A stretch of DNA of 64,000 nucleotides from the NCBI RefSeq assembly GCF_007679325.1, contig NZ_VEGI01000001.1:434001-498000 (forward strand), in the 5' to 3' direction. Each line of letters begins with the position of its first letter. The first letter of the stretch is position 1. The position numbers were made by a program, and so were the translations under genes. The notes beneath the pieces are model-generated. The model saw only the letters and a program-made list of their open reading frames with translations. It was not told the DNA's origin and did no database searches. The DNA is from Arthrobacter sp. U41 (GTDB lineage: Bacteria > Actinomycetota > Actinomycetes > Actinomycetales > Micrococcaceae). Below, in pieces: positions 1-64,000 of this stretch.

Positions 1-2
1 CC

Positions 3-125
3 TACGACCTCACCAATGCGGCCACCCTGAAGAACTGGCCGCTCATCATTGTGGTGGCGGACATCGCCTGGGGCGCCGTGCTGACGGGCCTGTCAACCGT
101 GGTGGGCTGGCTCGTCTTCCACTAA
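3..125 (+). CDS. DUF2177 family membrane protein, C-terminal end
   Basis: Only the last 40 codons lie in the window; the gene begins upstream. The visible tail opens with YDLTNAATLKNWPL and continues into a hydrophobic segment (VVADIAWGAVLTGL) before a TAA stop. The YDLTN-ATL-WPL block followed by a D-AWG-VLT helix is the hallmark end of DUF2177 (COG4852), small predicted multi-span membrane proteins of unknown function. The assignment rests on this tail alone. A DUF6325 gene follows on the same strand after a 114-base gap. Confidence 0.8.
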   Translation, partial: YDLTNAATLKNWPLIIVVADIAWGAVLTGLSTVVGWLVFH

Positions 126-239
126 CAGCAGGTGAGGTCACCCGGTGCGGATGAGGCGCCGCACCCCACCGGAGGCACAGACTGGAGCTGCTGCGGTCCA
201 TCGGATCGCCTTGTACCCAACAAGAACGGAGGCTTCAGC

Positions 240-710
240 ATGGCTGAGACATTGGATGAACTAGGGCCCGTGGACTGGATCGTCGTGGAGTTCCCAGGGC
301 CGAATTTCGGCGACGGCCAGATCGCACCGTTCCTGGACGACCTGGTTAAGCGTGAGCTCGTCAGGGTGCTCGACATGGTGTTCCTGAGGAAGACCGAGGA
401 CGGCACGCTGGAGACGGCAGAGATCTCCGACCTCGAAGAGGGCCAGCTCGGCGAAGTGCGCATGGCCGAGGCCGAACTGGCCATGGTGCTCTCGGAGCAG
501 GACGTCATGGACCTGGCCGCCACCATTGAGCCCGGCCACTCGGCCGCAGTGCTCGTCTGGGAGAACCTGTGGGCGGCCCCGTTCGGTTCGGCCATCCGCA
601 AGGCCGGGGGCCAGCTCGTGGCCAGCGGCCGGATCCCGACCCAGGCCGTCATCGCCGCCTTCGAGGCGGACGCCGAAGCCGAGCCCGAAGCACTGAAGGA
701 AGGAAGCTGA
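240..710 (+). CDS. DUF6325 family protein
   Basis: A 156-residue acidic protein. The ATG at 240 is preceded by an AACGGAGG-type ribosome site; the frame extends upstream to 132 but that part is not conserved-looking. Features seen are the N-terminal GPVDWIVVEFPG, a central DLVKRELVRVLDMVFLRK segment, and a C-terminal VLVWENLWAAPFGSAIRKAG followed by LVASGRIP. This is the pattern of DUF6325 (once grouped with DUF1269), small soluble actinobacterial proteins of unknown function, often found with short SHOCT or basic proteins. The next ORF starts one base after this stop, and its ribosome site lies in this gene's last codons, so the two are probably translationally coupled. Confidence 0.85.
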   Translation: MAETLDELGPVDWIVVEFPGPNFGDGQIAPFLDDLVKRELVRVLDMVFLRKTEDGTLETAEISDLEEGQLGEVRMAEAELAMVLSEQDVMDLAATIEPGHSAAVLVWENLWAAPFGSAIRKAGGQLVASGRIPTQAVIAAFEADAEAEPEALKEGS

Positions 711-711
711 C

Positions 712-867
712 ATGCCACTTGCAGCACGACGCAGGCGCCGGACCGCCGCCGCCGTTGGCGGAGCAATAGTCGTCGCCCATGGGATTAACCGTCGTGGCGA
801 CCGCCGGGAGGACCGGCGGGACGACCGCGGCGACCGGCGGGACGACCGCCGCGACCGTCGCGACTGA
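712..867 (+). CDS. small Arg/Asp-repeat protein
   Basis: A 51-residue ORF starting at an ATG one base after the DUF6325 stop, with GGAAGG in the end of that gene as ribosome site. The first 24 residues are a basic patch (RRRRR) followed by a short hydrophobic run, AAAVGGAIVVAHGI. The rest is almost only Arg, Asp and Gly in DRRDD-like repeats, encoded by imperfect copies of a unit resembling GACCGGCGGGACGACCGC. A short companion protein after DUF6325/DUF1269 genes is common in actinobacteria, which supports it being real, but the low complexity means chance opening of the frame cannot be excluded. Function unknown. Confidence 0.5.
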   Translation: MPLAARRRRRTAAAVGGAIVVAHGINRRGDRREDRRDDRGDRRDDRRDRRD

Positions 868-920
868 CCAATGCGGCTGACCGCCGCGACGGATATTCGG
901 TGCCGGATCCTGGCACCCTC

Positions 921-956
921 AAGTGCGCATGACCCCCCCGGGGGTCATGCGCACTT
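921..956. terminator. bidirectional terminator hairpin
   Basis: A perfect 17-bp inverted repeat with a 2-base loop (arms 921-937 and 940-956). It lies between the convergent ends of the rightward DUF6325 pair and the leftward thioesterase gene, and T-rich bases follow on the right side. It fits a factor-independent terminator serving both strands. Confidence 0.85.
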
Positions 957-973
957 CATTTAAGCGTCCTGCC

Positions 974-1780
974 CTAGGACTTCCGGAGCGTCAGGATCTG
1001 CTCGGCGCGGCCGAACGGGCCCTGGAGGTCATGCAGCACCGTCGATGTCAGGCCGATTCCGTCCGTGCCGAAGGAGACCTCGTTGTCCAGCCCCAGCCAT
1101 TCGCCTTCGGGGCGACGGTACATGTGCACTTGAAGGTCCAGGTTGGGGAAGGCGTAGCTGCCCTTGCCGGGCGGAACCCGGGCGGCGATCCCGTTGGCGG
1201 TGTCCACCAGCCCGACCAGACGGGACAGGTCGCTGCTGTCCTTCCGGTCCGTCAGCGGGTGTTCCGTGTGCAGCCAGACCGTCCCTGAACCCGCGCGGTG
1301 CCCGTCGGCAATCCGCATTTCCAGCGAAGCGATGTAGCCGCCCGGCCAGATGCTCGCGCCGTCATACGGTTCGCAGTCCTGCGGCGCGGGAATCCGCGGG
1401 TCCTCGAACGCCGCGATGGCGGCCGTGTCGGACATGATCATCCGCCAGGCAGTGGCGCGGATGGCGACGCGCCCCTGCGCGACCAGTTCGGCCTGCACCA
1501 GCTCGATGGTCCGGCCCGGGCGGAGCGTTGCGGTGACCACCTCGAACTCGCCGCCGGGGATCAGCCCGAGGATCTCGTAGCTCAGGCGTGCCATCCGCAT
1601 GTCATCCCGCGGTTCGTGCCGCTCCAGGCACTCCGCCATGATGCCGGAGGCAGGGGCCATGTGCTGTTCGTGCTCGTTCCAGGCCCCCTGGGCGTGGATC
1701 GTGGAGCGGAAACGCCCGCCGCCCAGCACCTCGTAGTAGAAATCGCCGTCGGCTAGCACCGGTAGTTCCGCAGTCGTCAA
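974..1780 (-). CDS. thioesterase family protein (TesB/double-hotdog type)
   Basis: Probable acyl-CoA thioesterase of the double-hotdog class, about 268 residues. The N-terminal half contains FYYEVLGGGRFRSTIHAQGAW, typical of these proteins, followed by LSYEILGLIPGGEFEV and RPGRTIELVQAELVAQGR, which matches the second strand and helix of the hotdog fold. The C-terminal half has LDLQVHMYRRPEGEWLGLD. The frame is open to a GTG at 1840, but the TTG at 1780 has a good ribosome site (AAAGGGCAG) and gives the expected N-terminus, so I prefer it. It presumably hydrolyses acyl-CoA or related thioesters; the substrate cannot be read from sequence. It stands alone and ends at the shared hairpin. Confidence 0.78.
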   Translation of the reverse strand: MTTAELPVLADGDFYYEVLGGGRFRSTIHAQGAWNEHEQHMAPASGIMAECLERHEPRDDMRMARLSYEILGLIPGGEFEVVTATLRPGRTIELVQAELVAQGRVAIRATAWRMIMSDTAAIAAFEDPRIPAPQDCEPYDGASIWPGGYIASLEMRIADGHRAGSGTVWLHTEHPLTDRKDSSDLSRLVGLVDTANGIAARVPPGKGSYAFPNLDLQVHMYRRPEGEWLGLDNEVSFGTDGIGLTSTVLHDLQGPFGRAEQILTLRKS

Positions 1781-2007
1781 TGTCTGCCCTTTCGCGTGGC
1801 TGTTAATCCCAGAACACACTATCGCCTGCGCGCCCGCCACGGGCCGGGTTGCGATAGCCGCGCCTCATATTCCAGCCGTGGTCCCGGCGCAGCTCCCGCC
1901 AACATGGGGTGCCACCCGGACCAGCGGCGTTTGTTCCCACGCGTTCGGCCGGACTGGGTAGACTCGGAATCAGACTGTCCGCAACTATCCACCGAAGAGG
2001 TGCTCCC

Positions 2008-2718
2008 CTGATTCGAGTCATCAGCTACAACCTGCGTAAGCACCATGCCAGCGGTGAGCTGGTTGATCTGGCCCGCGATTTTGAGATTGATGCCTTGTGT
2101 CTGCAGGAGTGCGACACCAACGACCTGCCGGACACGATTGGCGATCTGCACCTTGCAGACGCGACCAAGGGCAACCGGCTGGGGCTGGCGATCTATTACC
2201 GGATGGACCGGTTCAGGGCGTTCGAAACGAAAACCTTCGCCTTGAAGAAGTCGCTGCATGACCGGGTCCTGTCCCCCGCCCACGAGCGGCTCATCGGCAC
2301 CCGGGTGATCGATAACGAGACGGACCATGACCTCGTCATCGCGTCATTCCACGCGGCCCCGCTCACGGCGTCCAACTCGCTCCGGCGGAACCAGATCCAC
2401 GCCGCGCATGCGGAACTGATGAGCATGGGCGGCGGCCTGATGTCGCTGATGGTGGGCGATTTCAACTACCCGTTCTTCACCAAGAACCTCACGGCCCAAA
2501 TGAAGGACGCCGGCTACGACCTGACGCTCAGCGACCGGCGTACCTATACGCGGTACAAGGTGTTCAAGGGCCACTTTGACTTCGCCACGTCTCAGGGCCT
2601 CAACATCGAGAGCGTGGAGACCCTGCCGCGCGGGGCATCGGACCATCTGCCCATCCTCATTTCGGCGGAGTACGGCCAGGACGCTCCCGCGGCCGACGCT
2701 GAATCCCCAGCCGCGTAG
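2008..2718 (+). CDS. endonuclease/exonuclease/phosphatase (EEP) family protein
   Basis: A 236-residue metal-dependent phosphodiesterase/phosphatase fold. The core motifs are present: IRVISYNLRKH at the N-terminus, CLQECDTNDL (metal-binding Glu), VGDFNYP (Asp and Asn) and GASDHLPIL (SDH). The substrate is unknown. The conserved N-terminus (IRVISYNLR) coincides with CTG ATT in frame, eight bases after a GAAGAGG ribosome site. No ATG, GTG or TTG is well placed, so the start is probably the rare CTG at 2008. The frame is open back to 1909, but that part looks non-coding. A SulP transporter follows after 12 bases. Confidence 0.85.
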   Translation: MIRVISYNLRKHHASGELVDLARDFEIDALCLQECDTNDLPDTIGDLHLADATKGNRLGLAIYYRMDRFRAFETKTFALKKSLHDRVLSPAHERLIGTRVIDNETDHDLVIASFHAAPLTASNSLRRNQIHAAHAELMSMGGGLMSLMVGDFNYPFFTKNLTAQMKDAGYDLTLSDRRTYTRYKVFKGHFDFATSQGLNIESVETLPRGASDHLPILISAEYGQDAPAADAESPAA

Positions 2719-2730
2719 CCAAGAGCCACC

Positions 2731-4425
2731 GTGCGCCGAGCCTGGACACCAACCCTCCCGCCGGGCCTGAGGATGGTGCGGGACTATGAGCGTCCATGGC
2801 TGAAATCCGATCTTGCCTCCGGGGCGGCCCTCAGCGCGTTCCTCATTCCGGCGGGCATGGCGTATGCCGAGGCAGCGGGGCTTCCGGCGGTCACGGGACT
2901 CTACGCCTCGGTTATCCCCCTGCTCGCGTACGCAGTGTTCGGCCCCTCCCGTGTCCTGATCATCGGCCCTGACTCCAGCCTCGCGCCCATGATCGCGGCC
3001 GCCATCCTGCCTCTTGCCGCCATGAATCCGGACCGCGCGGTGGCCCTCGCCGGCGTGCTGGCGCTGATCATCGGCGCCCTGCTCCTGGCCGGCAGGGTCT
3101 TCAAATTGGGCTTCGTCACCGGGCTGTTGTCCAAGCCCATCCGGGTGGGCTACCTCAACGGGATCGCGCTGGTCATTATGGTGAGCCAGTTGCCTAAGTT
3201 GCTCGGCATTCCGACCCCCGCCGGCTCACTGGTCAACAGCGCTGCCGGCACCGCGCAGGCTGTCGTCCAGGGTGCCATCAATCCCCTCGCTTTACTGTTT
3301 GGCGCCGGCACCATCGCCGTGATCGTTGTGTGCCGTTTCCTGCCGTGGAAGCTCCCGGGCGTGCTGATCGCCGTCGTCGGGGCCTCGGCGGTGACGTTCG
3401 TCCTGAACCTGACGACGGCGCTCCCCACCGTGGGTGCCCTGCCCTCCGGCCTGCCCGCGCCCGCCCTCGGCGGAATCAGCGTGGACGACGTCGTCGCGCT
3501 GCTGGGCCCGGCTGCCGGCATCGCCCTGATTGCCTTTGCGGACACGTCGGTCCTCTCCAAGAGCTTCGCTGCCCGGAGCGGCGTCCAGGTGGACGGGAAC
3601 CAGGAAATGGGTGCCCTCGGCGTGGCGAACGTGGCCAGCGGCTTCTTTGGCGGCTTTCCGATTTCCGGCAGCACCTCGCGGACCCCGATCGCCCTCGAGG
3701 CGGGTGCCAAGAGCCCCCTGAGCGGAGCTATTGCCGCTGCCCTGGTGGTGCTGTTTATGGTTGCGGCGCCCGGCGTCACCACCTTCCTGCCTTCCAGTGT
3801 CCTGGCCGGCGTCGTCATGGTTGCCGCGGCGTCGATCCTCGATGTGAAGACGCTCCGCCGGCTCCTCAGGATGAGCCGGACCGAGGCCGCCCTGCTGGTG
3901 GCCACGTTCCTGGGCGTCGCGTTTGTGGGTGTGCTCGAAGGCATCGTGGTTGCTATCGGCCTGTCACTGATTGCCTTTGTGCTCCGCGCACTGGACCCGT
4001 ACCGCACCGAGCTGGGCAGCGTCGGCGACGTCCCCGGCTACCACGACCTGGGCCGGCACCCCGAGGGGCAGCGCGTCCCCGGACTCGTGATCGCACGGTT
4101 CGATGCCCCGCTCTTCTTTGCCAACGGGGCCGTCTTCACCGAACACATCCGCTCGCTCGTGGCCGGCGCCCCGGAACCGGTGCGGTGGGTAATCGTGGCG
4201 TCCGAGGCGATTACCGGCCTGGACACCACTGCGCTGGATGACCTGGTGGCCCTCGATGATGAGCTGGCGAAGCGCGGGATCAGCCTGGTGTTCGCCGAGA
4301 TGAAGGGGCCCATCAAGGACCGCCTGATCCGGTTCGGCGTCAGCAGCAGGTTTGGCCCGGACCACTTCTTCCCCACTGTCACCAATGCGGTGCGGAGCTT
4401 CAAAAGGACCTTCGACCTGGACTAG
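2731..4425 (+). CDS. SulP/SLC26 family anion permease with STAS domain
   Basis: An integral membrane transporter of about 564 residues. The N-terminal two thirds is a series of hydrophobic helices including the SulP signature region (LIPAGMAYAEAAGLPAVTGL). The last 120 residues (from about 440) form a soluble STAS domain with FDAPLFFANG and AITGLDTTALDDL. SulP proteins carry sulfate, bicarbonate or other anions, generally driven by H+ or Na+; sulfate permease is a family label and not a demonstrated substrate. The start is GTG at 2731; an ATG at 2773 is an alternative. The gene runs 12 bases behind the EEP gene and ends 17 bases from the convergent DUF5671 gene. Confidence 0.9.
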   Translation: MRRAWTPTLPPGLRMVRDYERPWLKSDLASGAALSAFLIPAGMAYAEAAGLPAVTGLYASVIPLLAYAVFGPSRVLIIGPDSSLAPMIAAAILPLAAMNPDRAVALAGVLALIIGALLLAGRVFKLGFVTGLLSKPIRVGYLNGIALVIMVSQLPKLLGIPTPAGSLVNSAAGTAQAVVQGAINPLALLFGAGTIAVIVVCRFLPWKLPGVLIAVVGASAVTFVLNLTTALPTVGALPSGLPAPALGGISVDDVVALLGPAAGIALIAFADTSVLSKSFAARSGVQVDGNQEMGALGVANVASGFFGGFPISGSTSRTPIALEAGAKSPLSGAIAAALVVLFMVAAPGVTTFLPSSVLAGVVMVAAASILDVKTLRRLLRMSRTEAALLVATFLGVAFVGVLEGIVVAIGLSLIAFVLRALDPYRTELGSVGDVPGYHDLGRHPEGQRVPGLVIARFDAPLFFANGAVFTEHIRSLVAGAPEPVRWVIVASEAITGLDTTALDDLVALDDELAKRGISLVFAEMKGPIKDRLIRFGVSSRFGPDHFFPTVTNAVRSFKRTFDLD

Positions 4426-4442
4426 GGCGCGGTTCCGGCCCC

Positions 4443-6113
4443 TCAGCCCCGGAGCGGAATCACGTCGATCCTGCCGTCGGGCCCGACGGTCACCAGCACC
4501 TGCCGCCCGGTCACGCCCTCCAGCTTCCCGGCGAGTTCCGCGGCCAGCCTGCCGGCGTCGGCACCCGCGCCCGGCCCGACGTCGGCGCGCCGCCACACCG
4601 TCACACTGGCACCGGTGGTGTCCTCGATGACCCGGTGCAGCGGTGCCGGATCGGCGCCGGTGACCAGGACGACGTGGCCGACGGTCGGCCTCCGGACGGG
4701 CTGGGCGGCCGTGGTGACGGCACGCTCGTGGCGCCACACCGCGAAGTGGTATCCGGCGACGAGGCCGGTGGCGACCAGCAACCCGAGCGGGGCCCGGATC
4801 CTGTCCACCACGCTGCCGCCCGAGACGTCGCCCAGGAAGTACTCGAACATCCGGTAGCCGATGACCAGCAGGGTGATTACGGCGACCACGGCGCTGAGAC
4901 CGAACACCACAATCAGGTAGATCCGCCGCGCATTCTGCCAGTTCCCGGAACCGCCGGCAGGACCGGACGCCCCCGCGGGACTCTTCTCCAGGGGTTTCCA
5001 CGTGAGCCACCAGACCACTCCGCCCACCAGGAGCGAGCTGATGCCGCCGAGCAGGAGGGTACGCGCTCCGGAGCCCGCAAGCGGGGAGGCCATCATGGCG
5101 AGGGCCGCGTTCACGATCACGCCGATCCCGGAGGCAGCGGCCACCAGCGCGACGCCGGACGTCACCAGCCGGCTCCCCTGCCGGATGGCTTCGGAACTGT
5201 CGCGGGCCAGCCCGCGGTGGTACACCCAGACCAGGGACCCGATCGCTGCGGCGGCGATCGCCGGCGCCAGCGGCTCCAGCAGTTGGTCCATCGGTTCAGT
5301 GCGGTCGAAGGCGAGACGCAGCAGGACGAACAAGGTAACACCCGCCCCGCCAAGGGTCAGCACGCCGGCGCCCAGGACCCCGACGGCGATGAGGCCCACG
5401 CTGGCGAGATCGCCGCGCAGCCGCCGCCCGCCGTCGTGCTTCCAGTGCCACCACCAGACCAGCCCGCCGCCCACAGCCCAGGCGAGGGACTGCAAAGTGG
5501 ACACCCACCAGGGCTTCCCCACCGTCGCGGCGGCCAGCGCCCCCCGGAGGGCGGCGTCGAGCAGGGTCGACAGGGCGGTCACGGCCCCGCTGACCCCTAT
5601 CACCAGCCCGATGTAGCTGCCCAGCACCGTAGGGACGTCCAACAGGTCCAGCGGCCGCCTGCGGGGATGCCGCCACATCCAGCGGTGCCAGGCCCAGACG
5701 GCGGCCCAGACCACGCCGGTGGCCAGGGACAGGCGCCATTGCAGCGACTGGCCGCCGATCAACGTGGCCACCGTACTCAGCAGGTTGCTCGTCGCCAGCA
5801 CCAGGGCCAGCACGTACATCCCCGCCACATACAGGCCCCAGCCGATGGACGCGCGTTCTGTTTCGTCGTCCAGGCGCCGCCAGACCACCCACCAGAGCAG
5901 CGCTGCGAGCGGTCCTCCGATCAGGGCGAACGCCAACGAGCGCGCCAGCCCGGCCACATCCCCGGTGGCCAGCTCGGTGCCCCCGGCCAGGAGCCGGCCC
6001 AGCAGCCCGCTGAGTCCGACGGCGGCGATCACCACGAGGGCGAAGAGCAGCAGGTAGGTGATGAGGCGGCGGACGGTCCGCTGGGCCGAGCCCACGACGG
6101 ATTCAGCGGTCAT
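4443..6113 (-). CDS. DUF5671 domain membrane protein
   Basis: A large polytopic membrane protein of about 556 residues. It is built from about four similar units, each with two or three helices and a WWxxWR/K-like motif at the cytosolic edge (LLWWVVWRRLD, GLVWWWHWKHD, GSLVWVYHRGL, GGVVWWLTWKPL). This repeated unit is the DUF5671 domain. The last 70 residues form a soluble tail with VVLVTGADPAPLHRVIEDTT and a short beta-rich end. The start chosen is the ATG at 6113, preceded by GGTGAAG and overlapping the stop of the upstream gene (ATGA); the frame is open to 6173. Function unknown; coupling to the proline-rich TM protein suggests they act together. Confidence 0.8.
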   Translation of the reverse strand: MTAESVVGSAQRTVRRLITYLLLFALVVIAAVGLSGLLGRLLAGGTELATGDVAGLARSLAFALIGGPLAALLWWVVWRRLDDETERASIGWGLYVAGMYVLALVLATSNLLSTVATLIGGQSLQWRLSLATGVVWAAVWAWHRWMWRHPRRRPLDLLDVPTVLGSYIGLVIGVSGAVTALSTLLDAALRGALAAATVGKPWWVSTLQSLAWAVGGGLVWWWHWKHDGGRRLRGDLASVGLIAVGVLGAGVLTLGGAGVTLFVLLRLAFDRTEPMDQLLEPLAPAIAAAAIGSLVWVYHRGLARDSSEAIRQGSRLVTSGVALVAAASGIGVIVNAALAMMASPLAGSGARTLLLGGISSLLVGGVVWWLTWKPLEKSPAGASGPAGGSGNWQNARRIYLIVVFGLSAVVAVITLLVIGYRMFEYFLGDVSGGSVVDRIRAPLGLLVATGLVAGYHFAVWRHERAVTTAAQPVRRPTVGHVVLVTGADPAPLHRVIEDTTGASVTVWRRADVGPGAGADAGRLAAELAGKLEGVTGRQVLVTVGPDGRIDVIPLRG

Positions 6114-6718
6114 CGCTTCACCGCCGGATTCGGGCACACCGTCAGCTGCCAGGGGGCGCTGTCGATCAGCCACTTGTCCCCTGTCTTGACCAGGTCAAAG
6201 ACGTCCTCCATCTGGTACTCGGCGCTCCCGAACGGCCCGCCGGCCTCGGAGACGGTGATCAGCACCTTGACGTCCGCGGACGCGGGGCGTTCGGTGGTTG
6301 AGACGAGGGTGACGCGGAGATTGTCTGCGGCGGCCGGTTCCAGGTTGTTGCAGCGGCTCTTGGCGGCGTCGGTGAGGTAGGCGGCCGCGGCGGCCTCGTC
6401 CCCGGCGATCACGGCGGCGGAGTATCGCTGGACCACGCCGGCAGGTGTGGCCTCATCCACAGGCGCGGGCTCCCCCCGGGTGAACACCACGATCAGGGCC
6501 ACGACTACCAGCACGGCGATCGCGGCGAGAATCGCGAGCAGGGTCCGGTCCGGCCGGTGACGTTCCGCGGGCGGCTCCACCGTGGCCGCTGGCTGGTTCG
6601 GTCCCGGCTGGTTCGGCGCAGGCTGTTTTGGCGCGGGCTGTTTTGGCGCTGGTTCGTTCGGTGCTGGACCGTCCTGCTGCGGCTGGTTGGGCTCGGGTTC
6701 GTTCGCCACGGGACTCAT
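6110..6718 (-). CDS. membrane-anchored protein with Pro-rich cytosolic N-terminus
   Basis: 202 residues with three parts. Residues 1-55 are a low-complexity Pro/Asn/Gln/Ala segment with a five-residue repeat (KQPAP/NQPGP). Residues 58-82 form one transmembrane helix (TLLAILAAIAVLVVVALIVV). The remaining 120 residues are an extracytoplasmic domain with a conserved-looking pattern (VVQRYSAAVIAGDEAAAAAY, DKWLIDSAPWQ) like NTF2/DUF4878-type lumenal domains. Two cysteines (SRCNN and TVCPN) could form a disulfide. The stop overlaps the start of the DUF5671 gene by four bases, so the pair is one transcription unit. Function unknown. Confidence 0.75.
   Translation of the reverse strand: MSPVANEPEPNQPQQDGPAPNEPAPKQPAPKQPAPNQPGPNQPAATVEPPAERHRPDRTLLAILAAIAVLVVVALIVVFTRGEPAPVDEATPAGVVQRYSAAVIAGDEAAAAAYLTDAAKSRCNNLEPAAADNLRVTLVSTTERPASADVKVLITVSEAGGPFGSAEYQMEDVFDLVKTGDKWLIDSAPWQLTVCPNPAVKR
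6591..6665 (-). repeat. 15-bp tandem array, five units, in the Pro-rich coding segment
   Basis: Five consecutive 15-base units on the plus strand, beginning GGCTGGTTCGGTCCC, GGCTGGTTCGGCGCA, then two units differing only at the last base, then one diverged unit. Each encodes five residues of the pattern (N/K)(Q/E)P(A/G)P in the minus-strand gene. The two central units are almost identical, consistent with recent slippage expansion. Confidence 0.9.
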
Positions 6719-6922
6719 GCCGTCAGTATGAGGCAGAGAGCGTCGGCGGTCACTGTGCCTTTTGGCCCCATTCCGTCCTGACCTGCTCTTTCGCCGCCGT
6801 CCTACGCCCCGGGGAGCGGTGAGGCCGCCGCAACCCTGCTGCTGCCATGCGGGCCCGGGTCATACGGTGGCCGCTGCGGCAGCGGCGTCGACGGCGCCCG
6901 CGGCAGGCACTACGCTCAGGAA

Positions 6923-8380
6923 ATGGGAATCGTGCGGAAAGTCCTCGGTGTCCTCCTGCTGGTTGTGATCGGCCTGGCGGGCACGTCGCCGGCGGCCGTG
7001 GCCGTCACACCGGTCGACATCGTCGTAGAGGACCGTGCTGGAGTGCTGGACGAAAACACTCTGGTGCCGGCCGTGCAGGCGATCGAGTTCTATCAGCCCA
7101 CCAAGGTAGCCGTATATACGTACAACGGCTCGGCCTCGGCCAACCTGAATGAGGAGGTCCTGCGGTCTGCCCGGGCCGAGCATCCGGAGTGGATCAGCGA
7201 GGACGGGCAGAAGTGGGCGAACGGGCTCTTTATCTTCGCCCTGGACCCGGTGGGCCGGCAGGTGGGGACCTACATGGGCGAGAACCGGAAGGTCTCACTC
7301 GAACAGCGCGAGGACATCCAGAACGCGTCCAAGGAACTGCTGCGCGATGCCCAGTGGACGGAGGGCACCATCGCCGGAATCCAGCGCGGCGCGGAGCTGA
7401 TCAACCAGCCCTGGTACCGGTCCACGGCCTTCCTCGTCGCCGCGTGGACCGCGGTGGCAGCCGCCGTCGCGGGCACCGCCACCTGGCTGATCGTGCGTTG
7501 GCGGACCCGGGTCAGCAGCCGCAAGGAACTGGCCCGCGGCGATGCCAGCTACTCCAACGTCAGCATGGATCTCCAGGTCACCGAGCTCAACGCAGGAACC
7601 ATCCCGGAAGCCTCCCGCTACGGCAGCACCGTGCTGGAGAAGCACCGGACCTTCATGGCGAAGTACAACACCGCCACCGGCCTGGCCAACCAGGTCCATG
7701 CCCTCACGCCCCGGGCCCTCAGCAGGCGGCAGAACCTGAAGCTGGTCCGGAGCTACGCGGACGCCGCTGCCGAGCTGGACGCCCTCGACGACGTTATCGC
7801 GGACACCAACGCCCTGCTCAACCGGGGCTCCGCCTGGGCTCCCGCCTGGGACCGGCAACTGGCGCCTTACCGCGCAGACCTGGCCGCGATCGAACAGATG
7901 CTCAGCAAGCACCATGCCGAGGGCGGCTCCGCCACGGCGGCAGCCCTGCGTTCCTTCCGGGACCAAAGCCACCGGGACATCGAACGATGGACCGCGGAAC
8001 TCGCCGACGGCGCGATCACCCCGGAGACTGCCTTGGACCGGTTGCGCGACGCGCGCACGCAGTTGTCAGAGTTGCTCAAGAACCACGCCGACACCGTTAT
8101 CGATGGTTTCGCCAAGAATGAGAAGGAAGCCGCGCTGATGCGCAGGGAGATGGAGAGCGCTCAGGCCGGAAGCAAGGTGAAGTACGGGCGGACCTACGAA
8201 CCCAGCATCCTGGGGACCGTATACCCCGCGTACTACTTTCTCTCCGTGCCCACCTTCAACTCGGGGTTCACCACCGGCGTCCACAGCGTCAGCAGCGCCC
8301 GGGGCGGAGGCGGCAGCACCACCGGTTACGGCGGCACCGGCGGCAGCTTCTCCGGCTCCGGCAGTTCGTCGAGTTTCTAG
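6923..8380 (+). CDS. DUF5129 domain protein (TPM-domain-like, membrane-anchored)
   Basis: 485 residues with an N-terminal signal peptide (VLGVLLLVVIGLAGTSPAAVA). A TPM/YgcG-like extracellular domain follows at residues 30-150 (VEDRAGVLDENTL, FALDPVGRQVGTYMGE). A membrane helix lies at about 168-190. A long helical, probably coiled-coil cytosolic stretch follows (to about 410), and the protein ends in a Gly/Ser-rich tail. DUF5129 proteins share this plan; YgcG-like TPM proteins are linked to membrane protein quality control, but no function is established here. The start is an ATG with weak upstream signals. It runs towards the leftward DUF1918 gene, with only five bases between the stops. Confidence 0.78.
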   Translation: MGIVRKVLGVLLLVVIGLAGTSPAAVAVTPVDIVVEDRAGVLDENTLVPAVQAIEFYQPTKVAVYTYNGSASANLNEEVLRSARAEHPEWISEDGQKWANGLFIFALDPVGRQVGTYMGENRKVSLEQREDIQNASKELLRDAQWTEGTIAGIQRGAELINQPWYRSTAFLVAAWTAVAAAVAGTATWLIVRWRTRVSSRKELARGDASYSNVSMDLQVTELNAGTIPEASRYGSTVLEKHRTFMAKYNTATGLANQVHALTPRALSRRQNLKLVRSYADAAAELDALDDVIADTNALLNRGSAWAPAWDRQLAPYRADLAAIEQMLSKHHAEGGSATAAALRSFRDQSHRDIERWTAELADGAITPETALDRLRDARTQLSELLKNHADTVIDGFAKNEKEAALMRREMESAQAGSKVKYGRTYEPSILGTVYPAYYFLSVPTFNSGFTTGVHSVSSARGGGGSTTGYGGTGGSFSGSGSSSSF

Positions 8381-8385
8381 GAGCG

Positions 8386-8577
8386 TCAGTCAGCCTTGCC
8401 GCGTTCGACGACGAAGTCGCCGCCGGGGAACAGGATAGTCTCGTGGCCGTCGTCGAACCGGACGTGATACGGCGGGGCGCCGTCAGCCCCCTTGACCTCC
8501 AGGATTTCCCCGTGCCGGTCCGAAGACTCGACCGTGGTGCCACGGATGATGATCCGGTCTCCCTGTGATGCTTTCAT
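8386..8577 (-). CDS. DUF1918 domain-containing small protein
   Basis: 63 residues, a single SH3-like beta-barrel domain: MKASQGDRIIIRG, then GEILEVKGADGAPPYHVRF and a closing VVERG. DUF1918 proteins are short actinobacterial proteins of unknown function in which this domain binds an undefined partner. The ATG at 8577 lies seven bases after a strong GGAGGTG site; the GTG at 8586 overlaps that site and is less likely. Confidence 0.9.
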   Translation of the reverse strand: MKASQGDRIIIRGTTVESSDRHGEILEVKGADGAPPYHVRFDDGHETILFPGGDFVVERGKAD

Positions 8578-8665
8578 GGCATTCACCTCCCTTTATCCAG
8601 CCTACGAGTGTGTGACCTGTTGCGGAACCGGGCCCAACAAAACCGGCCCGGCAAAAACGGCTCGG

Positions 8666-9718
8666 CTAAAAGAGTCCGGCGGTGACAGTGCCGGTGAGCT
8701 GGTGGATAACGCGGGTCCGTGCAGCCATGTCCGACATGTCCTGGCCCAGGGTGTAGACCACAAACACGAACGCCCGCTTCCCCTTGACCAGAATGCTGGC
8801 GTCGTGAAGATTGCCGAAAAGCAGACCGTACTTGTGGAAGACGGAGACCCCGGGAGGGACCGCCGCCGGGATCAGCACTTCGTAGTTGGTGTTCTGCATG
8901 TAGGACAGCAACTGAGCCGTGTGTGCGGCATTGAGCAGCCGGCCGCTGTACAGCTCGGACAGCGTTGTCGCCATCTCTGCCGGGGTCAGGGCGTTCACGG
9001 TCCGGTCATAGGGGATGCCGAGCGACGCGGCATAGTCGGTGAGTCCCTGGTGGCCGATGGCAGCCAGAATCAAAGCCCACGAGTCGTTGTTGCTCTGCTG
9101 GACCATCTGCCGGATCTGCTGGCCGGCGGTGGACGCCCCCATCGGTGCCGCCAGCGAGGCCCTGCCGGTTTCCACCATATGGTAGTAGGCCGCTGCGGCG
9201 AGGATCTTTCCGGTACTGGCGGCCACAAACTTGGTCTTCGCCCCGTACGTGTGCACCTTTCCGTCAGTCATATCGATGAGGGCCACACCAAACCCGTAGG
9301 CACTGTTGGCCTTGATGACCGCGTTGATTTGCGCGTCCAGGGCCGGTCCGATGCTGGGAGGTACGACGGTTGGCGTTGGGGTTGGGGTCGGCGTCGGCGT
9401 TGGAGTTGCCGTAGGCGTCGGCGGCAGCGTGGTGCCTGACGGCGATACCGCCGGCGCCGCACCTGCGGGACGCGCAGACGCGGAAACGGACGCTACCGGC
9501 GTAGCACCGGCGTCGACCGGGGAGCCGGCCTGGATGGTGGCATAAACGCCGGCGGCCGAGATCAGGCCCAGGACAGTCACCAGCACGATCAGGAACTGCG
9601 GGCGGATCCTGCCAAAGCGCCGGATTCTTCCGGCCTCCTGGGCCGGCTCCCGCGCATGTCGGCCGCCGCCGGAGTGCCGGCCTGGTTCGGAAGTCTCCAC
9701 CGGACTCAGCCCCTGCAC
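8666..9718 (-). CDS. secreted serine hydrolase (class A beta-lactamase-like)
   Basis: About 350 residues. A basic cytosolic N-terminus is followed by one membrane helix (residues 41-62) and a long Ser/Pro/Thr-rich linker ending in a (TP)n run at 100-118. The extracellular catalytic domain belongs to the beta-lactamase/PBP serine-hydrolase superfamily. Active-site motifs seen are SxxK (S168-T-G-K171) and an SxN-like S-N-N (209-211), with HKYG in the place of KTG. Sequence alone does not separate a true beta-lactamase from a D,D-peptidase-like or esterase relative; the altered third motif argues against a typical resistance enzyme. The start is GTG at 9718; a GTG at 9700 has a better-spaced ribosome site. 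Confidence 0.78.
   Translation of the reverse strand: MQGLSPVETSEPGRHSGGGRHAREPAQEAGRIRRFGRIRPQFLIVLVTVLGLISAAGVYATIQAGSPVDAGATPVASVSASARPAGAAPAVSPSGTTLPPTPTATPTPTPTPTPTPTVVPPSIGPALDAQINAVIKANSAYGFGVALIDMTDGKVHTYGAKTKFVAASTGKILAAAAYYHMVETGRASLAAPMGASTAGQQIRQMVQQSNNDSWALILAAIGHQGLTDYAASLGIPYDRTVNALTPAEMATTLSELYSGRLLNAAHTAQLLSYMQNTNYEVLIPAAVPPGVSVFHKYGLLFGNLHDASILVKGKRAFVFVVYTLGQDMSDMAARTRVIHQLTGTVTAGLF
9370..9425 (-). repeat. Thr-Pro-encoding microsatellite
   Basis: A run of GTTGGC/GTCGGC/GTTGGG hexamers encoding a (TP)n linker between the membrane anchor and the catalytic domain of the serine hydrolase. It is prone to replication slippage, which would change linker length in six-base steps without breaking the frame. 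Confidence 0.8.
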
Positions 9719-9978
9719 TTCGGCGGGAGCGCAACCTCAGCTGACGCCACACGCGGGTTCACAGGCATACTCGTCCTTCTTCGTAACGAACCGCGGCGCG
9801 GCTTCAAATTCCCTGCATTGTGCCCCGCGTCCGGCCGGAGCGCAAGAGTCCGGTCCGCAAGAAAATACCGGTCCAGCGGGCCCTGCGCCGCCCGGCGTCG
9901 GGCCCCCACGGCCCTGTCCCGGCCGCCGGTAGCGGCGTACGCTGGAGCCCAGCCCCTCAGGCCAGTATAGGAGCCGCA

Positions 9979-10566
9979 ATGCGCAAGATCATTCTGATGA
10001 TGCAGGTATCTCTGGACGGATTCATCGAGGGCCCGGACCGGGACTTGAGCTGGCACCGGGTCGATGAGGAACTGCACAGCCACTTCAACGAAGAGCTCCG
10101 GACCATGGGGGCTTTCCTGGACGGCCGCGTTACGTATGAGCTCATGGCCGATTACTGGCCGACGGCGGACCAGGACCCCTCAAGCACGGCGCCGGAGATC
10201 GAGTTCGCCCGGATCTGGCGGGACATGCCCAAGATCGTCTACTCCCGGACCCTCGCGGAGGCCGGATGGAATACCGAGGTGGTGCGCGACGTCGTGGTCG
10301 AAGACATCATGAAGCTGAAGGAACAGCCCGGCGGTGACCTCGCGGTTGGCGGGGCCGATCTCTCGGCGGCCTTCAGGCGGCTCGGCTTGATCGACGAGTA
10401 CCGGATCTATGTCCACCCGGTAGTGATCGGACAAGGCAAGCCGCTGTTCCAGGAGACGGACGCCATGACGCCGCTCCGGCTGCTGGGGAGCCGCACCTTC
10501 GGCAACGGCGTGGTGCTGCTGCGGTACGCGCCGGAGACTGCCCGCGGGTACGCGGAAAGCCGGTGA
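9979..10566 (+). CDS. dihydrofolate reductase family protein (RibD C-terminal type)
   Basis: 195 residues with the RibD_C/DHFR-like fold: MRKIILMMQVSLDGFIEG at the N-terminus, GRVTYELMADYWP, PKIVYSRTL, and the NADPH-loop DLAVGGADLSAAFRRLGLIDE followed by HPVVIGQGKPLF. It is presumably an NAD(P)H-dependent reductase; these stand-alone homologues are neither folate DHFR nor confirmed riboflavin enzymes. ATG at 9979 with AGGAG seven bases upstream; the longer frame from 9820 is not supported. Its stop codon lies inside the left arm of a hairpin. Confidence 0.85.
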   Translation: MRKIILMMQVSLDGFIEGPDRDLSWHRVDEELHSHFNEELRTMGAFLDGRVTYELMADYWPTADQDPSSTAPEIEFARIWRDMPKIVYSRTLAEAGWNTEVVRDVVVEDIMKLKEQPGGDLAVGGADLSAAFRRLGLIDEYRIYVHPVVIGQGKPLFQETDAMTPLRLLGSRTFGNGVVLLRYAPETARGYAESR

Positions 10567-10606
10567 TCCGTTGCCCCCAAGGCAACCGATCGACCGGCTT
10601 TCTGCG
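10551..10606. terminator. long hairpin terminator between convergent genes
   Basis: Arms 10551-10575 and 10581-10606 pair over about 24 bp with one mismatch, one bulge and one G-U pair. The left arm contains the stop codon of the RibD-type reductase. It separates that gene from the leftward NlpC/P60 gene, so it probably works in both directions. It lacks a strong T-tract. Confidence 0.75.
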
Positions 10607-10629
10607 TACTGCTACTTCTGGTGCCGCTG

Positions 10630-11391
10630 TTAGCCGGCGCGGACGAACGTCACGGGACCGGTGGCGGTGAGCCAGGACAGCGGGTGCGCCATGGTGGCGT
10701 TGACGCCGTTCATGCCGCCGCTGATGGCCTGGCCGTTGCCGGCGTAGATGGCAACGTGACCGGACTGGACGATAATGTCGCCGGGCTGCGGGGTGGAGAC
10801 AACCTTGCCGTACTTCAGGAAGGCCGTCGGTCCGATGTCTCCCACCGGAATGCCGGCAGCGTTCAGGGCCTTCTCAACCATGGCGGTGCAGTCCTGCGTG
10901 ATACCGACCTGGCCGTAAGCCATGGACAGCAGGGTGGCGTTGACTCCGCCGGCGGCCGGGGCGGCAGCGGCGGGGGCGGGAGCCGACTGGACCTTAACCG
11001 TCGCCTTGGCGGCGGGAGCGGGAGCCGCGGCCGGAGCCGGGGCGGGTGCCGGAGCCGGGGCGGGTGCAGCTTTGGCCTTCGGAGCGGCCGCGGGCTTGGG
11101 TGCCTCGACCACGGGGGCCGGCGCCGTCTCAACGGCGGGGCGCTCGAAGGTGATCTTCACGGCGGAGTCGGCCATAACCGGTGCGGCGACCTTGCCCTTG
11201 ACGTCAACGGACGACGCGGGGGCGGAATCGCGCTCCGCCGGAGCGTCGGCTGCGTTGGCGGCCATGGCGCCGCTGAGCACCATTCCGGATGCGGCGACGA
11301 GGACTGCTGCCTGACGGCCGATGGTTCCGGCGGTACGGCGTTTGCTGCGAAGATCGGCGCGCTTGGGCGCACGGGTATTGCTAAAAGTCAT
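10630..11391 (-). CDS. secreted NlpC/P60 (C40) peptidoglycan endopeptidase
   Basis: 253 residues. A basic N-terminus and signal peptide (about residues 27-49, ending AANAADA) are followed by a long Ala/Pro-rich linker (95-148) and a C-terminal NlpC/P60 cysteine-peptidase domain. The nucleophile is C168 in GITQDCTAMVEKAL, and the catalytic His is H212 in VQSGHVAIYAGNG. These enzymes cut the stem peptide of peptidoglycan during wall remodelling. The ATG at 11391 is used; the upstream part of the frame is riboswitch RNA. Control by a c-di-AMP riboswitch directly in front fits the known regulation of actinobacterial wall hydrolases. Confidence 0.9.
   Translation of the reverse strand: MTFSNTRAPKRADLRSKRRTAGTIGRQAAVLVAASGMVLSGAMAANAADAPAERDSAPASSVDVKGKVAAPVMADSAVKITFERPAVETAPAPVVEAPKPAAAPKAKAAPAPAPAPAPAPAAAPAPAAKATVKVQSAPAPAAAAPAAGGVNATLLSMAYGQVGITQDCTAMVEKALNAAGIPVGDIGPTAFLKYGKVVSTPQPGDIIVQSGHVAIYAGNGQAISGGMNGVNATMAHPLSWLTATGPVTFVRAG
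11031..11066 (-). repeat. 18-bp tandem duplication in Ala/Pro linker
   Basis: Two perfect copies of an 18-base unit beginning CCGGAGCCGGGGC, encoding part of the APAPAP linker of the NlpC/P60 protein. Confidence 0.9.
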
Positions 11392-11396
11392 TAAAA

Positions 11397-11580
11397 GAGC
11401 CTCTCCCAATGCCTGCGAGGTGAGCTGTCGGATTCGGATGGGAGGCACCCGGCCGCACTCGGGCCCGATCATGGCGGGCCGTGCGGCTTCACCCCAAGAC
11501 CCCTGGAGAACAGCGGGTCAAATGTGGTTTCCCCGTCTCTGCCGGACGTTGCTTCTAGTTATCCCCGGGCCGCGGCAGAG
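11397..11580 (-). promoter_or_regulatory. c-di-AMP riboswitch (ydaO-yuaA type)
   Basis: Read on the minus strand, this leader carries the signature blocks of the ydaO/yuaA aptamer in order: ACGGGGAAACCA, CTTGGGGTGAAGCC, a GC stem, then CCGAATCCGACAGCTCACC and TCGCAGGC just before the gene. The same blocks precede Rpf and NlpC/P60 wall-hydrolase genes in actinobacteria. A further hairpin (CTCTGCCG pairing with CGGCAGAG) lies at the 5' end. The aptamer ends only a few bases from the start at 11391, and the ribosome site (GGGAGAGG) is at its 3' edge. Binding of c-di-AMP is known to switch such genes off; whether this one acts on transcription or translation cannot be told from sequence. Confidence 0.92.
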
Positions 11581-11776
11581 TTAGGCAATCGGCTGGGGAG
11601 AGCCCGTCTCGGAAACAACAGGCACATAACAACGGTAACGGAATGATCACGGCATGTCACATTGGGGTAACGGCAAGCGGGATTGCGGCCACGGTCCTCC
11701 CTGGTCTTTCCCCACGTCGGACGCGGATTCAGGAATAGGATGATGGCATCACCGTTCCCCAAAGCGGAGGCCCAAA

Positions 11777-12046
11777 ATGAACAGCCCCGATGTCGCCAGG
11801 CACTGTGTCGCCATCTGCCAGCTCAGTGGTGAGCCGCAGGAGGACTTCAACGTCAATACGGAACTGCTGGTACTGGAAAACGGGGAGGTCCACGTCTCCA
11901 CGTGGGACGCCGAGCCCCGCGACGGCGGCTTCGACGTCCACGTCCTGAACGACCGGGTGGACGCCCTCGGTTTTATGGTGATCACAGATTGGGAGTTCTT
12001 CGACGAGAAGGCCTACGCCGTGGTGGAACGCCGTCCAGGAACCTAA
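11777..12046 (+). CDS. hypothetical protein
   Basis: 89 residues, acidic and soluble, with no signal or membrane segment. ATG at 11777 after a clear GGAGG site. It contains ELLVLENGEVHVSTWDAE and DALGFMVITDWEFFDEKAY, which look like a compact alpha/beta fold. I do not recognise a family. It ends by overlapping the 3' end of the leftward AlkD-like gene by four bases. Confidence 0.65.
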   Translation: MNSPDVARHCVAICQLSGEPQEDFNVNTELLVLENGEVHVSTWDAEPRDGGFDVHVLNDRVDALGFMVITDWEFFDEKAYAVVERRPGT

Positions 12047-12702
12047 AAGGGCAGCTCCAGCTCGGGCCGGTGCTTGGCCACTTGCGTGAGCAGGAGGCGG
12101 ACCGCCGCCGCGGCGACCGCGCCGTCGTCGTCCTCCGGCAGGTCCGGCTGGCGCGGCTCCCCCAGCACCGACTTGGCGTGGCGCACGGACCGGGGCCAGT
12201 CCCCTGCGCCGGCGCGGAGCTCGCCCAACGGGGACAACAGGGCGGCGCGGCGGACCCAGCCGTCGGGATCCCGCACCCAGCGGTCCAGGACGCTGTCAGC
12301 GCGCACCCTGCCGATTGTGTCCAGTCCGGCTATCAGGGGGCCGACGACGTCGACGGCGAGCGGGTCCACCAGGGCGGCCATCCGTGAGCTCCGCACGAAG
12401 CCCTCGATCCGGGTCAGGTCCGTGTTGGTCAGCAGGCGGACGCTGGACTGCAGAAGGACGACGGCGGCGAGGCGGCGTTCGAAGACCGGCACGTCCCACA
12501 ATTCGGTGCTGAGGGCGGTGATGTCATCGTGGGCCAGGTCCGGATGGCGGCGCAACGCGTCACGCACGGTGCCGCGCACGGCCCCGACGGACGCGCCGTA
12601 AAAGCGGTGCCCACCGCCGTGCCTCGCCTCGGATTCCTCCGCGCGCCTCCACGACGACTCGCGCTGGAGCGCACGGTCGATGAATTCGCCGGCTTCGCTC
12701 AT
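12043..12702 (-). CDS. DNA alkylation repair (AlkD-like HEAT-repeat) protein
   Basis: About 219 residues, all helical, with HEAT-like repeats. Recognisable pieces are FYGASVGAVRGTVRDALRRH, LSTELWDVPVFERRLAAVVL, VDVVGPLIAGLD and VRDPDGWVRRAALLS, in the order seen in AlkC/AlkD-type DNA glycosylases that remove N3- and N7-alkylpurines. The key aromatic and Asp residues appear preserved in WVRDPDGWVRRA. The start is the ATG at 12702 (MSEAGEF) or one at 12720. Enzymatic activity is inferred from family only. Confidence 0.75.
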   Translation of the reverse strand: MSEAGEFIDRALQRESSWRRAEESEARHGGGHRFYGASVGAVRGTVRDALRRHPDLAHDDITALSTELWDVPVFERRLAAVVLLQSSVRLLTNTDLTRIEGFVRSSRMAALVDPLAVDVVGPLIAGLDTIGRVRADSVLDRWVRDPDGWVRRAALLSPLGELRAGAGDWPRSVRHAKSVLGEPRQPDLPEDDDGAVAAAAVRLLLTQVAKHRPELELPF

Positions 12703-12858
12703 GCGGCCATTCTCCCGCATAAAGGGAAGCCAGCTCCGCTACCGCGAGCGCCGCGAGCTCCTGCATCACTGATAGACCGTCAAACGTGAGCGTCCCGGCA
12801 GAGCCTTGGCAGCCTGAACCCGCGGCGGAAGTGAGGCATGTCCGCGGTGTCCCGCCCC

Positions 12859-13179
12859 CTACTGCCCGGGGGCCCGGTAGGACGGTGTCTTTTTTGCTGC
12901 GGCGTCAAGATCTTCCGGCGTCATGAGCGGTAACAGGTGCACATTCACGGTGCCCGTCGAATTGATCATGAGGGAAAGGGCTGCGGCGTCGGCCGGCTCC
13001 GGGACCTCGAAGACTCCCAGCACGTCGGTCTCACCAAAAGCGTAGTAGAAGGACTCGAGGGATCCTCCCACGGATTTGAGGGCTTCGACCAGCGCATCCC
13101 GGCGCTTCGTCCCTCCTTCACGCATAAGGCCTTTGATGCCCTCGCCCACGTAGTTCGCTTCGAACAAATACTTGGCCAT
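12859..13179 (-). CDS. GYD domain-containing protein
   Basis: 106 residues, a small ferredoxin-like alpha/beta barrel protein. The signature part is MAKYLFEANYVGEGIKGLM, then FYYAFGETDVLGVFEVPE and VNVHLLPLMTPEDLDAA. GYD-domain proteins are common in actinobacteria and of unknown biochemical role. ATG at 13179 with AGGAAG upstream; the frame to 13440 is otherwise non-coding. Confidence 0.88.
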   Translation of the reverse strand: MAKYLFEANYVGEGIKGLMREGGTKRRDALVEALKSVGGSLESFYYAFGETDVLGVFEVPEPADAAALSLMINSTGTVNVHLLPLMTPEDLDAAAKKTPSYRAPGQ

Positions 13180-13403
13180 GGTTCTTCCTGTCCCGTGATG
13201 TCCAGGACTCGGGCTTCCGCAGGTATGAACAAGGCTCTTTGGAGGGAAGGTCCCGGAGTTGGTCCCCGCAATGGGGTTGTGGGCACATATTAGGCCCACG
13301 CTCCCGCGCTTACAACGCTTGCTGGAGAGCCATCGACGCCCGCCGGAGAGCCCCCGGGCAAATAGCGAGTAGAGGCCGTGACGCCCGCCGGGCAATCCAC
13401 ACC

Positions 13404-13862
13404 CTAGGCGGGCTTCGGCCGGACAATCAGGACGGGGCAAGGGGCGTGTGTGATGACCTGGGTGGCCACCGAGCCCACGTGCAGACCGGGAAATCCGCCG
13501 TGCCCGCGCGAGCCAACCACCACCAGATCCGCGTCCTTCGCAGCATCCACGAGTGCTGACGCCGGCGAATCGCTGTGCACCACCTTGCCGGTGGCTGCCA
13601 CTCCCTCGTCTTCAGCGGTCTTCAGGGCATCAGCCTGCAGTGTCTGTGCCTGTTGCTCGGGGGAATCCTCCGCCACGATTTCTCCCGCGGCCGTTTCCAG
13701 TACCGCCGGAAACCATGAGAGCGGCGGTTTGCTCCAGGCCGTGATCAGCCGAATCTGGCCGCCGCGCAGTTTGGCCTCCTCGAGGGCCCACGTCAGTGCA
13801 TTGCGGGAATTTCCGGAACCGTCAAAGCCAACCACAATCACCAAAGAGCCTGTACTGGTCAT
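13404..13862 (-). CDS. universal stress protein (UspA family)
   Basis: 152 residues with the Rossmann-like USP fold: LVIVVGFDGSGNSRNALTWA at the N-terminus, a central helix pair, and the ATP-binding signature VVGSRGHGG followed by GSVATQVITHAPCPVLIV (G-2x-G-9x-G-S type). It is therefore likely an ATP-binding USP acting in the cytosol under stress or dormancy. ATG at 13862 with GGAAAG upstream; an ATG at 13874 is too close to its AGGGA. Confidence 0.93.
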   Translation of the reverse strand: MTSTGSLVIVVGFDGSGNSRNALTWALEEAKLRGGQIRLITAWSKPPLSWFPAVLETAAGEIVAEDSPEQQAQTLQADALKTAEDEGVAATGKVVHSDSPASALVDAAKDADLVVVGSRGHGGFPGLHVGSVATQVITHAPCPVLIVRPKPA

Positions 13863-14036
13863 TTGTCTTTCCATTCCCTAGCTTCGCTGAGCAGCCTGGA
13901 CTTTTCAGTTTCTGCGCGCTGTAAACCCAGTGTCAAGGAGTCATCACGGAGCCCGCAGGTTTTAGGGCCTTCGCGGCCCGGGGCTCATCCGTTTTGGGTG
14001 AGTCGCCAGCCGGGAAGGCGGTCCTAGGTTTGGGGT

Positions 14037-14249
14037 ATGGGACTACTACGACACGGGGACAAAGAACCCGCAGGTGAGCGTTTTGTGATGCGCGAAAAAC
14101 TGATGTCGATCGGGGATGACTTTTGGATTGAAAACGGGCAGGGCCAGCGCGCCTACAAGGTCAACGGCAAGGCACTCCACCTCAGAGACACTTTCGTTCT
14201 GGAGGACGTTTCGGGAGCTGAGCCGGACCGTTCGGAAGGACCGGGCTGA
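14037..14249 (+). pseudogene. truncated LURP-one-related (DUF567/PF04525) gene
   Basis: 70 codons whose core (MREKLMSIGDDFWIENGQ, then QRAYKVNGKALHLRDTFVL and EDVSGAE) matches the first half of LURP-one-related proteins, beta-barrel proteins of about 160 residues. After GAE the similarity stops and a stop codon follows at 14247; the second half of the barrel is missing and no other frame downstream clearly continues it. The PBP gene begins within 100 bases. I read this as a gene fragment left by deletion; expression of a short protein from the ATG at 14037 or 14088 remains possible. Confidence 0.6.
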
Positions 14250-14344
14250 CAACAAAGCCGTCGACGGCGGTGAGTCGAGGCGGTGGGGCCGTCACCGGAG
14301 GTTTGCGGGATCTTGAATATTGTCTGGCGGGACTGGTGGGGGAA

Positions 14345-16633
14345 ATGGCGCAGGGAAGACCAAGGCAGAGAAGGCTAACCCAGGGAAGACTAGCGCCGGG
14401 CAAACGAACCGGCTCCGGTCTTGGCACGGCGTTCCTTGGGCTTCTCGGATACGTTACCGTCAGCGTCGTCTGCGGCGTCCTGGTCGCTGGCCTGGTGGTT
14501 CCCGGCATAGCTGCTGCCGGCGTTGCCGGCCGTAATTCGATCACCTTCTTCAATCAGCTCCCTTCGGCGCTGACGGTGGATCCGCCGTCGCAGTCCACCA
14601 AAGTGCTGACCGCGGACGGGAAACTGGTCGCCACTTTCTACGCGGAAAACCGTGTGAAAGTCGGCCTGGACCAGATGTCGCCCTACATCAAGGACGCCAT
14701 CGTGGCCGTCGAGGACCGGCGCTTTTACGAGCACGCCGGTGTGGACCCACAGGGAATCCTGCGGGCGCTGTCGAGCAACCTGAGTGGCGGCGGCCGGCAG
14801 GGAGCTTCCACGCTGACCCAGCAGTATGTCGCCAATGTTGTCACTGAGTCCCTCGTGTCCTCTGACCGGGGCGATGAGGTCATCCGCAGCGGGCAGAAAA
14901 CTGTCGGAGACAAGCTGAGGGAGATGAAGCTGGCCATCGAACTCGAGAAGAAATACACCAAGGACCAGATCCTGGAGGGCTACCTCAACATCGTGTTCTT
15001 CAACCGGGACGCCTACGGCATTGAGGCAGCTTCCCGCTACTTCTTCAGCACCACCGCCAAGGACCTCACCTTGCCCCAGGCGGCCCTGCTGGCCGGCGTG
15101 GTGAACAGCCCCAGTTTCTATGACCCCGCCGTCCATCCGGAAAACGCCCTCCAGCGCCGTGATGAGGTCCTGGCCAGAATGCTCAGCCAAGGGAAGATCA
15201 TGCAGGCTGAATACAACGCCGCCGTCGCTACCGGAGTGGACCTGAAGATTACGCCGGGGAACCAGGGGTGCGCCGGAGCAACCATGGCACCCTACTTCTG
15301 CGACTACGTATCACACCTCATCCTCAACAATCCGGCCTACGGCGTCGACCTGGCCAGCCGCCAGAAGAAGCTGTACCGCGGCGGCCTGACCATCACCACC
15401 ACCCTGGACAGCAGGCTGCAAAAGGTAGCCCAGGTCCAGGTGGACGCCACGGCCGGGGCCAACCCGGACAAGTGGGGTGCGTCGCTGGTCTCCGTGGCGC
15501 CCGGGTCGGGCAAGATCCTGGCGATGGCGCAGAACACCGTCTTTCTCCCCCAGCCCGGGAAATTCGATACACAGCTCAATTTCAACGTCGATTCCAAGGA
15601 CGCTGACGGCAATGACCTGAACGGTGCCGGCGGGTTCCAGCCCGGATCCACCATGAAACCGTTCACGTTCGCGGAATGGCTCAACGCCGGCAAACCCCTG
15701 ACCGCCCGGGTGGACGCATCCCGGCGCTCATATCCGCTCGGTTTCCGCTGGAAATCCAGCTGCGGGAAGGTACTCGGTGCCTACAGCACGGCACAGAGGA
15801 GAGCCGGTCTCGACGCCACGGACGACCTCCAAAACAACGACGCGGGATACTACCGGCCCATGGCCATTGACTACGGGCTCTACAACTCCATCAACACGGC
15901 AACCTTCGCGACAGCCGCCCAACTGGATTTCTGCAATATCCAGAAGATGGTGGACGCCGTAGGGCTCCACAGCGGTTTGGATAACGCCCCGATCAACATG
16001 CACCAGCTGGGCAATTTGCTCGGTGCCATTGGGGTCGCGCCGCTCCACCTGGCCAATGCTTATGCCACGTTCGCCAACGACGGCACGTACTGCACCCCGG
16101 TGGCCATTACCAAAGTGACCGACACGACGGGACAGTCGTTTCCGGCCGAGACCACGGACTGCCGCGGCGCCGTCAAGGCCGAGGTGGCGCGCGGCGTGAA
16201 CTCTGTCCTCCAGGACGTGCTGAAACGCGGGTCCGGAGTCTGGATCAAGCCCAAGGTCCACACCCAGTTCCCGGTGGCCGCGAAGACGGGAACCTCCAAC
16301 AACAACGGCGCCACGTGGGTGGTCGGCTACACGTCCGGCATCGCCACCGCGTCTTTCTTCGGCGACGCCTTGGAAGGGCAGAAGCGGCCCGGCCAGAACG
16401 TTACGATCAATGGCCAGTTCTACAAAGGCATCGACGGTTATATGCTCGCCGGCCCGCAGTGGGCGAATTACATGCTGCAGGCCGCAGGGAGCTACCCCGC
16501 CGCCCCCTTCCCCGCGCCGCCCGCGTCGATGACCAGGCAGCAAGTACCCTCGCCGCCTGGATGGATCCCCCGGCAGCCGTTCCCCCAACCGCCCGGATGG
16601 ATGACCCGGCAGCCATGCCCCGCCGGATGCTGA
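14345..16633 (+). CDS. bifunctional class A penicillin-binding protein
   Basis: About 762 residues, a peptidoglycan glycosyltransferase-transpeptidase. After a basic tail there is one membrane helix (30-60). The GT51 domain contains the catalytic Glu E123 in VAVEDRRFYEHAG and the motifs QGASTLTQQYVAN and EGYLNIVFF. The transpeptidase domain has the acylated serine in GSTMKPF (S435-x-x-K438), SIN (515-517) and KTG (647-649). The C-terminus is an unusual Pro/Trp/Arg tail with three imperfect repeats like PPGWMTRQP. The start is ATG at 14345 with GGTGGGGG upstream; the frame is open to 14270 through the LURP remnant. Confidence 0.95.
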   Translation: MAQGRPRQRRLTQGRLAPGKRTGSGLGTAFLGLLGYVTVSVVCGVLVAGLVVPGIAAAGVAGRNSITFFNQLPSALTVDPPSQSTKVLTADGKLVATFYAENRVKVGLDQMSPYIKDAIVAVEDRRFYEHAGVDPQGILRALSSNLSGGGRQGASTLTQQYVANVVTESLVSSDRGDEVIRSGQKTVGDKLREMKLAIELEKKYTKDQILEGYLNIVFFNRDAYGIEAASRYFFSTTAKDLTLPQAALLAGVVNSPSFYDPAVHPENALQRRDEVLARMLSQGKIMQAEYNAAVATGVDLKITPGNQGCAGATMAPYFCDYVSHLILNNPAYGVDLASRQKKLYRGGLTITTTLDSRLQKVAQVQVDATAGANPDKWGASLVSVAPGSGKILAMAQNTVFLPQPGKFDTQLNFNVDSKDADGNDLNGAGGFQPGSTMKPFTFAEWLNAGKPLTARVDASRRSYPLGFRWKSSCGKVLGAYSTAQRRAGLDATDDLQNNDAGYYRPMAIDYGLYNSINTATFATAAQLDFCNIQKMVDAVGLHSGLDNAPINMHQLGNLLGAIGVAPLHLANAYATFANDGTYCTPVAITKVTDTTGQSFPAETTDCRGAVKAEVARGVNSVLQDVLKRGSGVWIKPKVHTQFPVAAKTGTSNNNGATWVVGYTSGIATASFFGDALEGQKRPGQNVTINGQFYKGIDGYMLAGPQWANYMLQAAGSYPAAPFPAPPASMTRQQVPSPPGWIPRQPFPQPPGWMTRQPCPAGC

Positions 16634-16691
16634 CGGCCGGATTCCGGTCCGCGCCCTATGCCCTGGGGTGCGGAACCTCTATTCTCGTGCC

Positions 16692-17240
16692 ATGAGCGTC
16701 CAGCCACCTGACAACTACGATGCATTCCTGTCGAGGTTGGATGCCGCCACGACCAGCCTGACCGCCCGGGCCGCGGCGTTGGACCGGGGGCTTGCAGCCG
16801 TGTCGCTGCTGTTGGGACCCTACGAATCCGGTGTCCGGGATTGGGAAGAACGGCGCCATTACGTCAGCGGGCAGCTCGCCGGGCACGCGGGGTCACACCA
16901 GTCTTACACCGCGTTGAGTGAACTCCACGATGTGGCCGTGAAGATGGAATCGATGCTTCGCGGCCGCGTCCAGCACGTCCGGGACAAGCTCGCGGTGATG
17001 CAGGACCGGCGCGGGGCCATCCGCAGGTCATTGCTGGAGCTGGAGCTCAGCCGGAAGAAGCTGCAGGCGTCCCGAATGCTGTCACAGGACCGCGAAAAGC
17101 TGAGCACCATCTTTTCATCCCTCGCCGGGTCCACCGTTGCGGTCTCGGCCCTGCCGGATACGGGCCTGCTGGGCGATCTCAGGGAAGCAAGCGAAGCGAT
17201 CATCCTGGCCGAAGCGCTGATGGAATTGAAGGGGTACTAG
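16692..17240 (+). CDS. hypothetical helical protein
   Basis: 182 residues, nearly all helix, with heptad-like stretches (MESMLRGRVQHVRDKLAVMQ, LLELELSRKKLQASRML) suggesting a coiled coil. No signal peptide or membrane helix. ATG at 16692. Two bases separate its stop from the next gene, a two-helix membrane protein, so the two likely form an operon and perhaps a complex. Family not recognised. Confidence 0.7.
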   Translation: MSVQPPDNYDAFLSRLDAATTSLTARAAALDRGLAAVSLLLGPYESGVRDWEERRHYVSGQLAGHAGSHQSYTALSELHDVAVKMESMLRGRVQHVRDKLAVMQDRRGAIRRSLLELELSRKKLQASRMLSQDREKLSTIFSSLAGSTVAVSALPDTGLLGDLREASEAIILAEALMELKGY

Positions 17241-17242
17241 TC

Positions 17243-17791
17243 ATGGGAGATTCACTGGTCGATCAGCCCCGCAAGGACGCCGTCGCTGTGGTGCGGTGGT
17301 CCAAGAAACCAGGCGAGAGCCCGGCGGGCAGGTTCTTCAAGTTCAGCGTCTTCGGTTTGATCCTGTGCCTGCTCCTGATGACAATCCTGCCCGGCTTCAG
17401 AAGTTTCGGCGCTCTTGCGCTGTTCACTGCCTTCTTCGCGACGCTCTTCACGGTTCCCGCGGTTCAGCGCCGGAGGGACTTCATGTGCGGGCTGACCAAA
17501 AGGTTGAATGACACGGTCGCCGAGGTGACCAACACCCCGGGTGACCGGCTGTCTGTCAAGGAATTTGAGCGCATGGTCAAGAGCGGCGAGCAGCGCCCGC
17601 TCCTCGTCGACGGGGTGCCCGGACTCCACCTGCATGTGGAGCGGATCGCGACGCCGGAGAAGGTCGTCCCCGAAAAGTGGCTTGCGGTCATCACTGTGGT
17701 CCCCCCGGAGAGCGGGACCGACAGTTTCGATCGATTGGTTGCCGCCGCGGTCGGCGCCGGACCCGCCACCGGGACCGGCAACTCTTCCTAA
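17243..17791 (+). CDS. hypothetical membrane protein with two TM helices
   Basis: 182 residues. Residues 30-70 hold two adjacent hydrophobic helices (SVFGLILCLLLMTILPGF and ALALFTAFFATLFTVPAV). A soluble C-terminal domain of about 110 residues follows (LSVKEFERMVKSGEQRPLLV, KWLAVITVVPPESG). ATG two bases after the preceding stop. Family not recognised. Probably a membrane partner of the coiled-coil protein before it. Confidence 0.7.
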   Translation: MGDSLVDQPRKDAVAVVRWSKKPGESPAGRFFKFSVFGLILCLLLMTILPGFRSFGALALFTAFFATLFTVPAVQRRRDFMCGLTKRLNDTVAEVTNTPGDRLSVKEFERMVKSGEQRPLLVDGVPGLHLHVERIATPEKVVPEKWLAVITVVPPESGTDSFDRLVAAAVGAGPATGTGNSS

Positions 17792-17813
17792 GCCGACGTG
17801 CAGCTGACTGGGC

Positions 17814-19640
17814 CTAAGGCGACGGCCTGAGCACCATCGCGGAGCCACCCCCGCGCCGCTCCGGCTCCGCCGCGGCGATCATACGGCCGTCCGGGAGGAA
17901 TTCGATGGCAGTCGCCGCGCCGATCTCCGCGGCCGAGGTGAACGCGTCGCCCGACGGTGTGAGCGTGTGGCCGTACCCTTTCAGCTGCTGTCCGTAGGCG
18001 TCGATGAACGCCGGCTCGGCAGTGACGCTGGCCGTGTTCCGTTGCGAGGCCCGCGGTGCGGCGACCGCATCCGCGATGCCCATGCCAAGGTCCACCCGGT
18101 TCAGGATGGTCTGCAGGACGGTGGTGATGATGGTTGATCCGCCGGGCGAGCCCAGGGCGAGGAACGGCTCGCCGTCCTTGAGGATGATGGTCGGCGCCAT
18201 GGACGAGCGGGGGCGCTTCCCCGGCTCGATCCGGTTCGGGTCGGCCTCGTTGTACACGGTGGAGAAGTCCGTCAGCTCATTGTTGAGCAAGAAGCCGCGG
18301 CCGGGAACCACAATGCCGGACCCGCCGGTCTGCTCGATCGTGAGCGTGTAGTTGACCACGTTCCCCCACCGGTCCGCGACGGTCAGGTTGGTCGTTGAGA
18401 TGTTCTCGGTGTCCTTCTCGTCGGCCGGCGCCGCAACGGAGGCCGGGCACACGCCGTCGTACGCTGCCACGTCCCCCGGCGCGACGGGCTTCTTGGCTGC
18501 CTCCAGCGGCTCGATCCGGCAGGCGCGTTCCTTGCCGAACAGCGGGTCCGTGAGCGCGGCGGCCGGAACGTCTACGAACGCCGGGTCGCCGACGTATTTG
18601 CCGCGGTCGGCGAAGGCCAGCGCGCTCGCTTCGAGGTAGTGGTGCAGGGCGCCGGCCGTGGACATCCCGGAGAGGTCGAACGTGTCCAGGATGTTCAATG
18701 CCTCGCCGGTGGTGGTGCCGCCGCTGCTGGAGGGCGCCATGCCGTAGACCTCCAGGCCGCGGTAGTCCACCTTTGTGGGCTCCTGGTCCAGGGCGCTGTA
18801 GGCGGCCAGATCAGCGGTGGTCAGGTGCCCGGCCGGGACTGGCAGCTTTGTCCGGGCCGTCTTGGGCGGAGCCTGGACCGTGGCCGCGATCTCAGCCGCG
18901 AGCGGGCCGTAGTAGAAACCGTCCGTGCCCTTCCTCGCGAGGAGCCGGTACGTCTCGGCCAGGTCATGGTTCTTGAAGACACTCCCGACGGCGGGGGCGT
19001 CGCCGCCGGGCAGGAAGAGGCTGCTGGTGGAGGTGAACGCCGCGAAGCGGAGTTTGTTGTCGAGGGTCTGCTGGCGGAACGTCTTGTCGACCACAAAGCC
19101 GCGGGTGGCCACCTTGATTGCCGGCTTCAGGGCATCGCCAAGGCGCATCGAGCCCCACCGGTCGAGGGCCCGCTCCCACGTGGCCGGTGTTCCCGGGACG
19201 CCGACGGAGACGCCGCTCGTGACCAGTTCGGGGGTGAAGCGGTAGGGCTGCCCGGTGGCTTTGTCAATAAACGCGTCCTTCGGCATGGCGTCCGGCGCCG
19301 TCTCGCGGCCGTCGATGGTGCTGACGTCCCCGGTCTCGGCGTCGTAAAACACGAAGTAGCCGCCACCGCCGATCCCGGCGCTGTACGGCTCGGTCACACC
19401 GAGGGTGGCGGCTGCGGCGACGGCTGCGTCCGCCGCGTTGCCCCCTTTGCGGAGGACTTCGATCGCCGCGGCGGAGGCTTCAGGGTCCACGGTGCTCACG
19501 GCACCGCCGTACCCGGTGGCCGTCGCAGCCTTAACGGTTTCCCTCGGATCGGCGAATGCGGGGGTCGCGACGGCGCCGCCCGTCACGCTGATTGCCAGTG
19601 CCGCCGTGACGGCAACCAGTCGACGTGTCACGTGTGCCAT
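17814..19640 (-). CDS. ggt: gamma-glutamyltransferase
   Basis: 608 residues, a secreted N-terminal nucleophile hydrolase that transfers or hydrolyses gamma-glutamyl groups, for example from glutathione. Signal peptide at 1-30 (ending ATPAFADP). Large-subunit motifs include GGNAADAAVAAAATLGVTEP, GIGGGGYF and DGRETAP (substrate-binding Arg). The autocleavage site is before T416 in ENISTTNLTVAD, so the small subunit begins TTNLT. The oxyanion and lid region GSPGGSTIITT is intact. The ATG at 19640 has GGGAGCG upstream; the ORF extension to 19784 is not supported. It stands alone, facing the rightward two-gene unit. Confidence 0.95.
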   Translation of the reverse strand: MAHVTRRLVAVTAALAISVTGGAVATPAFADPRETVKAATATGYGGAVSTVDPEASAAAIEVLRKGGNAADAAVAAAATLGVTEPYSAGIGGGGYFVFYDAETGDVSTIDGRETAPDAMPKDAFIDKATGQPYRFTPELVTSGVSVGVPGTPATWERALDRWGSMRLGDALKPAIKVATRGFVVDKTFRQQTLDNKLRFAAFTSTSSLFLPGGDAPAVGSVFKNHDLAETYRLLARKGTDGFYYGPLAAEIAATVQAPPKTARTKLPVPAGHLTTADLAAYSALDQEPTKVDYRGLEVYGMAPSSSGGTTTGEALNILDTFDLSGMSTAGALHHYLEASALAFADRGKYVGDPAFVDVPAAALTDPLFGKERACRIEPLEAAKKPVAPGDVAAYDGVCPASVAAPADEKDTENISTTNLTVADRWGNVVNYTLTIEQTGGSGIVVPGRGFLLNNELTDFSTVYNEADPNRIEPGKRPRSSMAPTIILKDGEPFLALGSPGGSTIITTVLQTILNRVDLGMGIADAVAAPRASQRNTASVTAEPAFIDAYGQQLKGYGHTLTPSGDAFTSAAEIGAATAIEFLPDGRMIAAAEPERRGGGSAMVLRPSP

Positions 19641-19909
19641 GGTCGCTCCCGAATTCGTGTGATTCGTGTTGACAGATTCTGTCACGCTACTACGCGGCGA
19701 CGCGAGACTCAATACGGGCATCTTCGGGTACCGCCGCTCCGCTCCGGGCCGGTTCCGGCCGTGCGGACGTGACCAGGCTCTCATTCTTCCACGGATGCAA
19801 GCGCGGCGGCAGGCCGTGGCCGCCGATAAGCGCGGTGTCCATCGCGGGGGTTCGAGAGTATTCGAATGGAGCAGGAAAAGTGCGCTCAGTTTCTGCCCTG
19901 CCCTGGCAG

Positions 19910-20254
19910 CTATGCGTCCGTTCTGCCTGGTTCCGGGAGGCTCCCGATGAGGGTGAAAATCAGGGCCATGTAAAGGATGAAGAACACCACCCAGAGGATG
20001 AACAAGGCAATCCCCACCCAGCCAAGCACCCGCCCCTCGGGCGCCGGCACACCGAAAGCCTCAGCCTTCTTCGACTGGACTATCGCCAACGGACCAAACA
20101 AGGCGCCCAGAGTGAAAATCGCCAGGATACCGAACAATGTGGCCAGCCGGGCGTGCCGCATGCCCTCCAGGTACCACCGCAACTGCCCCATCGTCACTGG
20201 TTGCTGATCCGGGTGCTGATAGGCGAATTGTGCTCCGTACTGGCTTGCTGACAT
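19910..20254 (-). CDS. hypothetical membrane protein
   Basis: 114 residues with a short polar N-terminus (QFAYQHPDQQPVTMGQLRWY) and two hydrophobic helices (ATLFGILAIFTLGALFGPLA and VLGWVGIALFILWVVFFILY). The arrangement resembles the small DUF4190/CCC-type two-helix membrane proteins of actinobacteria, but I cannot assign a family. ATG at 20254. Function unknown. Confidence 0.7.
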   Translation of the reverse strand: MSASQYGAQFAYQHPDQQPVTMGQLRWYLEGMRHARLATLFGILAIFTLGALFGPLAIVQSKKAEAFGVPAPEGRVLGWVGIALFILWVVFFILYMALIFTLIGSLPEPGRTDA

Positions 20255-20357
20255 GGGTCCCCCTGGTAATTCGTCGTGTATTTCGTCGTGCTCGCGACAG
20301 TTGCCGTCACAGCATATTGCGTTGACGCAATTAGATGCCCGCTTTGGGCATGCTGAG

Positions 20358-20729
20358 TCAGACGTGCTGGTCTACCAGAACGGGGTTGCCGTCGGGGTCC
20401 ATGACCATGAAGCTCGACGGCCCGGTGGTTCCCTCGTCCGCCTCCGAAAGAAACTCTGTGCCTTTGGCCTTCAGTTCGCGCTGGAGTTCGCGCACATCGG
20501 TGAATGAGTCGAGCGCCTCCGCGTTCTGATTCCAGCCCGGGTTGAACGTGAGCATGTTCTTCTCAAACATCCCTTGGAAGAGGCCGATGACCGTCTCGCC
20601 GTTCTTTAGGATGAGCCAGTTCTGGGTGATGTCGCCGCCGTGGTCCGTAAATCCAAGATTTTTGTAGAAAGCCGCGGAAGCCGCGATGTCTTTAACGGCC
20701 AGGCTGATCGAAAAGGCGCCGAGTTGCAT
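20358..20729 (-). CDS. VOC (glyoxalase/bleomycin-resistance fold) protein
   Basis: 123 residues, one vicinal-oxygen-chelate module pair: [20 protein letters not shown] at the start and [18 protein letters not shown] at the end, the typical first and last strands. The substrate is unknown; VOC proteins include glyoxalases, dioxygenases and antibiotic-binding proteins. ATG at 20729. A separate transcription unit, 91 bases beyond the end of the Asp23 gene. Confidence 0.88.
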
Positions 20730-20820
20730 TTTGTTGCTCCACTCTCCGGAACGATGAATTTTACCGATGATAGCCCGGACGACGTTCGGCGCAGGATGTC
20801 CTTGAGTAAGTCGCTCAGGG

Positions 20821-21213
20821 CTACATGTTTGCTGTGCCTCGGCGGTGTTCTATGGCGAGGATGGTGACGTCGACCGCCCCTGGGGTAAGGCCGGTGTGGC
20901 TGATGCTTTCCTGCACGCGCCGTTGGACTGCTTCGGCGACGTCGAGGGCGGTATAGGCGATGTCGGTGGCAATATCTAGGTGGACGCGCGCGGTAGCGCC
21001 ACTGATTGTTGCGGTGACGCCGTCGTGCCGGAAGGTGCTGTCCTGACTGCCGGGATTCCGGAGGTGTTGCAGGGAGGGACCCAGCCGGGCCAGGAAGCCT
21101 TGGATGGTGGGTTCCAGTCTGAGAACCCCGGGTGTTTCCAGTGTGGTGCGGGAGGCAAGGGAGGCGATGAGCTGGCTGGTAATGATGGATCCTTGGAGGG
21201 GTTCGTCAGACAT
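20821..21213 (-). CDS. Asp23/Gls24 family protein (third gene of sigma operon)
   Basis: 130 residues. The C-terminal 70 match the Asp23 (alkaline shock protein) core: [18 protein letters not shown], then [18 protein letters not shown] and [12 protein letters not shown]. The N-terminal part ([19 protein letters not shown]) fits the first helix and strand. Known family members coat the inner face of the membrane, bound to the AmaP anchor. ATG at 21213 with GGAGGACC upstream, overlapping the end of the ZAS-Asp23 gene by eight bases, so translation is coupled. It belongs to the leftward unit led by the ECF sigma factor. Confidence 0.8.
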
Positions 21214-21820
21214 CGTAAAGGTCCTCCACGATGATGTTGACGGTTCCGGCCCCAATACCGACGCCGGCCGGAATCGCGCTGCTGATCTCGTGGCGAAGCG
21301 CTTCCGCCGCCAGGGGGATGACGATGCCCGGGGCGGCGGCAACCCGCAAATTGACGATGAGGCGCGGACCGGCGTCGGTGGCCATAACGGTGGTTCCGGC
21401 CGGGTGGTCTTCACCGGCGAGGCTGGCCGCGGCTGCGCGTATTTCGATGCGGCAGCGTCGAGGGTGGACCCCGGGAATCGCTGCTGCCGCGGACCGGATG
21501 AGGGAGCTCAGCGCCTGTTCACTGATCTCCGTGATGCCGGTGTCTGCGCTGCGCAGGAGGATTCTGCTGCCCTGGCGGACTTCCGCACGGGCCACGTCCA
21601 TGATGGCGTTCTTGACCCCGGGACGGGGTTTCAGCGCGGGATTGTGGAGGTCGCTTTCGCGCAGTGAACGGGTTGCTTCGCTGAGTCCCCGCAGTTGGGT
21701 TCTGGCAGTTTGGCATTGTCCGCACTTTTCTTCGTGTGCGGTGGGTGGCCGGTCAATGGTCGCCCAGATGCGGTCGATGCTCCGGCCGCAGCCGAGCCGC
21801 GGGATGTCATCTATCGCCAC
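21206..21820 (-). CDS. ZAS anti-sigma domain fused to an Asp23-like domain
   Basis: 204 residues from a GTG at 21820 inside the end of the sigma gene. Residues 10-45 contain H29-x3-C33-x2-C36 (HEEKCGQC) within a helical context, the zinc motif of ZAS anti-sigma factors. From about residue 85 to the end the sequence reads like an Asp23/Gls24 domain: ITEISEQALSSLIRSAAAAI, PRLIVNLRVAAAPG, LAAEALRHEISSAI and [13 protein letters not shown]. No membrane helix is present. Known ZAS proteins sit beside their ECF partner and hold it inactive; here the output-sensing half is an Asp23 domain. The fusion is read directly from one uninterrupted frame; regulation of the adjacent sigma factor is inference. 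Confidence 0.75.
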   Translation of the reverse strand: MAIDDIPRLGCGRSIDRIWATIDRPPTAHEEKCGQCQTARTQLRGLSEATRSLRESDLHNPALKPRPGVKNAIMDVARAEVRQGSRILLRSADTGITEISEQALSSLIRSAAAAIPGVHPRRCRIEIRAAAASLAGEDHPAGTTVMATDAGPRLIVNLRVAAAPGIVIPLAAEALRHEISSAIPAGVGIGAGTVNIIVEDLYDV

Positions 21821-22407
21821 TGGCTCATCCCTTCTGCTATCTGGTGCCGTGCCCGGGCGAGTGTGCCACGGACTGCTGTCGGGCTGATCTTCAGTGTGAC
21901 ACCAATCTCGGCATAGCTGCGTCCGTGCATTTCCCGTAATAGCCAGCAGGCCCGTTGTGCCGGAGGGAGCGTGCTCAGGAGGGCGGTCAGACCATTCTGT
22001 TCGGCCGACCATTCGGCCTCATGGGCCGGATCCCACCGGGCCGAGACCGCGCACGCGCGGGCCCCTGGCATGGTGTCCATGTCGTCCGAGTCGATGATGT
22101 CCTCGGCATGGGCTGACCGCTTGCGCAGCAGGTCCAGGCTTTTGTTCGTCGCCAGCCGGTAGATCCAGCCTCCAAAAGCATCAACGTCAGCCAGCATGGG
22201 AAGAGCCCGCCAGCTCGTTGTCAGAGTCTCCTGCACGATGTCCTCGGCGTCGCCGCGGTCGTTCAGCATACGGTACGCCAGCCTGAAGAGGCGGGACTGA
22301 TAGGTAAGCACCAGGTGTTCGAATGCTGCCAGATCGCCGTCCTGGGCGCGGGCGACAATACTCCCCTCGTCCAGGTCCGGTTCCAAGCCGGGGCCATGAT
22401 CGTCCAT
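21811..22407 (-). CDS. ECF-type RNA polymerase sigma factor
   Basis: 198 residues with the two ECF domains. Region 2 is FEHLVLTYQSRLFRLAYRML followed by DAEDIVQETL and FGGWIYRLATNKSLD. Region 4 is LPPAQRACWLLREMHGRSY with the helix-turn-helix YAEIGVTLKISPTAVRGTL. The linker is acidic (IIDSDDMDTM). ATG at 22407. The anti-sigma gene starts inside its 3' end (10-base overlap). It faces the Asp23-AmaP operon across a 195-base divergent intergenic region and very probably controls both. Confidence 0.93.
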   Translation of the reverse strand: MDDHGPGLEPDLDEGSIVARAQDGDLAAFEHLVLTYQSRLFRLAYRMLNDRGDAEDIVQETLTTSWRALPMLADVDAFGGWIYRLATNKSLDLLRKRSAHAEDIIDSDDMDTMPGARACAVSARWDPAHEAEWSAEQNGLTALLSTLPPAQRACWLLREMHGRSYAEIGVTLKISPTAVRGTLARARHQIAEGMSQWR

Positions 22408-22602
22408 GCACTGCCCATCCCGTCGTGATGCTCACCGGACCCTTGGCCCCAATATGCCACAGCCGGCCGACGCCGGAAACCGTTCCGCGGCGCTTGTCCT
22501 CGCCTGGGAAAAATAATCCGCCGTACAACGTGACGATTCCTGCCGGGCTTCGTCCTTACAGGTGTACGTACCACACCCAGTCCCACGAGGAGATGTTTTC
22601 CC

Positions 22603-23103
22603 ATGACAGAGACACCCAGGACCCCCGGAACCAACAGCGGCGTCATGGCCACCCCCGGACAGACGCACGGCAGCTCGCTGGAAGAATCGAAGGCCAGGGA
22701 CGCACTGCACACCGATCGCGGTGCCACGACGATCGAGGAAACCGTGGTGCAGAAGTTGGCCGGCATAGCCACCCGCGAGGTCCCTGGCGTGTTCGCCATG
22801 GGTAGTGCGGGCCGGCGGGCGTTCAGCGCCCTCACCGAACGCATTCCGGGTTCCCAGACCAACGTCAGCGGCGGCGTCAGCGTGGAAAAGGGCGAACGCC
22901 AGACAGCCATCGATGTCTCCATCGTCATTGACTACGGGTTCTCCGTGGTGGAGGTCAGCCAGGCGATCCGCCGCAACATCATCCAGTCCGTTGAGCGCGC
23001 CACAGGACTGGAAGTGCTGGAAGTGAACATCAATGTCACTGATGTCCACCTGCCCGAAGAGGAGCATGACGTCCCGCAGGAGCAGAAGACCGAACTTCAG
23101 TAA
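22603..23103 (+). CDS. Asp23/Gls24 family envelope stress response protein
   Basis: 166 residues with an N-terminal polar extension (to about 40). The Asp23 domain follows: TTIEETVVQKLAGIATREVP, then ERQTAIDVSIVIDYGFSVVE and TGLEVLEVNINVTDVHLPEE. It is the best match to canonical Asp23 in the window. In Firmicutes Asp23 forms a membrane-associated network anchored by AmaP. First gene of the rightward unit, ATG at 22603 with GAGGAG upstream; a DUF2273 protein follows 57 bases later. Confidence 0.93.
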   Translation: MTETPRTPGTNSGVMATPGQTHGSSLEESKARDALHTDRGATTIEETVVQKLAGIATREVPGVFAMGSAGRRAFSALTERIPGSQTNVSGGVSVEKGERQTAIDVSIVIDYGFSVVEVSQAIRRNIIQSVERATGLEVLEVNINVTDVHLPEEEHDVPQEQKTELQ

Positions 23104-23160
23104 CCGCCTGTCACAATATCCCCCGCCAAGGGGAACAGGACGATGAGGAAAAGGAAGGCT

Positions 23161-23340
23161 ATGTCTACTACACGTTGGTGCCTGACCATAGGTCTGGTAC
23201 TGGGAATTGTTTTGGGCTTCGGCGGCTGGCTGGCGCTGCTGGCCGCGGTGATCCTGGGATTCATCGGCCTGCTGGTCGGCCGGGTCGCGGAAGGAAAACT
23301 CGATGTGCAGGCCCTGTTCGGTAGAGCATCGAGCCGATGA
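23161..23340 (+). CDS. DUF2273 family small membrane protein
   Basis: 59 residues, essentially two back-to-back transmembrane helices (LTIGLVLGIVLGFGGWLALL and AVILGFIGLLVGRVAEG). DUF2273 proteins are constant neighbours of Asp23 and AmaP. ATG at 23161 after AAGGAAGG; the in-frame ATG at 23143 is less well placed. Its stop overlaps the next start (ATGA). Confidence 0.85.
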   Translation: MSTTRWCLTIGLVLGIVLGFGGWLALLAAVILGFIGLLVGRVAEGKLDVQALFGRASSR

Positions 23341-23765
23341 ACCCGCAAGGAACCCACGCGTTGACCGTGTCCGGGGACGGCTACGCCGGCGCGGACCTCG
23401 GTGAGACGGGCACACGCGGGCAGACCGTGCTGGCGGCCAAGGTGATCGAGAAAATCGCCGGCCAGGTCGCCAGCGACGAATCGTCCGCCGGCGGTGCCTC
23501 GGGCGGGTTTCTGGGCATCGGCGCGAGTGCTGATCTCTCGGCCCGGCCTAAGGCGTCCGTGGAACTGGCCGGGAACATCGCGACTCTAAGGGTCGAGGTG
23601 GGGATGCTCTATCCGGCGCCGCTGCGCCAGGCCACCGAGGAACTGCGCCGCCGTATCGCGACCAGGGTGACAGAGCTGACCGGAGTTGACGTCCGGCAGG
23701 TGGACATCAGGATCTCCTGGCTGACCACCGGAACCAAGTCCAACGGACGAAGGAAGCTGCTATGA
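23337..23765 (+). CDS. Asp23/Gls24 family protein
   Basis: 142 residues. The N-terminal half has GQTVLAAKVIEKIAGQVASD, the usual first helix, and the rest has PKASVELAGNIATLRVEVGM, LRQATEELRRRIATRVTELT and GVDVRQVDIRISWL, a complete Asp23 domain. A Gly/Ser-rich loop near residues 48-65 is longer than usual. Coupled at both ends by ATGA overlaps with DUF2273 and DUF6286, so stoichiometric production is likely. Confidence 0.9.
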   Translation: MNPQGTHALTVSGDGYAGADLGETGTRGQTVLAAKVIEKIAGQVASDESSAGGASGGFLGIGASADLSARPKASVELAGNIATLRVEVGMLYPAPLRQATEELRRRIATRVTELTGVDVRQVDIRISWLTTGTKSNGRRKLL

Positions 23766-24343
23766 GCAGGCACGGTCAACGGTCCACGCGCCTGCGGCAC
23801 CGGCCCAGCCGCGCCGTCCCGGCGCTGATCGTCGGACTATTGCTCCTGGCCGCCGGCGTCGCCCTGGTCTGGCTGAGCATTACCCGGCTGGTCAACGGCT
23901 CGTGGCCCAGCCTGCTCGAGGGACCACGGGACTGGCTCGCCGCTTTGACGTGGAACGACCCCGCAACGTGGCAGATCGGGACAGCAGCCGTCGTGGTAGG
24001 GGTGATCCTGTTGTTGTGCGCCCTCATTCCCGGCGGATACAACGCCATCGCCATCGAAGCTTCCGGCGTTGGAGATGAGGCGCCACCGGTGCAGGAGCAG
24101 GAAACAGTGATGACTTGCCGCGCCGTCGCCCACCTGGCCAAAGCCCGGTGCGGGCAGATCGACGGCGTCCGCACAGCCTCGGCGACAGCCACCACCGGGC
24201 GCGTACACGTGAACGTGACGACCTTCCTGCACGAGCCAGGGGACCTGCGCGCCAGGATCACCGACGCTGTGCGGGCCCGTCTGGAAGAGACCGGGCTCTC
24301 GCCCGTTCCGGAGGTTACCGCGACGGTCCGGTCGAGAGATTAG
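23762..24343 (+). CDS. DUF6286 domain membrane protein
   Basis: 193 residues. Basic N-terminus, membrane helix at about 18-42 (VPALIVGLLLLAAGVALVWL), a loop containing TRLVNGSWPSLLEGPRDWL, a second helix at about 72-93 (GTAAVVVGVILLLCALIPGG), then a soluble alpha/beta domain (GRVHVNVTTFLHEPGDLRAR). DUF6286 is a regular member of actinobacterial Asp23 clusters; its fold and position suggest a relative of AmaP. Function unknown. ATG overlaps the preceding stop. Confidence 0.85.
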   Translation: MSRHGQRSTRLRHRPSRAVPALIVGLLLLAAGVALVWLSITRLVNGSWPSLLEGPRDWLAALTWNDPATWQIGTAAVVVGVILLLCALIPGGYNAIAIEASGVGDEAPPVQEQETVMTCRAVAHLAKARCGQIDGVRTASATATTGRVHVNVTTFLHEPGDLRARITDAVRARLEETGLSPVPEVTATVRSRD

Positions 24344-24409
24344 GACCATTCGCGCACCCGCCCACCGCAACTATTTTGCCCACCGAGACTCTTTGAAGGA
24401 CGGTTTCCG

Positions 24410-25027
24410 ATGAGACAGACAGCAGGGACACTGAACCGGACCTGGCTGACAATTCTCGGCGTCCTTGTCGTGGCCGTCGGCGCCGCCCTGCTCCTGCAGG
24501 CCAACGGGACACTGCATACTCTTCTCGACACCGCCCGCCCAAGGACGTCCGTCGTCACCGGTGATCTGCACGCGTTCTTCGCGCAGCCCTGGGTGGCGGC
24601 CACCATGCTGATCATCGGAGTCATCATCGGGGTTCTGGGGCTGCTGTGGGTCATCGCCCAGATCCCGAGGAAAAACCCGGCGGGCGACTACCGCCTCCAT
24701 GACGACGCCAGCCAGGGATTCACCCTCTGCGACCCGTCGGTCCTCTCCACCGCCGTCGAAAAACAAATCAACACGCTGCCCGGTGTCATCACTTCCGCGG
24801 CCCTGCTGCGGGGAACAGCCAGGGCCCCTGACCTGACCCTGAAGGTGACAGTCAATGACAGGGCAGATGTCCAGGAGGTTATCCATCGCATCCAGACATC
24901 CACCCTGCCGGAGCTCGCCAACGCCCTGGAGGTGCCCCTGCAGCGCAGCGGGCTACAGATAGACGTCAGCGGACGAACCCAAAGCACCGGAACCGTGGTG
25001 CAGTCCACCGGCACCGTCGTCTACTAG
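24410..25027 (+). CDS. AmaP-like alkaline shock membrane anchor
   Basis: 205 residues with two helices (residues about 12-30 and 62-85, the latter VAATMLIIGVIIGVLGLLWVI) and a C-terminal alpha/beta domain (PDLTLKVTVNDRADVQEVIH). This plan matches AmaP, which anchors Asp23 to the membrane. The far C-terminus duplicates a short STGTVV phrase, also visible at the DNA level. Follows DUF6286 after 66 bases; last gene of the unit, convergent with the methyltransferase. Confidence 0.8.
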   Translation: MRQTAGTLNRTWLTILGVLVVAVGAALLLQANGTLHTLLDTARPRTSVVTGDLHAFFAQPWVAATMLIIGVIIGVLGLLWVIAQIPRKNPAGDYRLHDDASQGFTLCDPSVLSTAVEKQINTLPGVITSAALLRGTARAPDLTLKVTVNDRADVQEVIHRIQTSTLPELANALEVPLQRSGLQIDVSGRTQSTGTVVQSTGTVVY

Positions 25028-25063
25028 CGGGCGGGCCCTTCGGCATCGGGTAGCCTTAGCGTT

Positions 25064-26152
25064 TTACTTTCTGGCGATGAAGTAGGCGTTGAACGGATCC
25101 GACTCGATGTCCTTGGACTCCACGTTCGCGAAGCCGGCGTCGGCGAGCATCGACTGTGCGAGCTGTTCGCCCCAGACTGTGCCCAGCCCGTCGCCGTCGA
25201 GTCCGAGCGAAACGCTCATGCAGTGGAAGGTCGAGATCGCGTACAGGTAGCTGCCCAAGGGAAGCTCAACGTTCTCCTCCACCTTGCTGGATGCCTTGAT
25301 GTCCACCATCAGGAAGGTCCCGTCCTGCCGCAGCGCCCGGCGGACGTTGCGCAGCACCGACGCAGGATGCGCCTGGTCGTGGATGGCGTCGAAGGCCGTC
25401 ACCACGTCGAAGCAGGCCTCGACGTCCAGGCCGGCCACGTCAACCACCTCGAAGCTGGCGTTCGCCAGTCCCATCCGTTCCGCCTCGCCGCGGGCGGCGC
25501 GGATGGCCCCCACGGAGAAGTCGTAGCCGGTGAACTTACTGGCGGGGAAAGCCTGGGCCATGAGGTTGATGGCGTGGCCGCTGCCGCAGCCGATGTCGGC
25601 GACGTCGATCCCGGCCCTCAGCCGCTCAGGCAGCCCGGGTACCAGCGGCAGGATCACCTCCAGGAGTGCCGCGTCGTGCACGGCCGCGCTGGTCTGGGCC
25701 ATGTTCCGGTGGAAGTGGGGGTAGTCCTCGTAGGACAGCCCGCTGCCGTGCCGGAAACGCTCGATGATCTTCTGTTCAACTTCGCCCATCATGGAAATGT
25801 GCTGCATCAAAATGGCCATGTTGTCAGGGCCCGCGGCGCTGGTCAGGACGGCAGCATGCTCGCGGGGCAGCCAGTACGTCCCGGCCGCCGGGTCGTACTG
25901 GACCACGCGCGCCGCGGTCATTCCGCCCAGCCATTCGCGCACATAGCGTTCGTTGAGGTCGCTGGCGTCGGCGATCTGGTCGCTGGTGGCGGCAGGCAGG
26001 CCTGCCAGTGTCTCGAACAGGCCGGTCTGGTGCCCGACGCTGGTCAGCAGTGCGGTCGCAGCATCGTTCAGGATGCCCACGAAGCGTCCGGCGAAGGCCC
26101 TGGAGGCCTCGGCGTCGAACTCCGACAGTGATGTTTCCAACTCGATGGTCAT
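25064..26152 (-). CDS. class I SAM-dependent methyltransferase with winged-helix N-terminus
   Basis: 362 residues. The N-terminal 100 form a helical/winged-helix region ([40 protein letters not shown]), as in O-methyltransferase-like and Rv2258c-type proteins. The SAM domain has motif [19 protein letters not shown], motif II in [16 protein letters not shown], and [20 protein letters not shown] small-molecule acceptor is likely but unidentified. ATG at 26152 with GAGAGGAA upstream; the ORF start at 26227 lacks support. Downstream of the TPR-LuxR gene on the same strand. Confidence 0.88.
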
Positions 26153-26325
26153 TGGTGTTCCTCTCTTTGCCACAGGCGTCTGTGCCTGATTGATTCCAGC
26201 GTAGGAATTGCCGGGTGCCGCCAGCATCGGGCGAACGATGCGTTCTGTTCGGAGCCCATGGGGCGAATCATGCAGACGCCCGGTCCGCCAGGTGCCGCCC
26301 GGCTCGCCCCATAAGGCAACGGGAA

Positions 26326-27948
26326 CTAGCGGCGCGGCTGCAGGCCGTGTTCGTGGGCCCAGGCTGCGGCGGCCGTACGCGAGGAGACGCCGATCTTGGC
26401 ATAGATGTTCGCCAGGTGCCTGCCCACCGTCTTCTGGCTGATGAACAATGCCTCGGCGGTTTGCTTGTTGCTGGCACCCGAGGCGGTGAACGACAGCACG
26501 TCCGCCTCGCGCTCGGTCAGCCCGCCGGGAAGCCTGCCGCCGTCGAGCCTGCGCACATCCGGCAGGGCACCGAGTTCGTGGTAGATCGCAAGCGCGGTCG
26601 CCGAATCGGCGGCGGCAACACTGGGCTGTCCCAGCCCACGGTGCGCCTGGGCGAGTAGTTCGTAGACTCTCGCTGTGTCGTAGCGGGCGTGCAGGGTCCG
26701 GTACTCGTGGACCACGGCCTGGAGCACAGGCAACGCCTCCGCGTACTGCGACTGCGCGATCAGCATGGCGGCGCGGGCGTGCCCGGCCCAGGCACGGAAA
26801 CCTGCGGTGGCGAAGACGGCTGCGGTTTCCTCCAGCCGGGCGCAGAGCCGCTCGGCCTCATCAACGTGTCCCAGAGCCAGGGCGATTTCGACGCCGGACA
26901 ACAGCAGCCGTGCACATGCCAGCCGGTCCCTCCCGGCCAAGGCCGCGCACAGTCCGGCCCACGCCGCATCGTTCTTCCCGGCGGCATGCTGGAGCAAAGA
27001 CTCCCCCGGCTGCGGATCGGTCCCCAACTCCCGGGCCCGGGCGTACGCGTTCCCAGCACCGCTGATGTCCCCGCGAAGCCGGCGTATTTCGCCCAGCTGG
27101 TAGTAGGCCTCGCCCGCCACCCAGTTGTTCCGGCCCACGAGCTCCGCCCCGCTGTGCTCGATCGCCGGCTCCGCCGCGTCCCAGCCACCTTCGATGCTCA
27201 GCAGCTGCAGCCGGTGGATGCGGCAGATGCCGGCATACACCGCGTCTCCCACAAACTGCTGGCCCCACTGCTCAGTGGCGTCAGTCCAGGCCCGCATCCG
27301 GTGCAGGTCGGCCAGTTCGTGGCACGCGTGGATCACCGTGCAGTAGATTTCGCCGGCCCATTCCGGCGGCAGCCGGCCGGCGAGTACCGGCAGCATCGCC
27401 TCGTCCAGCCGGGCAAAGCCTGATGCGGTGCTGCCGCTGCGCAGATCAGCGAGGCCGCCGAGCACCAAACCGAAGGAGGTGAGTGCGGGATCGCGCAGGT
27501 CCCGTCCCAAGTCCTGCAACTTGACCGCTGTCTCCCTCGCCGGGCGCAGGTCCCCGAGACTCAGCGCGAGGCAGGCATCCAGGTAAAGCAGATAGCCGTG
27601 CTCCGGTCCTTCCGGAAGACCCTGCAGTAGTCCCCGGGCACGGCTCACCCAGCCGGAAGCGATGACCACATCGCCGCGGATGAACCACAGCAGCCCCAGG
27701 TGCAGGGCCTTCATGGCCGCATCTGCTGCGTCGCCGTCGTCCTGGAAGCGGTGGTAGACGTCCTCGGACACCTCAAACGATTCCTTGACCTGCCCAAGCC
27801 ACCACGCGGCCCTGCCCAGAAGACTCAAGTCCCCCGGCCCCAGTTCCGACAACGCGCGGGCCTGGCTGAGCTGCCGGTAAGCAGCATGCCAGTCGCCGCG
27901 GGCGTACGCCGCCCGCGCCGTGGCCAGCAACCCGTCAAGCTCGTCCAT
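26326..27948 (-). CDS. LuxR-family transcriptional regulator with TPR-like helical domain
   Basis: About 540 residues. Most of the length is Ala/Leu-rich paired helices typical of tetratricopeptide arrays (for example [37 protein letters not shown]). The last 65 residues are a LuxR-type helix-turn-helix ([39 protein letters not shown]). No AAA/STAND ATPase module is present, so this is not a full LAL regulator. ATG at 27948 gives a sensible start; a TTG at 28029 is an alternative lying 20 bases after the PaaK-like gene. It may regulate the flanking methyltransferase and ligase-like genes. Confidence 0.85.
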
Positions 27949-28049
27949 CCCAGACACCACTTCAACGGTAGCGCCGCAGATGGCAGCCGGTCGAGCCGGT
28001 TTCGCGAGCAAGTCCAGCTTCACACTCAAGGCAGGCCGGCGGCCGGCGG

Positions 28050-29474
28050 TTACGACGAAGGTGGTCCGGCCGGCAAGGGAACAAGCGTGCGGTACTTTCC
28101 GCCGGTGGTCTGTTCCGGCGGCTCCGGAGCATCTTCCACGGTGACATGGGCCAAGCCAAGGTCGGCAAGCAGGGCGGTGATGCCCTCCCGTACCGTTCCC
28201 CGGACGCGTTCGCCGTCTGCGGCCGGGTCCGGGCGCAGCCTCACCGACAGGCTGGCGGGTGCGGTCTGGACGATCTGGAACAGCGCCACCCCCGGGGTCC
28301 GGTCGACAACTGTCGCCAGAGCGAGCGGTGGCACCTTCACCACGCCGTGGCCGTCCGCGGCAGGGAAGGTGAGCACGTCCGAGGCCCTCCCCTGCACCCG
28401 GATCGCCGGCGCCGGGTCCCTGCAGGGGCAGGGATCAGGCCTGACCAGGACGCGGTCGCCGACGTCGTAGCGGATGATGGGCTGAACGCGATTGGCAAGG
28501 TTCGTGATCAGTGCCGTGTGCGAGACGGTCCCCGGCGGCACGGGCCGGTAGTCGGCGTCGACCGGTTCGACGATCACCCAGTCCTGGAGCAGATGCAGCC
28601 AGCCCTGGCCGCAGCCATAGGCCGAGTATCCGGCCTCGGTGCACCCGTACACCTCCCGCACGACAGCGCCGAAAGCCTCTTCCAGGCGGTCCCGCTCATC
28701 CGGGGGCAACCCCTCGGCCGTGCTGAGAACCAGTACGGGGTGCACCCGCAGCCGGCCCGCCTGTTGCTCTGTAGCCAGCAGCCGCAAGGCGCTGGCGTAA
28801 CCCCCGAGCAGGGCCGGGCCGAAACTGTTCAGCTGAGCCACCAGCCGGGGCAGGGGCGTGTGGACCGAGAACACTCCCAGTTTGCGGTGCCGGCGCGGCT
28901 TCTCCTGTTTCTCCCGGGTGCTGGCGGCAACGGAGAGAAAGTGCCCGCCGGTGGCAACCACGCCGGCGAACCGCGCCCCGCGGCGGATCATCCGGACTAT
29001 GTCCCGCCAGGACAACCATTTGGCGGTCAGGATACCCATCAGGCCTGAGGTCACCGCCCAGTACCGGTCATCGAGCACGAAGATGCCCCGAGTTCCGGTG
29101 GTGCCGGCGGTGGTAGCCACCAGATACTTCCCGGCAAACCGGCGCCCGATCCGCACCGGGTCCGCCACAAACTCCTGGACCCCGGCCAGGGTCACTGCCG
29201 GATCCGTGGCGACGTCGTCGAAGTGGGCCATCAGCTCGTTCTTGTTTGTCACCGGCAGCAGGGTGACGTCCACGATGTGCTCGGGCAGCCCCCTGTACAG
29301 CTCCCGGTAATAGACAGAATGGGTGCGCGCGTAGGCGACGAGCTCGGTCAGACGCGCCTTCTGTCGGCGCCGGATCTCGTCAGGACCCTTCCGGTGGGCC
29401 TGGAAGGCGTCCCACCACACCCGGGCCGCGCTGATCCCCCGGTCGCCAGTCAACGCCCGCCGCCGCAATTTCAT
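28050..29474 (-). CDS. PaaK-like adenylate-forming enzyme
   Basis: About 474 residues of the phenylacetate-CoA ligase / F390-synthetase-related group. Seen: an N-terminal helical region (RQKARLTELVAYARTHSVYY), the P-loop-like ATTAGTTGTRG, AALLGGYA-type core FGPALLGGYASALRLL, the adenylate motif REVYGCTEAG, and LITNLANRVQPIIRYDVGDR with a Cys pair (PDPCPC) near the C-terminal hinge. These enzymes activate a carboxylic acid with ATP, usually to a CoA thioester; the substrate is unknown. ATG at 29474 (MKLRRRALTG). First of three leftward genes, with the TPR-LuxR regulator 20-100 bases behind. Confidence 0.85.
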   Translation of the reverse strand: MKLRRRALTGDRGISAARVWWDAFQAHRKGPDEIRRRQKARLTELVAYARTHSVYYRELYRGLPEHIVDVTLLPVTNKNELMAHFDDVATDPAVTLAGVQEFVADPVRIGRRFAGKYLVATTAGTTGTRGIFVLDDRYWAVTSGLMGILTAKWLSWRDIVRMIRRGARFAGVVATGGHFLSVAASTREKQEKPRRHRKLGVFSVHTPLPRLVAQLNSFGPALLGGYASALRLLATEQQAGRLRVHPVLVLSTAEGLPPDERDRLEEAFGAVVREVYGCTEAGYSAYGCGQGWLHLLQDWVIVEPVDADYRPVPPGTVSHTALITNLANRVQPIIRYDVGDRVLVRPDPCPCRDPAPAIRVQGRASDVLTFPAADGHGVVKVPPLALATVVDRTPGVALFQIVQTAPASLSVRLRPDPAADGERVRGTVREGITALLADLGLAHVTVEDAPEPPEQTTGGKYRTLVPLPAGPPSS

Positions 29475-29794
29475 GCCACGACTATAGATCTGGTCCTGAC
29501 ACCGGGACAGGGTCAATCGACAGGTGCACAGCCATACTGAACGCCCTGACAGCCATGAGTACCTGAGCCACCGGCCGGCATCGAGTCGAACAGACCAACC
29601 AAGGCCAGCTGACCCGTATAGAGCCAGTCGACATCGTTCCGGTCTGCTTCCGTAGTCCTGGCCGAACGATAGGACCCCGCACGCTCTCGGCGTGCGGGGT
29701 CGAACCGGTTTTCAAAGTGCTCACAGGAAGGACTGCGGACCGGCCAAGGGACGACATCCCTCGAGTGTCAGTGTTGCCCGGTAACCTCGGGGTC
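29475..29794. other. 320-base divergent intergenic stretch with one hairpin
   Basis: No supportable gene. It lies between the leftward PaaK-like gene and a rightward membrane protein and must hold their promoters, which I could not place with confidence. A 12-bp inverted repeat (29673-29684 with 29690-29701) has the core CCCCGCACG pairing with CGTGCGGGG and is followed by GGTTTTC on the plus side. No gene reads into it now, so it may be a terminator left from a lost neighbour. Confidence 0.6.
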
Positions 29795-30562
29795 ATGACT
29801 GAAAGACCGCAACTGGTGAACCGAGCACGCGATTGGATCGCAGAGGCCCGTACATTTCACTACCAGCAGCTCACCACGCACCGCAGAGTGAGGCGCCTCG
29901 GAAAGACCCGCCTGACATTCACCACCGGCCAGGCCCTAACCAACGTGGGCGCCTTTTTTGCTGCGGGGTCGACAGGCTCAATCGGCTTACCGGATTGGGC
30001 TGTCTTGGGTGTTTTGCTCGGAGGATTCCTAGGGGGCAAATACCTGTTCCCGATACCGGTCAGCAGTATCGCTAGTCGGAGAGGCCCTGCCGATGTGGTC
30101 AGTAAGAGCGCTACGGAGCTCGACACTATGAGTCCAGAGGAAATCCGGGTATACGAGAACAACATGGTTCTGAAGCACCGACTCAAGGGCCCCGGAGGAC
30201 TGGGGGCCGCACAATCGCTGCAGCGCCAGCAAGAGGCAAGCCGGAAAGCGGAGGAGGCCGCTGGCCTGGTCGCTGGAAGCCTAACCGGGCTGTCGCTGTT
30301 TGATGCTCAGGCATTTGGCTCCGCTGTTCGAATGCATGAACGTCTTGAGAGTCGGTGGCTTGCCTACGAGGTTGACCCGAAACTGCAGTTCGATTTTCCG
30401 GCGATGTCCGATGCAGCTTTCCCCGCTACCGCGGCCATGATCAGGGCTAGGCGCAAGGCCGAGCAGGCGAAGTCAGAAGGCAACACGGCGAACTACCAGT
30501 CCGCAGTGGCGGTGTTCGGCGAGGCGCTGACGGCAGCCGAGGCCGCAGCCGGTGTGCCCTAG
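29795..30562 (+). CDS. hypothetical membrane protein
   Basis: 255 residues. A short basic region, then a hydrophobic helical pair at about 48-90 (QALTNVGAFFAAG, WAVLGVLLGGFLGGKYLFPI). The rest is a long cytosolic helical domain with alternating charged residues (LQRQQEASRKAEEAAGLVAG, AAMIRARRKAEQAKSEGN). ATG at 29795; the frame open from 29717 is not supported. Family not recognised; located in an accessory strip with pseudogenes and likely a strain-specific gene. Confidence 0.6.
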   Translation: MTERPQLVNRARDWIAEARTFHYQQLTTHRRVRRLGKTRLTFTTGQALTNVGAFFAAGSTGSIGLPDWAVLGVLLGGFLGGKYLFPIPVSSIASRRGPADVVSKSATELDTMSPEEIRVYENNMVLKHRLKGPGGLGAAQSLQRQQEASRKAEEAAGLVAGSLTGLSLFDAQAFGSAVRMHERLESRWLAYEVDPKLQFDFPAMSDAAFPATAAMIRARRKAEQAKSEGNTANYQSAVAVFGEALTAAEAAAGVP

Positions 30563-30579
30563 AAGTCGCCCACCGGACT

Positions 30580-30963
30580 AACGAATTCACATCCAGCGCC
30601 GATTCGCCCGAAAGGAATCCAGCGCGCCGATCCACTATCTGGTGGGTGACCCGGACGTACCTGAGCTCGCGATTCAGCTGATGGGCCCAAAGGGCGAGGA
30701 TGTGAATTCCGTCCACCGAATACGGCAGGTGCCAGGGCAGATTGGGGCTGCGAACTCCGTAAGGCTGTAACGAAGGCTGGCGATACCCAAAAGCCGAGAC
30801 CTTTGTTTCGGTTACTGCCCGTCCAAGCCGCAAACGGGTGGGCAGCTGAGGAATTGTCTCTCTTTGCGACTTCTTGAAGGATAAGGACGTTGGGTTGCCG
30901 CGCCTCAATCAAGTGACGTTTCTTGTAATTCGCCATGGAGCAGTCACGCGAGACGATTCGCAC
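30580..30963 (-). pseudogene. frameshifted endonuclease/exonuclease/phosphatase remnant
   Basis: Two overlapping minus-strand frames each carry part of one protein. Frame one, from a GTG at 30963, reads RIVSRDCSMANYKKRHLIEA, then NVLILQEVAKRD and FAAWTGS, the start of an EEP-family enzyme (RIVSWNC and LQE motifs). Near 30790 the likeness moves to the next frame: SVDGIHILALWAHQLN, VRVTHQIVD, FLSGESAL. The Asp-Asn (GDFN) motif expected after GESAL is lost and SDH is absent. The gene is therefore broken by at least one frameshift plus 3' loss. The intact EEP gene at 2008 is not a close relative, judging by its motifs. Confidence 0.7.
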
Positions 30964-31072
30964 TGGGATCCATTGTTCTCGGCCGCCGGAATCCTATCGG
31001 GCGCGCCGCCCCCGCTATCGGCTTTCCGAGGGCTGCATTCGTAGGCAAAATCCTGGCGGGATGAGAGACAAA

Positions 31073-31102
31073 ACGGCCCCGCCTACATTCGTGCGGGGCC
31101 GT
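31073..31102 (-). terminator. hairpin terminator, minus strand
   Basis: A 10-bp perfect GC stem (31073-31082 with 31093-31102) followed on the minus strand by TTTTG. The nearest upstream minus-strand gene is the DHFR-like gene 370 bases away. Just before the hairpin on that strand an open frame ends in SIYNRRFVTEE and TGA, which may be the tail of a deleted gene that this terminator served. Confidence 0.6.
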
Positions 31103-31316
31103 TCCGGGTCAATCACTCCTCAGTGACGAAACGACGATTGTAGATGGACAGGCTTCTTGGCCCAAAGAACCGTCGCTCCCCCGCGTAGTTCCGCCGAGGC
31201 GGTAGCCCGCTCGGTCCGGGAAATGGACAAATTAGTTGGTCCTTTGTACTCCCCTCGCTATTCCGTATCCTGTTGTCCGCCACCGCTTTTTGAACGGCCG
31301 GCCGGCAGTTCCGCCC

Positions 31317-31469
31317 TCAGGTCGAACGAAGTCGTTCTATGTGGCGGCGCTGTTCCATGTCGTCCTGCTTGACGTGAACGCTGACAAGGACACGATCACC
31401 GTCCGGCTCGTAGTAGATCCGGCCCATGTCCTCGCTGCCGTGGAGTACTTCCCCGACCACGCGGAGCAA
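31317..31469 (-). CDS. possible small protein after the DHFR-like gene
   Basis: A 50-residue frame beginning at a TTG six bases beyond the DHFR-like stop, with GAGGCG about ten bases upstream. The sequence is protein-like: VGEVLHGSEDMGRIYYEPDG, RVLVSVHVKQDD, EQRRHIERLR. It shows no low-complexity bias. It could be a real coupled gene or the remnant of a longer one. I do not recognise it. Confidence 0.35.
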   Translation of the reverse strand: MLRVVGEVLHGSEDMGRIYYEPDGDRVLVSVHVKQDDMEQRRHIERLRST

Positions 31470-31475
31470 TTGCGG

Positions 31476-32039
31476 TCATCGCCTCGTCTCGTACCTGGTC
31501 AGGACCACGCCGCCGGGAAACGTCCGCGTCTCCACCAGGTTCAGGTTCACCCAGCTGTCCAGCGAGGTGAAGAACGGAGTGCCGCCGCCCACCAGGACCG
31601 GATGGGTGGCTAGCGCGTATTCGTCGATCAGCCCGGCCCGCATGGCCGCCCCGGCGAGCGTTGCGCCGCCGACGCTCATCAGGCCGCCGTCCCCGGCCTT
31701 GAGCCGGGTGATCTCGGCGATCGCGTCGCCGGTGACCAGGCGGGTGTTCCAGTCGACCTTGTCGATCGTCGAGGAGAACACCACCTTCGGCGTGTCCCGC
31801 CAGTTCCGCGCGAATTCGATCTCCGCCGGGGTGGCGTTGGGCTGCTGGTCGCCGGTCGGCCAGTAGGAGCTCATTGTCTCCCACAGCTTGCGCCCGTACA
31901 GCGACAGGCTGCTAGCCCGCTCCTGGTCGAGCCACCACTGGAACAGTTCGTCGCTCGGCCCGCCCCAGCCGATGTCGTCGCCGGCCGCGGCGATGTAGCC
32001 GTCCAGGGTCAGATTCATGCCGTAGACCAGTTTCCGCAC
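31476..32039 (-). CDS. dihydrofolate reductase family protein (RibD C-terminal type)
   Basis: 187 residues, a second RibD_C-type reductase, related in pattern to the one at 9979. Motifs: VRKLVYGMNLTLDGYIAA, LYGRKLWETMSSYWP, PKVVFSSTIDKVDWN, GLMSVGGATLAGAAMRAGLI and HPVLVGGGTPFF. GTG at 32039 eight bases after GAAGG. The physiological substrate is unknown. It sits in the accessory strip without related neighbours. Confidence 0.87.
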   Translation of the reverse strand: MRKLVYGMNLTLDGYIAAAGDDIGWGGPSDELFQWWLDQERASSLSLYGRKLWETMSSYWPTGDQQPNATPAEIEFARNWRDTPKVVFSSTIDKVDWNTRLVTGDAIAEITRLKAGDGGLMSVGGATLAGAAMRAGLIDEYALATHPVLVGGGTPFFTSLDSWVNLNLVETRTFPGGVVLTRYETRR

Positions 32040-32517
32040 GGCGCCAGCCTTCCGTCTCGTAGTGATCGAGGGCGTCATTGAACTCTGTCGTCCCGCACAT
32101 GATCAGCAGCATCCTGTCCCTCATGGAGCCACCGTAACTGCCCATGATCTGGATGCCATAGCCTCCGGTCCGCGTTTCAACGGAGCTGCCCGGTGAAGCA
32201 TTGGCTAAAGGGCACCAAGGGTGCCGTTTAGCGCTGCAAAAACACCGCCACATATCGCTGCGAATCACATTCGGGTCGTTTTCGGAGGCTTGCCATGGGC
32301 GGGTCAGAAACGGTCGTTTTGATCGCCGTTAATCAGCAGCCGGTCTCGTCAGCTCTCGAAGGAGCAGACCAGGGTTTGTTTGCTCAGCTACTGGGCCTAG
32401 GGAGACTGACAGTGTTCACCGCCCCCGGCGGCGGATAGGCGCCCAATTCCCGCAACCTCCACCCTCTTGTGACTTCCTCCGAACGTGTGGGAATCTGCTT
32501 GAAGTAGAGAGAGGTCC
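32040..32517. other. 478-base stretch without a recognised gene
   Basis: Divergent region between the DHFR-like gene and the FAD oxidoreductase. A minus-strand frame (31912-32268) includes RDRMLLIMCGTTEFNDALDH but its other half is a shadow of the DHFR-like gene; I do not call it. The right end carries the ribosome site GAGAGAGG of the oxidoreductase. Base composition is less GC-rich around 32220-32400 than in the neighbours, in keeping with foreign or decayed DNA. Confidence 0.5.
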
Positions 32518-33921
32518 GTGAGTCCAATGGCACAGGGCACGGTGATCGACGGCGGTGCTGTCGATGAACTACAGACATCCTTTCGGGGTGAACTCGTCCG
32601 TCCGGATGATGCCGGTTACGACGAGCATCGCAAGGTGTGGAACGGTTCGATTGATCGCCGTCCCGCGCTCATAGCCCGATGTACCGGCGTCGCAGACATA
32701 CGCGCTGCCGTCCGGCTCGCCCGCTCGCAGGACCTGCTGGTCGCCGTGCGTGGCGGCGGTCACAGCTTCCCTGGGCTTTCAGTGTGCGACGACGGCATGC
32801 TCATCGACCTCGGGCTGATGAAAGGGATCCGAGTGGACCCGGAGGGGCGCACGGCACGTGTTCAGGCCGGAGTGCTGCTCGGCGAGCTCGATCGCGAGAC
32901 GCAGGAGTTCGGCCTCGCCGTTCCTTCGGGAATCGTCACCCATACCGGGCTGGCCGGCCTCACGCTCGGCGGCGGAATAGGTTGGGTCATGCGCAAGTAC
33001 GGGCTCACCATCGATCAATTGCTGTCCGTGGACGTGGTCACCGCCAACGGCGAGCTGGTCAGGGCCAGCGAGGATCAGAACGCCGACCTCTTCTGGGGAG
33101 TTCGCGGCGGCGGGGGCAACTTCGGCATCGTCACCGAATTCGAGTTCAAGCTCAACCCTGTGGGCCCGTACGTTATGGCAGGTCCGGTCTTCTGGCCCAT
33201 GGAGGATGCCCCGGAAGTCCTGCGGTTTTACCGCGATTGGATCGCAGACTGCCCCGACGAGCTCATGACGATCGCCGTGCAGCGGAGGGCTCCGGCCCTG
33301 CCGATCGTCCCGCCCGACCTGGTCGGCAAGCTGGTCGTGGCGGTCGTCGCCTGCTACGCGGGACCGGTCGAGGACGGTGAACGAGTCGTGCGGCCGCTCA
33401 AGGAATTCGGTTCGCCTGTGCTGGATCTTTGCCGGCCGAAGCCTTTTCTGGAGCATCAGAGGATGTTTGATCCGTCGTTCCCCCACGGCTGGTCCTACTA
33501 CGTCCGGTCCTGTGACGTCGCAGCCCTCGACGACGACGTCATCGACATCGTCGTCCAACACGGCAGGCGCATCACCTCGCCGGTCACCAGCGTTGCCCTG
33601 TGGCAGATGGGCGGAGCGGTGGGGCGGATCGACGACGGCGCCACCGCGTTCAATGGCCGCCAGGCAGGGTTCACCTTCAACATCAACGGCAACAGCAAGA
33701 CCGCCGATGGCTTCGACGCTGAGCGCCAATGGGCTCGCGACTATTGGTCCGCCCTCGCGCCCCACCACACCAGCGTCTACGTGAACTTCCTTATGGAAGA
33801 GGGTGAGGAGCGGGTCAGGCAGGCGTACGGGGCCGGTAAGTACGACCGGCTCAAGGCACTCAAGCGCAAGTACGACCCGACGAACTTCTTCACTCTCAAC
33901 CAGAACATCAAGCCCGGCTGA
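32518..33921 (+). CDS. FAD-binding oxidoreductase (berberine-bridge-enzyme-like)
   Basis: 467 residues with the PCMH-type FAD fold and a BBE C-terminal tail. Residues 55-100 hold AAVRLARSQDLLVAVRGGGH and SFPGLSVCDDG; the His after RGGG is the usual 8-alpha covalent FAD attachment. The second attachment Cys of bicovalent enzymes is replaced (GIVTHTGLAGLTLGGGIGW), so attachment is probably single. GVRGGGGNFGIVTEFEF and the BBE motif DPTNFFTLNQNIKP are intact. It oxidises an unknown alcohol, sugar or alkaloid-like substrate. Start GTG at 32518 or ATG at 32527. A nuclease remnant abuts its 3' end. Confidence 0.92.
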   Translation: MSPMAQGTVIDGGAVDELQTSFRGELVRPDDAGYDEHRKVWNGSIDRRPALIARCTGVADIRAAVRLARSQDLLVAVRGGGHSFPGLSVCDDGMLIDLGLMKGIRVDPEGRTARVQAGVLLGELDRETQEFGLAVPSGIVTHTGLAGLTLGGGIGWVMRKYGLTIDQLLSVDVVTANGELVRASEDQNADLFWGVRGGGGNFGIVTEFEFKLNPVGPYVMAGPVFWPMEDAPEVLRFYRDWIADCPDELMTIAVQRRAPALPIVPPDLVGKLVVAVVACYAGPVEDGERVVRPLKEFGSPVLDLCRPKPFLEHQRMFDPSFPHGWSYYVRSCDVAALDDDVIDIVVQHGRRITSPVTSVALWQMGGAVGRIDDGATAFNGRQAGFTFNINGNSKTADGFDAERQWARDYWSALAPHHTSVYVNFLMEEGEERVRQAYGAGKYDRLKALKRKYDPTNFFTLNQNIKPG

Positions 33922-34519
33922 CTTTCGCGGACAGATCCAGGAAGCCATTATCGAAAACGACTTCAAGGCGGCCGATCTGGGCAAGTTCCTGAAGCTGGAG
34001 AACAAGACCTTCAAGGCCGCCGTTCCGGCCGAAGCGGCAACCGTGTCCAAGGCGCCGCTGCGGACTGCCGTGCGCGGACTCGTCATCGCGGCGGAGGTCA
34101 GCGCGGGCTATGACCGGGACCGCTATTCCGGCGTCTGGCGTGATACCAACCGGGGATTGCCAGAACACGCAGGAGGAAGTCCTAGTCCAGGAGTCCAGGA
34201 CTGCCGTGTCCTATACCAGCCGGGGCTGCACGCCAGCACGGGACGCTGGGTGACGTCGTGGGATAACCGCGTCCACACGTCCGCGTCGACCGTGCAGATT
34301 GACCATCTGGTCCCTGTTCATGAAGCCTGGGGATCCGGGGCAAGGTACTGGTCCCAGGCACGGCGGGTGGCTTTCTACAACGACCTCGGGGACAGCCGCA
34401 GCCTGAGCGCCCAGACGTCCGCTCTCAACTCTTCAAAGCAGGCCAGTGGCCCGGAGACGTGGATGCCGCCGAAGAACCGCTGCGCGTACATCGGTCAGTG
34501 GGTGGCGGTGACCATTTGA
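33922..34519 (+). pseudogene. DUF1524/HNH-type nuclease remnant
   Basis: An open frame that runs out of the FAD gene in a different phase and has no ATG, GTG or TTG start of its own until a GTG at 34043. From about 34100 it matches the GmrSD C-terminal/DUF1524 HNH fold: VSAGYDRDRYSGVWRDTN, DCRVLYQPGLH, STVQIDHLVPVHEAW (the catalytic DH), YWSQARRVAFYNDLG, and ETWMPPKNRCAYIGQWVAV. It stops right after AVTI, losing about 20 terminal residues, and the expected ND-LNLLAV motif is degraded (NDLGDSRSLSAQ). No signal peptide remains. I read it as a 5'- and 3'-truncated secreted nuclease gene. Confidence 0.65.
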
Positions 34520-34687
34520 CAGTCAGCGACGTTGGCATGCCGGTAAACGGACAATCTCGCCGACTGGGCATGAGTCGCCATCCGCGCATTCTCGGTTCCC
34601 GGAAACTTCTATCCAAGTCTCGCCGCTAGCTATGTCGCCAAAATTGAGTCATGCCGCCCGGCCCGGGATGGGTACGTACGGAAAATT

Positions 34688-34723
34688 GGCGGGCCCCGCA
34701 CGCGCGAACGTGCGGGGCCCGCC
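34688..34723 (-). terminator. terminator of the nrd operon
   Basis: Perfect 15-bp stem (34688-34702 with 34709-34723), 6-base loop, followed on the minus strand by AATTTTC. It lies 85 bases beyond the nrdF stop and is a textbook intrinsic terminator. It shares its CCCCGCACG core with the hairpins at 29673 and 31073. The remaining 34520-34807 stretch shows nothing else. Confidence 0.9.
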
Positions 34724-34807
34724 TATTGACCCGACGGCCTAGCAAGGTTGCGACCGGACCAACTAGGTTGTCAAAAGGACCAAGTTGGTTGGCAATCAGC
34801 AGAGGGA

Positions 34808-36573
<1,766 letters not shown>

Positions 36574-36600
36574 TTCACCTACTCAACCGATTTCAGTTGA

Positions 36601-38775
36601 TCACAACATGCACGAGACGCAATTTTCCACCTCGGTCCCTTCCAGCGCGAGCTGGCGGAGACGGATGTAGTAGATGGTTTTGATGCCCTTCTTCCAGGCG
36701 TAGATCTGGGCCTTGTTGATGTCGCGCGTGGTGGCGGTGTCCTTGAAGAACAGCGTCAGGGACAGGCCCTGGTCCACGTGCTGCGTGGCCGCGGCGTAGG
36801 TGTCGATGACCTTCTCGTAGCCGATCTCGTACGCGTCCTGGTAGTACTCCAGGTTGTCGTTCGTCAGGTACGGCGCCGGGTAGTACACGCGGCCCAGCTT
36901 GCCTTCCTTGCGGATCTCGATCTTGGATGCCACCGGGTGGATCGAGGAGGTGGAGTTGTTGATGTAGGAGATCGAGCCGGTGGGCGGGACAGCCTGCAGG
37001 TTCTGGTTGTAGATGCCGTGCTCCATGACCGAAGCCTTCAGCTCGCGCCAGTCATCCTGCGTGGGGATGTGGATGTTCTTGAACAGCTCCGCGACCTTGG
37101 CGGTCTGCGGGACCCATTCCCGGCCCGTGTACTTGTCGAAGAACTCGCCGGAGGCGTACTTGGACTTCTCGAAGCCGCCGAACGTCTGGCCGGTCTGGAT
37201 GGCCAGCAGGTTGGAAGCGCGGACCGCGTGGAACACCACCGAGTAGAAGTAGATGTTGGTGAAGTCCAGGCCCTCTTCGGAGCCGTAGTGCACCCGCTCG
37301 CGGGCCAGGTAGCCGTGCAGGTTCATCTGGCCCAGGCCGATCGCGTGGCTCTGGTCGTTGCCGCGGGCGATCGAAGGCACCGAGGTGATGTTGGACATGT
37401 CCGAGACAGCCGAGAGGGACCGGATGGCCGTCTCGATGGTCAGGCCGAAGTCCGGCGAGTCCATGGTCTTGGCGATGTTCAGCGAACCCAGGTTGCAGGA
37501 GATGTCCTTGCCGGTCTGGTCGTAGGACAGGTCATCGTGGTACGTCGTGGGCTGGGAGACCTGGAGGATCTCGGAGCACAGGTTGGACATGATGATCTTG
37601 CCGTCGATCGGGTTTTCCCGGTTCACCGTGTCCTCGAACATGATGTACGGGTAGCCGGATTCGAACTGGATCTCGGCGAGGGTCTGGAAGAACTCGCGCG
37701 CCTTGATCTTGGTCTTCTTGATCCGGGAATCGTCCACCATCTCGTAGTACTTCTCGGTGACCGAGACGTCGGAGAACGGCATGCCGTAGACCTTTTCGAC
37801 GTCGTACGGCGAGAACAGGTACATGTCCTCGTCCTTCTTGGCCAGCTCGAACGTGATGTCCGGGATGACAACGCCCAGCGAGAGGGTCTTGATGCGGATC
37901 TTCTCGTCCGCGTTCTCGCGCTTGGTGTCCAGGAAGCGGTAGATGTCCGGGTGGTGCGCGTGCAGGTACACAGCTCCGGCACCCTGGCGGGCACCGAGCT
38001 GGTTGGCGTAGGAGAAGCTGTCCTCGAGGAGCTTCATCACGGGGATCACGCCGGAGGACTGGTTCTCGATCTGCTTGATCGGCGCGCCGACCTCGCGGAT
38101 GTTGGTCAGGGCGAAGGCCACGCCGCCGCCGCGCTTGGACAGCTGCAGGGCGGAGTTGATGGACCGGCCGATCGACTCCATGTTGTCTTCGATGCGGAGC
38201 AGGAAGCAGGAGACCAGCTCGCCGCGCTGGCGCTTGCCGGCGTTCAGGAACGTCGGGGTGGCCGGCTGGAAGCGGCCCTCGATGATTTCGTCGACCATCT
38301 GCGTGGCGAGCTTCTCGTCGCCGCGGGCCAGGTGCAGGGCCACCATGCAGACGCGGTCCTCGTAGCGCTCCAGGAAGCGCTTTCCGTCGAACGTCTTCAG
38401 CGTGTAGGAGGTGTAGAACTTGAACGCGCCGAGGAACGTCTCGAAGCGGAACTTCTTCTTGTAGGCGCGGTTGTAGAGCTCGCGGATGAAGTTCATCGTG
38501 TACTGGTCGAGGGTCTCACGCTCGTAGTACTCGTTCTTGACGAGGTAGTCGAGCTTTTCCTCGAGGTCGTGGAAGAACACAGTGTTGTTGTTCACGTGCT
38601 GCAGGAAGTACTGGTGCGCGGCCTCGCGGTCGGCCTCGAACTGGATCTCGCCGTTGGGGCCGTAAAGGTTCAGCATGGCGTTGAGCTCGTGGTAGCCCAG
38701 GCCCTGGTAGGCGGCCGGCATGGCCGGCTTCTCTCCGGGGACGGTGTGCTTCTCGACGGCGGTGTGGCTGGCCAT
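36601..38775 (-). CDS. nrdE: class Ib ribonucleotide reductase, catalytic subunit
   Basis: 724 residues, the subunit that reduces ribonucleoside diphosphates to deoxy forms. Seen: [20 protein letters not shown] (substrate region), [18 protein letters not shown] (first active Cys), [23 protein letters not shown] and [12 protein letters not shown] (the N-x-C-x-E radical and catalytic region), [19 protein letters not shown], and the C-terminal redox pair in ENCVSCML. It lacks the long N-terminal ATP-cone, as expected for class Ib. ATG at 38775 with GGGAGC upstream, 15 bases after nrdI. No intein or intron interrupts it. Confidence 0.97.
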
Positions 38776-38789
38776 ACGGGTGCTCCCGG

Positions 38790-39278
38790 TCACTTCGGTG
38801 TCTGCGACAGTCGTGTCCAAAATTGTTCCAATCCTTGTTGTACTCGGCTGACGTCTTCCGGCGTCCCCATGAGTTCGAATCGATATAGGTGCGGGACCTG
38901 GCATTTCGCGGCGATGATGTCGCCGGCCATGCAGTAGTTGTCCCCAAAGTTCGTATTGCCCGCCCCGATCACTCCCCGGAGCTGCTGCCGGTTGCGCGGA
39001 TCGTTCAGGAAGCGGATGACCTGCTTCGGAACGGATCCCTCTCCCCCGGTACCTCCGTACGTGGGAAGCACCAGCACGTAGGGTTCGGTTGCCACGAGCG
39101 CGGGTTCCTTCGCGTGGAGGGGTATCCGGGCGGCGTCGATGCCCAGCTTCCTGATGAAGCGTGCGGTGTTCTCGGAGGTTGAGGAGAAGTAGATGAGGTG
39201 GCTGCCGGTGGTCCTGGCGTCGTCCCCCGCCACCGACCGGGCGCCGGTCGGCGTCGTAACGGCGGTTGCCGGTGCCAT
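38790..39278 (-). CDS. nrdI: class Ib RNR flavodoxin-like activator
   Basis: 162 residues with a 25-residue N-terminal extension. The NrdI fold shows [19 protein letters not shown] (FMN phosphate loop), [20 protein letters not shown] and [20 protein letters not shown]. NrdI supplies oxidant for assembly of the Mn(III)2-tyrosyl radical in NrdF. ATG at 39278 with GAGGTGAC upstream; 41 bases behind nrdH. Confidence 0.96.
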
Positions 39279-39319
39279 GGAAGTCACCTCATCTGACGTG
39301 CGTTTTTTGTCGAAGCGGT

Positions 39320-39565
39320 TCAGGCCACGGCGACGGCGGAAGCCTGCGCCAGTTCTTCGATCTTGTCGGGACGGAATCCGGACCAGTGGTCCTGGTCCGT
39401 GACGACCACCGGGGCCTGCATGTAGCCCAGGGCCTTCAGGCGTTCGAGGGCATCCGCGTCCTGCGAGATGTCGACGCTCTGGTAGGTGATGCCCTTCTTG
39501 TCCAGTGCGCGGTAGGTCGCGTTGCACTGCACGCAAGCCGGCTTCGTGTAAACCGTAACGGTCAT
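39320..39565 (-). CDS. nrdH: glutaredoxin-like NrdH redoxin
   Basis: 81 residues, thioredoxin fold with active site CVQC in [20 protein letters not shown], the NrdH-specific [19 protein letters not shown], and the cis-Pro region [20 protein letters not shown]. It passes electrons from thioredoxin reductase to NrdE. First gene of the operon; ATG at 39565 with AAGGGGAC upstream. Confidence 0.97.
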
Positions 39566-39676
39566 GTCCCTGTCCCCTTTGTTGAAGTCTTTGGTTCGTG
39601 TCCGGTGGGCCCGCCCGGAACAGGAATTCTTATCCGTTACTGGCCTCGCCTGGCGGTCTGCTAACGCTCCGCTCGA

Positions 39677-39705
39677 ACTGTATGTCGATACTACATGTAG
39701 TGCAA
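39677..39705 (-). promoter_or_regulatory. nrd operon promoter with embedded NrdR-like box
   Basis: On the minus strand a -35-like TTGCAC (39700-39705) is separated by 17 bases from a -10-like TACAGT (39677-39682), about 112 bases before nrdH. The palindrome ACTACATGTAGT (39690-39701) overlaps the -35 and spacer, exactly where an NrdR repressor would block polymerase. The half-sites agree with the known NrdR box pattern (acaCnAnATnTnGtgt type). Promoter and box are read from sequence; repression by NrdR is inferred. Confidence 0.75.
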
Positions 39706-39922
39706 GAGTCCCGCGCGGACCCCAAGATGATGTATTACAAGTATGTCATTCCGCCCACTTTTAATCCACAGCCCGGGGGCTTCAAAATGTCCGGGTTTCA
39801 GCCCTTTTCACGGACGAAATCCACACCCTGTGGAGTAGTTAGCCACAATTAACGGCCCCGCGTGTCGCACGCTGGACGGCGTGTCGCGGTCCGCTGCTGC
39901 GCGGTGCCGCAGTGGCACTGAG

Positions 39923-39936
39923 CACTACATGTAGTG
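39923..39936. promoter_or_regulatory. second NrdR-like box
   Basis: A perfect 14-bp palindrome CACTACATGTAGTG, identical in its core to the one in the nrd promoter and 233 bp (about 22 helical turns) upstream. NrdR boxes usually come in pairs about three turns apart, so this spacing is unusual and might need looping. The rest of the 39566-40001 gap holds no gene that I can support. Confidence 0.65.
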
Positions 39937-40001
39937 GTCGAAGGCACAGGATTGGAACCGGTCCGGCGTCCGTGTTCAGTTCTGTCCGGCGCGCCGCTCT
40001 G

Positions 40002-40715
40002 TCAGTCCGCGGGGCGGAGCGAAGTGATGGTCTGCCGTATGGCGTCGTACTCTTCGGTGGCGGTGTAGGCCTCCGGGGTGTTCGCATCAGGCGTGACACC
40101 CGGCGCCGTGGCGACGGCGTGGTAGACACCGCTGAACGCCGCCACACCGGGCGGCCACTCGAAGAACTGGAAAATGGGGCAGGCGCTGCGCCCGGAGGGC
40201 AGCGGCGCGGAAGTGATCCCGTAGGACAGCGGTGCCGGCTTCGAGGGATGGGATCCGTGATCGTCGCGGCCCTCGAACACAAAGACTGGCGCCGCGCCTT
40301 TCTGCGCCAGGGCCGGCAACGCTTCCGAGTCCATCAAGGCATAGGGATACTTCTGGGTGCATTCTGCTTTGGCCGCGATGTTGGTCCGCAACGTTGCCAT
40401 TGATTTCCCGGCCGCGTCGAGGACGTCCACAAAGATTCCGCCGGGCGCCGCCTCACGAGCCCGGTCCTGGACGGTCCAGTCCGGCGGATAGTCGAACATC
40501 AGCCCGCCGTCCGGCGTCGTGAAGGTTTTCCATTCAGGCTCCGCCGGCGACGCCCCCGCCGACGGACTGAGGGCAGGCTCCGAGGCACTGGGCGAGGCGC
40601 TGGGCGAGGAGCCGGGCGAGGCATTCCCGGAATTCGGGCTGCTGGACGGCGTGCAGGCCACGAGCAGGGCGGCGGCGCAGAACGCTGCGGAAACTGCTCT
40701 TCCGGACCGGAACAT
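40002..40715 (-). CDS. secreted lipoprotein
   Basis: 237 residues. A type II signal peptide ends in the lipobox LVAC (Cys about 21), then a Ser/Pro-rich linker (22-60). A beta-rich extracellular domain follows (WKTFTTPDGGLMFDYPPDWT, APVFVFEGRDDHGSHP, GRSACPIFQFFEWPPGVAAF) with two Cys that could pair. The YPPDW-like start resembles PsbP/DUF1795-type lipoprotein domains. Function unknown. Its end lies near the distal NrdR-like box. Confidence 0.78.
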   Translation of the reverse strand: MFRSGRAVSAAFCAAALLVACTPSSSPNSGNASPGSSPSASPSASEPALSPSAGASPAEPEWKTFTTPDGGLMFDYPPDWTVQDRAREAAPGGIFVDVLDAAGKSMATLRTNIAAKAECTQKYPYALMDSEALPALAQKGAAPVFVFEGRDDHGSHPSKPAPLSYGITSAPLPSGRSACPIFQFFEWPPGVAAFSGVYHAVATAPGVTPDANTPEAYTATEEYDAIRQTITSLRPAD

Positions 40716-40815
40716 GGCACCCTCCCCCTGCGTGCGGCTACTCCGCTCAATTCTGCCGTGACGGCCCCCGGTGAACAGGGTCTTTGGGCCTCCGCCGGCT
40801 CCCGAACACGAAGAC

Positions 40816-40843
40816 GGGGGCCGGCGAAGTTCCGCCGGCCCCC
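40816..40843 (-). terminator. hairpin terminator
   Basis: Perfect 11-bp GC stem (40816-40826 with 40833-40843) with a six-base loop, followed on the minus strand by GTCTTCGTGTTC. It lies 40 bases beyond the stop of the leftward lipoprotein gene at 40884. Confidence 0.75.
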
Positions 40844-40883
40844 GCAGGGCCTCCGGCAGCAGCCGGAAGCCAGTCCCCTCTGC

Positions 40884-41831
40884 CTACTGCTTTACGAGGG
40901 TGTTGCCATACCCGGCGTCGCACTTGCCGTCATGGACGACACCTGCGCCCGGTGCCACGACGTAGTTGCTGGCCGGGTTGAAGACGGCAGTGTGGACATC
41001 CGTCACCTTGCTGGCGCAGTTGTCGGCGGCCTGGGAGCTCAGGCTCTGTCCGCCGATCCACATGTCGATCCAGATGGTCGAGTTGGTGCCGAACACGTTG
41101 ACGCCCTGGTGGCAGGGGCCGCCCTGGGGTTCGTCGCCGTCGCCGCAGGTGTCCTCAACGATGAAGTAGCGGCGCACGTCCGGAAGGTAGATCCGTGTGC
41201 CGGCCGGGAAGTCCAGTACGTCCTTGCCGGTGGCGAGGGAATGGCCCACGGCGATGGTGATGGGGTCGTTGTAGGTACCCGTGCCGCCCGCAGTTTTGTG
41301 CAGGATCGGGTGGCTGATGGCGGCCGAGCCCGCCGGTGTGTTGTCGTACCAGGTGTAAGCCGAGGTGAACGCGGTGGTGACAACCCGCTCGGAGGACGAC
41401 GACGGGACGGCTGGTGCCGGCGCGGGCTTCGGATCCGCAGGAACTGCGACAGGCACGGCGTCAGGAGCCGGAGCCTCGGGGGATGCCGACGGCGTTGCGG
41501 CGTCCTTCCGGGCTGCTGCTGCGGCAGCGGCGGCCTCCGCCTTTTTGGCGGCGTCGGCCTTCTTCTTCGCGGCGGCAGCCTTGGCGATTTCGTCAGTCTT
41601 GGCCTTCTTGGCAGCTGCTGCGGCAAGCTTGGCCTTCTCAGCCGCGGCCCGCTGGGAAGTGCCGACCTCGCCGGATGCGTTGCCCGGCCCGGTGCTGGCG
41701 TTGGCTTCAACGGCACCTGCTGACGCTGAAGACTGTGCGGATGAGTTTTGCGTGCCGGTTGCGGCGCCACATGCGGACGTGGCGAGTAGGACCGAGAGCA
41801 GGCCGGCGGACAGCAGACTATTTCTGCGCAT
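40884..41831 (-). CDS. secreted lipoprotein with double-psi-barrel-like C-terminal domain
   Basis: 315 residues. Signal peptide with lipobox-like TSAC (Cys about 21), then an Ala/Lys/Glu-rich, probably helical stalk (about 60-130) and an Ala/Pro linker. A C-terminal domain of about 150 residues starts at TSAYTWYDNTPAGSAAISHP. It contains THGTG-like spacing, AVGHSLATGKDVLDFPAGTR, IYLPDVRRYFIVEDTCGDG and WIDMWIGGQ. The FPAGTRIYLP-VRRYFIVEDTCG block resembles 3D/RlpA-type double-psi beta-barrels with a conserved Asp-Thr-Cys. Wall or polysaccharide binding is possible but not shown. ATG at 41831. The gene at 42093 is a close paralogue. Confidence 0.75.
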   Translation of the reverse strand: MRRNSLLSAGLLSVLLATSACGAATGTQNSSAQSSASAGAVEANASTGPGNASGEVGTSQRAAAEKAKLAAAAAKKAKTDEIAKAAAAKKKADAAKKAEAAAAAAAARKDAATPSASPEAPAPDAVPVAVPADPKPAPAPAVPSSSSERVVTTAFTSAYTWYDNTPAGSAAISHPILHKTAGGTGTYNDPITIAVGHSLATGKDVLDFPAGTRIYLPDVRRYFIVEDTCGDGDEPQGGPCHQGVNVFGTNSTIWIDMWIGGQSLSSQAADNCASKVTDVHTAVFNPASNYVVAPGAGVVHDGKCDAGYGNTLVKQ

Positions 41832-42092
41832 GGAAAATAAAGCCTCTTCGTGCGAGTGCGGAAAAGGGCAGACCCGTAGAGGGATGTCCTGCCCGGAGTT
41901 GGTAACGGTCTGCGGAACGCAAGGCGCTCCCGCCTGGGGACTTATCACACGCAACAGCGTTCAGGACGCTCCAGTTGGGCGTGTATGCCGACCGGTGACC
42001 TAAACGTTACCCCGGAGCCCGCGGAGAGGCTAATCGACGTCGTGCCACCTCTCCAGCGGGTGAATTCGGGGCTGCCGGACCTCATCCCGCAA

Positions 42093-42779
42093 CTACGGGA
42101 CCGGCGTCGTGGTGACCAGTTGGTTGCCGTAGCCGCTGTCGCACATGCCGTCATGGATCACGCCCTCGCCGGAGGCCACGACGTAGTTGTCCGGGGGGTC
42201 GAAGACTGCGGCATGCACGCCGGTTACCTGCTTTGTGCAGCCACTGGCAAACGACTCGCTTTCCCCTTCGCCGCCAATCCACATATCGAGCCAGGTGGAC
42301 GCATCGCCGTGTTCGTCCGCGCCGGCGTGGCACGGCCCTTCCTCCGGAGCGGGGCCGTCCCCGCATGTGTCCTCGACGATGAAATAGCGCCGCACGTCGG
42401 GAAGGTAAATCCGCGTACCGGCGGGGAAATCAAGGACGTCCTTCCCCGTCTCCAGGGAATGCCCGACGGCGATAGTCACCGGATCCGCGTAGGTTCCGGT
42501 CCCGCCGGCCTTCTTGTGCAGCACCGGGTGACTGATGTTCGGGGAGCCTGGCGGGGTGTTGTCGTACCACGTGTAGGCCGTGATGAACGTGTCGGGATCG
42601 GCGGTCTGTACCGCCGTCGACGGAGTCGAGGACGGAGTCGGCGACAGCGAGGGAGTCGGCGACTGTGACGGAGCAGGCGAAGGCGACGGCGACGGCGACG
42701 GCGACGGCGAGCCTTGGCATGCGGCGGCGGTCAGGACAACCGACAGCAAGCCTGCGGCCACTCCGACACCTCTGCGCAT
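42093..42779 (-). CDS. secreted lipoprotein, paralogue of the gene at 40884
   Basis: 228 residues. Lipobox TAAAC (Cys about 21), a (Ser-Pro)n linker, and the same C-terminal domain as its neighbour: ITAYTWYDNTPPGSPNISHP, TIAVGHSLETGKDVLDFPAG, RIYLPDVRRYFIVEDTCGDG and STWLDMWIGGEG. Identity across the domain is high by eye, while the linkers are unrelated, so the domain was duplicated and re-tethered. ATG at 42779; the frame extends uselessly to 43094. Probably transcribed with, or near, its paralogue 260 bases downstream. Confidence 0.75.
   Translation of the reverse strand: MRRGVGVAAGLLSVVLTAAACQGSPSPSPSPSPSPAPSQSPTPSLSPTPSSTPSTAVQTADPDTFITAYTWYDNTPPGSPNISHPVLHKKAGGTGTYADPVTIAVGHSLETGKDVLDFPAGTRIYLPDVRRYFIVEDTCGDGPAPEEGPCHAGADEHGDASTWLDMWIGGEGESESFASGCTKQVTGVHAAVFDPPDNYVVASGEGVIHDGMCDSGYGNQLVTTTPVP
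42682..42711 (-). repeat. (GGCGAC)5 microsatellite
   Basis: Five near-perfect hexamers encoding the Ser-Pro linker of the lipoprotein at 42093, flanked by diverged copies to 42600. Slippage would lengthen or shorten the tether by two residues per unit. Confidence 0.9.
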
Positions 42780-43379
42780 TCTGCCTCCGCCTCCACAAAA
42801 CCTGCCAAGTACGTCGAACGCTACCTTGCTCCCCGGCTTTCGCGGTAGCCGCAAGTAGGACGTCCTACAGATCCCCTGCCCCAGGCAAAAAGCACGACCG
42901 AAATGCGCCCTGAAAACGTGACATTCGCGCCTCTCCACGCCCTGATAAAGAACGCACAGAAGCGCGGCACGGGCGCCCCTTTTCGCATGGCGCATCGCCC
43001 TCCGTATGGCAGCTGAACGCCGCGTGTCCCCAGCCATCCGGTGGTGCCGCCAAAAGGACCGGTACCTTCCGCCCTTACTCGCATCGAAAGTCATCGGGCG
43101 CCGTAGTCCGTCCGCGAAACAAGTAGAACCGCCCGAAAAAGGCAGGTGTTTCTTACCCGTGTGTGACCCTATCCGGCGCTCCTAACCTCGGAGACATAAG
43201 GAGTACGCCGGTCCACGGGCGGCTCGTGCGGCCTAAGGAGAGAGATCAGATGAGCGCCGATTTCTCCTCCTGCAAATTGAACGCCGCTGCCGGCCTTAGA
43301 CGCCGGGAACCAGCGTTGGCGCCCACTCCCTGATTCAGGTCAGGACTTCAGAAAAACGATTCCCTGGCGAGGCCCATTC
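42780..43379. other. 600-base divergent intergenic region
   Basis: Between the leftward lipoprotein and the rightward deacetylase-synthase gene. No gene over 60 codons is credible. On the minus strand, close to the lipoprotein, GCTACC pairs with GGTAGC around CGCGAAAGCCGGGGAGCAA, a possible small structured leader. Towards the right end is a well-initiated 27-codon ORF at 43250. The length suggests long leaders or extra regulation for these surface genes. Confidence 0.5.
43250..43333 (+). CDS. possible leader ORF before the deacetylase-synthase gene
   Basis: ATG at 43250 sits seven bases after AAGGAGAG, the best Shine-Dalgarno sequence nearby, and encodes 27 residues (MSADFSSCKLNAAAGL and so on) ending at TGA 43331. 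It lies 47 bases before the main gene, whose own ribosome site (CGAGG) is weaker. It may be a regulatory leader peptide or an unrelated small protein. Confidence 0.4.
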   Translation: MSADFSSCKLNAAAGLRRREPALAPTP

Positions 43380-45716
43380 ATGACGAAATCAGCCCCTCTT
43401 TCCCTGAAACCCCCGGTTTTCTTTGACCCCAGCGGAAAACGTTGGCGGAGAATTCTTGTCGCCCTGGTGGCCAGCGTGACGTTGGTAATCCTCACTGTCG
43501 TCTGGATTCTCCCTGCCGCCAGTGCACCCTTATGGAAAGGTCAGGAAAACCAGTCCGCGGAGTATCCGCGCCAGCTGTTGTCCACCGCGGACCTAAAGAA
43601 TATTCCCCGGATCGGCCCTGAAGGGGGCTTCGCTTTCGACCGGATCGCGCTCGTTGAGCGGGCCGACGGAAAGGTCCTGCTCAAGGATCCCTTCAGCAGT
43701 ACCATCTGGCGGGAAGCCACGGCGGATGAGATTGAGCTGATCGGCGATAGCCCGTATGCCATGGAAACTTTTGGGAAACCGGCAGACCGCACGTTGATGT
43801 TGACGTTCGACGATGGGCCGGACCCCAGGAACACGCCAGAAATCCTGGATTTGCTGTCCCGTGAGGGTGTGCCGGCGACGTTCTTCACGGTAGGCGACAA
43901 CGTCGTCAAGTACCCGGATATCTTCCGCCGCATAACGCAGGAAGGTCATATGGTGGGGAACCACACGATGTCCCACATCGATTTCTGGGCCCATGACGAC
44001 CTGTTCAACCGCCAGCAGATCATCGGGGCGGACCGCGTAATGCGTGCCTCGGACAGCTATGCAACCCGGTTGTTCCGGATTCCGACCGGCGACCCGGGGA
44101 ACAACTCCCTGGCCCTTCTGCAATCGCAGCAGCTGGGGTTCCTCCACATCAATATGGATTTTGATACGCGTGACTGGGCGTACGCGCCCGGAGTTCCGAT
44201 CACACCCGAGAAATTGGACGGCCAGGGGCATATAGTTCTGGTGCACGATGGCGGCGGGGACCGCAGCGCAACCATCGAAATGCTCAAGACCTTTATTCCG
44301 ATGGCCAAGGCGCAGGGCTACACCTTTACCACCGTCGCACCCATACTGCCGACCGAATTCGTACCCCAAAGCGACGTCAAGGGCGCAGTGGAGGACAATG
44401 CGACGTTGGCCGCGATGACCACGTATTTGGTCACTCCGAACGTTTTGCTCAGCTGGTTGTTCTGGTTCGGCATCGGCTCGCTGACCATCCTGACATTCCT
44501 TTATGTGGTCCTGGCACTGATCAACAATCGCCGGCAGAAAAAGCGCCTCTGGCCCGACATCAAAGACGAGGAGTGGCCTTTCGTCAGCGTCGTTCTGCCG
44601 GTCTTCAACGAAGAACTCGTTGTCGCCAAAACCCTCGACGCTCTCAGGGCCAGCGACTACCCGCGCATGGAGGTCGTCGCCATCAACGACGGCTCCACCG
44701 ACGGCACGCTGGCGGTTCTTTCCGATTACGCCCGGACATGGCCGCAACTGCGCGTCATCGACCAAGCGAACGGCGGAAAATCGGCCGCAAGTAATCACGG
44801 AATAAAACAATCCCGCGGCGACATCGTGATCACCCTCGACGGTGACACGCTGTTTGAACCGCAGACGATCAAGATGTTCGCCCGGCATTTCCTGGAACCA
44901 CGGAACGGGAAGATCGTCGGCGCGGTTGCCGGACTGGTGAAAGTCGGAAACCGCCGCAATATCCTGACGGCCTGGCAGGGCCTGGAATATCTCTCCGGCA
45001 TCTGTGTCACCCGAATGGCGGAGGGCCTCATGGGAGCAATCTCGATTGTTCCCGGCGCCTGCGCGGCATGGCGGAGGGACGCACTCGTCAAAGCGGGCGG
45101 CTACTCCCATGACACGCTCGCAGAGGACGCCGACCTGACCCTCTCACTGCAGCAACTCGGTTACAGCATCGTCCAGGAGAACTCAGCCGTCGCATGGACG
45201 GAGGCTCCCATGACTGTCCGGGGATTGTTCAAGCAGCGGCTCCGCTGGACCTTTGGCAATATCCAGACCCTGTACAAGCACCGGCACATGCTCTTCAATC
45301 CCCGGTTCGGCGCACTCGGCTTGCTGACCATGCCGTACGCACTGATCTCAGTACTTGTCCCGCTGGTTTTTATGCCCCTAACGGTCGTCGTCGCGGTGAC
45401 CAGCCTCGCCCGTGGGGAATGGCAGGCCGTCGCGCTGTTCTCGCTGTTCGTCATTGCAACCCACATGCTCATTTCGATTGTGGCGATAGTGATGGTCGGT
45501 GAGAGCCCCACGCACCTCCTGGTGGTGCCCATCTACAGGCTCATTTACGAACCCCTCCGCGCCTATGTGTTGTTCGGCTCCATGATCCTGGCACTACGGG
45601 GCACCGCGGTCGGCTGGTACAGGCCCGAACGGACCAACAGCGTCCTGATGCCGGCTGGCCTCGGGAAGCTGGGCCCCCTGGCCCCGGCGACCTCCGATCG
45701 TTTGGCCGCTTCGTGA
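43380..45716 (+). CDS. polysaccharide deacetylase-glycosyltransferase 2 fusion
   Basis: 778 residues, membrane-bound. An N-terminal helix (25-48) is followed by an extracellular NodB deacetylase domain with LTFDDGPDPR (metal Asp D144/D145) and GNHTMSH (H195, H199). Residues 370-395 form a second helix, then a processive family-2 glycosyltransferase: FVSVVLPVFNEELVVAKTLD, INDGSTDGT, ITLDGDTLF, LAEDADLTL and the QRLRWT (QxxRW) product-binding motif. Further C-terminal helices follow. This is the layout of enzymes that polymerise and de-N-acetylate a GlcNAc-type exopolysaccharide. Product identity is inferred. A GH18-like hydrolase follows after 73 bases. Confidence 0.93.
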   Translation: MTKSAPLSLKPPVFFDPSGKRWRRILVALVASVTLVILTVVWILPAASAPLWKGQENQSAEYPRQLLSTADLKNIPRIGPEGGFAFDRIALVERADGKVLLKDPFSSTIWREATADEIELIGDSPYAMETFGKPADRTLMLTFDDGPDPRNTPEILDLLSREGVPATFFTVGDNVVKYPDIFRRITQEGHMVGNHTMSHIDFWAHDDLFNRQQIIGADRVMRASDSYATRLFRIPTGDPGNNSLALLQSQQLGFLHINMDFDTRDWAYAPGVPITPEKLDGQGHIVLVHDGGGDRSATIEMLKTFIPMAKAQGYTFTTVAPILPTEFVPQSDVKGAVEDNATLAAMTTYLVTPNVLLSWLFWFGIGSLTILTFLYVVLALINNRRQKKRLWPDIKDEEWPFVSVVLPVFNEELVVAKTLDALRASDYPRMEVVAINDGSTDGTLAVLSDYARTWPQLRVIDQANGGKSAASNHGIKQSRGDIVITLDGDTLFEPQTIKMFARHFLEPRNGKIVGAVAGLVKVGNRRNILTAWQGLEYLSGICVTRMAEGLMGAISIVPGACAAWRRDALVKAGGYSHDTLAEDADLTLSLQQLGYSIVQENSAVAWTEAPMTVRGLFKQRLRWTFGNIQTLYKHRHMLFNPRFGALGLLTMPYALISVLVPLVFMPLTVVVAVTSLARGEWQAVALFSLFVIATHMLISIVAIVMVGESPTHLLVVPIYRLIYEPLRAYVLFGSMILALRGTAVGWYRPERTNSVLMPAGLGKLGPLAPATSDRLAAS

Positions 45717-45789
45717 CCACAGGCCTTCCGGCCGGGAAACCGCCAGAGTGCTGGCGACCCTGCCGGCTGGTGAACATTGGAGAGCATGC

Positions 45790-46884
45790 ATGCGTTCACG
45801 ACAGTCGCCAGTGTCCCGCAGTTGGAGCAGGTTACTGGCGGCCGCCGCCGTCGTGATGGCCGTGGCGACCTGCGCTCCCGCGGCTCCGGGGAACTACGGC
45901 CGGGAGGATGCAATGAGCAAGAGCCCGGCGCCCCAGCAGTGGTTCGGCGGCTACCTTGACGTGACCTTGACCCCGAACCTTCGGCTCCAGGACCTGCCCG
46001 CGCAGGGTACCGTCACTGCCGTCCTGTCATTCATCGGGGCCCATCCGCAGCAGCCCTGCCGACCATCCTGGGACGGCTACTACACTCTTGACCAGGACGA
46101 TGCCGGCCTGGCCCTCGAGGGGCAGGTGAGATCCTTCCGCGGGGCCGGCAATGACGTCGCGATAGCTTTTGGGGGTCAGCTCGCCACGGAGCTGGCCGTA
46201 GCCTGCACCGACGTCAAAGCGCTGGCTCAGGCTTACACGGCGGTCATCACAAAGTATCGCCTCGATACTTTGGATTTCGACGTCGAAGGCGACGGCCTGT
46301 CGGATCACTCCGCATCGGCGAGGCGCGCCGAAGCCGTCGCGCGCATTCAGGGAGACCGTCCGGCAGGCGATCCGCTGAAGGTGTGGCTGACCCTTCCGGT
46401 GTCGACGGACGGACTCACCCCGGACGGCGAAACGTCCGTCACCGCCATGCTCGATGCCGGAGTGGAACTCGCCGGCATCAACATCATGGTGATGAACTTC
46501 GGACCGCTGGCGCCGGGCCAGACAATGCTCGACGCGGCCAAGAGCGCGGCCGAGGCCACCCATCAGCAACTTGAGGCGCTGTATCGGAATGCCGGTAAAC
46601 CTCTCGAGGCCGCGGCCCTCTGGAACAGGATGGGGCTCACGCCCATGATCGGCGAGAACGACGTGAAGGGCCAGGTGTTCACCCTCGCGGACGCGGAGGG
46701 CCTGAACAGCTTCGCCGTGGAACGCGGGATCGGGCGGATGTCCATGTGGTCCTCCAACAGGGATACTGCGTGCACTTCCTCGAGCCCGCGCGAACCGGGC
46801 AGCAACGCGTCCAGCAGCTGCAGCGGAGTGGCGCAAGAGCCCGGGATGTTCGCCAAAGTGCTCGGCAAAACCTTTGCCGGCTAA
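45790..46884 (+). CDS. secreted glycoside hydrolase family 18-like protein
   Basis: About 364 residues. Signal peptide with a possible lipobox (MAVATC). The TIM-barrel contains WFGGYLDVTL, TAVLSFIGAHP, VAIAFGGQLATELAVAC and the GH18 signature DTLDFDVEGDG (DxxDxDxE, with the final Glu as acid/base), then GINIMVMNFGPL and IGRMSMWSSNRD (C-terminal Trp). It is expected to cut beta-1,4-GlcNAc-type chains. Placed directly behind the deacetylase-synthase, it may trim or release the same polymer. ATG at 45790 with GGAGAG upstream. Confidence 0.88.
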   Translation: MRSRQSPVSRSWSRLLAAAAVVMAVATCAPAAPGNYGREDAMSKSPAPQQWFGGYLDVTLTPNLRLQDLPAQGTVTAVLSFIGAHPQQPCRPSWDGYYTLDQDDAGLALEGQVRSFRGAGNDVAIAFGGQLATELAVACTDVKALAQAYTAVITKYRLDTLDFDVEGDGLSDHSASARRAEAVARIQGDRPAGDPLKVWLTLPVSTDGLTPDGETSVTAMLDAGVELAGINIMVMNFGPLAPGQTMLDAAKSAAEATHQQLEALYRNAGKPLEAAALWNRMGLTPMIGENDVKGQVFTLADAEGLNSFAVERGIGRMSMWSSNRDTACTSSSPREPGSNASSSCSGVAQEPGMFAKVLGKTFAG

Positions 46885-46932
46885 GCCGCTGCCCGGGCCG
46901 GCTACCTGCCGCCTGCCTTTCTACCTGGCTGT

Positions 46933-48330
46933 CTACCTGCTTGCGGCCTTGTCCAGCACGATCTGCTGCACATCAAGGTAGCCGGTCTCGAACCCGGCGC
47001 GGGAGTAGCAAAGGTAGAACAGCCACATCCGCTGGAAGACCTCGTCAAAACCGAGGGCCCTGACATCGTCGGCGCGGCCCATAAAACGCTCCTCCCAGAG
47101 CCGCAGTGTCTGGGCGTAATGCTCGCCCATGGCGAGGCGTTCACGGACCCGGAGCCCGGTCTGCTTCTCGGTGATCTCCTCGATGGCCCGGACCGATGGG
47201 ATGACGCCGCCGGGGAAGATGTACTTGTGCACCCAGGTGTAGCTGGTCCGGGTGGCGATCAGCCGGTCGTGGCCGATGGTGATGGCCTGGATGGCCACCT
47301 TGCCGCCGGGGGCCAGGACCCGCTCGATTGTCTGGAAGTACGTGGCCCAGTACTCGTAGCCGACCGCCTCGATCATCTCGACCGAGACAACGGCGTCGAA
47401 CTCGCCCTCCACGGCGCGGTAGTCCTTGAGTTCGATCGTGACGGCGTCGGCGTAGCCGGCCTCGGCTACGCGCTGCCGGGCCAGTTCCTGCTGCTCGCTG
47501 GACAGCGTCACGGAGTAGACAGTCGCCCCGCGGGCCGCGGCGCGGAGGGCCAGCTCGCCCCAGCCGGTGCCGATTTCAAGTACGCGCGTCCCCTCAGTGA
47601 CGCCGGCCCTGTCCAGCAGCCGGTCGATCTTCGCCTGCTGCGCGGCAGCCAGGCCGTCCCAGGCAACGTTCCGCAGCGCATCGCCGCTCTCCGGGAAGAG
47701 GGCGCTGGAATACGTCATGGTGTTGTCAAGGAACGTCGCGAAGAGTTCGTTGGACAGGTCGTAGTGCCGGGAGATGTTGGAGCGGGTGTTCTGCTCCGTG
47801 TTCCGTTCCGTGCGCGGGGTGCGCGGAAGGTAGAGACCGCGCAGTTTCTGCAGCGGCTCCGGCACCAGGGTCCCCACCCGTGCGGCGAAGACTTCCATCA
47901 CCGCCGTGAGGTCATCGGCGTCCCAGTCCCCGGCCATGTAGGACTCCCCCAGGCCGATCAGCCCGCCGTCGCCGAGCCGGGCGGCGAAAGCCTCCGGACG
48001 GTTCATGGTCATGACCGGGAAAACCTGGCCCGGTTCGGCCTGGCCGGACGCGGCCCTGCCCAGAACTGTGCCGTCGGGGTAGCGCACCTCCAGCGGAAGG
48101 CGGCGCACGGCGGCGCGGAAGATGGCATCCGCGGCCCGGCCTGCCAACCGGGCCTTGAAGCTCGAAGGCACGGTGGCAACGCTGGGCCAGACGGCGGCGT
48201 CGATGGCTGCGGGCGGCTGCGGCACCGTGTAGGGCACACCCGGGTTCGCCTGGGCAATCGTCTGGGCCGGGTTCGTCTGGGCCGGGTTCGTCTGCGCCGT
48301 GTGGGGTCCGGTCGCTTCGGTCATGGTCAC
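46933..48330 (-). CDS. cyclopropane-fatty-acyl-phospholipid synthase family methyltransferase
   Basis: 465 residues. A Pro/Ala/Gln/Asn-rich N-terminus (with QTNPA repeated) is followed by the CFAS N-terminal domain (FPVMTMNRPEAFAARLGDGG, GLGESYMAGDWDADDLTAVM) and the SAM domain: ISRHYDLSNELFATFLDNTM, VLEIGTGWGELALRAA, SVEMIEAVGYEYW, and the later YTWVHKYIFPGG and EHYAQTLRLWEERF. It adds a methylene or methyl group to unsaturated acyl chains of membrane lipids; the exact product is unknown. GTG at 48330 with GGAGGCAG upstream overlaps the DUF1365 stop. Confidence 0.92.
   Translation of the reverse strand: MTMTEATGPHTAQTNPAQTNPAQTIAQANPGVPYTVPQPPAAIDAAVWPSVATVPSSFKARLAGRAADAIFRAAVRRLPLEVRYPDGTVLGRAASGQAEPGQVFPVMTMNRPEAFAARLGDGGLIGLGESYMAGDWDADDLTAVMEVFAARVGTLVPEPLQKLRGLYLPRTPRTERNTEQNTRSNISRHYDLSNELFATFLDNTMTYSSALFPESGDALRNVAWDGLAAAQQAKIDRLLDRAGVTEGTRVLEIGTGWGELALRAAARGATVYSVTLSSEQQELARQRVAEAGYADAVTIELKDYRAVEGEFDAVVSVEMIEAVGYEYWATYFQTIERVLAPGGKVAIQAITIGHDRLIATRTSYTWVHKYIFPGGVIPSVRAIEEITEKQTGLRVRERLAMGEHYAQTLRLWEERFMGRADDVRALGFDEVFQRMWLFYLCYSRAGFETGYLDVQQIVLDKAASR
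48261..48290 (-). repeat. 15-bp perfect tandem duplication
   Basis: Two identical 15-base units (TCTGGGCCGGGTTCG) with partial copies on both sides, encoding the QTNPA repeat in the N-terminus of the CFA-synthase-like protein. Confidence 0.9.
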
Positions 48331-49058
48331 TGGACTGCCTCCTGTGAGGGGTGGTGTGGTCTTTTGACGACGGGCAACTTACGTGCCCAGAGTTTGATTC
48401 CCTGCCAGCGGATCTGCGCTGCGACACGCAGCGGCGCCAGCGGGACGGCGAGCGCCGCCGCCAGGATGTTCGGCACGGTGGCTTCGCGGCGGACGCCGTC
48501 CACAGTTGCGACGAAGGGCTTCTGCCCCTCCCGCTCCAGGACGATCGAGACGGCGAGCCGCTCTGCGGGTTCCGGAAGCTTCATCCGGTACCGGCCTTCG
48601 ACGTCGTTGAACGGGGAGACGTAGAACGCCTTCGGGACGGTGGCCCGGCCGGCGTCGTCGGTCTCCAGGAGGTAGCAGTGCCGCTCCCCATAGGTGTTGT
48701 GGACCTCTGCGATGACGCAGCGCAGCCCGCCCGCGGGGTCGTGGCACCAGAACAGGCTCAGCGGGTTGAAGACATGTCCGAAGACCCGGGCGCTGGCCAG
48801 CATGGTGATCCGGCCGCCGTCGAGCGTGATGCCCTGGGTGGCAAGGTAGCGCTCGACGTTGCCGCGCAGTGTCCCGTCCGGGTCGCCCAGGTGGTCCGCC
48901 ACGGAGAAGCCGGCCAGCGGGGCCAGCCAGCGCGGGAGGCTGGGGAGGGCATCGACGTCGACGTACCAGCTGTAGCTGCGGTAGGTGAAGGCGTTGTGCA
49001 ACGGGGTGCGGCGCACATGCGCGATGGACGTGCGGTAGATGGCAGCCGATGTGTTCAT
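48327..49058 (-). CDS. DUF1365 domain-containing protein
   Basis: 243 residues with the typical start IYRTSIAHVRRTPLHNAFTY, RVFGHVFNPLSLFWCHD, IAEVHNTYGERHCYLLE and FYVSPFNDVEGRYRMKLP. DUF1365 proteins are almost always found between an FAD oxidoreductase and a cyclopropane-synthase-like enzyme, and act in modifying membrane fatty acids. Starts and stops overlap both neighbours by four bases. Confidence 0.93.
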   Translation of the reverse strand: MNTSAAIYRTSIAHVRRTPLHNAFTYRSYSWYVDVDALPSLPRWLAPLAGFSVADHLGDPDGTLRGNVERYLATQGITLDGGRITMLASARVFGHVFNPLSLFWCHDPAGGLRCVIAEVHNTYGERHCYLLETDDAGRATVPKAFYVSPFNDVEGRYRMKLPEPAERLAVSIVLEREGQKPFVATVDGVRREATVPNILAAALAVPLAPLRVAAQIRWQGIKLWARKLPVVKRPHHPSQEAVQ

Positions 49059-50452
49059 GAGCCCTCCGCGGGCACGGACTGCAGGTCGGGATCGACGGCG
49101 ACGGCGCGGTACTCCTCGTTGAGCACGACGGCGGGGTCATCCCACGTGCGACCGAGCCGCTCCGCTGCCTTGACGCCGGACAGGGCGCCGTCCTCGTGGA
49201 ACCCCCAGCCGTGGTAGGCGCCGGCGAAGGCCAGCCGGTCATCGCCGAGCGTCAGGATCCTCTGCTGGGCCTTCAGGGAATCCGGGGTGTACTGCGGGTG
49301 CTCGTAGACCATGCGCTCAATCACGGTGTCGTCCCCAATCAGCTCGGATTCGCCCAGGCTGACAATGTAGCGCCCCAGGTCCACGGGGGCCAGCCGCTGC
49401 AGCCGGGTCATGTCGTAGCTGACCAGGACCTTGTCCGGCCGGGCGTCGCAGGACGGCAGCCGGTAGTTCCAGGACGCCTTGGCGTTGTCGCTGGACGGCA
49501 GAACGGCGGCATCGCGGTGGAAGACCGTGTGGTTGACCGAGTACGGCATGCCGGCCAGGGCCTCGCGCTCGGCCGGCGAGGCGTCGGTGAGCATGTCCAG
49601 GGCCTGGGCCGGGTGGGTGGCGATGACCACGGCATCGAAGTTTTCGGTGGACACTGTTCCCGTACGGGTGGTCGTGGTCAGCTCCACACCGTGCTTGTGG
49701 CGGCGCACTCCGGTGACCGGGCTGGACAGTCGGATATCCGGCAGGGTGGCGGCGACCCTGTCCACATAGGTGCGCGAGCCGCCGGTGACGGTGCGCCACT
49801 GCGGTGAACCGGAGACCCCGAGCAGCCCGTGGTGTCCCAGGAAGGTGAAGAGGTAGCGTGCCGGGTAAGCCAGCGCCGTGGTGGGATCGCAGGACCAGAC
49901 CGCGCTCACCACGGGGGTCATGAAGTGCGAGATGAAGTAGCTGCTGAACTTCTCCCGGGCCAGGAACTCCCCCAATGTGAGCTCCGGCGCCCCGGCTTTC
50001 GCTTCCTCGGCAAGCAAGGCGCGGGCCCTGCGGTAGAAGCGCATCACCTCGAGGAGCATCAGCAGGTAGCGTCCGCGCAGCACGGTGGAGGGCCGCGGAA
50101 GGATGCCGCGGCCCTTGGCCCGGGCCCCGGCGTACTCCAGCCCGCAGCCGTCGCATCGGACGGACATGCTCATTTCGGAGTCCTGCGTCTCAATGCCCAG
50201 TTCGGCGAAGAGCCGCAGGAGCGTGGGGTACGTCCGTTCGTTGTGGACGATGAAGCCAGTGTCGATCCCCAGCATGGGACCGCCGGCCTGCCTGACGTCG
50301 TGGGTGTGGGCGTGGCCGCCCAGCCGTGCGTCCGCTTCGAAGAGGGTCACAGTGTCCTGCCGGTTCAGCACGTACGCGGCGGTCAGGCCCGCCACGCCGC
50401 TGCCGATCACAGCTACTCGCCGGCCCGGGGGAAATCCTGCTGCATCTGACAC
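49055..50452 (-). CDS. FAD-dependent amine-oxidase-like oxidoreductase
   Basis: 465 residues. N-terminal dinucleotide motif RRVAVIGSGVAGLTAAYVLN and the following FEADARLGGHAHTHDV; mid-region HPAQALDMLTD; C-terminal FAD motif RLAFAGAYHGWGFHEDGALS. A Cys pair (CDGCG) is present. It is the first gene of the three-gene lipid operon; homologues are thought to dehydrogenate acyl chains of phospholipids. GTG at 50452 follows AGGAGCAG, so I reject the longer frame to 50566. It is divergent from the LysR gene. Confidence 0.9.
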   Translation of the reverse strand: MSDAAGFPPGRRVAVIGSGVAGLTAAYVLNRQDTVTLFEADARLGGHAHTHDVRQAGGPMLGIDTGFIVHNERTYPTLLRLFAELGIETQDSEMSMSVRCDGCGLEYAGARAKGRGILPRPSTVLRGRYLLMLLEVMRFYRRARALLAEEAKAGAPELTLGEFLAREKFSSYFISHFMTPVVSAVWSCDPTTALAYPARYLFTFLGHHGLLGVSGSPQWRTVTGGSRTYVDRVAATLPDIRLSSPVTGVRRHKHGVELTTTTRTGTVSTENFDAVVIATHPAQALDMLTDASPAEREALAGMPYSVNHTVFHRDAAVLPSSDNAKASWNYRLPSCDARPDKVLVSYDMTRLQRLAPVDLGRYIVSLGESELIGDDTVIERMVYEHPQYTPDSLKAQQRILTLGDDRLAFAGAYHGWGFHEDGALSGVKAAERLGRTWDDPAVVLNEEYRAVAVDPDLQSVPAEGS

Positions 50453-50626
50453 TGGTCTGCTCCTGTTGGCTCTGCCGGAATCGTCCTGGTGAATCGTCTT
50501 ATGGGCAATTCGTCGCCGCGGGGCTGACGGATGTGTGCGACTTTTCAGCAATTCGCTTTTCTCCAATGTGCCAGAATGAAGCGGGATTGCGGTCCCGCCT
50601 CACCGGAACACGCGAAGGGCAAACCT

Positions 50627-51553
50627 TTGATCAACCCCGTTCATCTGCGGACCCTTGTCGAAGTGACCAGGCTCGGCTCTTTCGCGGCGGCCGCCACGCG
50701 GCTCGGCTACACGGCGTCGGCGGTCTCCCAGCAGATGGCGGCGCTGGAGCGGGACACCGGCGTCGAACTGTTCCAGCGATCGGCCCGCAGCATCCAGCCC
50801 ACCGAAGCGGCGTTGGTGATGACCCGGCACGCGGCCAAGGTCCTCACGGACATCGAGGCGCTGATGGCGGCGGCCTCCCGCACCGGGGATCCCGCGCGGC
50901 AGGAACTCCGGCTGGGCATCTTCCCCAGCCTGGCCACCTATGTGCTGCCGCGGCTTTTGGGGAACCCGGCGTGGAAGAAACTCGGCATCGACCTGCGGGT
51001 TTCCGTGGCGGAACCGGCCCAGACCATCCAGGGCCTGCGCACCGGCGGCGAGCTTGACGTCGCCCTCGTGTACCAGGTGGGGCAATCGGGCCTCGCATGG
51101 CCGCACACCGTCAACCGGCAGTGGATCGGCGACGACGACTTCCGGGTGGTGCTGCCGGCGGCCTGGGGCATCGGCACGGATTCAAAGGTGGCGGCGGACC
51201 ACCTCTCCGACATGCCGTGGATTGTGCACCACCCCGGCACCTCGGACGCCACCGTGATCGAGCGGCTCTTTGCCAGCTGCAACCTGCACCCGCGGGTGGT
51301 CGCCTACAGCGATGACTTCCATGCCAGCCTCGAGATGGCGGCGGCGGGACTGGGCGCGGCCCTGGTTCCCGAGCTGGCGCTGCTGCACCGACCGGCCGGC
51401 GTGGTGGTGCTGGATGTCCCCGAGATCCGGCTGGCACGCAACGTCTTTGCCTTGCTGATCAATGAAAAACAGACGGCGCAGGTCCAGCTTTTCGTCGAAC
51501 TCCTGGCCGACACCTTCAACTCCTCCACCCCGAAACAGGGCGTCGCCCGCTAA
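50627..51553 (+). CDS. LysR family transcriptional regulator
   Basis: 308 residues from a TTG at 50627 preceded by GAAGGG. N-terminal winged helix-turn-helix (HLRTLVEVTRLGSFAAAATR, LGYTASAVSQQMAALERD) and a C-terminal effector domain (ELRLGIFPSLATYVLPRLL, GGELDVALVY, YSDDFHASLEMAAAGLG). A divergent position relative to the FAD/DUF1365/CFA operon suggests that it controls that operon and itself. The inducer is unknown. Confidence 0.92.
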   Translation: MINPVHLRTLVEVTRLGSFAAAATRLGYTASAVSQQMAALERDTGVELFQRSARSIQPTEAALVMTRHAAKVLTDIEALMAAASRTGDPARQELRLGIFPSLATYVLPRLLGNPAWKKLGIDLRVSVAEPAQTIQGLRTGGELDVALVYQVGQSGLAWPHTVNRQWIGDDDFRVVLPAAWGIGTDSKVAADHLSDMPWIVHHPGTSDATVIERLFASCNLHPRVVAYSDDFHASLEMAAAGLGAALVPELALLHRPAGVVVLDVPEIRLARNVFALLINEKQTAQVQLFVELLADTFNSSTPKQGVAR

Positions 51554-51570
51554 GGGCAATCAGCGCCGAA

Positions 51571-52977
51571 TCAGCGGCGGCGCAGCCGCCGGCGGAGTCC
51601 CGTGCCCATCCCGGCGAGCGCGCTGATGATCCGGTGTTTGGCTGGGCTGTAGGGCGGGTAGATCAGTTCCAGGGTGTCCGGCCGCTGGGGCTTGGCCAGG
51701 GTGGACCGTTCATGGGAGAACGTCCGGAGCGAGTGCTCACCGTGGTAGGCGCCCATGCCGCTGCCGCCGACCCCTCCGAACGGCAGGCCCGGGACCATCA
51801 GGTGCGCGGCCGGGACGTCGAAGCAGAGCGCTCCCGACGAGGTGCGTTCCGCGAACGCCCGGCGCGTGCCGGCGTCGTTACTGAACACGTACAGCGCCAG
51901 CGGCTTGGCGCCGTCGTTGATCATCCGGATGGCCTCATCCCGGCCGGCCACCGGGACCAGCGGGAGCAGCGGCCCGAAGATCTCCTCCCCCATGACAGTG
52001 TCCCCGGTGGCGGGCCGGAGCAGGGTCGGGGCGAAGTGGCGGCTCGCGGCGTCCCGTTCGCCGCCGTGGACCACGGTGCTGCCGTCGGCGAGGGCGGCAA
52101 TCCGTTGGAAGTGGCGGTCGTTGACGATCCTGCCGTAGGAGCCGCTGCGGGCCGAGTCCGGACCGAAGAGCGCGCCGATCGCTTTGACCAGCTCGCGCTC
52201 CAGCGGCACCAGCACGTCCTCGGTGGCCAGGATGTAGTCGGGCGCCACGCAGGTCTGGCCGGCGTTCATGAACCGGCCCCACGCGAGCCGTTTGGCTGCC
52301 CTGGCCAGGTCTGTGGACGAGTCCACGTAGGCCGGTGATTTGCCGCCCAGTTCCAGGGTGACCGGCGTCAGGTTCTCTGCCGCCGCGCGCAGCACCGCCT
52401 TGGCCGCGGTTTCCCCACCGGTGAAGAAGATGTGGTCAAAGCGCTGGCCCAGCAGGGCCGCGGTTTCCGGGATGCCGCCCTGGACCACCTCGGCCGCGCC
52501 TGCCAGATACTCCGGAATCCAGCGCGCCATTGCCGCCGAGGTGGCGGGGGCGTGTTCGCTCGGCTTGAGTACCACAGTGTTGCCGGCCGCGAGCGCACCG
52601 GCCAGCGGGGCGAGCAGCAGCTGCAGAGGATAGTTCCACGGGCCGATCACCAGCACGACCCCCAGCGGGGTCAGTTCGGTCCACGCTTTGGCCGGCTGGA
52701 CAGCGAGCGGCACAGCGACCGGACGCGGCCGCAGCCAGGCCTCGAGGTTCTTTTCCAGGTGCGCGGCTTCGGCCGTGACAAAGCCGATTTCCGTCAGCAG
52801 GGACTCGGTGGCGTGCTTGCCCAGGTCGGCGCGCAGTGCTTCGGCGAACTCTGTGCGGCGCTCGGCCAGCATCCGGCGCAGGCTGCCAAGCTGCTCCAGC
52901 CGCCAGGCCAGGGGGCGGGTCACTCCGCTGTCATAGAGTTCACGGGCGCGGTCGACGGCGTCAGAAGCAGGTTGCAT
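51571..52977 (-). CDS. aldehyde dehydrogenase family protein
   Basis: 468 residues, short class-3-type ALDH. Motifs: VLVIGPWNYPLQLLLAPLAG (NAD-binding and oxyanion Asn), FFTGGETAAKAV, VTLELGGKSPAYV (general base Glu), NAGQTCVAPDY (catalytic Cys), GEEIFGPLLPLVPV and GGVGGSGMGAYHG. It oxidises an aliphatic or aromatic aldehyde with NAD(P)+, possibly lipid-derived. ATG at 52977; the frame to 53223 is antisense to the transporter region. Divergent from the BCCT gene, 91 bases apart. Confidence 0.95.
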   Translation of the reverse strand: MQPASDAVDRARELYDSGVTRPLAWRLEQLGSLRRMLAERRTEFAEALRADLGKHATESLLTEIGFVTAEAAHLEKNLEAWLRPRPVAVPLAVQPAKAWTELTPLGVVLVIGPWNYPLQLLLAPLAGALAAGNTVVLKPSEHAPATSAAMARWIPEYLAGAAEVVQGGIPETAALLGQRFDHIFFTGGETAAKAVLRAAAENLTPVTLELGGKSPAYVDSSTDLARAAKRLAWGRFMNAGQTCVAPDYILATEDVLVPLERELVKAIGALFGPDSARSGSYGRIVNDRHFQRIAALADGSTVVHGGERDAASRHFAPTLLRPATGDTVMGEEIFGPLLPLVPVAGRDEAIRMINDGAKPLALYVFSNDAGTRRAFAERTSSGALCFDVPAAHLMVPGLPFGGVGGSGMGAYHGEHSLRTFSHERSTLAKPQRPDTLELIYPPYSPAKHRIISALAGMGTGLRRRLRRR

Positions 52978-53068
52978 GAACTCAATGTACCGGGGCGGTG
53001 TGCACCCCCGCACCGTTTCCCGGATCCAACCCGTATTCCAGCCAGAGTCCGGCCGGTACGCTGAAGAG

Positions 53069-54964
53069 ATGGCTGAAATTACTAGACCCCGGATAGTCGA
53101 ACGGTGGGTCTTCTGGCCGGCCGCCGTGCTTGTGACCATCTTCGCATTGTTCGCACTGCTGGCTCCCAAGACCGCCGAGGCGATGTTCAGCACCGTCCAG
53201 GCGAATATCGTGAACTCCTTCAACTGGTACTACGTCCTCATTACAGCGTTCTTTGTTGTCTTCAGCCTTTTCCTGGGCTTCAGCCGTTTTGGTGATATCA
53301 AGCTCGGCCATGACGACGACGAACCCGAGTTTTCCCTCCTGGCATGGTTTGCGCTGCTGTTCGCTGCCGGCATGGGCATCGGCCTGGTCTTCTACGGTGT
53401 CAGCGAGCCGCTGAGCCACTTCGCGAGCCCCCGCCCCGGAGTCAGCGGCACACCTCCGGAACTGGCCCAGCAGGCGCTCAGCCAGACTTATCTGCATTGG
53501 GGGGTGCACGCCTGGTCCATCTATGTGGTGATCGGGCTGGCCCTCGCCTACGCGATCCACCGCCGCAAGCGGCCGGTCTCCATCCGGTGGGCGCTTGAGC
53601 CGCTTCTCGGCAAGCGCGTCCAAGGCTCCTGGGGCAACGCCATCGACGTCGTCGCCTTGGTCGGCACCCTCTTCGGCGTAGCCACCTCGCTGGGACTTGG
53701 CGTCCTGCAGATCAGCGCCGGGCTGGAAAGCATCAACCTGGTCCAGGCAAGCCGCGGTTCGGAAATCGCCATCATCCTCATCATTTCCTTCTTCGTCCTG
53801 TTGTCCGTCCTCTCCGGACTGACCAAGGGCATGAAGTGGCTTTCCTCCATCAATCTGGTCCTGGCCGGACTGCTGGTCGTTTATTTGCTCGTCTTTGGCC
53901 CGTCGACCTTCCTGCTGCGTGAGTTCGTGCAATCGATGGGCGCATACATCCAGAACTTCGTGTCCCTGTCCTTCAACGTCAACGCGTTCTCCGGGGAGGC
54001 CGGTGCGTCATGGCAGGCGTCCTGGACCTCGTTCTACTGGGGTTGGTGGATCTCGTGGGCCCCGTTCGTCGGCATTTTCATTGCGCGCATCTCCCGGGGC
54101 CGGACCGTTCGACAGTTTGTGGCCGGCGTAATCCTGGTGCCTACGCTCATCGGCATCCTGTGGTTCAGTGTGCTCGGCGGTACAGCCCTCGCCATCGAAC
54201 TCAGCGGCACCGGGACGCTGCTGGAGGCAGACGGCAGCGTCGACGTCTCCAGCGCCCTGTTCAACATGCTCAACTTCATCCCCGGCACCCCGGTCCTGAC
54301 AGTCGGTGTGATTCTGCTGATCGCTATTTTCTTTATCACCTCCTCCGACTCCGGCGCCCTGGTGATGGGCATGATCGCCACCGGCGGCCAGGTGAATCCG
54401 AAGAAGCGCATCCGCACCTTCTTTGTTTTCATCACAGCCATCCTGGCCATTTCGCTACTGCTCTCCGGCGGCCTCGTGGCGCTGCAGACCGCGGCGATCA
54501 TCATCGCCCTGCCGTTCAGCGTCGTTATGCTGCTCATCTGCTGGTCCACCTACATCGCGTTCAGCCGTGAGCGCCGGGCGTACGAAAAAGCCCGCCGTGC
54601 GCAATTGGTCGACCACATCGGTGATTTCTACGGGCTCGAAGTGGAGGAACTCGCCGAAAACGGCATCCTCGGAGGCACCCCACGCTGGATGCAGATGCTG
54701 CGGCGCCGCGGCGCGCCCGCGGGGGCGGCGGTCCCCGAGGAGATCCTGCCCAGCCCGGAACCCTCGACCGCCGCGGTGGACACCCTCATGGCCAGCGCGC
54801 CGCATCCGCGGCACGCCTCCCAACTGGCCCTGCAGGTTGAAAACGCCGAGGCGGACGGAGTGCTCATCGCCGATGTGGACGACGTCGTGGACCATGACCC
54901 CCGGGCGTCCCAGGACGTTCAGGACGTACCTGATCGAGGCGACGCCACACCCAGCAGATGGTGA
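53069..54964 (+). CDS. BCCT family transporter (betaine/choline/carnitine)
   Basis: 631 residues with about 12 hydrophobic helices. The BCCT signature in helix 3 is present (LLFAAGMGIGLVFYGVSEPL), as is the Trp-rich helix (YWGWWISWAPFVGIFIARIS) and the SSDSGALVMG region. A cytosolic C-terminal tail of about 90 acidic residues may sense osmolarity, as in BetP. It imports a compatible solute or its precursor with Na+ or H+. ATG at 53069. A DUF2004 gene follows after 24 bases. Confidence 0.95.
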   Translation: MAEITRPRIVERWVFWPAAVLVTIFALFALLAPKTAEAMFSTVQANIVNSFNWYYVLITAFFVVFSLFLGFSRFGDIKLGHDDDEPEFSLLAWFALLFAAGMGIGLVFYGVSEPLSHFASPRPGVSGTPPELAQQALSQTYLHWGVHAWSIYVVIGLALAYAIHRRKRPVSIRWALEPLLGKRVQGSWGNAIDVVALVGTLFGVATSLGLGVLQISAGLESINLVQASRGSEIAIILIISFFVLLSVLSGLTKGMKWLSSINLVLAGLLVVYLLVFGPSTFLLREFVQSMGAYIQNFVSLSFNVNAFSGEAGASWQASWTSFYWGWWISWAPFVGIFIARISRGRTVRQFVAGVILVPTLIGILWFSVLGGTALAIELSGTGTLLEADGSVDVSSALFNMLNFIPGTPVLTVGVILLIAIFFITSSDSGALVMGMIATGGQVNPKKRIRTFFVFITAILAISLLLSGGLVALQTAAIIIALPFSVVMLLICWSTYIAFSRERRAYEKARRAQLVDHIGDFYGLEVEELAENGILGGTPRWMQMLRRRGAPAGAAVPEEILPSPEPSTAAVDTLMASAPHPRHASQLALQVENAEADGVLIADVDDVVDHDPRASQDVQDVPDRGDATPSRW

Positions 54965-54988
54965 GTCCGCCAGACAAAGGACAACGGA

Positions 54989-55534
54989 ATGCTGGAACGG
55001 GCCGGTTTTGAGGACTATGTTGAAGATATGAACAAGGTAGCGAGCAAGCACTTCGGAGAGGTCGAGCTCAACCACGGGAGGGATCACAATCTCACCGCAA
55101 AGCATGAGCTGGCGGGCCAGATCGTGGAGCTTGACCTGAATGTCAATGCGCATGACCACTTCGACGAAGCGGCGATGCACAAGGTTGACTACCGGCTGCG
55201 CTTCCTGCCCGAACTCGTGGACCAGGTCCGGGAAATGATCGCCGAGGAACTGGAGCAGGACGGCACCAGCCCCCAGGAGTACCGGCACTTCCACTGCAAC
55301 GCCATCAAGGATGAGCACCTGCGGACAGTGTTCGGCGTCGAGGACAAGAGCCAGCTCACCGACGCTGTGTTCCTCAAGGCCCTGAAGCTGGGCCACGTGG
55401 GCATCTTCCCCGGCCAGCCGGAACGCTATTTCGTCCTGGACTTCACCCTCGGTTCGCACTTCACTGACGAGGTGCTGGTGGCGTCCGCGGACGAGGACGG
55501 AGTGGTGGATGACGAGATCCTCTGGGTCTCCTGA
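54989..55534 (+). CDS. DUF2004 domain-containing protein
   Basis: 181 residues, soluble and acidic. Pattern KHFGEVELNHGRDHNLTAKH and FVLDFTLGSHFTDEVLVASA matches DUF2004, a bacterial family of unknown function also found near toxin-immunity-like genes. The start is ATG at 54989 or 55028 (MNKVASKH). Co-directional and close to the transporter gene, but no functional link is evident. Confidence 0.75.
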   Translation: MLERAGFEDYVEDMNKVASKHFGEVELNHGRDHNLTAKHELAGQIVELDLNVNAHDHFDEAAMHKVDYRLRFLPELVDQVREMIAEELEQDGTSPQEYRHFHCNAIKDEHLRTVFGVEDKSQLTDAVFLKALKLGHVGIFPGQPERYFVLDFTLGSHFTDEVLVASADEDGVVDDEILWVS

Positions 55535-55604
55535 ATCCATTGCTCCGCAGCCGCCCTTTTAACCCTCAAAACGGCGCTTACTCAGCAATCGATGATGAGA
55601 ACGT

Positions 55605-55650
55605 ACGACGGCGGCCGGTCACCCTTCAGGGGTGGCCGGCCGCCGTCGTC
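55605..55650. terminator. bidirectional hairpin terminator
   Basis: A 20-bp stem with one G-T wobble and a short loop lies between the convergent DUF2004 and metE genes. No strong T-tract on either side. Confidence 0.8.
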
Positions 55651-55664
55651 GGTTCGGGTGCCGG

Positions 55665-58025
55665 CTACTTGGCGGCTTCCAAAAGTCCGGCGCGGACCGT
55701 CCGGGTGGCCGTGACTAGGTTGCGCAGGGACTCTTCGGTCTCGGCGTAACCGCGGGTCTTCAAGCCGCAGTCCGGGTTGACCCAGAGCTGGCGGGACGGG
55801 ACGTGCTTGACGGCGGTGTTGAGCAGTTCGGTGACTTCCTGCTCACCCGGGACACGCGGCGAGTGGATGTCGTAAACGCCCGGGCCGACGCCGCGGCCGA
55901 AGCCGTGGGATTCGAGGTCGTGGACCACTTCCATGCGGGAGCGGGCGGCCTCGATCGAGGTGACGTCGGCGTCGAGGCCGTCGATTGCGTCGATGATGGC
56001 GCCGAACTCCGAGTAGCACAGGTGCGTGTGGACCTGGGTGGCGTCCGCGGCGCCGGCGGTGGCGAGCCGGAACGACTTCACGGACCAGTCCAGGTACGCG
56101 GCCTGATCGGCCTTGCGCAGCGGCAGGAGCTCGCGCAGGGCGGGCTCGTCCACCTGGATGACCTTGATGCCGGCGGCTTCCAGGTCGGCGATTTCGTCGC
56201 GGAGGGCCAGGGCAACCTGGTTGGCGGTCTCGCCGAGCGGCTGGTCGTCGCGGACGAAAGACCAGGCGAGGATCGTGACCGGACCGGTGAGCATGCCCTT
56301 CATCGGCTTGCTGGTCAGGGACTGCGCGTACCGGGCCCACTCCACCGTGATGGGGGCGCTGCGGGTGACGTCGCCCCACAGGATCGACGGGCGGGTGCAG
56401 CGGGAGCCGTAGGACTGGACCCAGCCGTGCACCGTGACGTCGAAGCCTTCGAGGTTCTCGGCGAAGTACTGGACCATGTCGTTGCGCTCGGGCTCGCCAT
56501 GGACCAGGACGTCGAAGCCCAGCTCTTCCTGCAGCGCCACGACCCGCTTGATCTCGTCCTTCATGAGCTGCTGGTACTGCTCGGTGCTGAGTTCGCCCTT
56601 GTTGGCGCGGGCCCGGGCGGTACGGATTTCGCCGGTCTGCGGGAAGGACCCGATGGTGGTGGTGGGCAGCGGCGGCAGGTGCAGGGCTTCGGTCTGTGCG
56701 GCCTCGCGGAGCGCGTAGTCGGAGCGGCTGAAGTCGGCCCCGGTCAGGGCGGCGGTGCGGTTCCGGACCTCGGCGCGGCGGACGCCGTCGGCGGCGGCGC
56801 GGGAGGCGATGACGCGGGTGGCTTCATCGATGGCCGGCTGCACATCCCTTGATTGAACACCAGTTGCCGGGTCCGTAAGCAGGCCGGCGAGGGTGACAAC
56901 CTCGGTGGCCTTCTGGTCCGCGAACGCGAGCCAGCTGCGCAGCTGCGCGGAGAGCTGGACCTCCTCCTCGACGTCGTGCGGGACGTGCTGGGTGGAGGTG
57001 GAGGTGCTGACGGCCAGCCTGGCGACGGACTTCTGCAGCTCGGCGATCTTGGCCGCGGAGACGGCAAGATCGTTGCGCCAGATGTTGTGGCCGTCCACGA
57101 CGCCGGCAACCAGGGTCGTGTTGCCCAGTGCGGCCAGGGCCGCGGCGGAGGGAACCTCGCCCTTGAAGACGTCCAGGTGCAGGGCGTCGATGCCGGTTGC
57201 GGCGAGGGTTCCCAGCTGACCGTTGAGGGCGCCGTAGGGGGTGGAGACGAACAGCTGCGGACGCGCGGCGGCAGCGGAGAGCACCTCGTAGGAGCGGGCG
57301 ACAGCGGCCTGGATTTCGCCGGCGGGGGTGTCCTGGTCCACCACGAGGGCGGGCTCGTCCAGCTGGACCCAGCCGGCGCCGGCGGCGGCCAGCTTCTCCA
57401 GGAGCGCCGTGTAGACGGGGAGGACGTCCTCGAGGCGGGACAGCGGGCTGAAGCCTGCAGGGGCGCCGTCGGAGGCCTTGCTCAGCAGCAGGAAGGTGAC
57501 CGGGCCGACGATGTACGGGCGGGTCTCAATGCCCTTGGCGAGGGCGTATTCGAACTCCTCGACGATGCGGTTGGAGGTCAGCGTGAAGCTGCTCTCCGGT
57601 CCGATTTCCGGGACGAGGTAGTGGTAGTTGGTGTCGAACCACTTGGTCATTTCCAGTGGCTGCTGGTCCTTGTTGCCGCGGGCCAGGGTGAAGTAGCCGT
57701 CGATGTCGAGCTGGCCGTCGGCGTCCAGGAGGTTGCCGAAGCGGGCCGGTACGGCGCCGAGGTGGGCGGCGGCGTCGAGGACCTGGTCGTAGTAGGAGAA
57801 CGTGCCGGGAACGGCGGCGGCCTCGGTGAGGCCCAGGCCCTGGAGGCGCTTGGCGGTGCCGAGCTGGATCTCCTTGGCGGCGGCGTCCAGGGCGGCGGCG
57901 TCGATCTTGCCGGCCCAGTAGGCCTCCACGGCCTTCTTGAGTTCGCGGCGGCGGCCGATGCGCGGGTAGCCCAGGATCGAGGCGGCCGGGAACGGGGTGG
58001 GGGTGAGCGTGTTCTGTTCAGTCAT
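55665..58025 (-). CDS. metE: cobalamin-independent methionine synthase
   Basis: 786 residues. It transfers the methyl group of 5-methyltetrahydropteroyl-triglutamate to homocysteine. N-terminal folate-binding barrel (SILGYPRIGRRRELKKAVEA) and C-terminal catalytic barrel (TTTIGSFPQTGEIRTARARA, HGEPERNDMVQYFAENLEGF). Zinc ligands are in VHTHLCYSEF (His and Cys) and NPDCGLKTRGY (second Cys). ATG at 58025, 27 bases behind metF, so the pair is an operon producing methyl-THF and using it. No cobalamin or SAM riboswitch was recognised in front. Confidence 0.97.
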   Translation of the reverse strand: MTEQNTLTPTPFPAASILGYPRIGRRRELKKAVEAYWAGKIDAAALDAAAKEIQLGTAKRLQGLGLTEAAAVPGTFSYYDQVLDAAAHLGAVPARFGNLLDADGQLDIDGYFTLARGNKDQQPLEMTKWFDTNYHYLVPEIGPESSFTLTSNRIVEEFEYALAKGIETRPYIVGPVTFLLLSKASDGAPAGFSPLSRLEDVLPVYTALLEKLAAAGAGWVQLDEPALVVDQDTPAGEIQAAVARSYEVLSAAAARPQLFVSTPYGALNGQLGTLAATGIDALHLDVFKGEVPSAAALAALGNTTLVAGVVDGHNIWRNDLAVSAAKIAELQKSVARLAVSTSTSTQHVPHDVEEEVQLSAQLRSWLAFADQKATEVVTLAGLLTDPATGVQSRDVQPAIDEATRVIASRAAADGVRRAEVRNRTAALTGADFSRSDYALREAAQTEALHLPPLPTTTIGSFPQTGEIRTARARANKGELSTEQYQQLMKDEIKRVVALQEELGFDVLVHGEPERNDMVQYFAENLEGFDVTVHGWVQSYGSRCTRPSILWGDVTRSAPITVEWARYAQSLTSKPMKGMLTGPVTILAWSFVRDDQPLGETANQVALALRDEIADLEAAGIKVIQVDEPALRELLPLRKADQAAYLDWSVKSFRLATAGAADATQVHTHLCYSEFGAIIDAIDGLDADVTSIEAARSRMEVVHDLESHGFGRGVGPGVYDIHSPRVPGEQEVTELLNTAVKHVPSRQLWVNPDCGLKTRGYAETEESLRNLVTATRTVRAGLLEAAK

Positions 58026-58052
58026 GGGAAGTCCTAAGTGTTGGTGGGGAGG

Positions 58053-59057
58053 TCAGCTGGCGAGCTGGCGGCGGCCGGCTGCGGGCCTGCTGCTGCTGTG
58101 CCGGTTGCCGCTGTGCCGGTTGCCACTGTTCCGATTGCCTCGTTGAGGGCGGGCCAGGGCGAGTTTGTCCAGCACGTCCAGGGCGGCCGTGTGTTCGTTG
58201 AAGGTGTAGAGGTGCAGTCCGGGGGCGCCGGCATCCAGGGCCGCGTTGGCCAAATCCACGGTGGCGCCGACCCCGATCCGGGTGCGTTCGGCGTCGGAAT
58301 CGGCGGCGGCGAGCCGGTCGATGAGTTCCGGGTCCGGTTCGACGCCGGTCAGCTCGCCGAGGCGGGTGAGCCGGCGGATGCTGGTCAGCGGCATGACGCC
58401 GGGGATGATCGGGATGGTGACGCCGGCCCGGCGTGCCCGGGTCAGGAGGTCCGCGTACTGCTCGGTGTGGAAGAAGACCTGGGTGATGGCGAAGTCGGCG
58501 CCGGAGCGCTGCTTGGCCAGCAGCACCTCGACGTCGTGCGCCTCATTCGGGGACTCCGGGTGCCGCGTGGGGTACGCGGCGACGCCGACGGCCACCTTGC
58601 CGGCGCACAGCAGCGCGGAGCGGCGCTGTTCTACGCGGCGGATGAGCTCGATCAGGTCCTGGGCGTAGCGCAGTGAACCCTCGGGCGGGACGCCGCCGTC
58701 CTTGGGCTGGTCACCGCGCAGGGCCAGGATGCCGCGCACGCCGACGTCGAGCAGTTCGCCGATGATCTCGGCGAGCTCCTGCGGCGAGTTCCCCACGCAA
58801 GTCAGGTGTGCCAGCGGCCGCAGGGTGGTTTCCTGGACGAGGCGGTTGATGAGCTCGACGGCGGTGTCCCGGTTGGAGCCGCTGGCGCCGTAGGTGACGG
58901 AGACGTAGTCCGGGTCCGTGCTTTCCAGTTCGCCGATGGTGGTCCAGAGCGATTCCGCTGCAGCGGGCGACCGCGGCGGGAAGAGCTCATAGGACAGCGC
59001 GACGGGGGCCGTGCCGGCAAGATTTGGGTGGGTGTCAATAAGGCTTGGTGGAGACAT
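58053..59057 (-). CDS. metF: methylenetetrahydrofolate reductase
   Basis: 334 residues. MetF-type FAD barrel: VALSYELFPPRSP, DPDYVSVTYGASGSNRDTAV, LAHLTCVGNS, GILALRGDQPKDGG, DFAITQVFFHTEQYADLL and IIPGVMPLTSI. It makes 5-methyl-THF for MetE. The last 25 residues are an odd Gly/Asn/Arg/His/Ser repeat (GNRNSGNRHSGNRHSS), encoded by a 15-bp tandem array and absent from typical MetF. ATG at 59057; the frame to 59141 is not supported. Confidence 0.96.
   Translation of the reverse strand: MSPPSLIDTHPNLAGTAPVALSYELFPPRSPAAAESLWTTIGELESTDPDYVSVTYGASGSNRDTAVELINRLVQETTLRPLAHLTCVGNSPQELAEIIGELLDVGVRGILALRGDQPKDGGVPPEGSLRYAQDLIELIRRVEQRRSALLCAGKVAVGVAAYPTRHPESPNEAHDVEVLLAKQRSGADFAITQVFFHTEQYADLLTRARRAGVTIPIIPGVMPLTSIRRLTRLGELTGVEPDPELIDRLAAADSDAERTRIGVGATVDLANAALDAGAPGLHLYTFNEHTAALDVLDKLALARPQRGNRNSGNRHSGNRHSSSRPAAGRRQLAS
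58096..58140 (-). repeat. 15-bp tandem array, three units, in the metF tail
   Basis: Three consecutive 15-base units starting CTGTGCCGGTTGCCG, the first two differing by one base and the third by more, encoding (S)GNRH/N repeats at the MetF C-terminus. Confidence 0.9.
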
Positions 59058-59492
59058 TTGCGTCCTTGGCTGTGAGCACTGACGGCTTTGCCCGGAAACG
59101 GGTGCCGACGGTGAGTTGAGTTTGGGGAACACGGAGCACACTCCGGCAGGACGCAGCCGCGACTGTTACGCCTGATACGAAGTTGTCCGTGAGCAAATGT
59201 CAGGCCCACATGGGGGCACCCACACCCTCCTGGGCCGCCGTGGGGCTGACCGTGAGCGGAGGATCGCTGACACGTTACTGAGGTAACTTGGATAAGACTC
59301 TACGGGCCGTCCGGGAGGCGGATCAAGTCCGGGTCCGAATTAAGACGCGCCTTTACGGCATATTTCGGGTCGGGACAGAATATTGTTCGCCGCAGGGCCG
59401 GTTCCGCGTCCGGAGAGTGCCCGCTTTGGAGCCCGGTATTCCGGGTACGGGGAGCCCTCCCCTTTGTGCCCGCGCGGGACTATTCTTTTGCC
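59058..59492. other. 435-base divergent region upstream of metF
   Basis: No gene. It includes the short inverted repeat GTTAC-TGAG-GTAAC (59274-59287) and a run of GC hairpins near 59400-59450 in front of the small rightward ORF. I looked for SAM, SAM-IV and cobalamin aptamer signatures on the metF side and did not find their conserved blocks. A repressor operator is therefore more likely, but I cannot place it. Confidence 0.5.
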
Positions 59493-59696
59493 ATGATCCA
59501 GCTTCCAGCCAGTTACCAGGAGTATCTCGCCGGTAAGAGCGAGAGTTTCATTAACACGGTCCGGCCCATCCTCATGCAGTCTGCGGCGGACAAAGCGCAC
59601 GGTGTCAAGGTGTCCTACAACCACGGCCCCACCGGCCACCAGGCGCACATAGACGAGTCGATCCCCTTCGGGACCGTCGTCGAGGACATCGACTGA
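59493..59696 (+). CDS. small hypothetical protein
   Basis: 67 residues: MIQLPASYQEYLAGKSESFI, then KAHGVKVSYNHGPTGHQAHI and ESIPFGTVVED. Soluble, no motifs known to me. ATG at 59493 or GTG/ATG further up in the frame (59466). The even composition and good codon bias suggest a real gene. Confidence 0.55.
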   Translation: MIQLPASYQEYLAGKSESFINTVRPILMQSAADKAHGVKVSYNHGPTGHQAHIDESIPFGTVVEDID

Positions 59697-59751
59697 CGCC
59701 AGTGTCCCCGGCCCCGGCCGGCGCTGGCCTCCGGCGGCCCGCCGTCGGGCC

Positions 59752-61005
59752 CTAACCCTCCAGCAGGAGGCGCTGCGAGCGGGGTGCCAGCGTGTGCTCC
59801 AGCACGAGGCAGGCGGCGCCGATCGCGCCGACGTCCTCGCCGACGCCGGTGCCGACCACCTCGATTTCGTGGATCTTCCGGGTGGCGCTGCCTTCCCGGA
59901 CCAGCGCCGGGACCCGTTCCAGATAGCGCTGCGAGAGGCAGGTCCAGAAGGGCCCGCCGAACACCACACGGTCCACGTCCAATGCATTGGTGATGGTGGA
60001 GACTGCACGGGCCACCAGGACGGCGGAGTGGTCGATGATCTCCGCTGCCTTGGGGTCGCCGGCCGCGGCGGCGGCGCACAGCGCGGCGAAGCTCTCCTGG
60101 ATGGCGGGCCCGGTCACGGCCTCGAGGGGGCCGTCCAGGACGCCGGCTTCGACGGCGCGGGCCACCAGCACCTGGGGAATGCTGGTGGACTTGACGCAGC
60201 CGCGCAGGCCGCAGTCGCAGGGGTCGCCGTCGGGATCAACGATGATGTGGCCGATCTCCCCCGCGTTGCCCGACGTGCCGCGCACTACCTCGTCATTCAG
60301 TACGATCCCGCAGCCGATTCCGGTGCCCATGTACATAAAAACGAAGCTGCCGGCGCCGCTGGGGCCGCCCGCCCAGGTCTCCGCCACGGCTGCACTGGTT
60401 ACGTCCTTGTCCACGATGGTGGACAGCCCGGTGGCCGCGGACAGGGCGTCGCGGAGCGGCACCCGGTCCCAGCCGAGCAGTAGCGGAGGGTCCACTACCG
60501 TGCCCTCCTCGAGGTCGATCGGACCGGGCGAGGCGATCCCCAGGCCGGCGATCTTGGACGGGTCAACGCCCGAATCCGCGATGAGCAGCTTGATTTCGGC
60601 GGCGATGGTGTCAATGACGGCCCCGGGGTGGTTGCCGCCGGGGGTCTTGATCCGCGAATGCTTGACCACGGCGCCCACCAGGTCCAGCACCACGAACGTG
60701 GTCACTGCCGGGTCCAGATGGACCCCCACGGCGTACATGCCGGATGCCTTGAGCCTGAGCATGGTCCGGGGCTTGCCCGGTCCGGTGCCTTCCTTACCGG
60801 CCTCGTAGATCAGGTCCTGGTCCAGCAGCCGGCGGGAGATATTGGAAATCGTCTGCGGGGACAGCCCAACGATCTGGGCCAGCTCCACGCGACTGAGGCC
60901 GGCCGGGGAGCGCCGGATGGCATCGAGGATTACCGTGAGGTTGAAGTCCCCCATGCGGGGCAAGTTGGTTCCGCGCCTCGGTGAGGGCTGGCGGATCTCA
61001 GTCAC
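59752..61005 (-). CDS. ROK family transcriptional regulator
   Basis: 417 residues. N-terminal winged helix (ILDAIRRSPAGLSRVELAQI, GLSPQTISNISRRLLDQ) and a C-terminal ROK sugar-kinase-like fold: IAGLGIASPGPIDLEEGTV, VFMYMGTGIGCGIVLND and GNAGEIGHIIVDPDGDPCDC. The Zn motif reads CDCGLRGCVKS, where the usual Glu after the last Cys is not conserved. NagC/XylR-type ROK repressors answer to sugars or sugar phosphates. No sugar operon is adjacent here, so the regulon lies elsewhere. The start at 61005 (ATG) is well in line with the fold. Confidence 0.92.
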   Translation of the reverse strand: MTEIRQPSPRRGTNLPRMGDFNLTVILDAIRRSPAGLSRVELAQIVGLSPQTISNISRRLLDQDLIYEAGKEGTGPGKPRTMLRLKASGMYAVGVHLDPAVTTFVVLDLVGAVVKHSRIKTPGGNHPGAVIDTIAAEIKLLIADSGVDPSKIAGLGIASPGPIDLEEGTVVDPPLLLGWDRVPLRDALSAATGLSTIVDKDVTSAAVAETWAGGPSGAGSFVFMYMGTGIGCGIVLNDEVVRGTSGNAGEIGHIIVDPDGDPCDCGLRGCVKSTSIPQVLVARAVEAGVLDGPLEAVTGPAIQESFAALCAAAAAGDPKAAEIIDHSAVLVARAVSTITNALDVDRVVFGGPFWTCLSQRYLERVPALVREGSATRKIHEIEVVGTGVGEDVGAIGAACLVLEHTLAPRSQRLLLEG

Positions 61006-61088
61006 TGGTAACCCCTAAACGTCTTTGGCCACGCGCTGCTTATTTCTGAATCGTACGTTACGCGGGTGTGACCGCCCACACGCCCGCT

Positions 61089-62321
61089 TCACACATCGGA
61101 AGATTTTCGGGTGCTGGCGGTCACCGTGAATTTCGGGTTCCGGCCGACTTCCCGGGTGGGACCGACCAGCCGCTGCAGTGCGGGCTGGTAGTGGAGATGG
61201 CTGTTGAAGACCGTCCAAAGCTCCCCGCCCGGTGCGAGGACCCGCCCGGCCGCCTCGATCAGCTTGACGCCGGCGCCGGCATGAACCGTCGCTCCAACGT
61301 GGAACGGCGGGTTGAGCAGGATCAAATCGGCGCTGGCATCCGGCAGCGAGCCCATGGCGTCGTCCTGGAGTGCCACGACCTGACCGGCGAGGCCGTTGGC
61401 CGCCGCCGTTGCCCTGGCCGAGTCGACGGCGGCGGCGGACTGGTCGGTGGCCGTGACCCGGGAGCCGGGGTTCGCGCGGGCGTACATGGCCGCAAGGATC
61501 CCGGTGCCGCAGCCCAAGTCGATGGCGTGCCGTGCCTGCGGCATCCGGGGCAGGAACTCCAGCAGGAACCGGGTGCCGATATCCAGCCCGGTGCCGGCGA
61601 ACACGGCGCCCCGCGCGACGACGGTCAGGTCCAGCTCGGCGTTGAGTGCGGTGACGGGGAACGGCGGGGCGCCCGTGGCGGGCTGAGGTCCGCGGGCCAG
61701 CAGGACACGGGATTTCTGCCGGGCGTGCTGGGGCTGGACCTCGCGGAAGTGGCGCTCCAGCACGGCGTTCATGCCCAGGCTCATGTGTTTGACCCGGCCG
61801 CCGGCCAGGAGTACGACGCCGGGGTCGGCGTGGCGGGCGACGGCGTCGGCGATCTCGTCCAGTTCCGCGAGGGACTTGGGCAGCTGGAGGAGCACGATGG
61901 TGGCCCCCGACAGGAGCCCCGGTCCCAGTGGGTGCTGTTCAAAGCCGCCGGTGATTCCCAGCGTCGCGGCGTTGTGGCGGAGCGCCCGCTCACCGGTGAT
62001 GAGGTCCTGATGCACGCGCACCGGACGGGTCCCGCTGCCGGGGGCGTCGCTGTTGGCGTTAGGGTTGGGGGCGGCATCGGCGTCGGTGTTGGCGTCGGGG
62101 TTGAAGCCACCGAGCGCAAGGGCGCCGAGGGTCAGCGCACCGTACCGGTCCCCCACGACGGCGAGACGGCTGCCGGGGTGGAGGGATCCGGCAGCGAGCA
62201 AGTCCGCGGCGGTGTCCAGGAGGAGTTTGTCCGTGGCGTCCCAGGCCTGCAGGTTGGCCGCCTCCACGTCCGGGAACCTGCCCAGCCGGGAGAAGAGGGA
62301 ATCAAGAGTGTTGTCCGCCAC
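61089..62321 (-). CDS. class I SAM methyltransferase, RsmC/RlmG-like
   Basis: 410 residues with a tandem-duplicated plan. The N-terminal pseudo-domain has AVVGDRYGALTLGALALGG. The C-terminal active domain has motif I HAIDLGCGTGILAAMYA, then VTATDQSAAAVDSARATAAA and the motif LILLNPPFHVGATVHAG. NPPF is the signature of N2-guanine rRNA methyltransferases. Between residues 72 and 100 a low-complexity insert (PDANTDADAAPNPNANSD) is coded by GTTGGC/GTCGGC-like hexamers near 62044-62103, unusual for this family. Target rRNA site unknown. Confidence 0.88.
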   Translation of the reverse strand: MADNTLDSLFSRLGRFPDVEAANLQAWDATDKLLLDTAADLLAAGSLHPGSRLAVVGDRYGALTLGALALGGFNPDANTDADAAPNPNANSDAPGSGTRPVRVHQDLITGERALRHNAATLGITGGFEQHPLGPGLLSGATIVLLQLPKSLAELDEIADAVARHADPGVVLLAGGRVKHMSLGMNAVLERHFREVQPQHARQKSRVLLARGPQPATGAPPFPVTALNAELDLTVVARGAVFAGTGLDIGTRFLLEFLPRMPQARHAIDLGCGTGILAAMYARANPGSRVTATDQSAAAVDSARATAAANGLAGQVVALQDDAMGSLPDASADLILLNPPFHVGATVHAGAGVKLIEAAGRVLAPGGELWTVFNSHLHYQPALQRLVGPTREVGRNPKFTVTASTRKSSDV

Positions 62322-62365
62322 GCGCGAGCTGCCGCCTTTTGTGAGTCAGGTGTGAGCCGGGGTGT

Positions 62366-63523
62366 TCAGGCCCGGAAATTGGGTTTCCCTGCAAACTTAT
62401 CCTGCTCCCCGAATAAACGCAGGATGCCCGCCACCGCCGCCCGCCCGGCCCGGTTGGCGCCGATCGTGGACGAGGACGGCCCATAACCGACCAGATGGAC
62501 CCGCGGCTCGGCCGCCACCTGGGTGCCGTCCATGGCGATCCCGCCGCCGGGGCCGCGCAGGTGCAGCGGGGCAAGGTGTTCAAGCTCGGCCCGGAATCCC
62601 GTGGCCCAGAGGATCACATCGGCGGGCAGGAAACTCCCGTCCGCCATCCGCACTCCCCCGGGTTCGATGCCGGTGAACATGGGGTGGCGCTCCAGCACAC
62701 CCCGGGCAGCGGCCGCGCGCAGGGCAGGAGTCCAGATCAGGCCCGTCACAGCGACGACGCTTTGCGGCGGCAGGCCCTGCCGCACGCGCTCCTCGACGAG
62801 GGCAACGGCGTCGTGCCCGGCCTGCCGGTCGAACGCGGCGTCCCGCCAGACCGGTTCCCGGCGGGTGAACCAGCTGGTGGTGGTGACCCGGGAAATCTCG
62901 TCCAGCAGCCCGACGGCGGAGATACCACCGCCCACCACCACTACGTGCCGGCCGCGGAACTCCTCCGCCGAGACGTAGTCGGCAACATGCAGCTGCCGTC
63001 CGCGGAAGGACGCCCGGCCCGGGTAGATCGGCCAAAACGGCCTGGTCCAGGTGCCGGTAGCGTTGATGACAGCGCGGGCCGACCAGTCGCCTCCTGACGT
63101 GGCGATCCGGAGCCGCCCGCCGGCGTCGTGGTCCTCCGCCGAGACGCACCGGACTTTGACCGGCCGTTCGATGGCCAGCCCCAGTTCCTGTTCGTAGCCG
63201 CCGAAGTAGCGGGCCAGGAAGCTTGAGCTGGCTTCTTCCGGGTCGACCGCCGGCTGTGGGATACCGGGCAGGTCGCTGATGCCGTTCACGGTGGCCATGA
63301 GGAGGCTCTTCCAGCGGTGGCGCCACGCCCCGCCAGGTCCGTCCTCGGCGTCGAGGACGATGTATTTCCTGACCGGCCCGGAAGAATTCCGGCCCTCCGC
63401 CGGGGTCCCTGCCGGGACAAAGCCCCGGCGCTGCAGGTGGTAGGCGGCGGAGAGTCCGGCCTGGCCCGCACCGATCACCACGACGTCGGCGGACCGGGCC
63501 CGGCCGTCCATCCCTGCGGACAT
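62366..63523 (-). CDS. NAD(P)/FAD-dependent monooxygenase-like oxidoreductase
   Basis: 385 residues. FAD motif VVVIGAGQAGLSAAYHLQRR, a central GTWTRPFWP, the NADPH motif RHVVVVGGGISAVGLLDEIS, and WATGFRAELEHLAPLHL near the end. This matches flavin-containing monooxygenase/YdhS-like or TrkA-type putative flavoproteins. The substrate is unknown. It ends 45 bases from the methyltransferase start, and yjdM lies directly upstream on the same strand. Confidence 0.9.
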   Translation of the reverse strand: MSAGMDGRARSADVVVIGAGQAGLSAAYHLQRRGFVPAGTPAEGRNSSGPVRKYIVLDAEDGPGGAWRHRWKSLLMATVNGISDLPGIPQPAVDPEEASSSFLARYFGGYEQELGLAIERPVKVRCVSAEDHDAGGRLRIATSGGDWSARAVINATGTWTRPFWPIYPGRASFRGRQLHVADYVSAEEFRGRHVVVVGGGISAVGLLDEISRVTTTSWFTRREPVWRDAAFDRQAGHDAVALVEERVRQGLPPQSVVAVTGLIWTPALRAAAARGVLERHPMFTGIEPGGVRMADGSFLPADVILWATGFRAELEHLAPLHLRGPGGGIAMDGTQVAAEPRVHLVGYGPSSSTIGANRAGRAAVAGILRLFGEQDKFAGKPNFRA

Positions 63524-63528
63524 GCTGG

Positions 63529-63882
63529 TCAGATCTTCTTGACCACGCTGGATTTGAGCTGCATGGGACCGACTCCGTCCACCTTGCAGTCGATGTCGTG
63601 GTCGCCGACGCCGCTCACCAGCCGGATCCCGCGGACCTTGGTGCCCACCTTGATGACAGTGGAGCTGCCCTTGATCTTGAGGTCTTTGACCACCGTGACG
63701 GTGTCCCCGTCGGCGAGGATGTTCCCGACGGCGTCCTTGATCGGCTTCGCTTCCTGCTCACCGGACTCCTGCCCGACGGCGGCCGACCACTCATGCGCGC
63801 ACTCCGGGCAGACCAGGAGCGCCCCCATCTGGTACGTGTACTCGCTGGAGCATTCGGGGCACGGGGGCAGCGTCTCATTCAC
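63529..63882 (-). CDS. yjdM: zinc-ribbon protein YjdM (PhnA family)
   Basis: 117 residues. N-terminal zinc ribbon CPECSSEY...CPECAHEW with four Cys, then the PhnA domain [39 protein letters not shown] and [20 protein letters not shown]. Despite its old name it is not a phosphonoacetate hydrolase; its role is unclear. Stop is five bases from the monooxygenase start region, so the two may be co-transcribed. Confidence 0.95.
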
Positions 63883-63967
63883 GTCCCCAACTTTAGTCGA
63901 GCGGACGCACGAAGGGATGGTCGGGCCCGATTGCTAAGCTGGGTTCCCCGAGCGAAGGCGGTGCCTT

Positions 63968-64000
63968 ATGGCCGACAGCCCAGTCCAGTCCCCCGGTGCG
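63968..64000 (+). CDS. start of an unknown gene (partial)
   Basis: ATG at 63968 after GAAGGCGG, reading MADSPVQSPGA to the window edge. Too short to identify; it is divergent from yjdM. Confidence 0.45.
   Translation, partial: MADSPVQSPGA

Follow-up and report, generated by a model that had tools for sequence, protein, structure and literature searches.

A predicted soluble anti-sigma factor with an Asp23 domain, encoded beside the Asp23-AmaP operon of an Arthrobacter genome

Two facing operons

The window considered here is a stretch of 64,000 nucleotides from Arthrobacter sp. U41, a soil actinobacterium, in which a minus-strand sigma factor operon and a plus-strand Asp23-AmaP operon face each other. 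The sigma operon begins with a gene (21811-22407) for an ECF sigma factor of 198 residues, in which both Sigma70_r2 (E = 3.9e-16) and Sigma70_r4_2 (E = 2.2e-11) score over the Pfam cut-off and the NCBIfam model sigma70-ECF (TIGR02937) scores 85 bits. Overlapping it by 10 nucleotides is a gene with a GTG start (21206-21820, minus strand) whose 204-residue product joins a ZAS-type anti-sigma domain (ASD; residues 1-90, 21551-21820), assigned from hhalign comparisons and predicted helices, to an Asp23 domain (residues 94-201, 21218-21541; PF03780, E = 8.5e-7, 29.8 bits against a gathering score of 28) that contains a cysteine conserved in the family, Cys123. The gene is assigned from its translation, the family alignments and the overlap with the sigma gene, and we propose that this ASD-Asp23 protein acts as a soluble anti-sigma factor. 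The candidate zinc ligands, C11 together with H29-x3-C33-x2-C36, lie ahead of the Asp23 domain. The third gene of the operon (20821-21213, minus strand) overlaps the second by 8 nucleotides and encodes a protein of 130 residues, Asp23C, whose match to PF03780 (E = 9.1e-5, 23.3 bits) falls below the cut-off.

A first-pass annotation of this DNA had described a single frame that links a zinc motif to an Asp23-like C-terminal half, with an ECF sigma gene overlapping it on the upstream side and a further Asp23 gene on the downstream side. This description holds up: the minus-strand frame at 21206-21820 is open for 204 residues, the residue numbers given for the motif are correct, the C-terminal half scores over the PF03780 gathering threshold, and both overlapping neighbors are as described, the downstream one by a match below the cut-off. 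The window protein and its closest relative also share an extra loop of about 18 residues in the Asp23 half (about 132-149; window 21372-21426), which is modeled with low confidence.

The facing operon (22603-25027, plus strand) encodes Asp23A (22603-23103; PF03780, E = 1.6e-28), a small membrane protein (23143-23340) with no family over the cut-off and a position conserved among relatives, Asp23B (23337-23765; PF03780, E = 8.1e-7), a DUF6286 membrane protein (23762-24343; PF19803, E = 7.2e-24) and an AmaP-like membrane anchor (24410-25027), whose match to NF033218 (E = 1.2e-13, 51.2 bits) is just under the cut-off of 55. At two Streptomyces loci, L050 (9918-11243, plus strand) and L051 (9212-11593, plus strand), the Asp23B and DUF6286 matches share one open frame, which may be a gene fusion.

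Relation of the N-terminal half to ZAS domains

Family models place the ASD only weakly. The best Pfam zf-HC2 match in the family has E = 0.076 and the window protein has none, and the sub-threshold NCBIfam matches include antisigmaE in 13/54 members and the RsrA and ChrR models in 2 each. We compared the ASD family by hhalign with ZAS proteins taken from relatives by PF13490, and obtained a probability of 93.7%; by subset, the value was 92.2% against RsrA-like proteins and 89.7% against the other ZAS proteins, as compared with 5.9% for the reversed control and below 1% for unrelated alignments. C11 of the window family aligns on the N-terminal cysteine of the RsrA-like set. Of the 93 family members in the first alignment, 91 retain all four candidate ligands, and none of the 125 ASD-bearing proteins lacks C36. 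When the PDB was searched with the ASD profile, the top match was a Mycobacterium tuberculosis chain, 3hug_B (E = 0.0035), with DdvA and RsiW lower. The PDB record bears the title conserved membrane protein; the chain is the anti-sigma domain of RslA. On these profile comparisons, homology of the ASD to ZAS domains of the RsrA/RslA type is supported, and with it the first-pass reading of the HxxxCxxC segment as a ZAS domain, at hhalign probabilities of 92-94% with the reversed control at 6%.

The full-length AF2 model of the 204-residue protein alone (mean pLDDT 80) has four helices followed by an alpha/beta Asp23 domain, with low confidence at residues ~61-90, and the model of the ASD alone (mean pLDDT 79) places the helices at 15-20, 28-32, 34-59 and 67-82, the last of which we call helix 4. 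Foldseek, however, retrieved only ferredoxin-like (metal-domain) folds for the full model and no anti-sigma structure for the ASD, and so gave no independent support for the ASD fold; short helical domains often fail in Foldseek.

The conserved cassette, its promoter and the lineages that lack the ASD

Homologues of ASD-Asp23 are present in the window's genus and also at the class and phylum level. The first-pass annotation had suggested looking for the pairing of ZAS and Asp23 domains across actinobacteria, and we find it in many relatives: among loci from the Actinomycetes with a readable upstream flank, an ECF sigma gene lies directly upstream of the ASD-Asp23 gene in 125/125 (three further loci, in which the flank ended at the end of the contig, are outside this count). 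The 80 named loci are mostly from Streptomyces, with the remainder from Arthrobacter, Paenarthrobacter and Pseudarthrobacter. Where the overlap between the sigma and ASD-Asp23 genes was measured, it is 4 nucleotides in 85 of 93 loci, and a third gene follows in 92 of 93, again with a 4-nucleotide overlap in 81; nearly all of these third genes link to the window's Asp23C by iterated profile search. An Asp23A gene lies on the same stretch in about 120 of the sigma-linked loci, and the Asp23-AmaP operon adjoins nearly all of them. Asp23A is divergent in most Streptomyces and in loci of the window's type. The main group of Arthrobacter loci differs, with the sigma gene and the ASD-Asp23 gene downstream of AmaP in the same direction. 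This arrangement is old and conserved, and far from what chance would produce.

Ahead of Asp23A in the window lies a putative ECF-type promoter, CGTGACG-N16-GTCCT (22529-22556, plus strand), whose -10 part is ~45 nucleotides from the Asp23A start and whose pattern is expected by chance 0.13 times per window. It recurs at the same position in relatives and is absent from operons without the sigma factor. A wider form, GT[GAC]A[CG]-N17/18-GTC[CT], stands upstream of Asp23A in 97 of 120 loci that have the sigma gene, among them the window, but in 0/25 sigma-less Asp23 operons, which come from two families (Arthrobacter relatives and Streptomyces); at other spacings it occurs in 1-5 of the 120. 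The Fisher p value for this association, 4e-15, ignores kinship and overstates the evidence because the loci are related, but the sigma-less set does span two families. A strict form, CGT[GAC]AC-GTCCAA, is found upstream of the sigma gene itself in 55/122 loci at spacings of 17-18, in none at 11-16 or 19-24, and in essentially no shuffled sequences. Since the patterns were chosen after viewing part of the same loci, the fair controls are the spacing profile and the sigma-less set.

Taken together with the arrangement of the genes, the promoter makes it likely, in our view with good confidence, that the sigma factor controls the Asp23-AmaP operon. The genetic tie that the first-pass annotation drew from the ASD-Asp23 protein to the sigma factor on one side and the Asp23-AmaP operon on the other is supported, and the promoter of that operon tracks the presence of the sigma gene. 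The strict element was not found upstream of the window's own sigma gene, and we therefore do not claim autoregulation there. A scan for sigma-70 promoters around the locus also found none. Over the window's whole genome the promoter pattern has 4 matches and its backwards control 6, which gives no ground for claiming a wider regulon; given this control, a second match in the window, CGTGACG-N16-GTCTT at 40757-40784 (plus strand), is likely due to chance.

We considered what becomes of the cassette in 21 Streptomyces homologues that lack the ASD. None of their loci has an adjacent sigma gene, a count that concerns the neighboring gene and leaves room for a sigma gene elsewhere in the genome. 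In a tree of Asp23 domains, the Asp23 halves of these proteins form one clade (100/98) nested within the ASD-bearing family, so that absence of the ASD is most simply explained by loss; several genomes hold both kinds, which marks the ASD-less set as a paralogous lineage. (The rows L229 and L230, labeled 'noASD' in this tree, are Asp23A proteins from loci that do carry the ASD.) This Streptomyces lineage has kept the Asp23 half but has neither the ASD nor an adjacent sigma gene nor the promoter.

These observations bear on whether the ASD acts on a sigma factor at all. It might instead be a decayed zinc helix pair beside a sigma factor that is regulated in some other way, as the sub-threshold Pfam matches and the Foldseek result for the ASD would allow. 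The hhalign comparisons with their controls, the linkage to a sigma gene at all 125 loci and the existence of one lineage in which ASD, sigma gene and promoter are missing together argue against such a reading, which we judge very improbable, and the anti-sigma role predicted for ASD-Asp23 appears to us highly probable. At locus L217 (7103-8791, minus strand), one frame of 563 codons runs from a sigma factor through helix 4 into the Asp23 half and lacks the zinc part; this is a single case, but the genome looks complete.

The ASD-less loci also point to a partner for the Asp23 half. In 20/20 of those examined, the Asp23 half stands in one frame with an Asp23C-like domain, a fusion that argues for contact between ASD-Asp23 and Asp23C where their genes are separate. 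We infer from it that Asp23C, a link absent from the first-pass annotation, is the best-indicated partner and probably pairs with the Asp23 half. The same fusion, and the strict coupling of the three genes, would also agree with an arrangement in which the Asp23 half answers to Asp23C alone, as to a small cytoplasmic co-regulator acting as a ligand or partner switch, and never meets a membrane layer. Almost every locus, however, has the cassette beside its Asp23-AmaP operon, and the promoter links the sigma factor to that operon. Both observations speak against so private a pair, and we consider it rather unlikely.

A second question is whether the zinc site itself is the sensor. The CHCC site could be a thiol switch like that of RsrA, which lets go of the sigma factor on oxidation, with the Asp23 half serving only as a tether or stabilizer. 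In addition to the conservation of C11, H29, C33 and C36 in the window protein and most of the family, and the alignment of C11 on the N-terminal cysteine of RsrA-like proteins, Cys123 (window codon 21452-21454) is found in 112 of 125 ASD-bearing proteins, so that a disulfide between nearly invariant cysteines is conceivable. In the ASD-less proteins, L, V or I stands in its place in 20/20; this distribution suggests that Cys123 may serve the sigma function. We note Cys123 as a possible partner for the invariant C36. In one whole family (f19) of the same taxonomic order, however, the ligands are eroded (-SSC, CRCC, CDCC, CECC and SENC, with C36 always kept), and these loci retain the ASD and the sigma gene and, in several cases, the promoter. 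A redox switch built on zinc thus cannot be the conserved signal, although it may act in the window's lineage; pure zinc redox sensing was set aside as the conserved mechanism for this reason, and the thiol switch as a whole we regard as unlikely. The f19 loci with eroded ligands are L046, L047, L206, L209, L211, L212, L214-L216, L218 and L224.

Of the 20 strongest couplings in a direct coupling analysis of the sigma factor against ASD-Asp23, 15 involve the ASD and 5 the Asp23 half. With 125 pairs (Meff 68) the analysis is shallow, and the signal is partly one clique of columns that differences between groups could explain; it is only suggestive, and we give it little weight. Distance correlation by mirror-tree did not separate the two halves (0.945 versus 0.947).

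Possible control of the Asp23-AmaP layer

In Staphylococcus aureus, Asp23 forms filaments and is located at the membrane, where it is held by AmaP (PMC6954212). The window resembles that system in encoding Asp23 proteins and an AmaP-like anchor. The S. aureus operon is SigB-dependent and is not known to have an Asp23-bearing anti-sigma factor. Since the products under control in the cassette are themselves Asp23 proteins, of a kind that forms a layer in S. aureus, feedback from Asp23 to Asp23 is the most economical model for sensing.

We suggest that the ASD of the 21206-21820 protein would hold the sigma factor made from the overlapping gene, and that the Asp23 half, paired with Asp23C, would be the regulatory half that sets its release. 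Free sigma factor would transcribe the Asp23-AmaP operon from the promoter at 22529-22556 and, in many species, its own operon as well. Under homeostasis, Asp23C and, through it, the membrane layer of Asp23A, Asp23B and AmaP would bind to the Asp23 half and thereby hold the ASD in the state that retains the sigma factor. If the layer were depleted or disturbed, the Asp23 half would lose its partners, and the sigma factor would be freed to have the layer rebuilt.

The starting points of this model can be read from the sequences themselves: the make-up of the domains, the homology to ZAS proteins, the coupling of the genes, the shared promoter and the lineage without ASD, sigma gene and promoter. 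Binding of the sigma factor by ASD-Asp23 is predicted from them, whereas it is conjecture that ASD-Asp23 touches the membrane layer and that the response runs in the direction given here. Taken as a whole, a soluble anti-sigma factor that is paired with Asp23C and exerts homeostatic control over the Asp23-AmaP layer is the account we favor, and one we hold to be somewhat better than an even chance; sensing of the membrane layer by ASD-Asp23, taken by itself, we put at somewhat less than an even chance. We put forward still more tentatively a specific form of such sensing, close to what the first-pass annotation had supposed, in which the layer reports its own state: the anti-sigma factor would either copolymerize with the structural proteins whose operon its sigma factor transcribes or be capped by them. 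In other words, if this were true, the integrity of an envelope layer would be sensed by assembly, with no need of a transmembrane sensor. The location of S. aureus Asp23 in AmaP-held filaments at the membrane also accords with a different possibility, that the Asp23 half fixes the complex of sigma and anti-sigma factor at the layer. Release would then require that the complex be cleaved by a protease or the layer be lost, while the ASD keeps its shape. The genetic predictions of such sequestration are much like those of the model we favor, and we think it improbable.

Several known systems offer points of comparison. Proteins of the Asp23 family have already been predicted to be anti-sigma factors for ECF286 and ECF292 (PMC8999054, a review that cites the 2021 re-classification of ECF sigma factors), and the core idea of the first-pass annotation is therefore partly published. 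The window's sigma gene likewise adjoins a gene for a soluble protein of the Asp23 family. The review offers no mechanism for these groups and does not mention a zinc domain, a promoter, a third gene or any connection to AmaP for them. ChrR of Rhodobacter sphaeroides is similar in being soluble, with an N-terminal ZAS domain and a C-terminal sensor domain (PMC8999054). In contrast to the cupin-like sensor of ChrR, however, the C-terminal half of the window protein is an Asp23 domain, and the protein has no cupin-like domain. RsrA and RshA are likewise soluble ZAS proteins, and the CHCC pattern of the window protein aligns with those of RsrA-like proteins, but they have no Asp23 half and the ligands of the ASD are dispensable in f19. 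A search of literature that takes in few subscription journals returned no paper that describes a zinc domain on such proteins, Asp23C, the promoter or the lineage missing ASD and sigma gene together. The new evidence given here consists of the promoter that tracks the sigma factor, the lineage from which ASD, sigma gene and promoter are all missing, the fusion of a sigma factor to an Asp23 half, and the tie of the ASD to ZAS domains of the RsrA/RslA type.

The cassette, which occurs in Streptomyces, in relatives of Arthrobacter and in several other actinomycete families, joins the question of what Asp23 does to an ECF group that has been without a mechanism. It supplies a sigma factor with a likely target, the Asp23-AmaP operon, along with the sequence of a promoter and a candidate sensor domain. 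What the Asp23 layer reports on thereby becomes a testable question. A cell may thus use a lining protein as its own gauge, with a switch that is indicated, in >100 relatives, to control production of the Asp23 lining on the inner side of the cell membrane. A further strong Asp23 gene lies elsewhere in the window's genome, on another contig (G000:C25:34524-34844; L264), and probably belongs to an Asp23 operon without the cassette.
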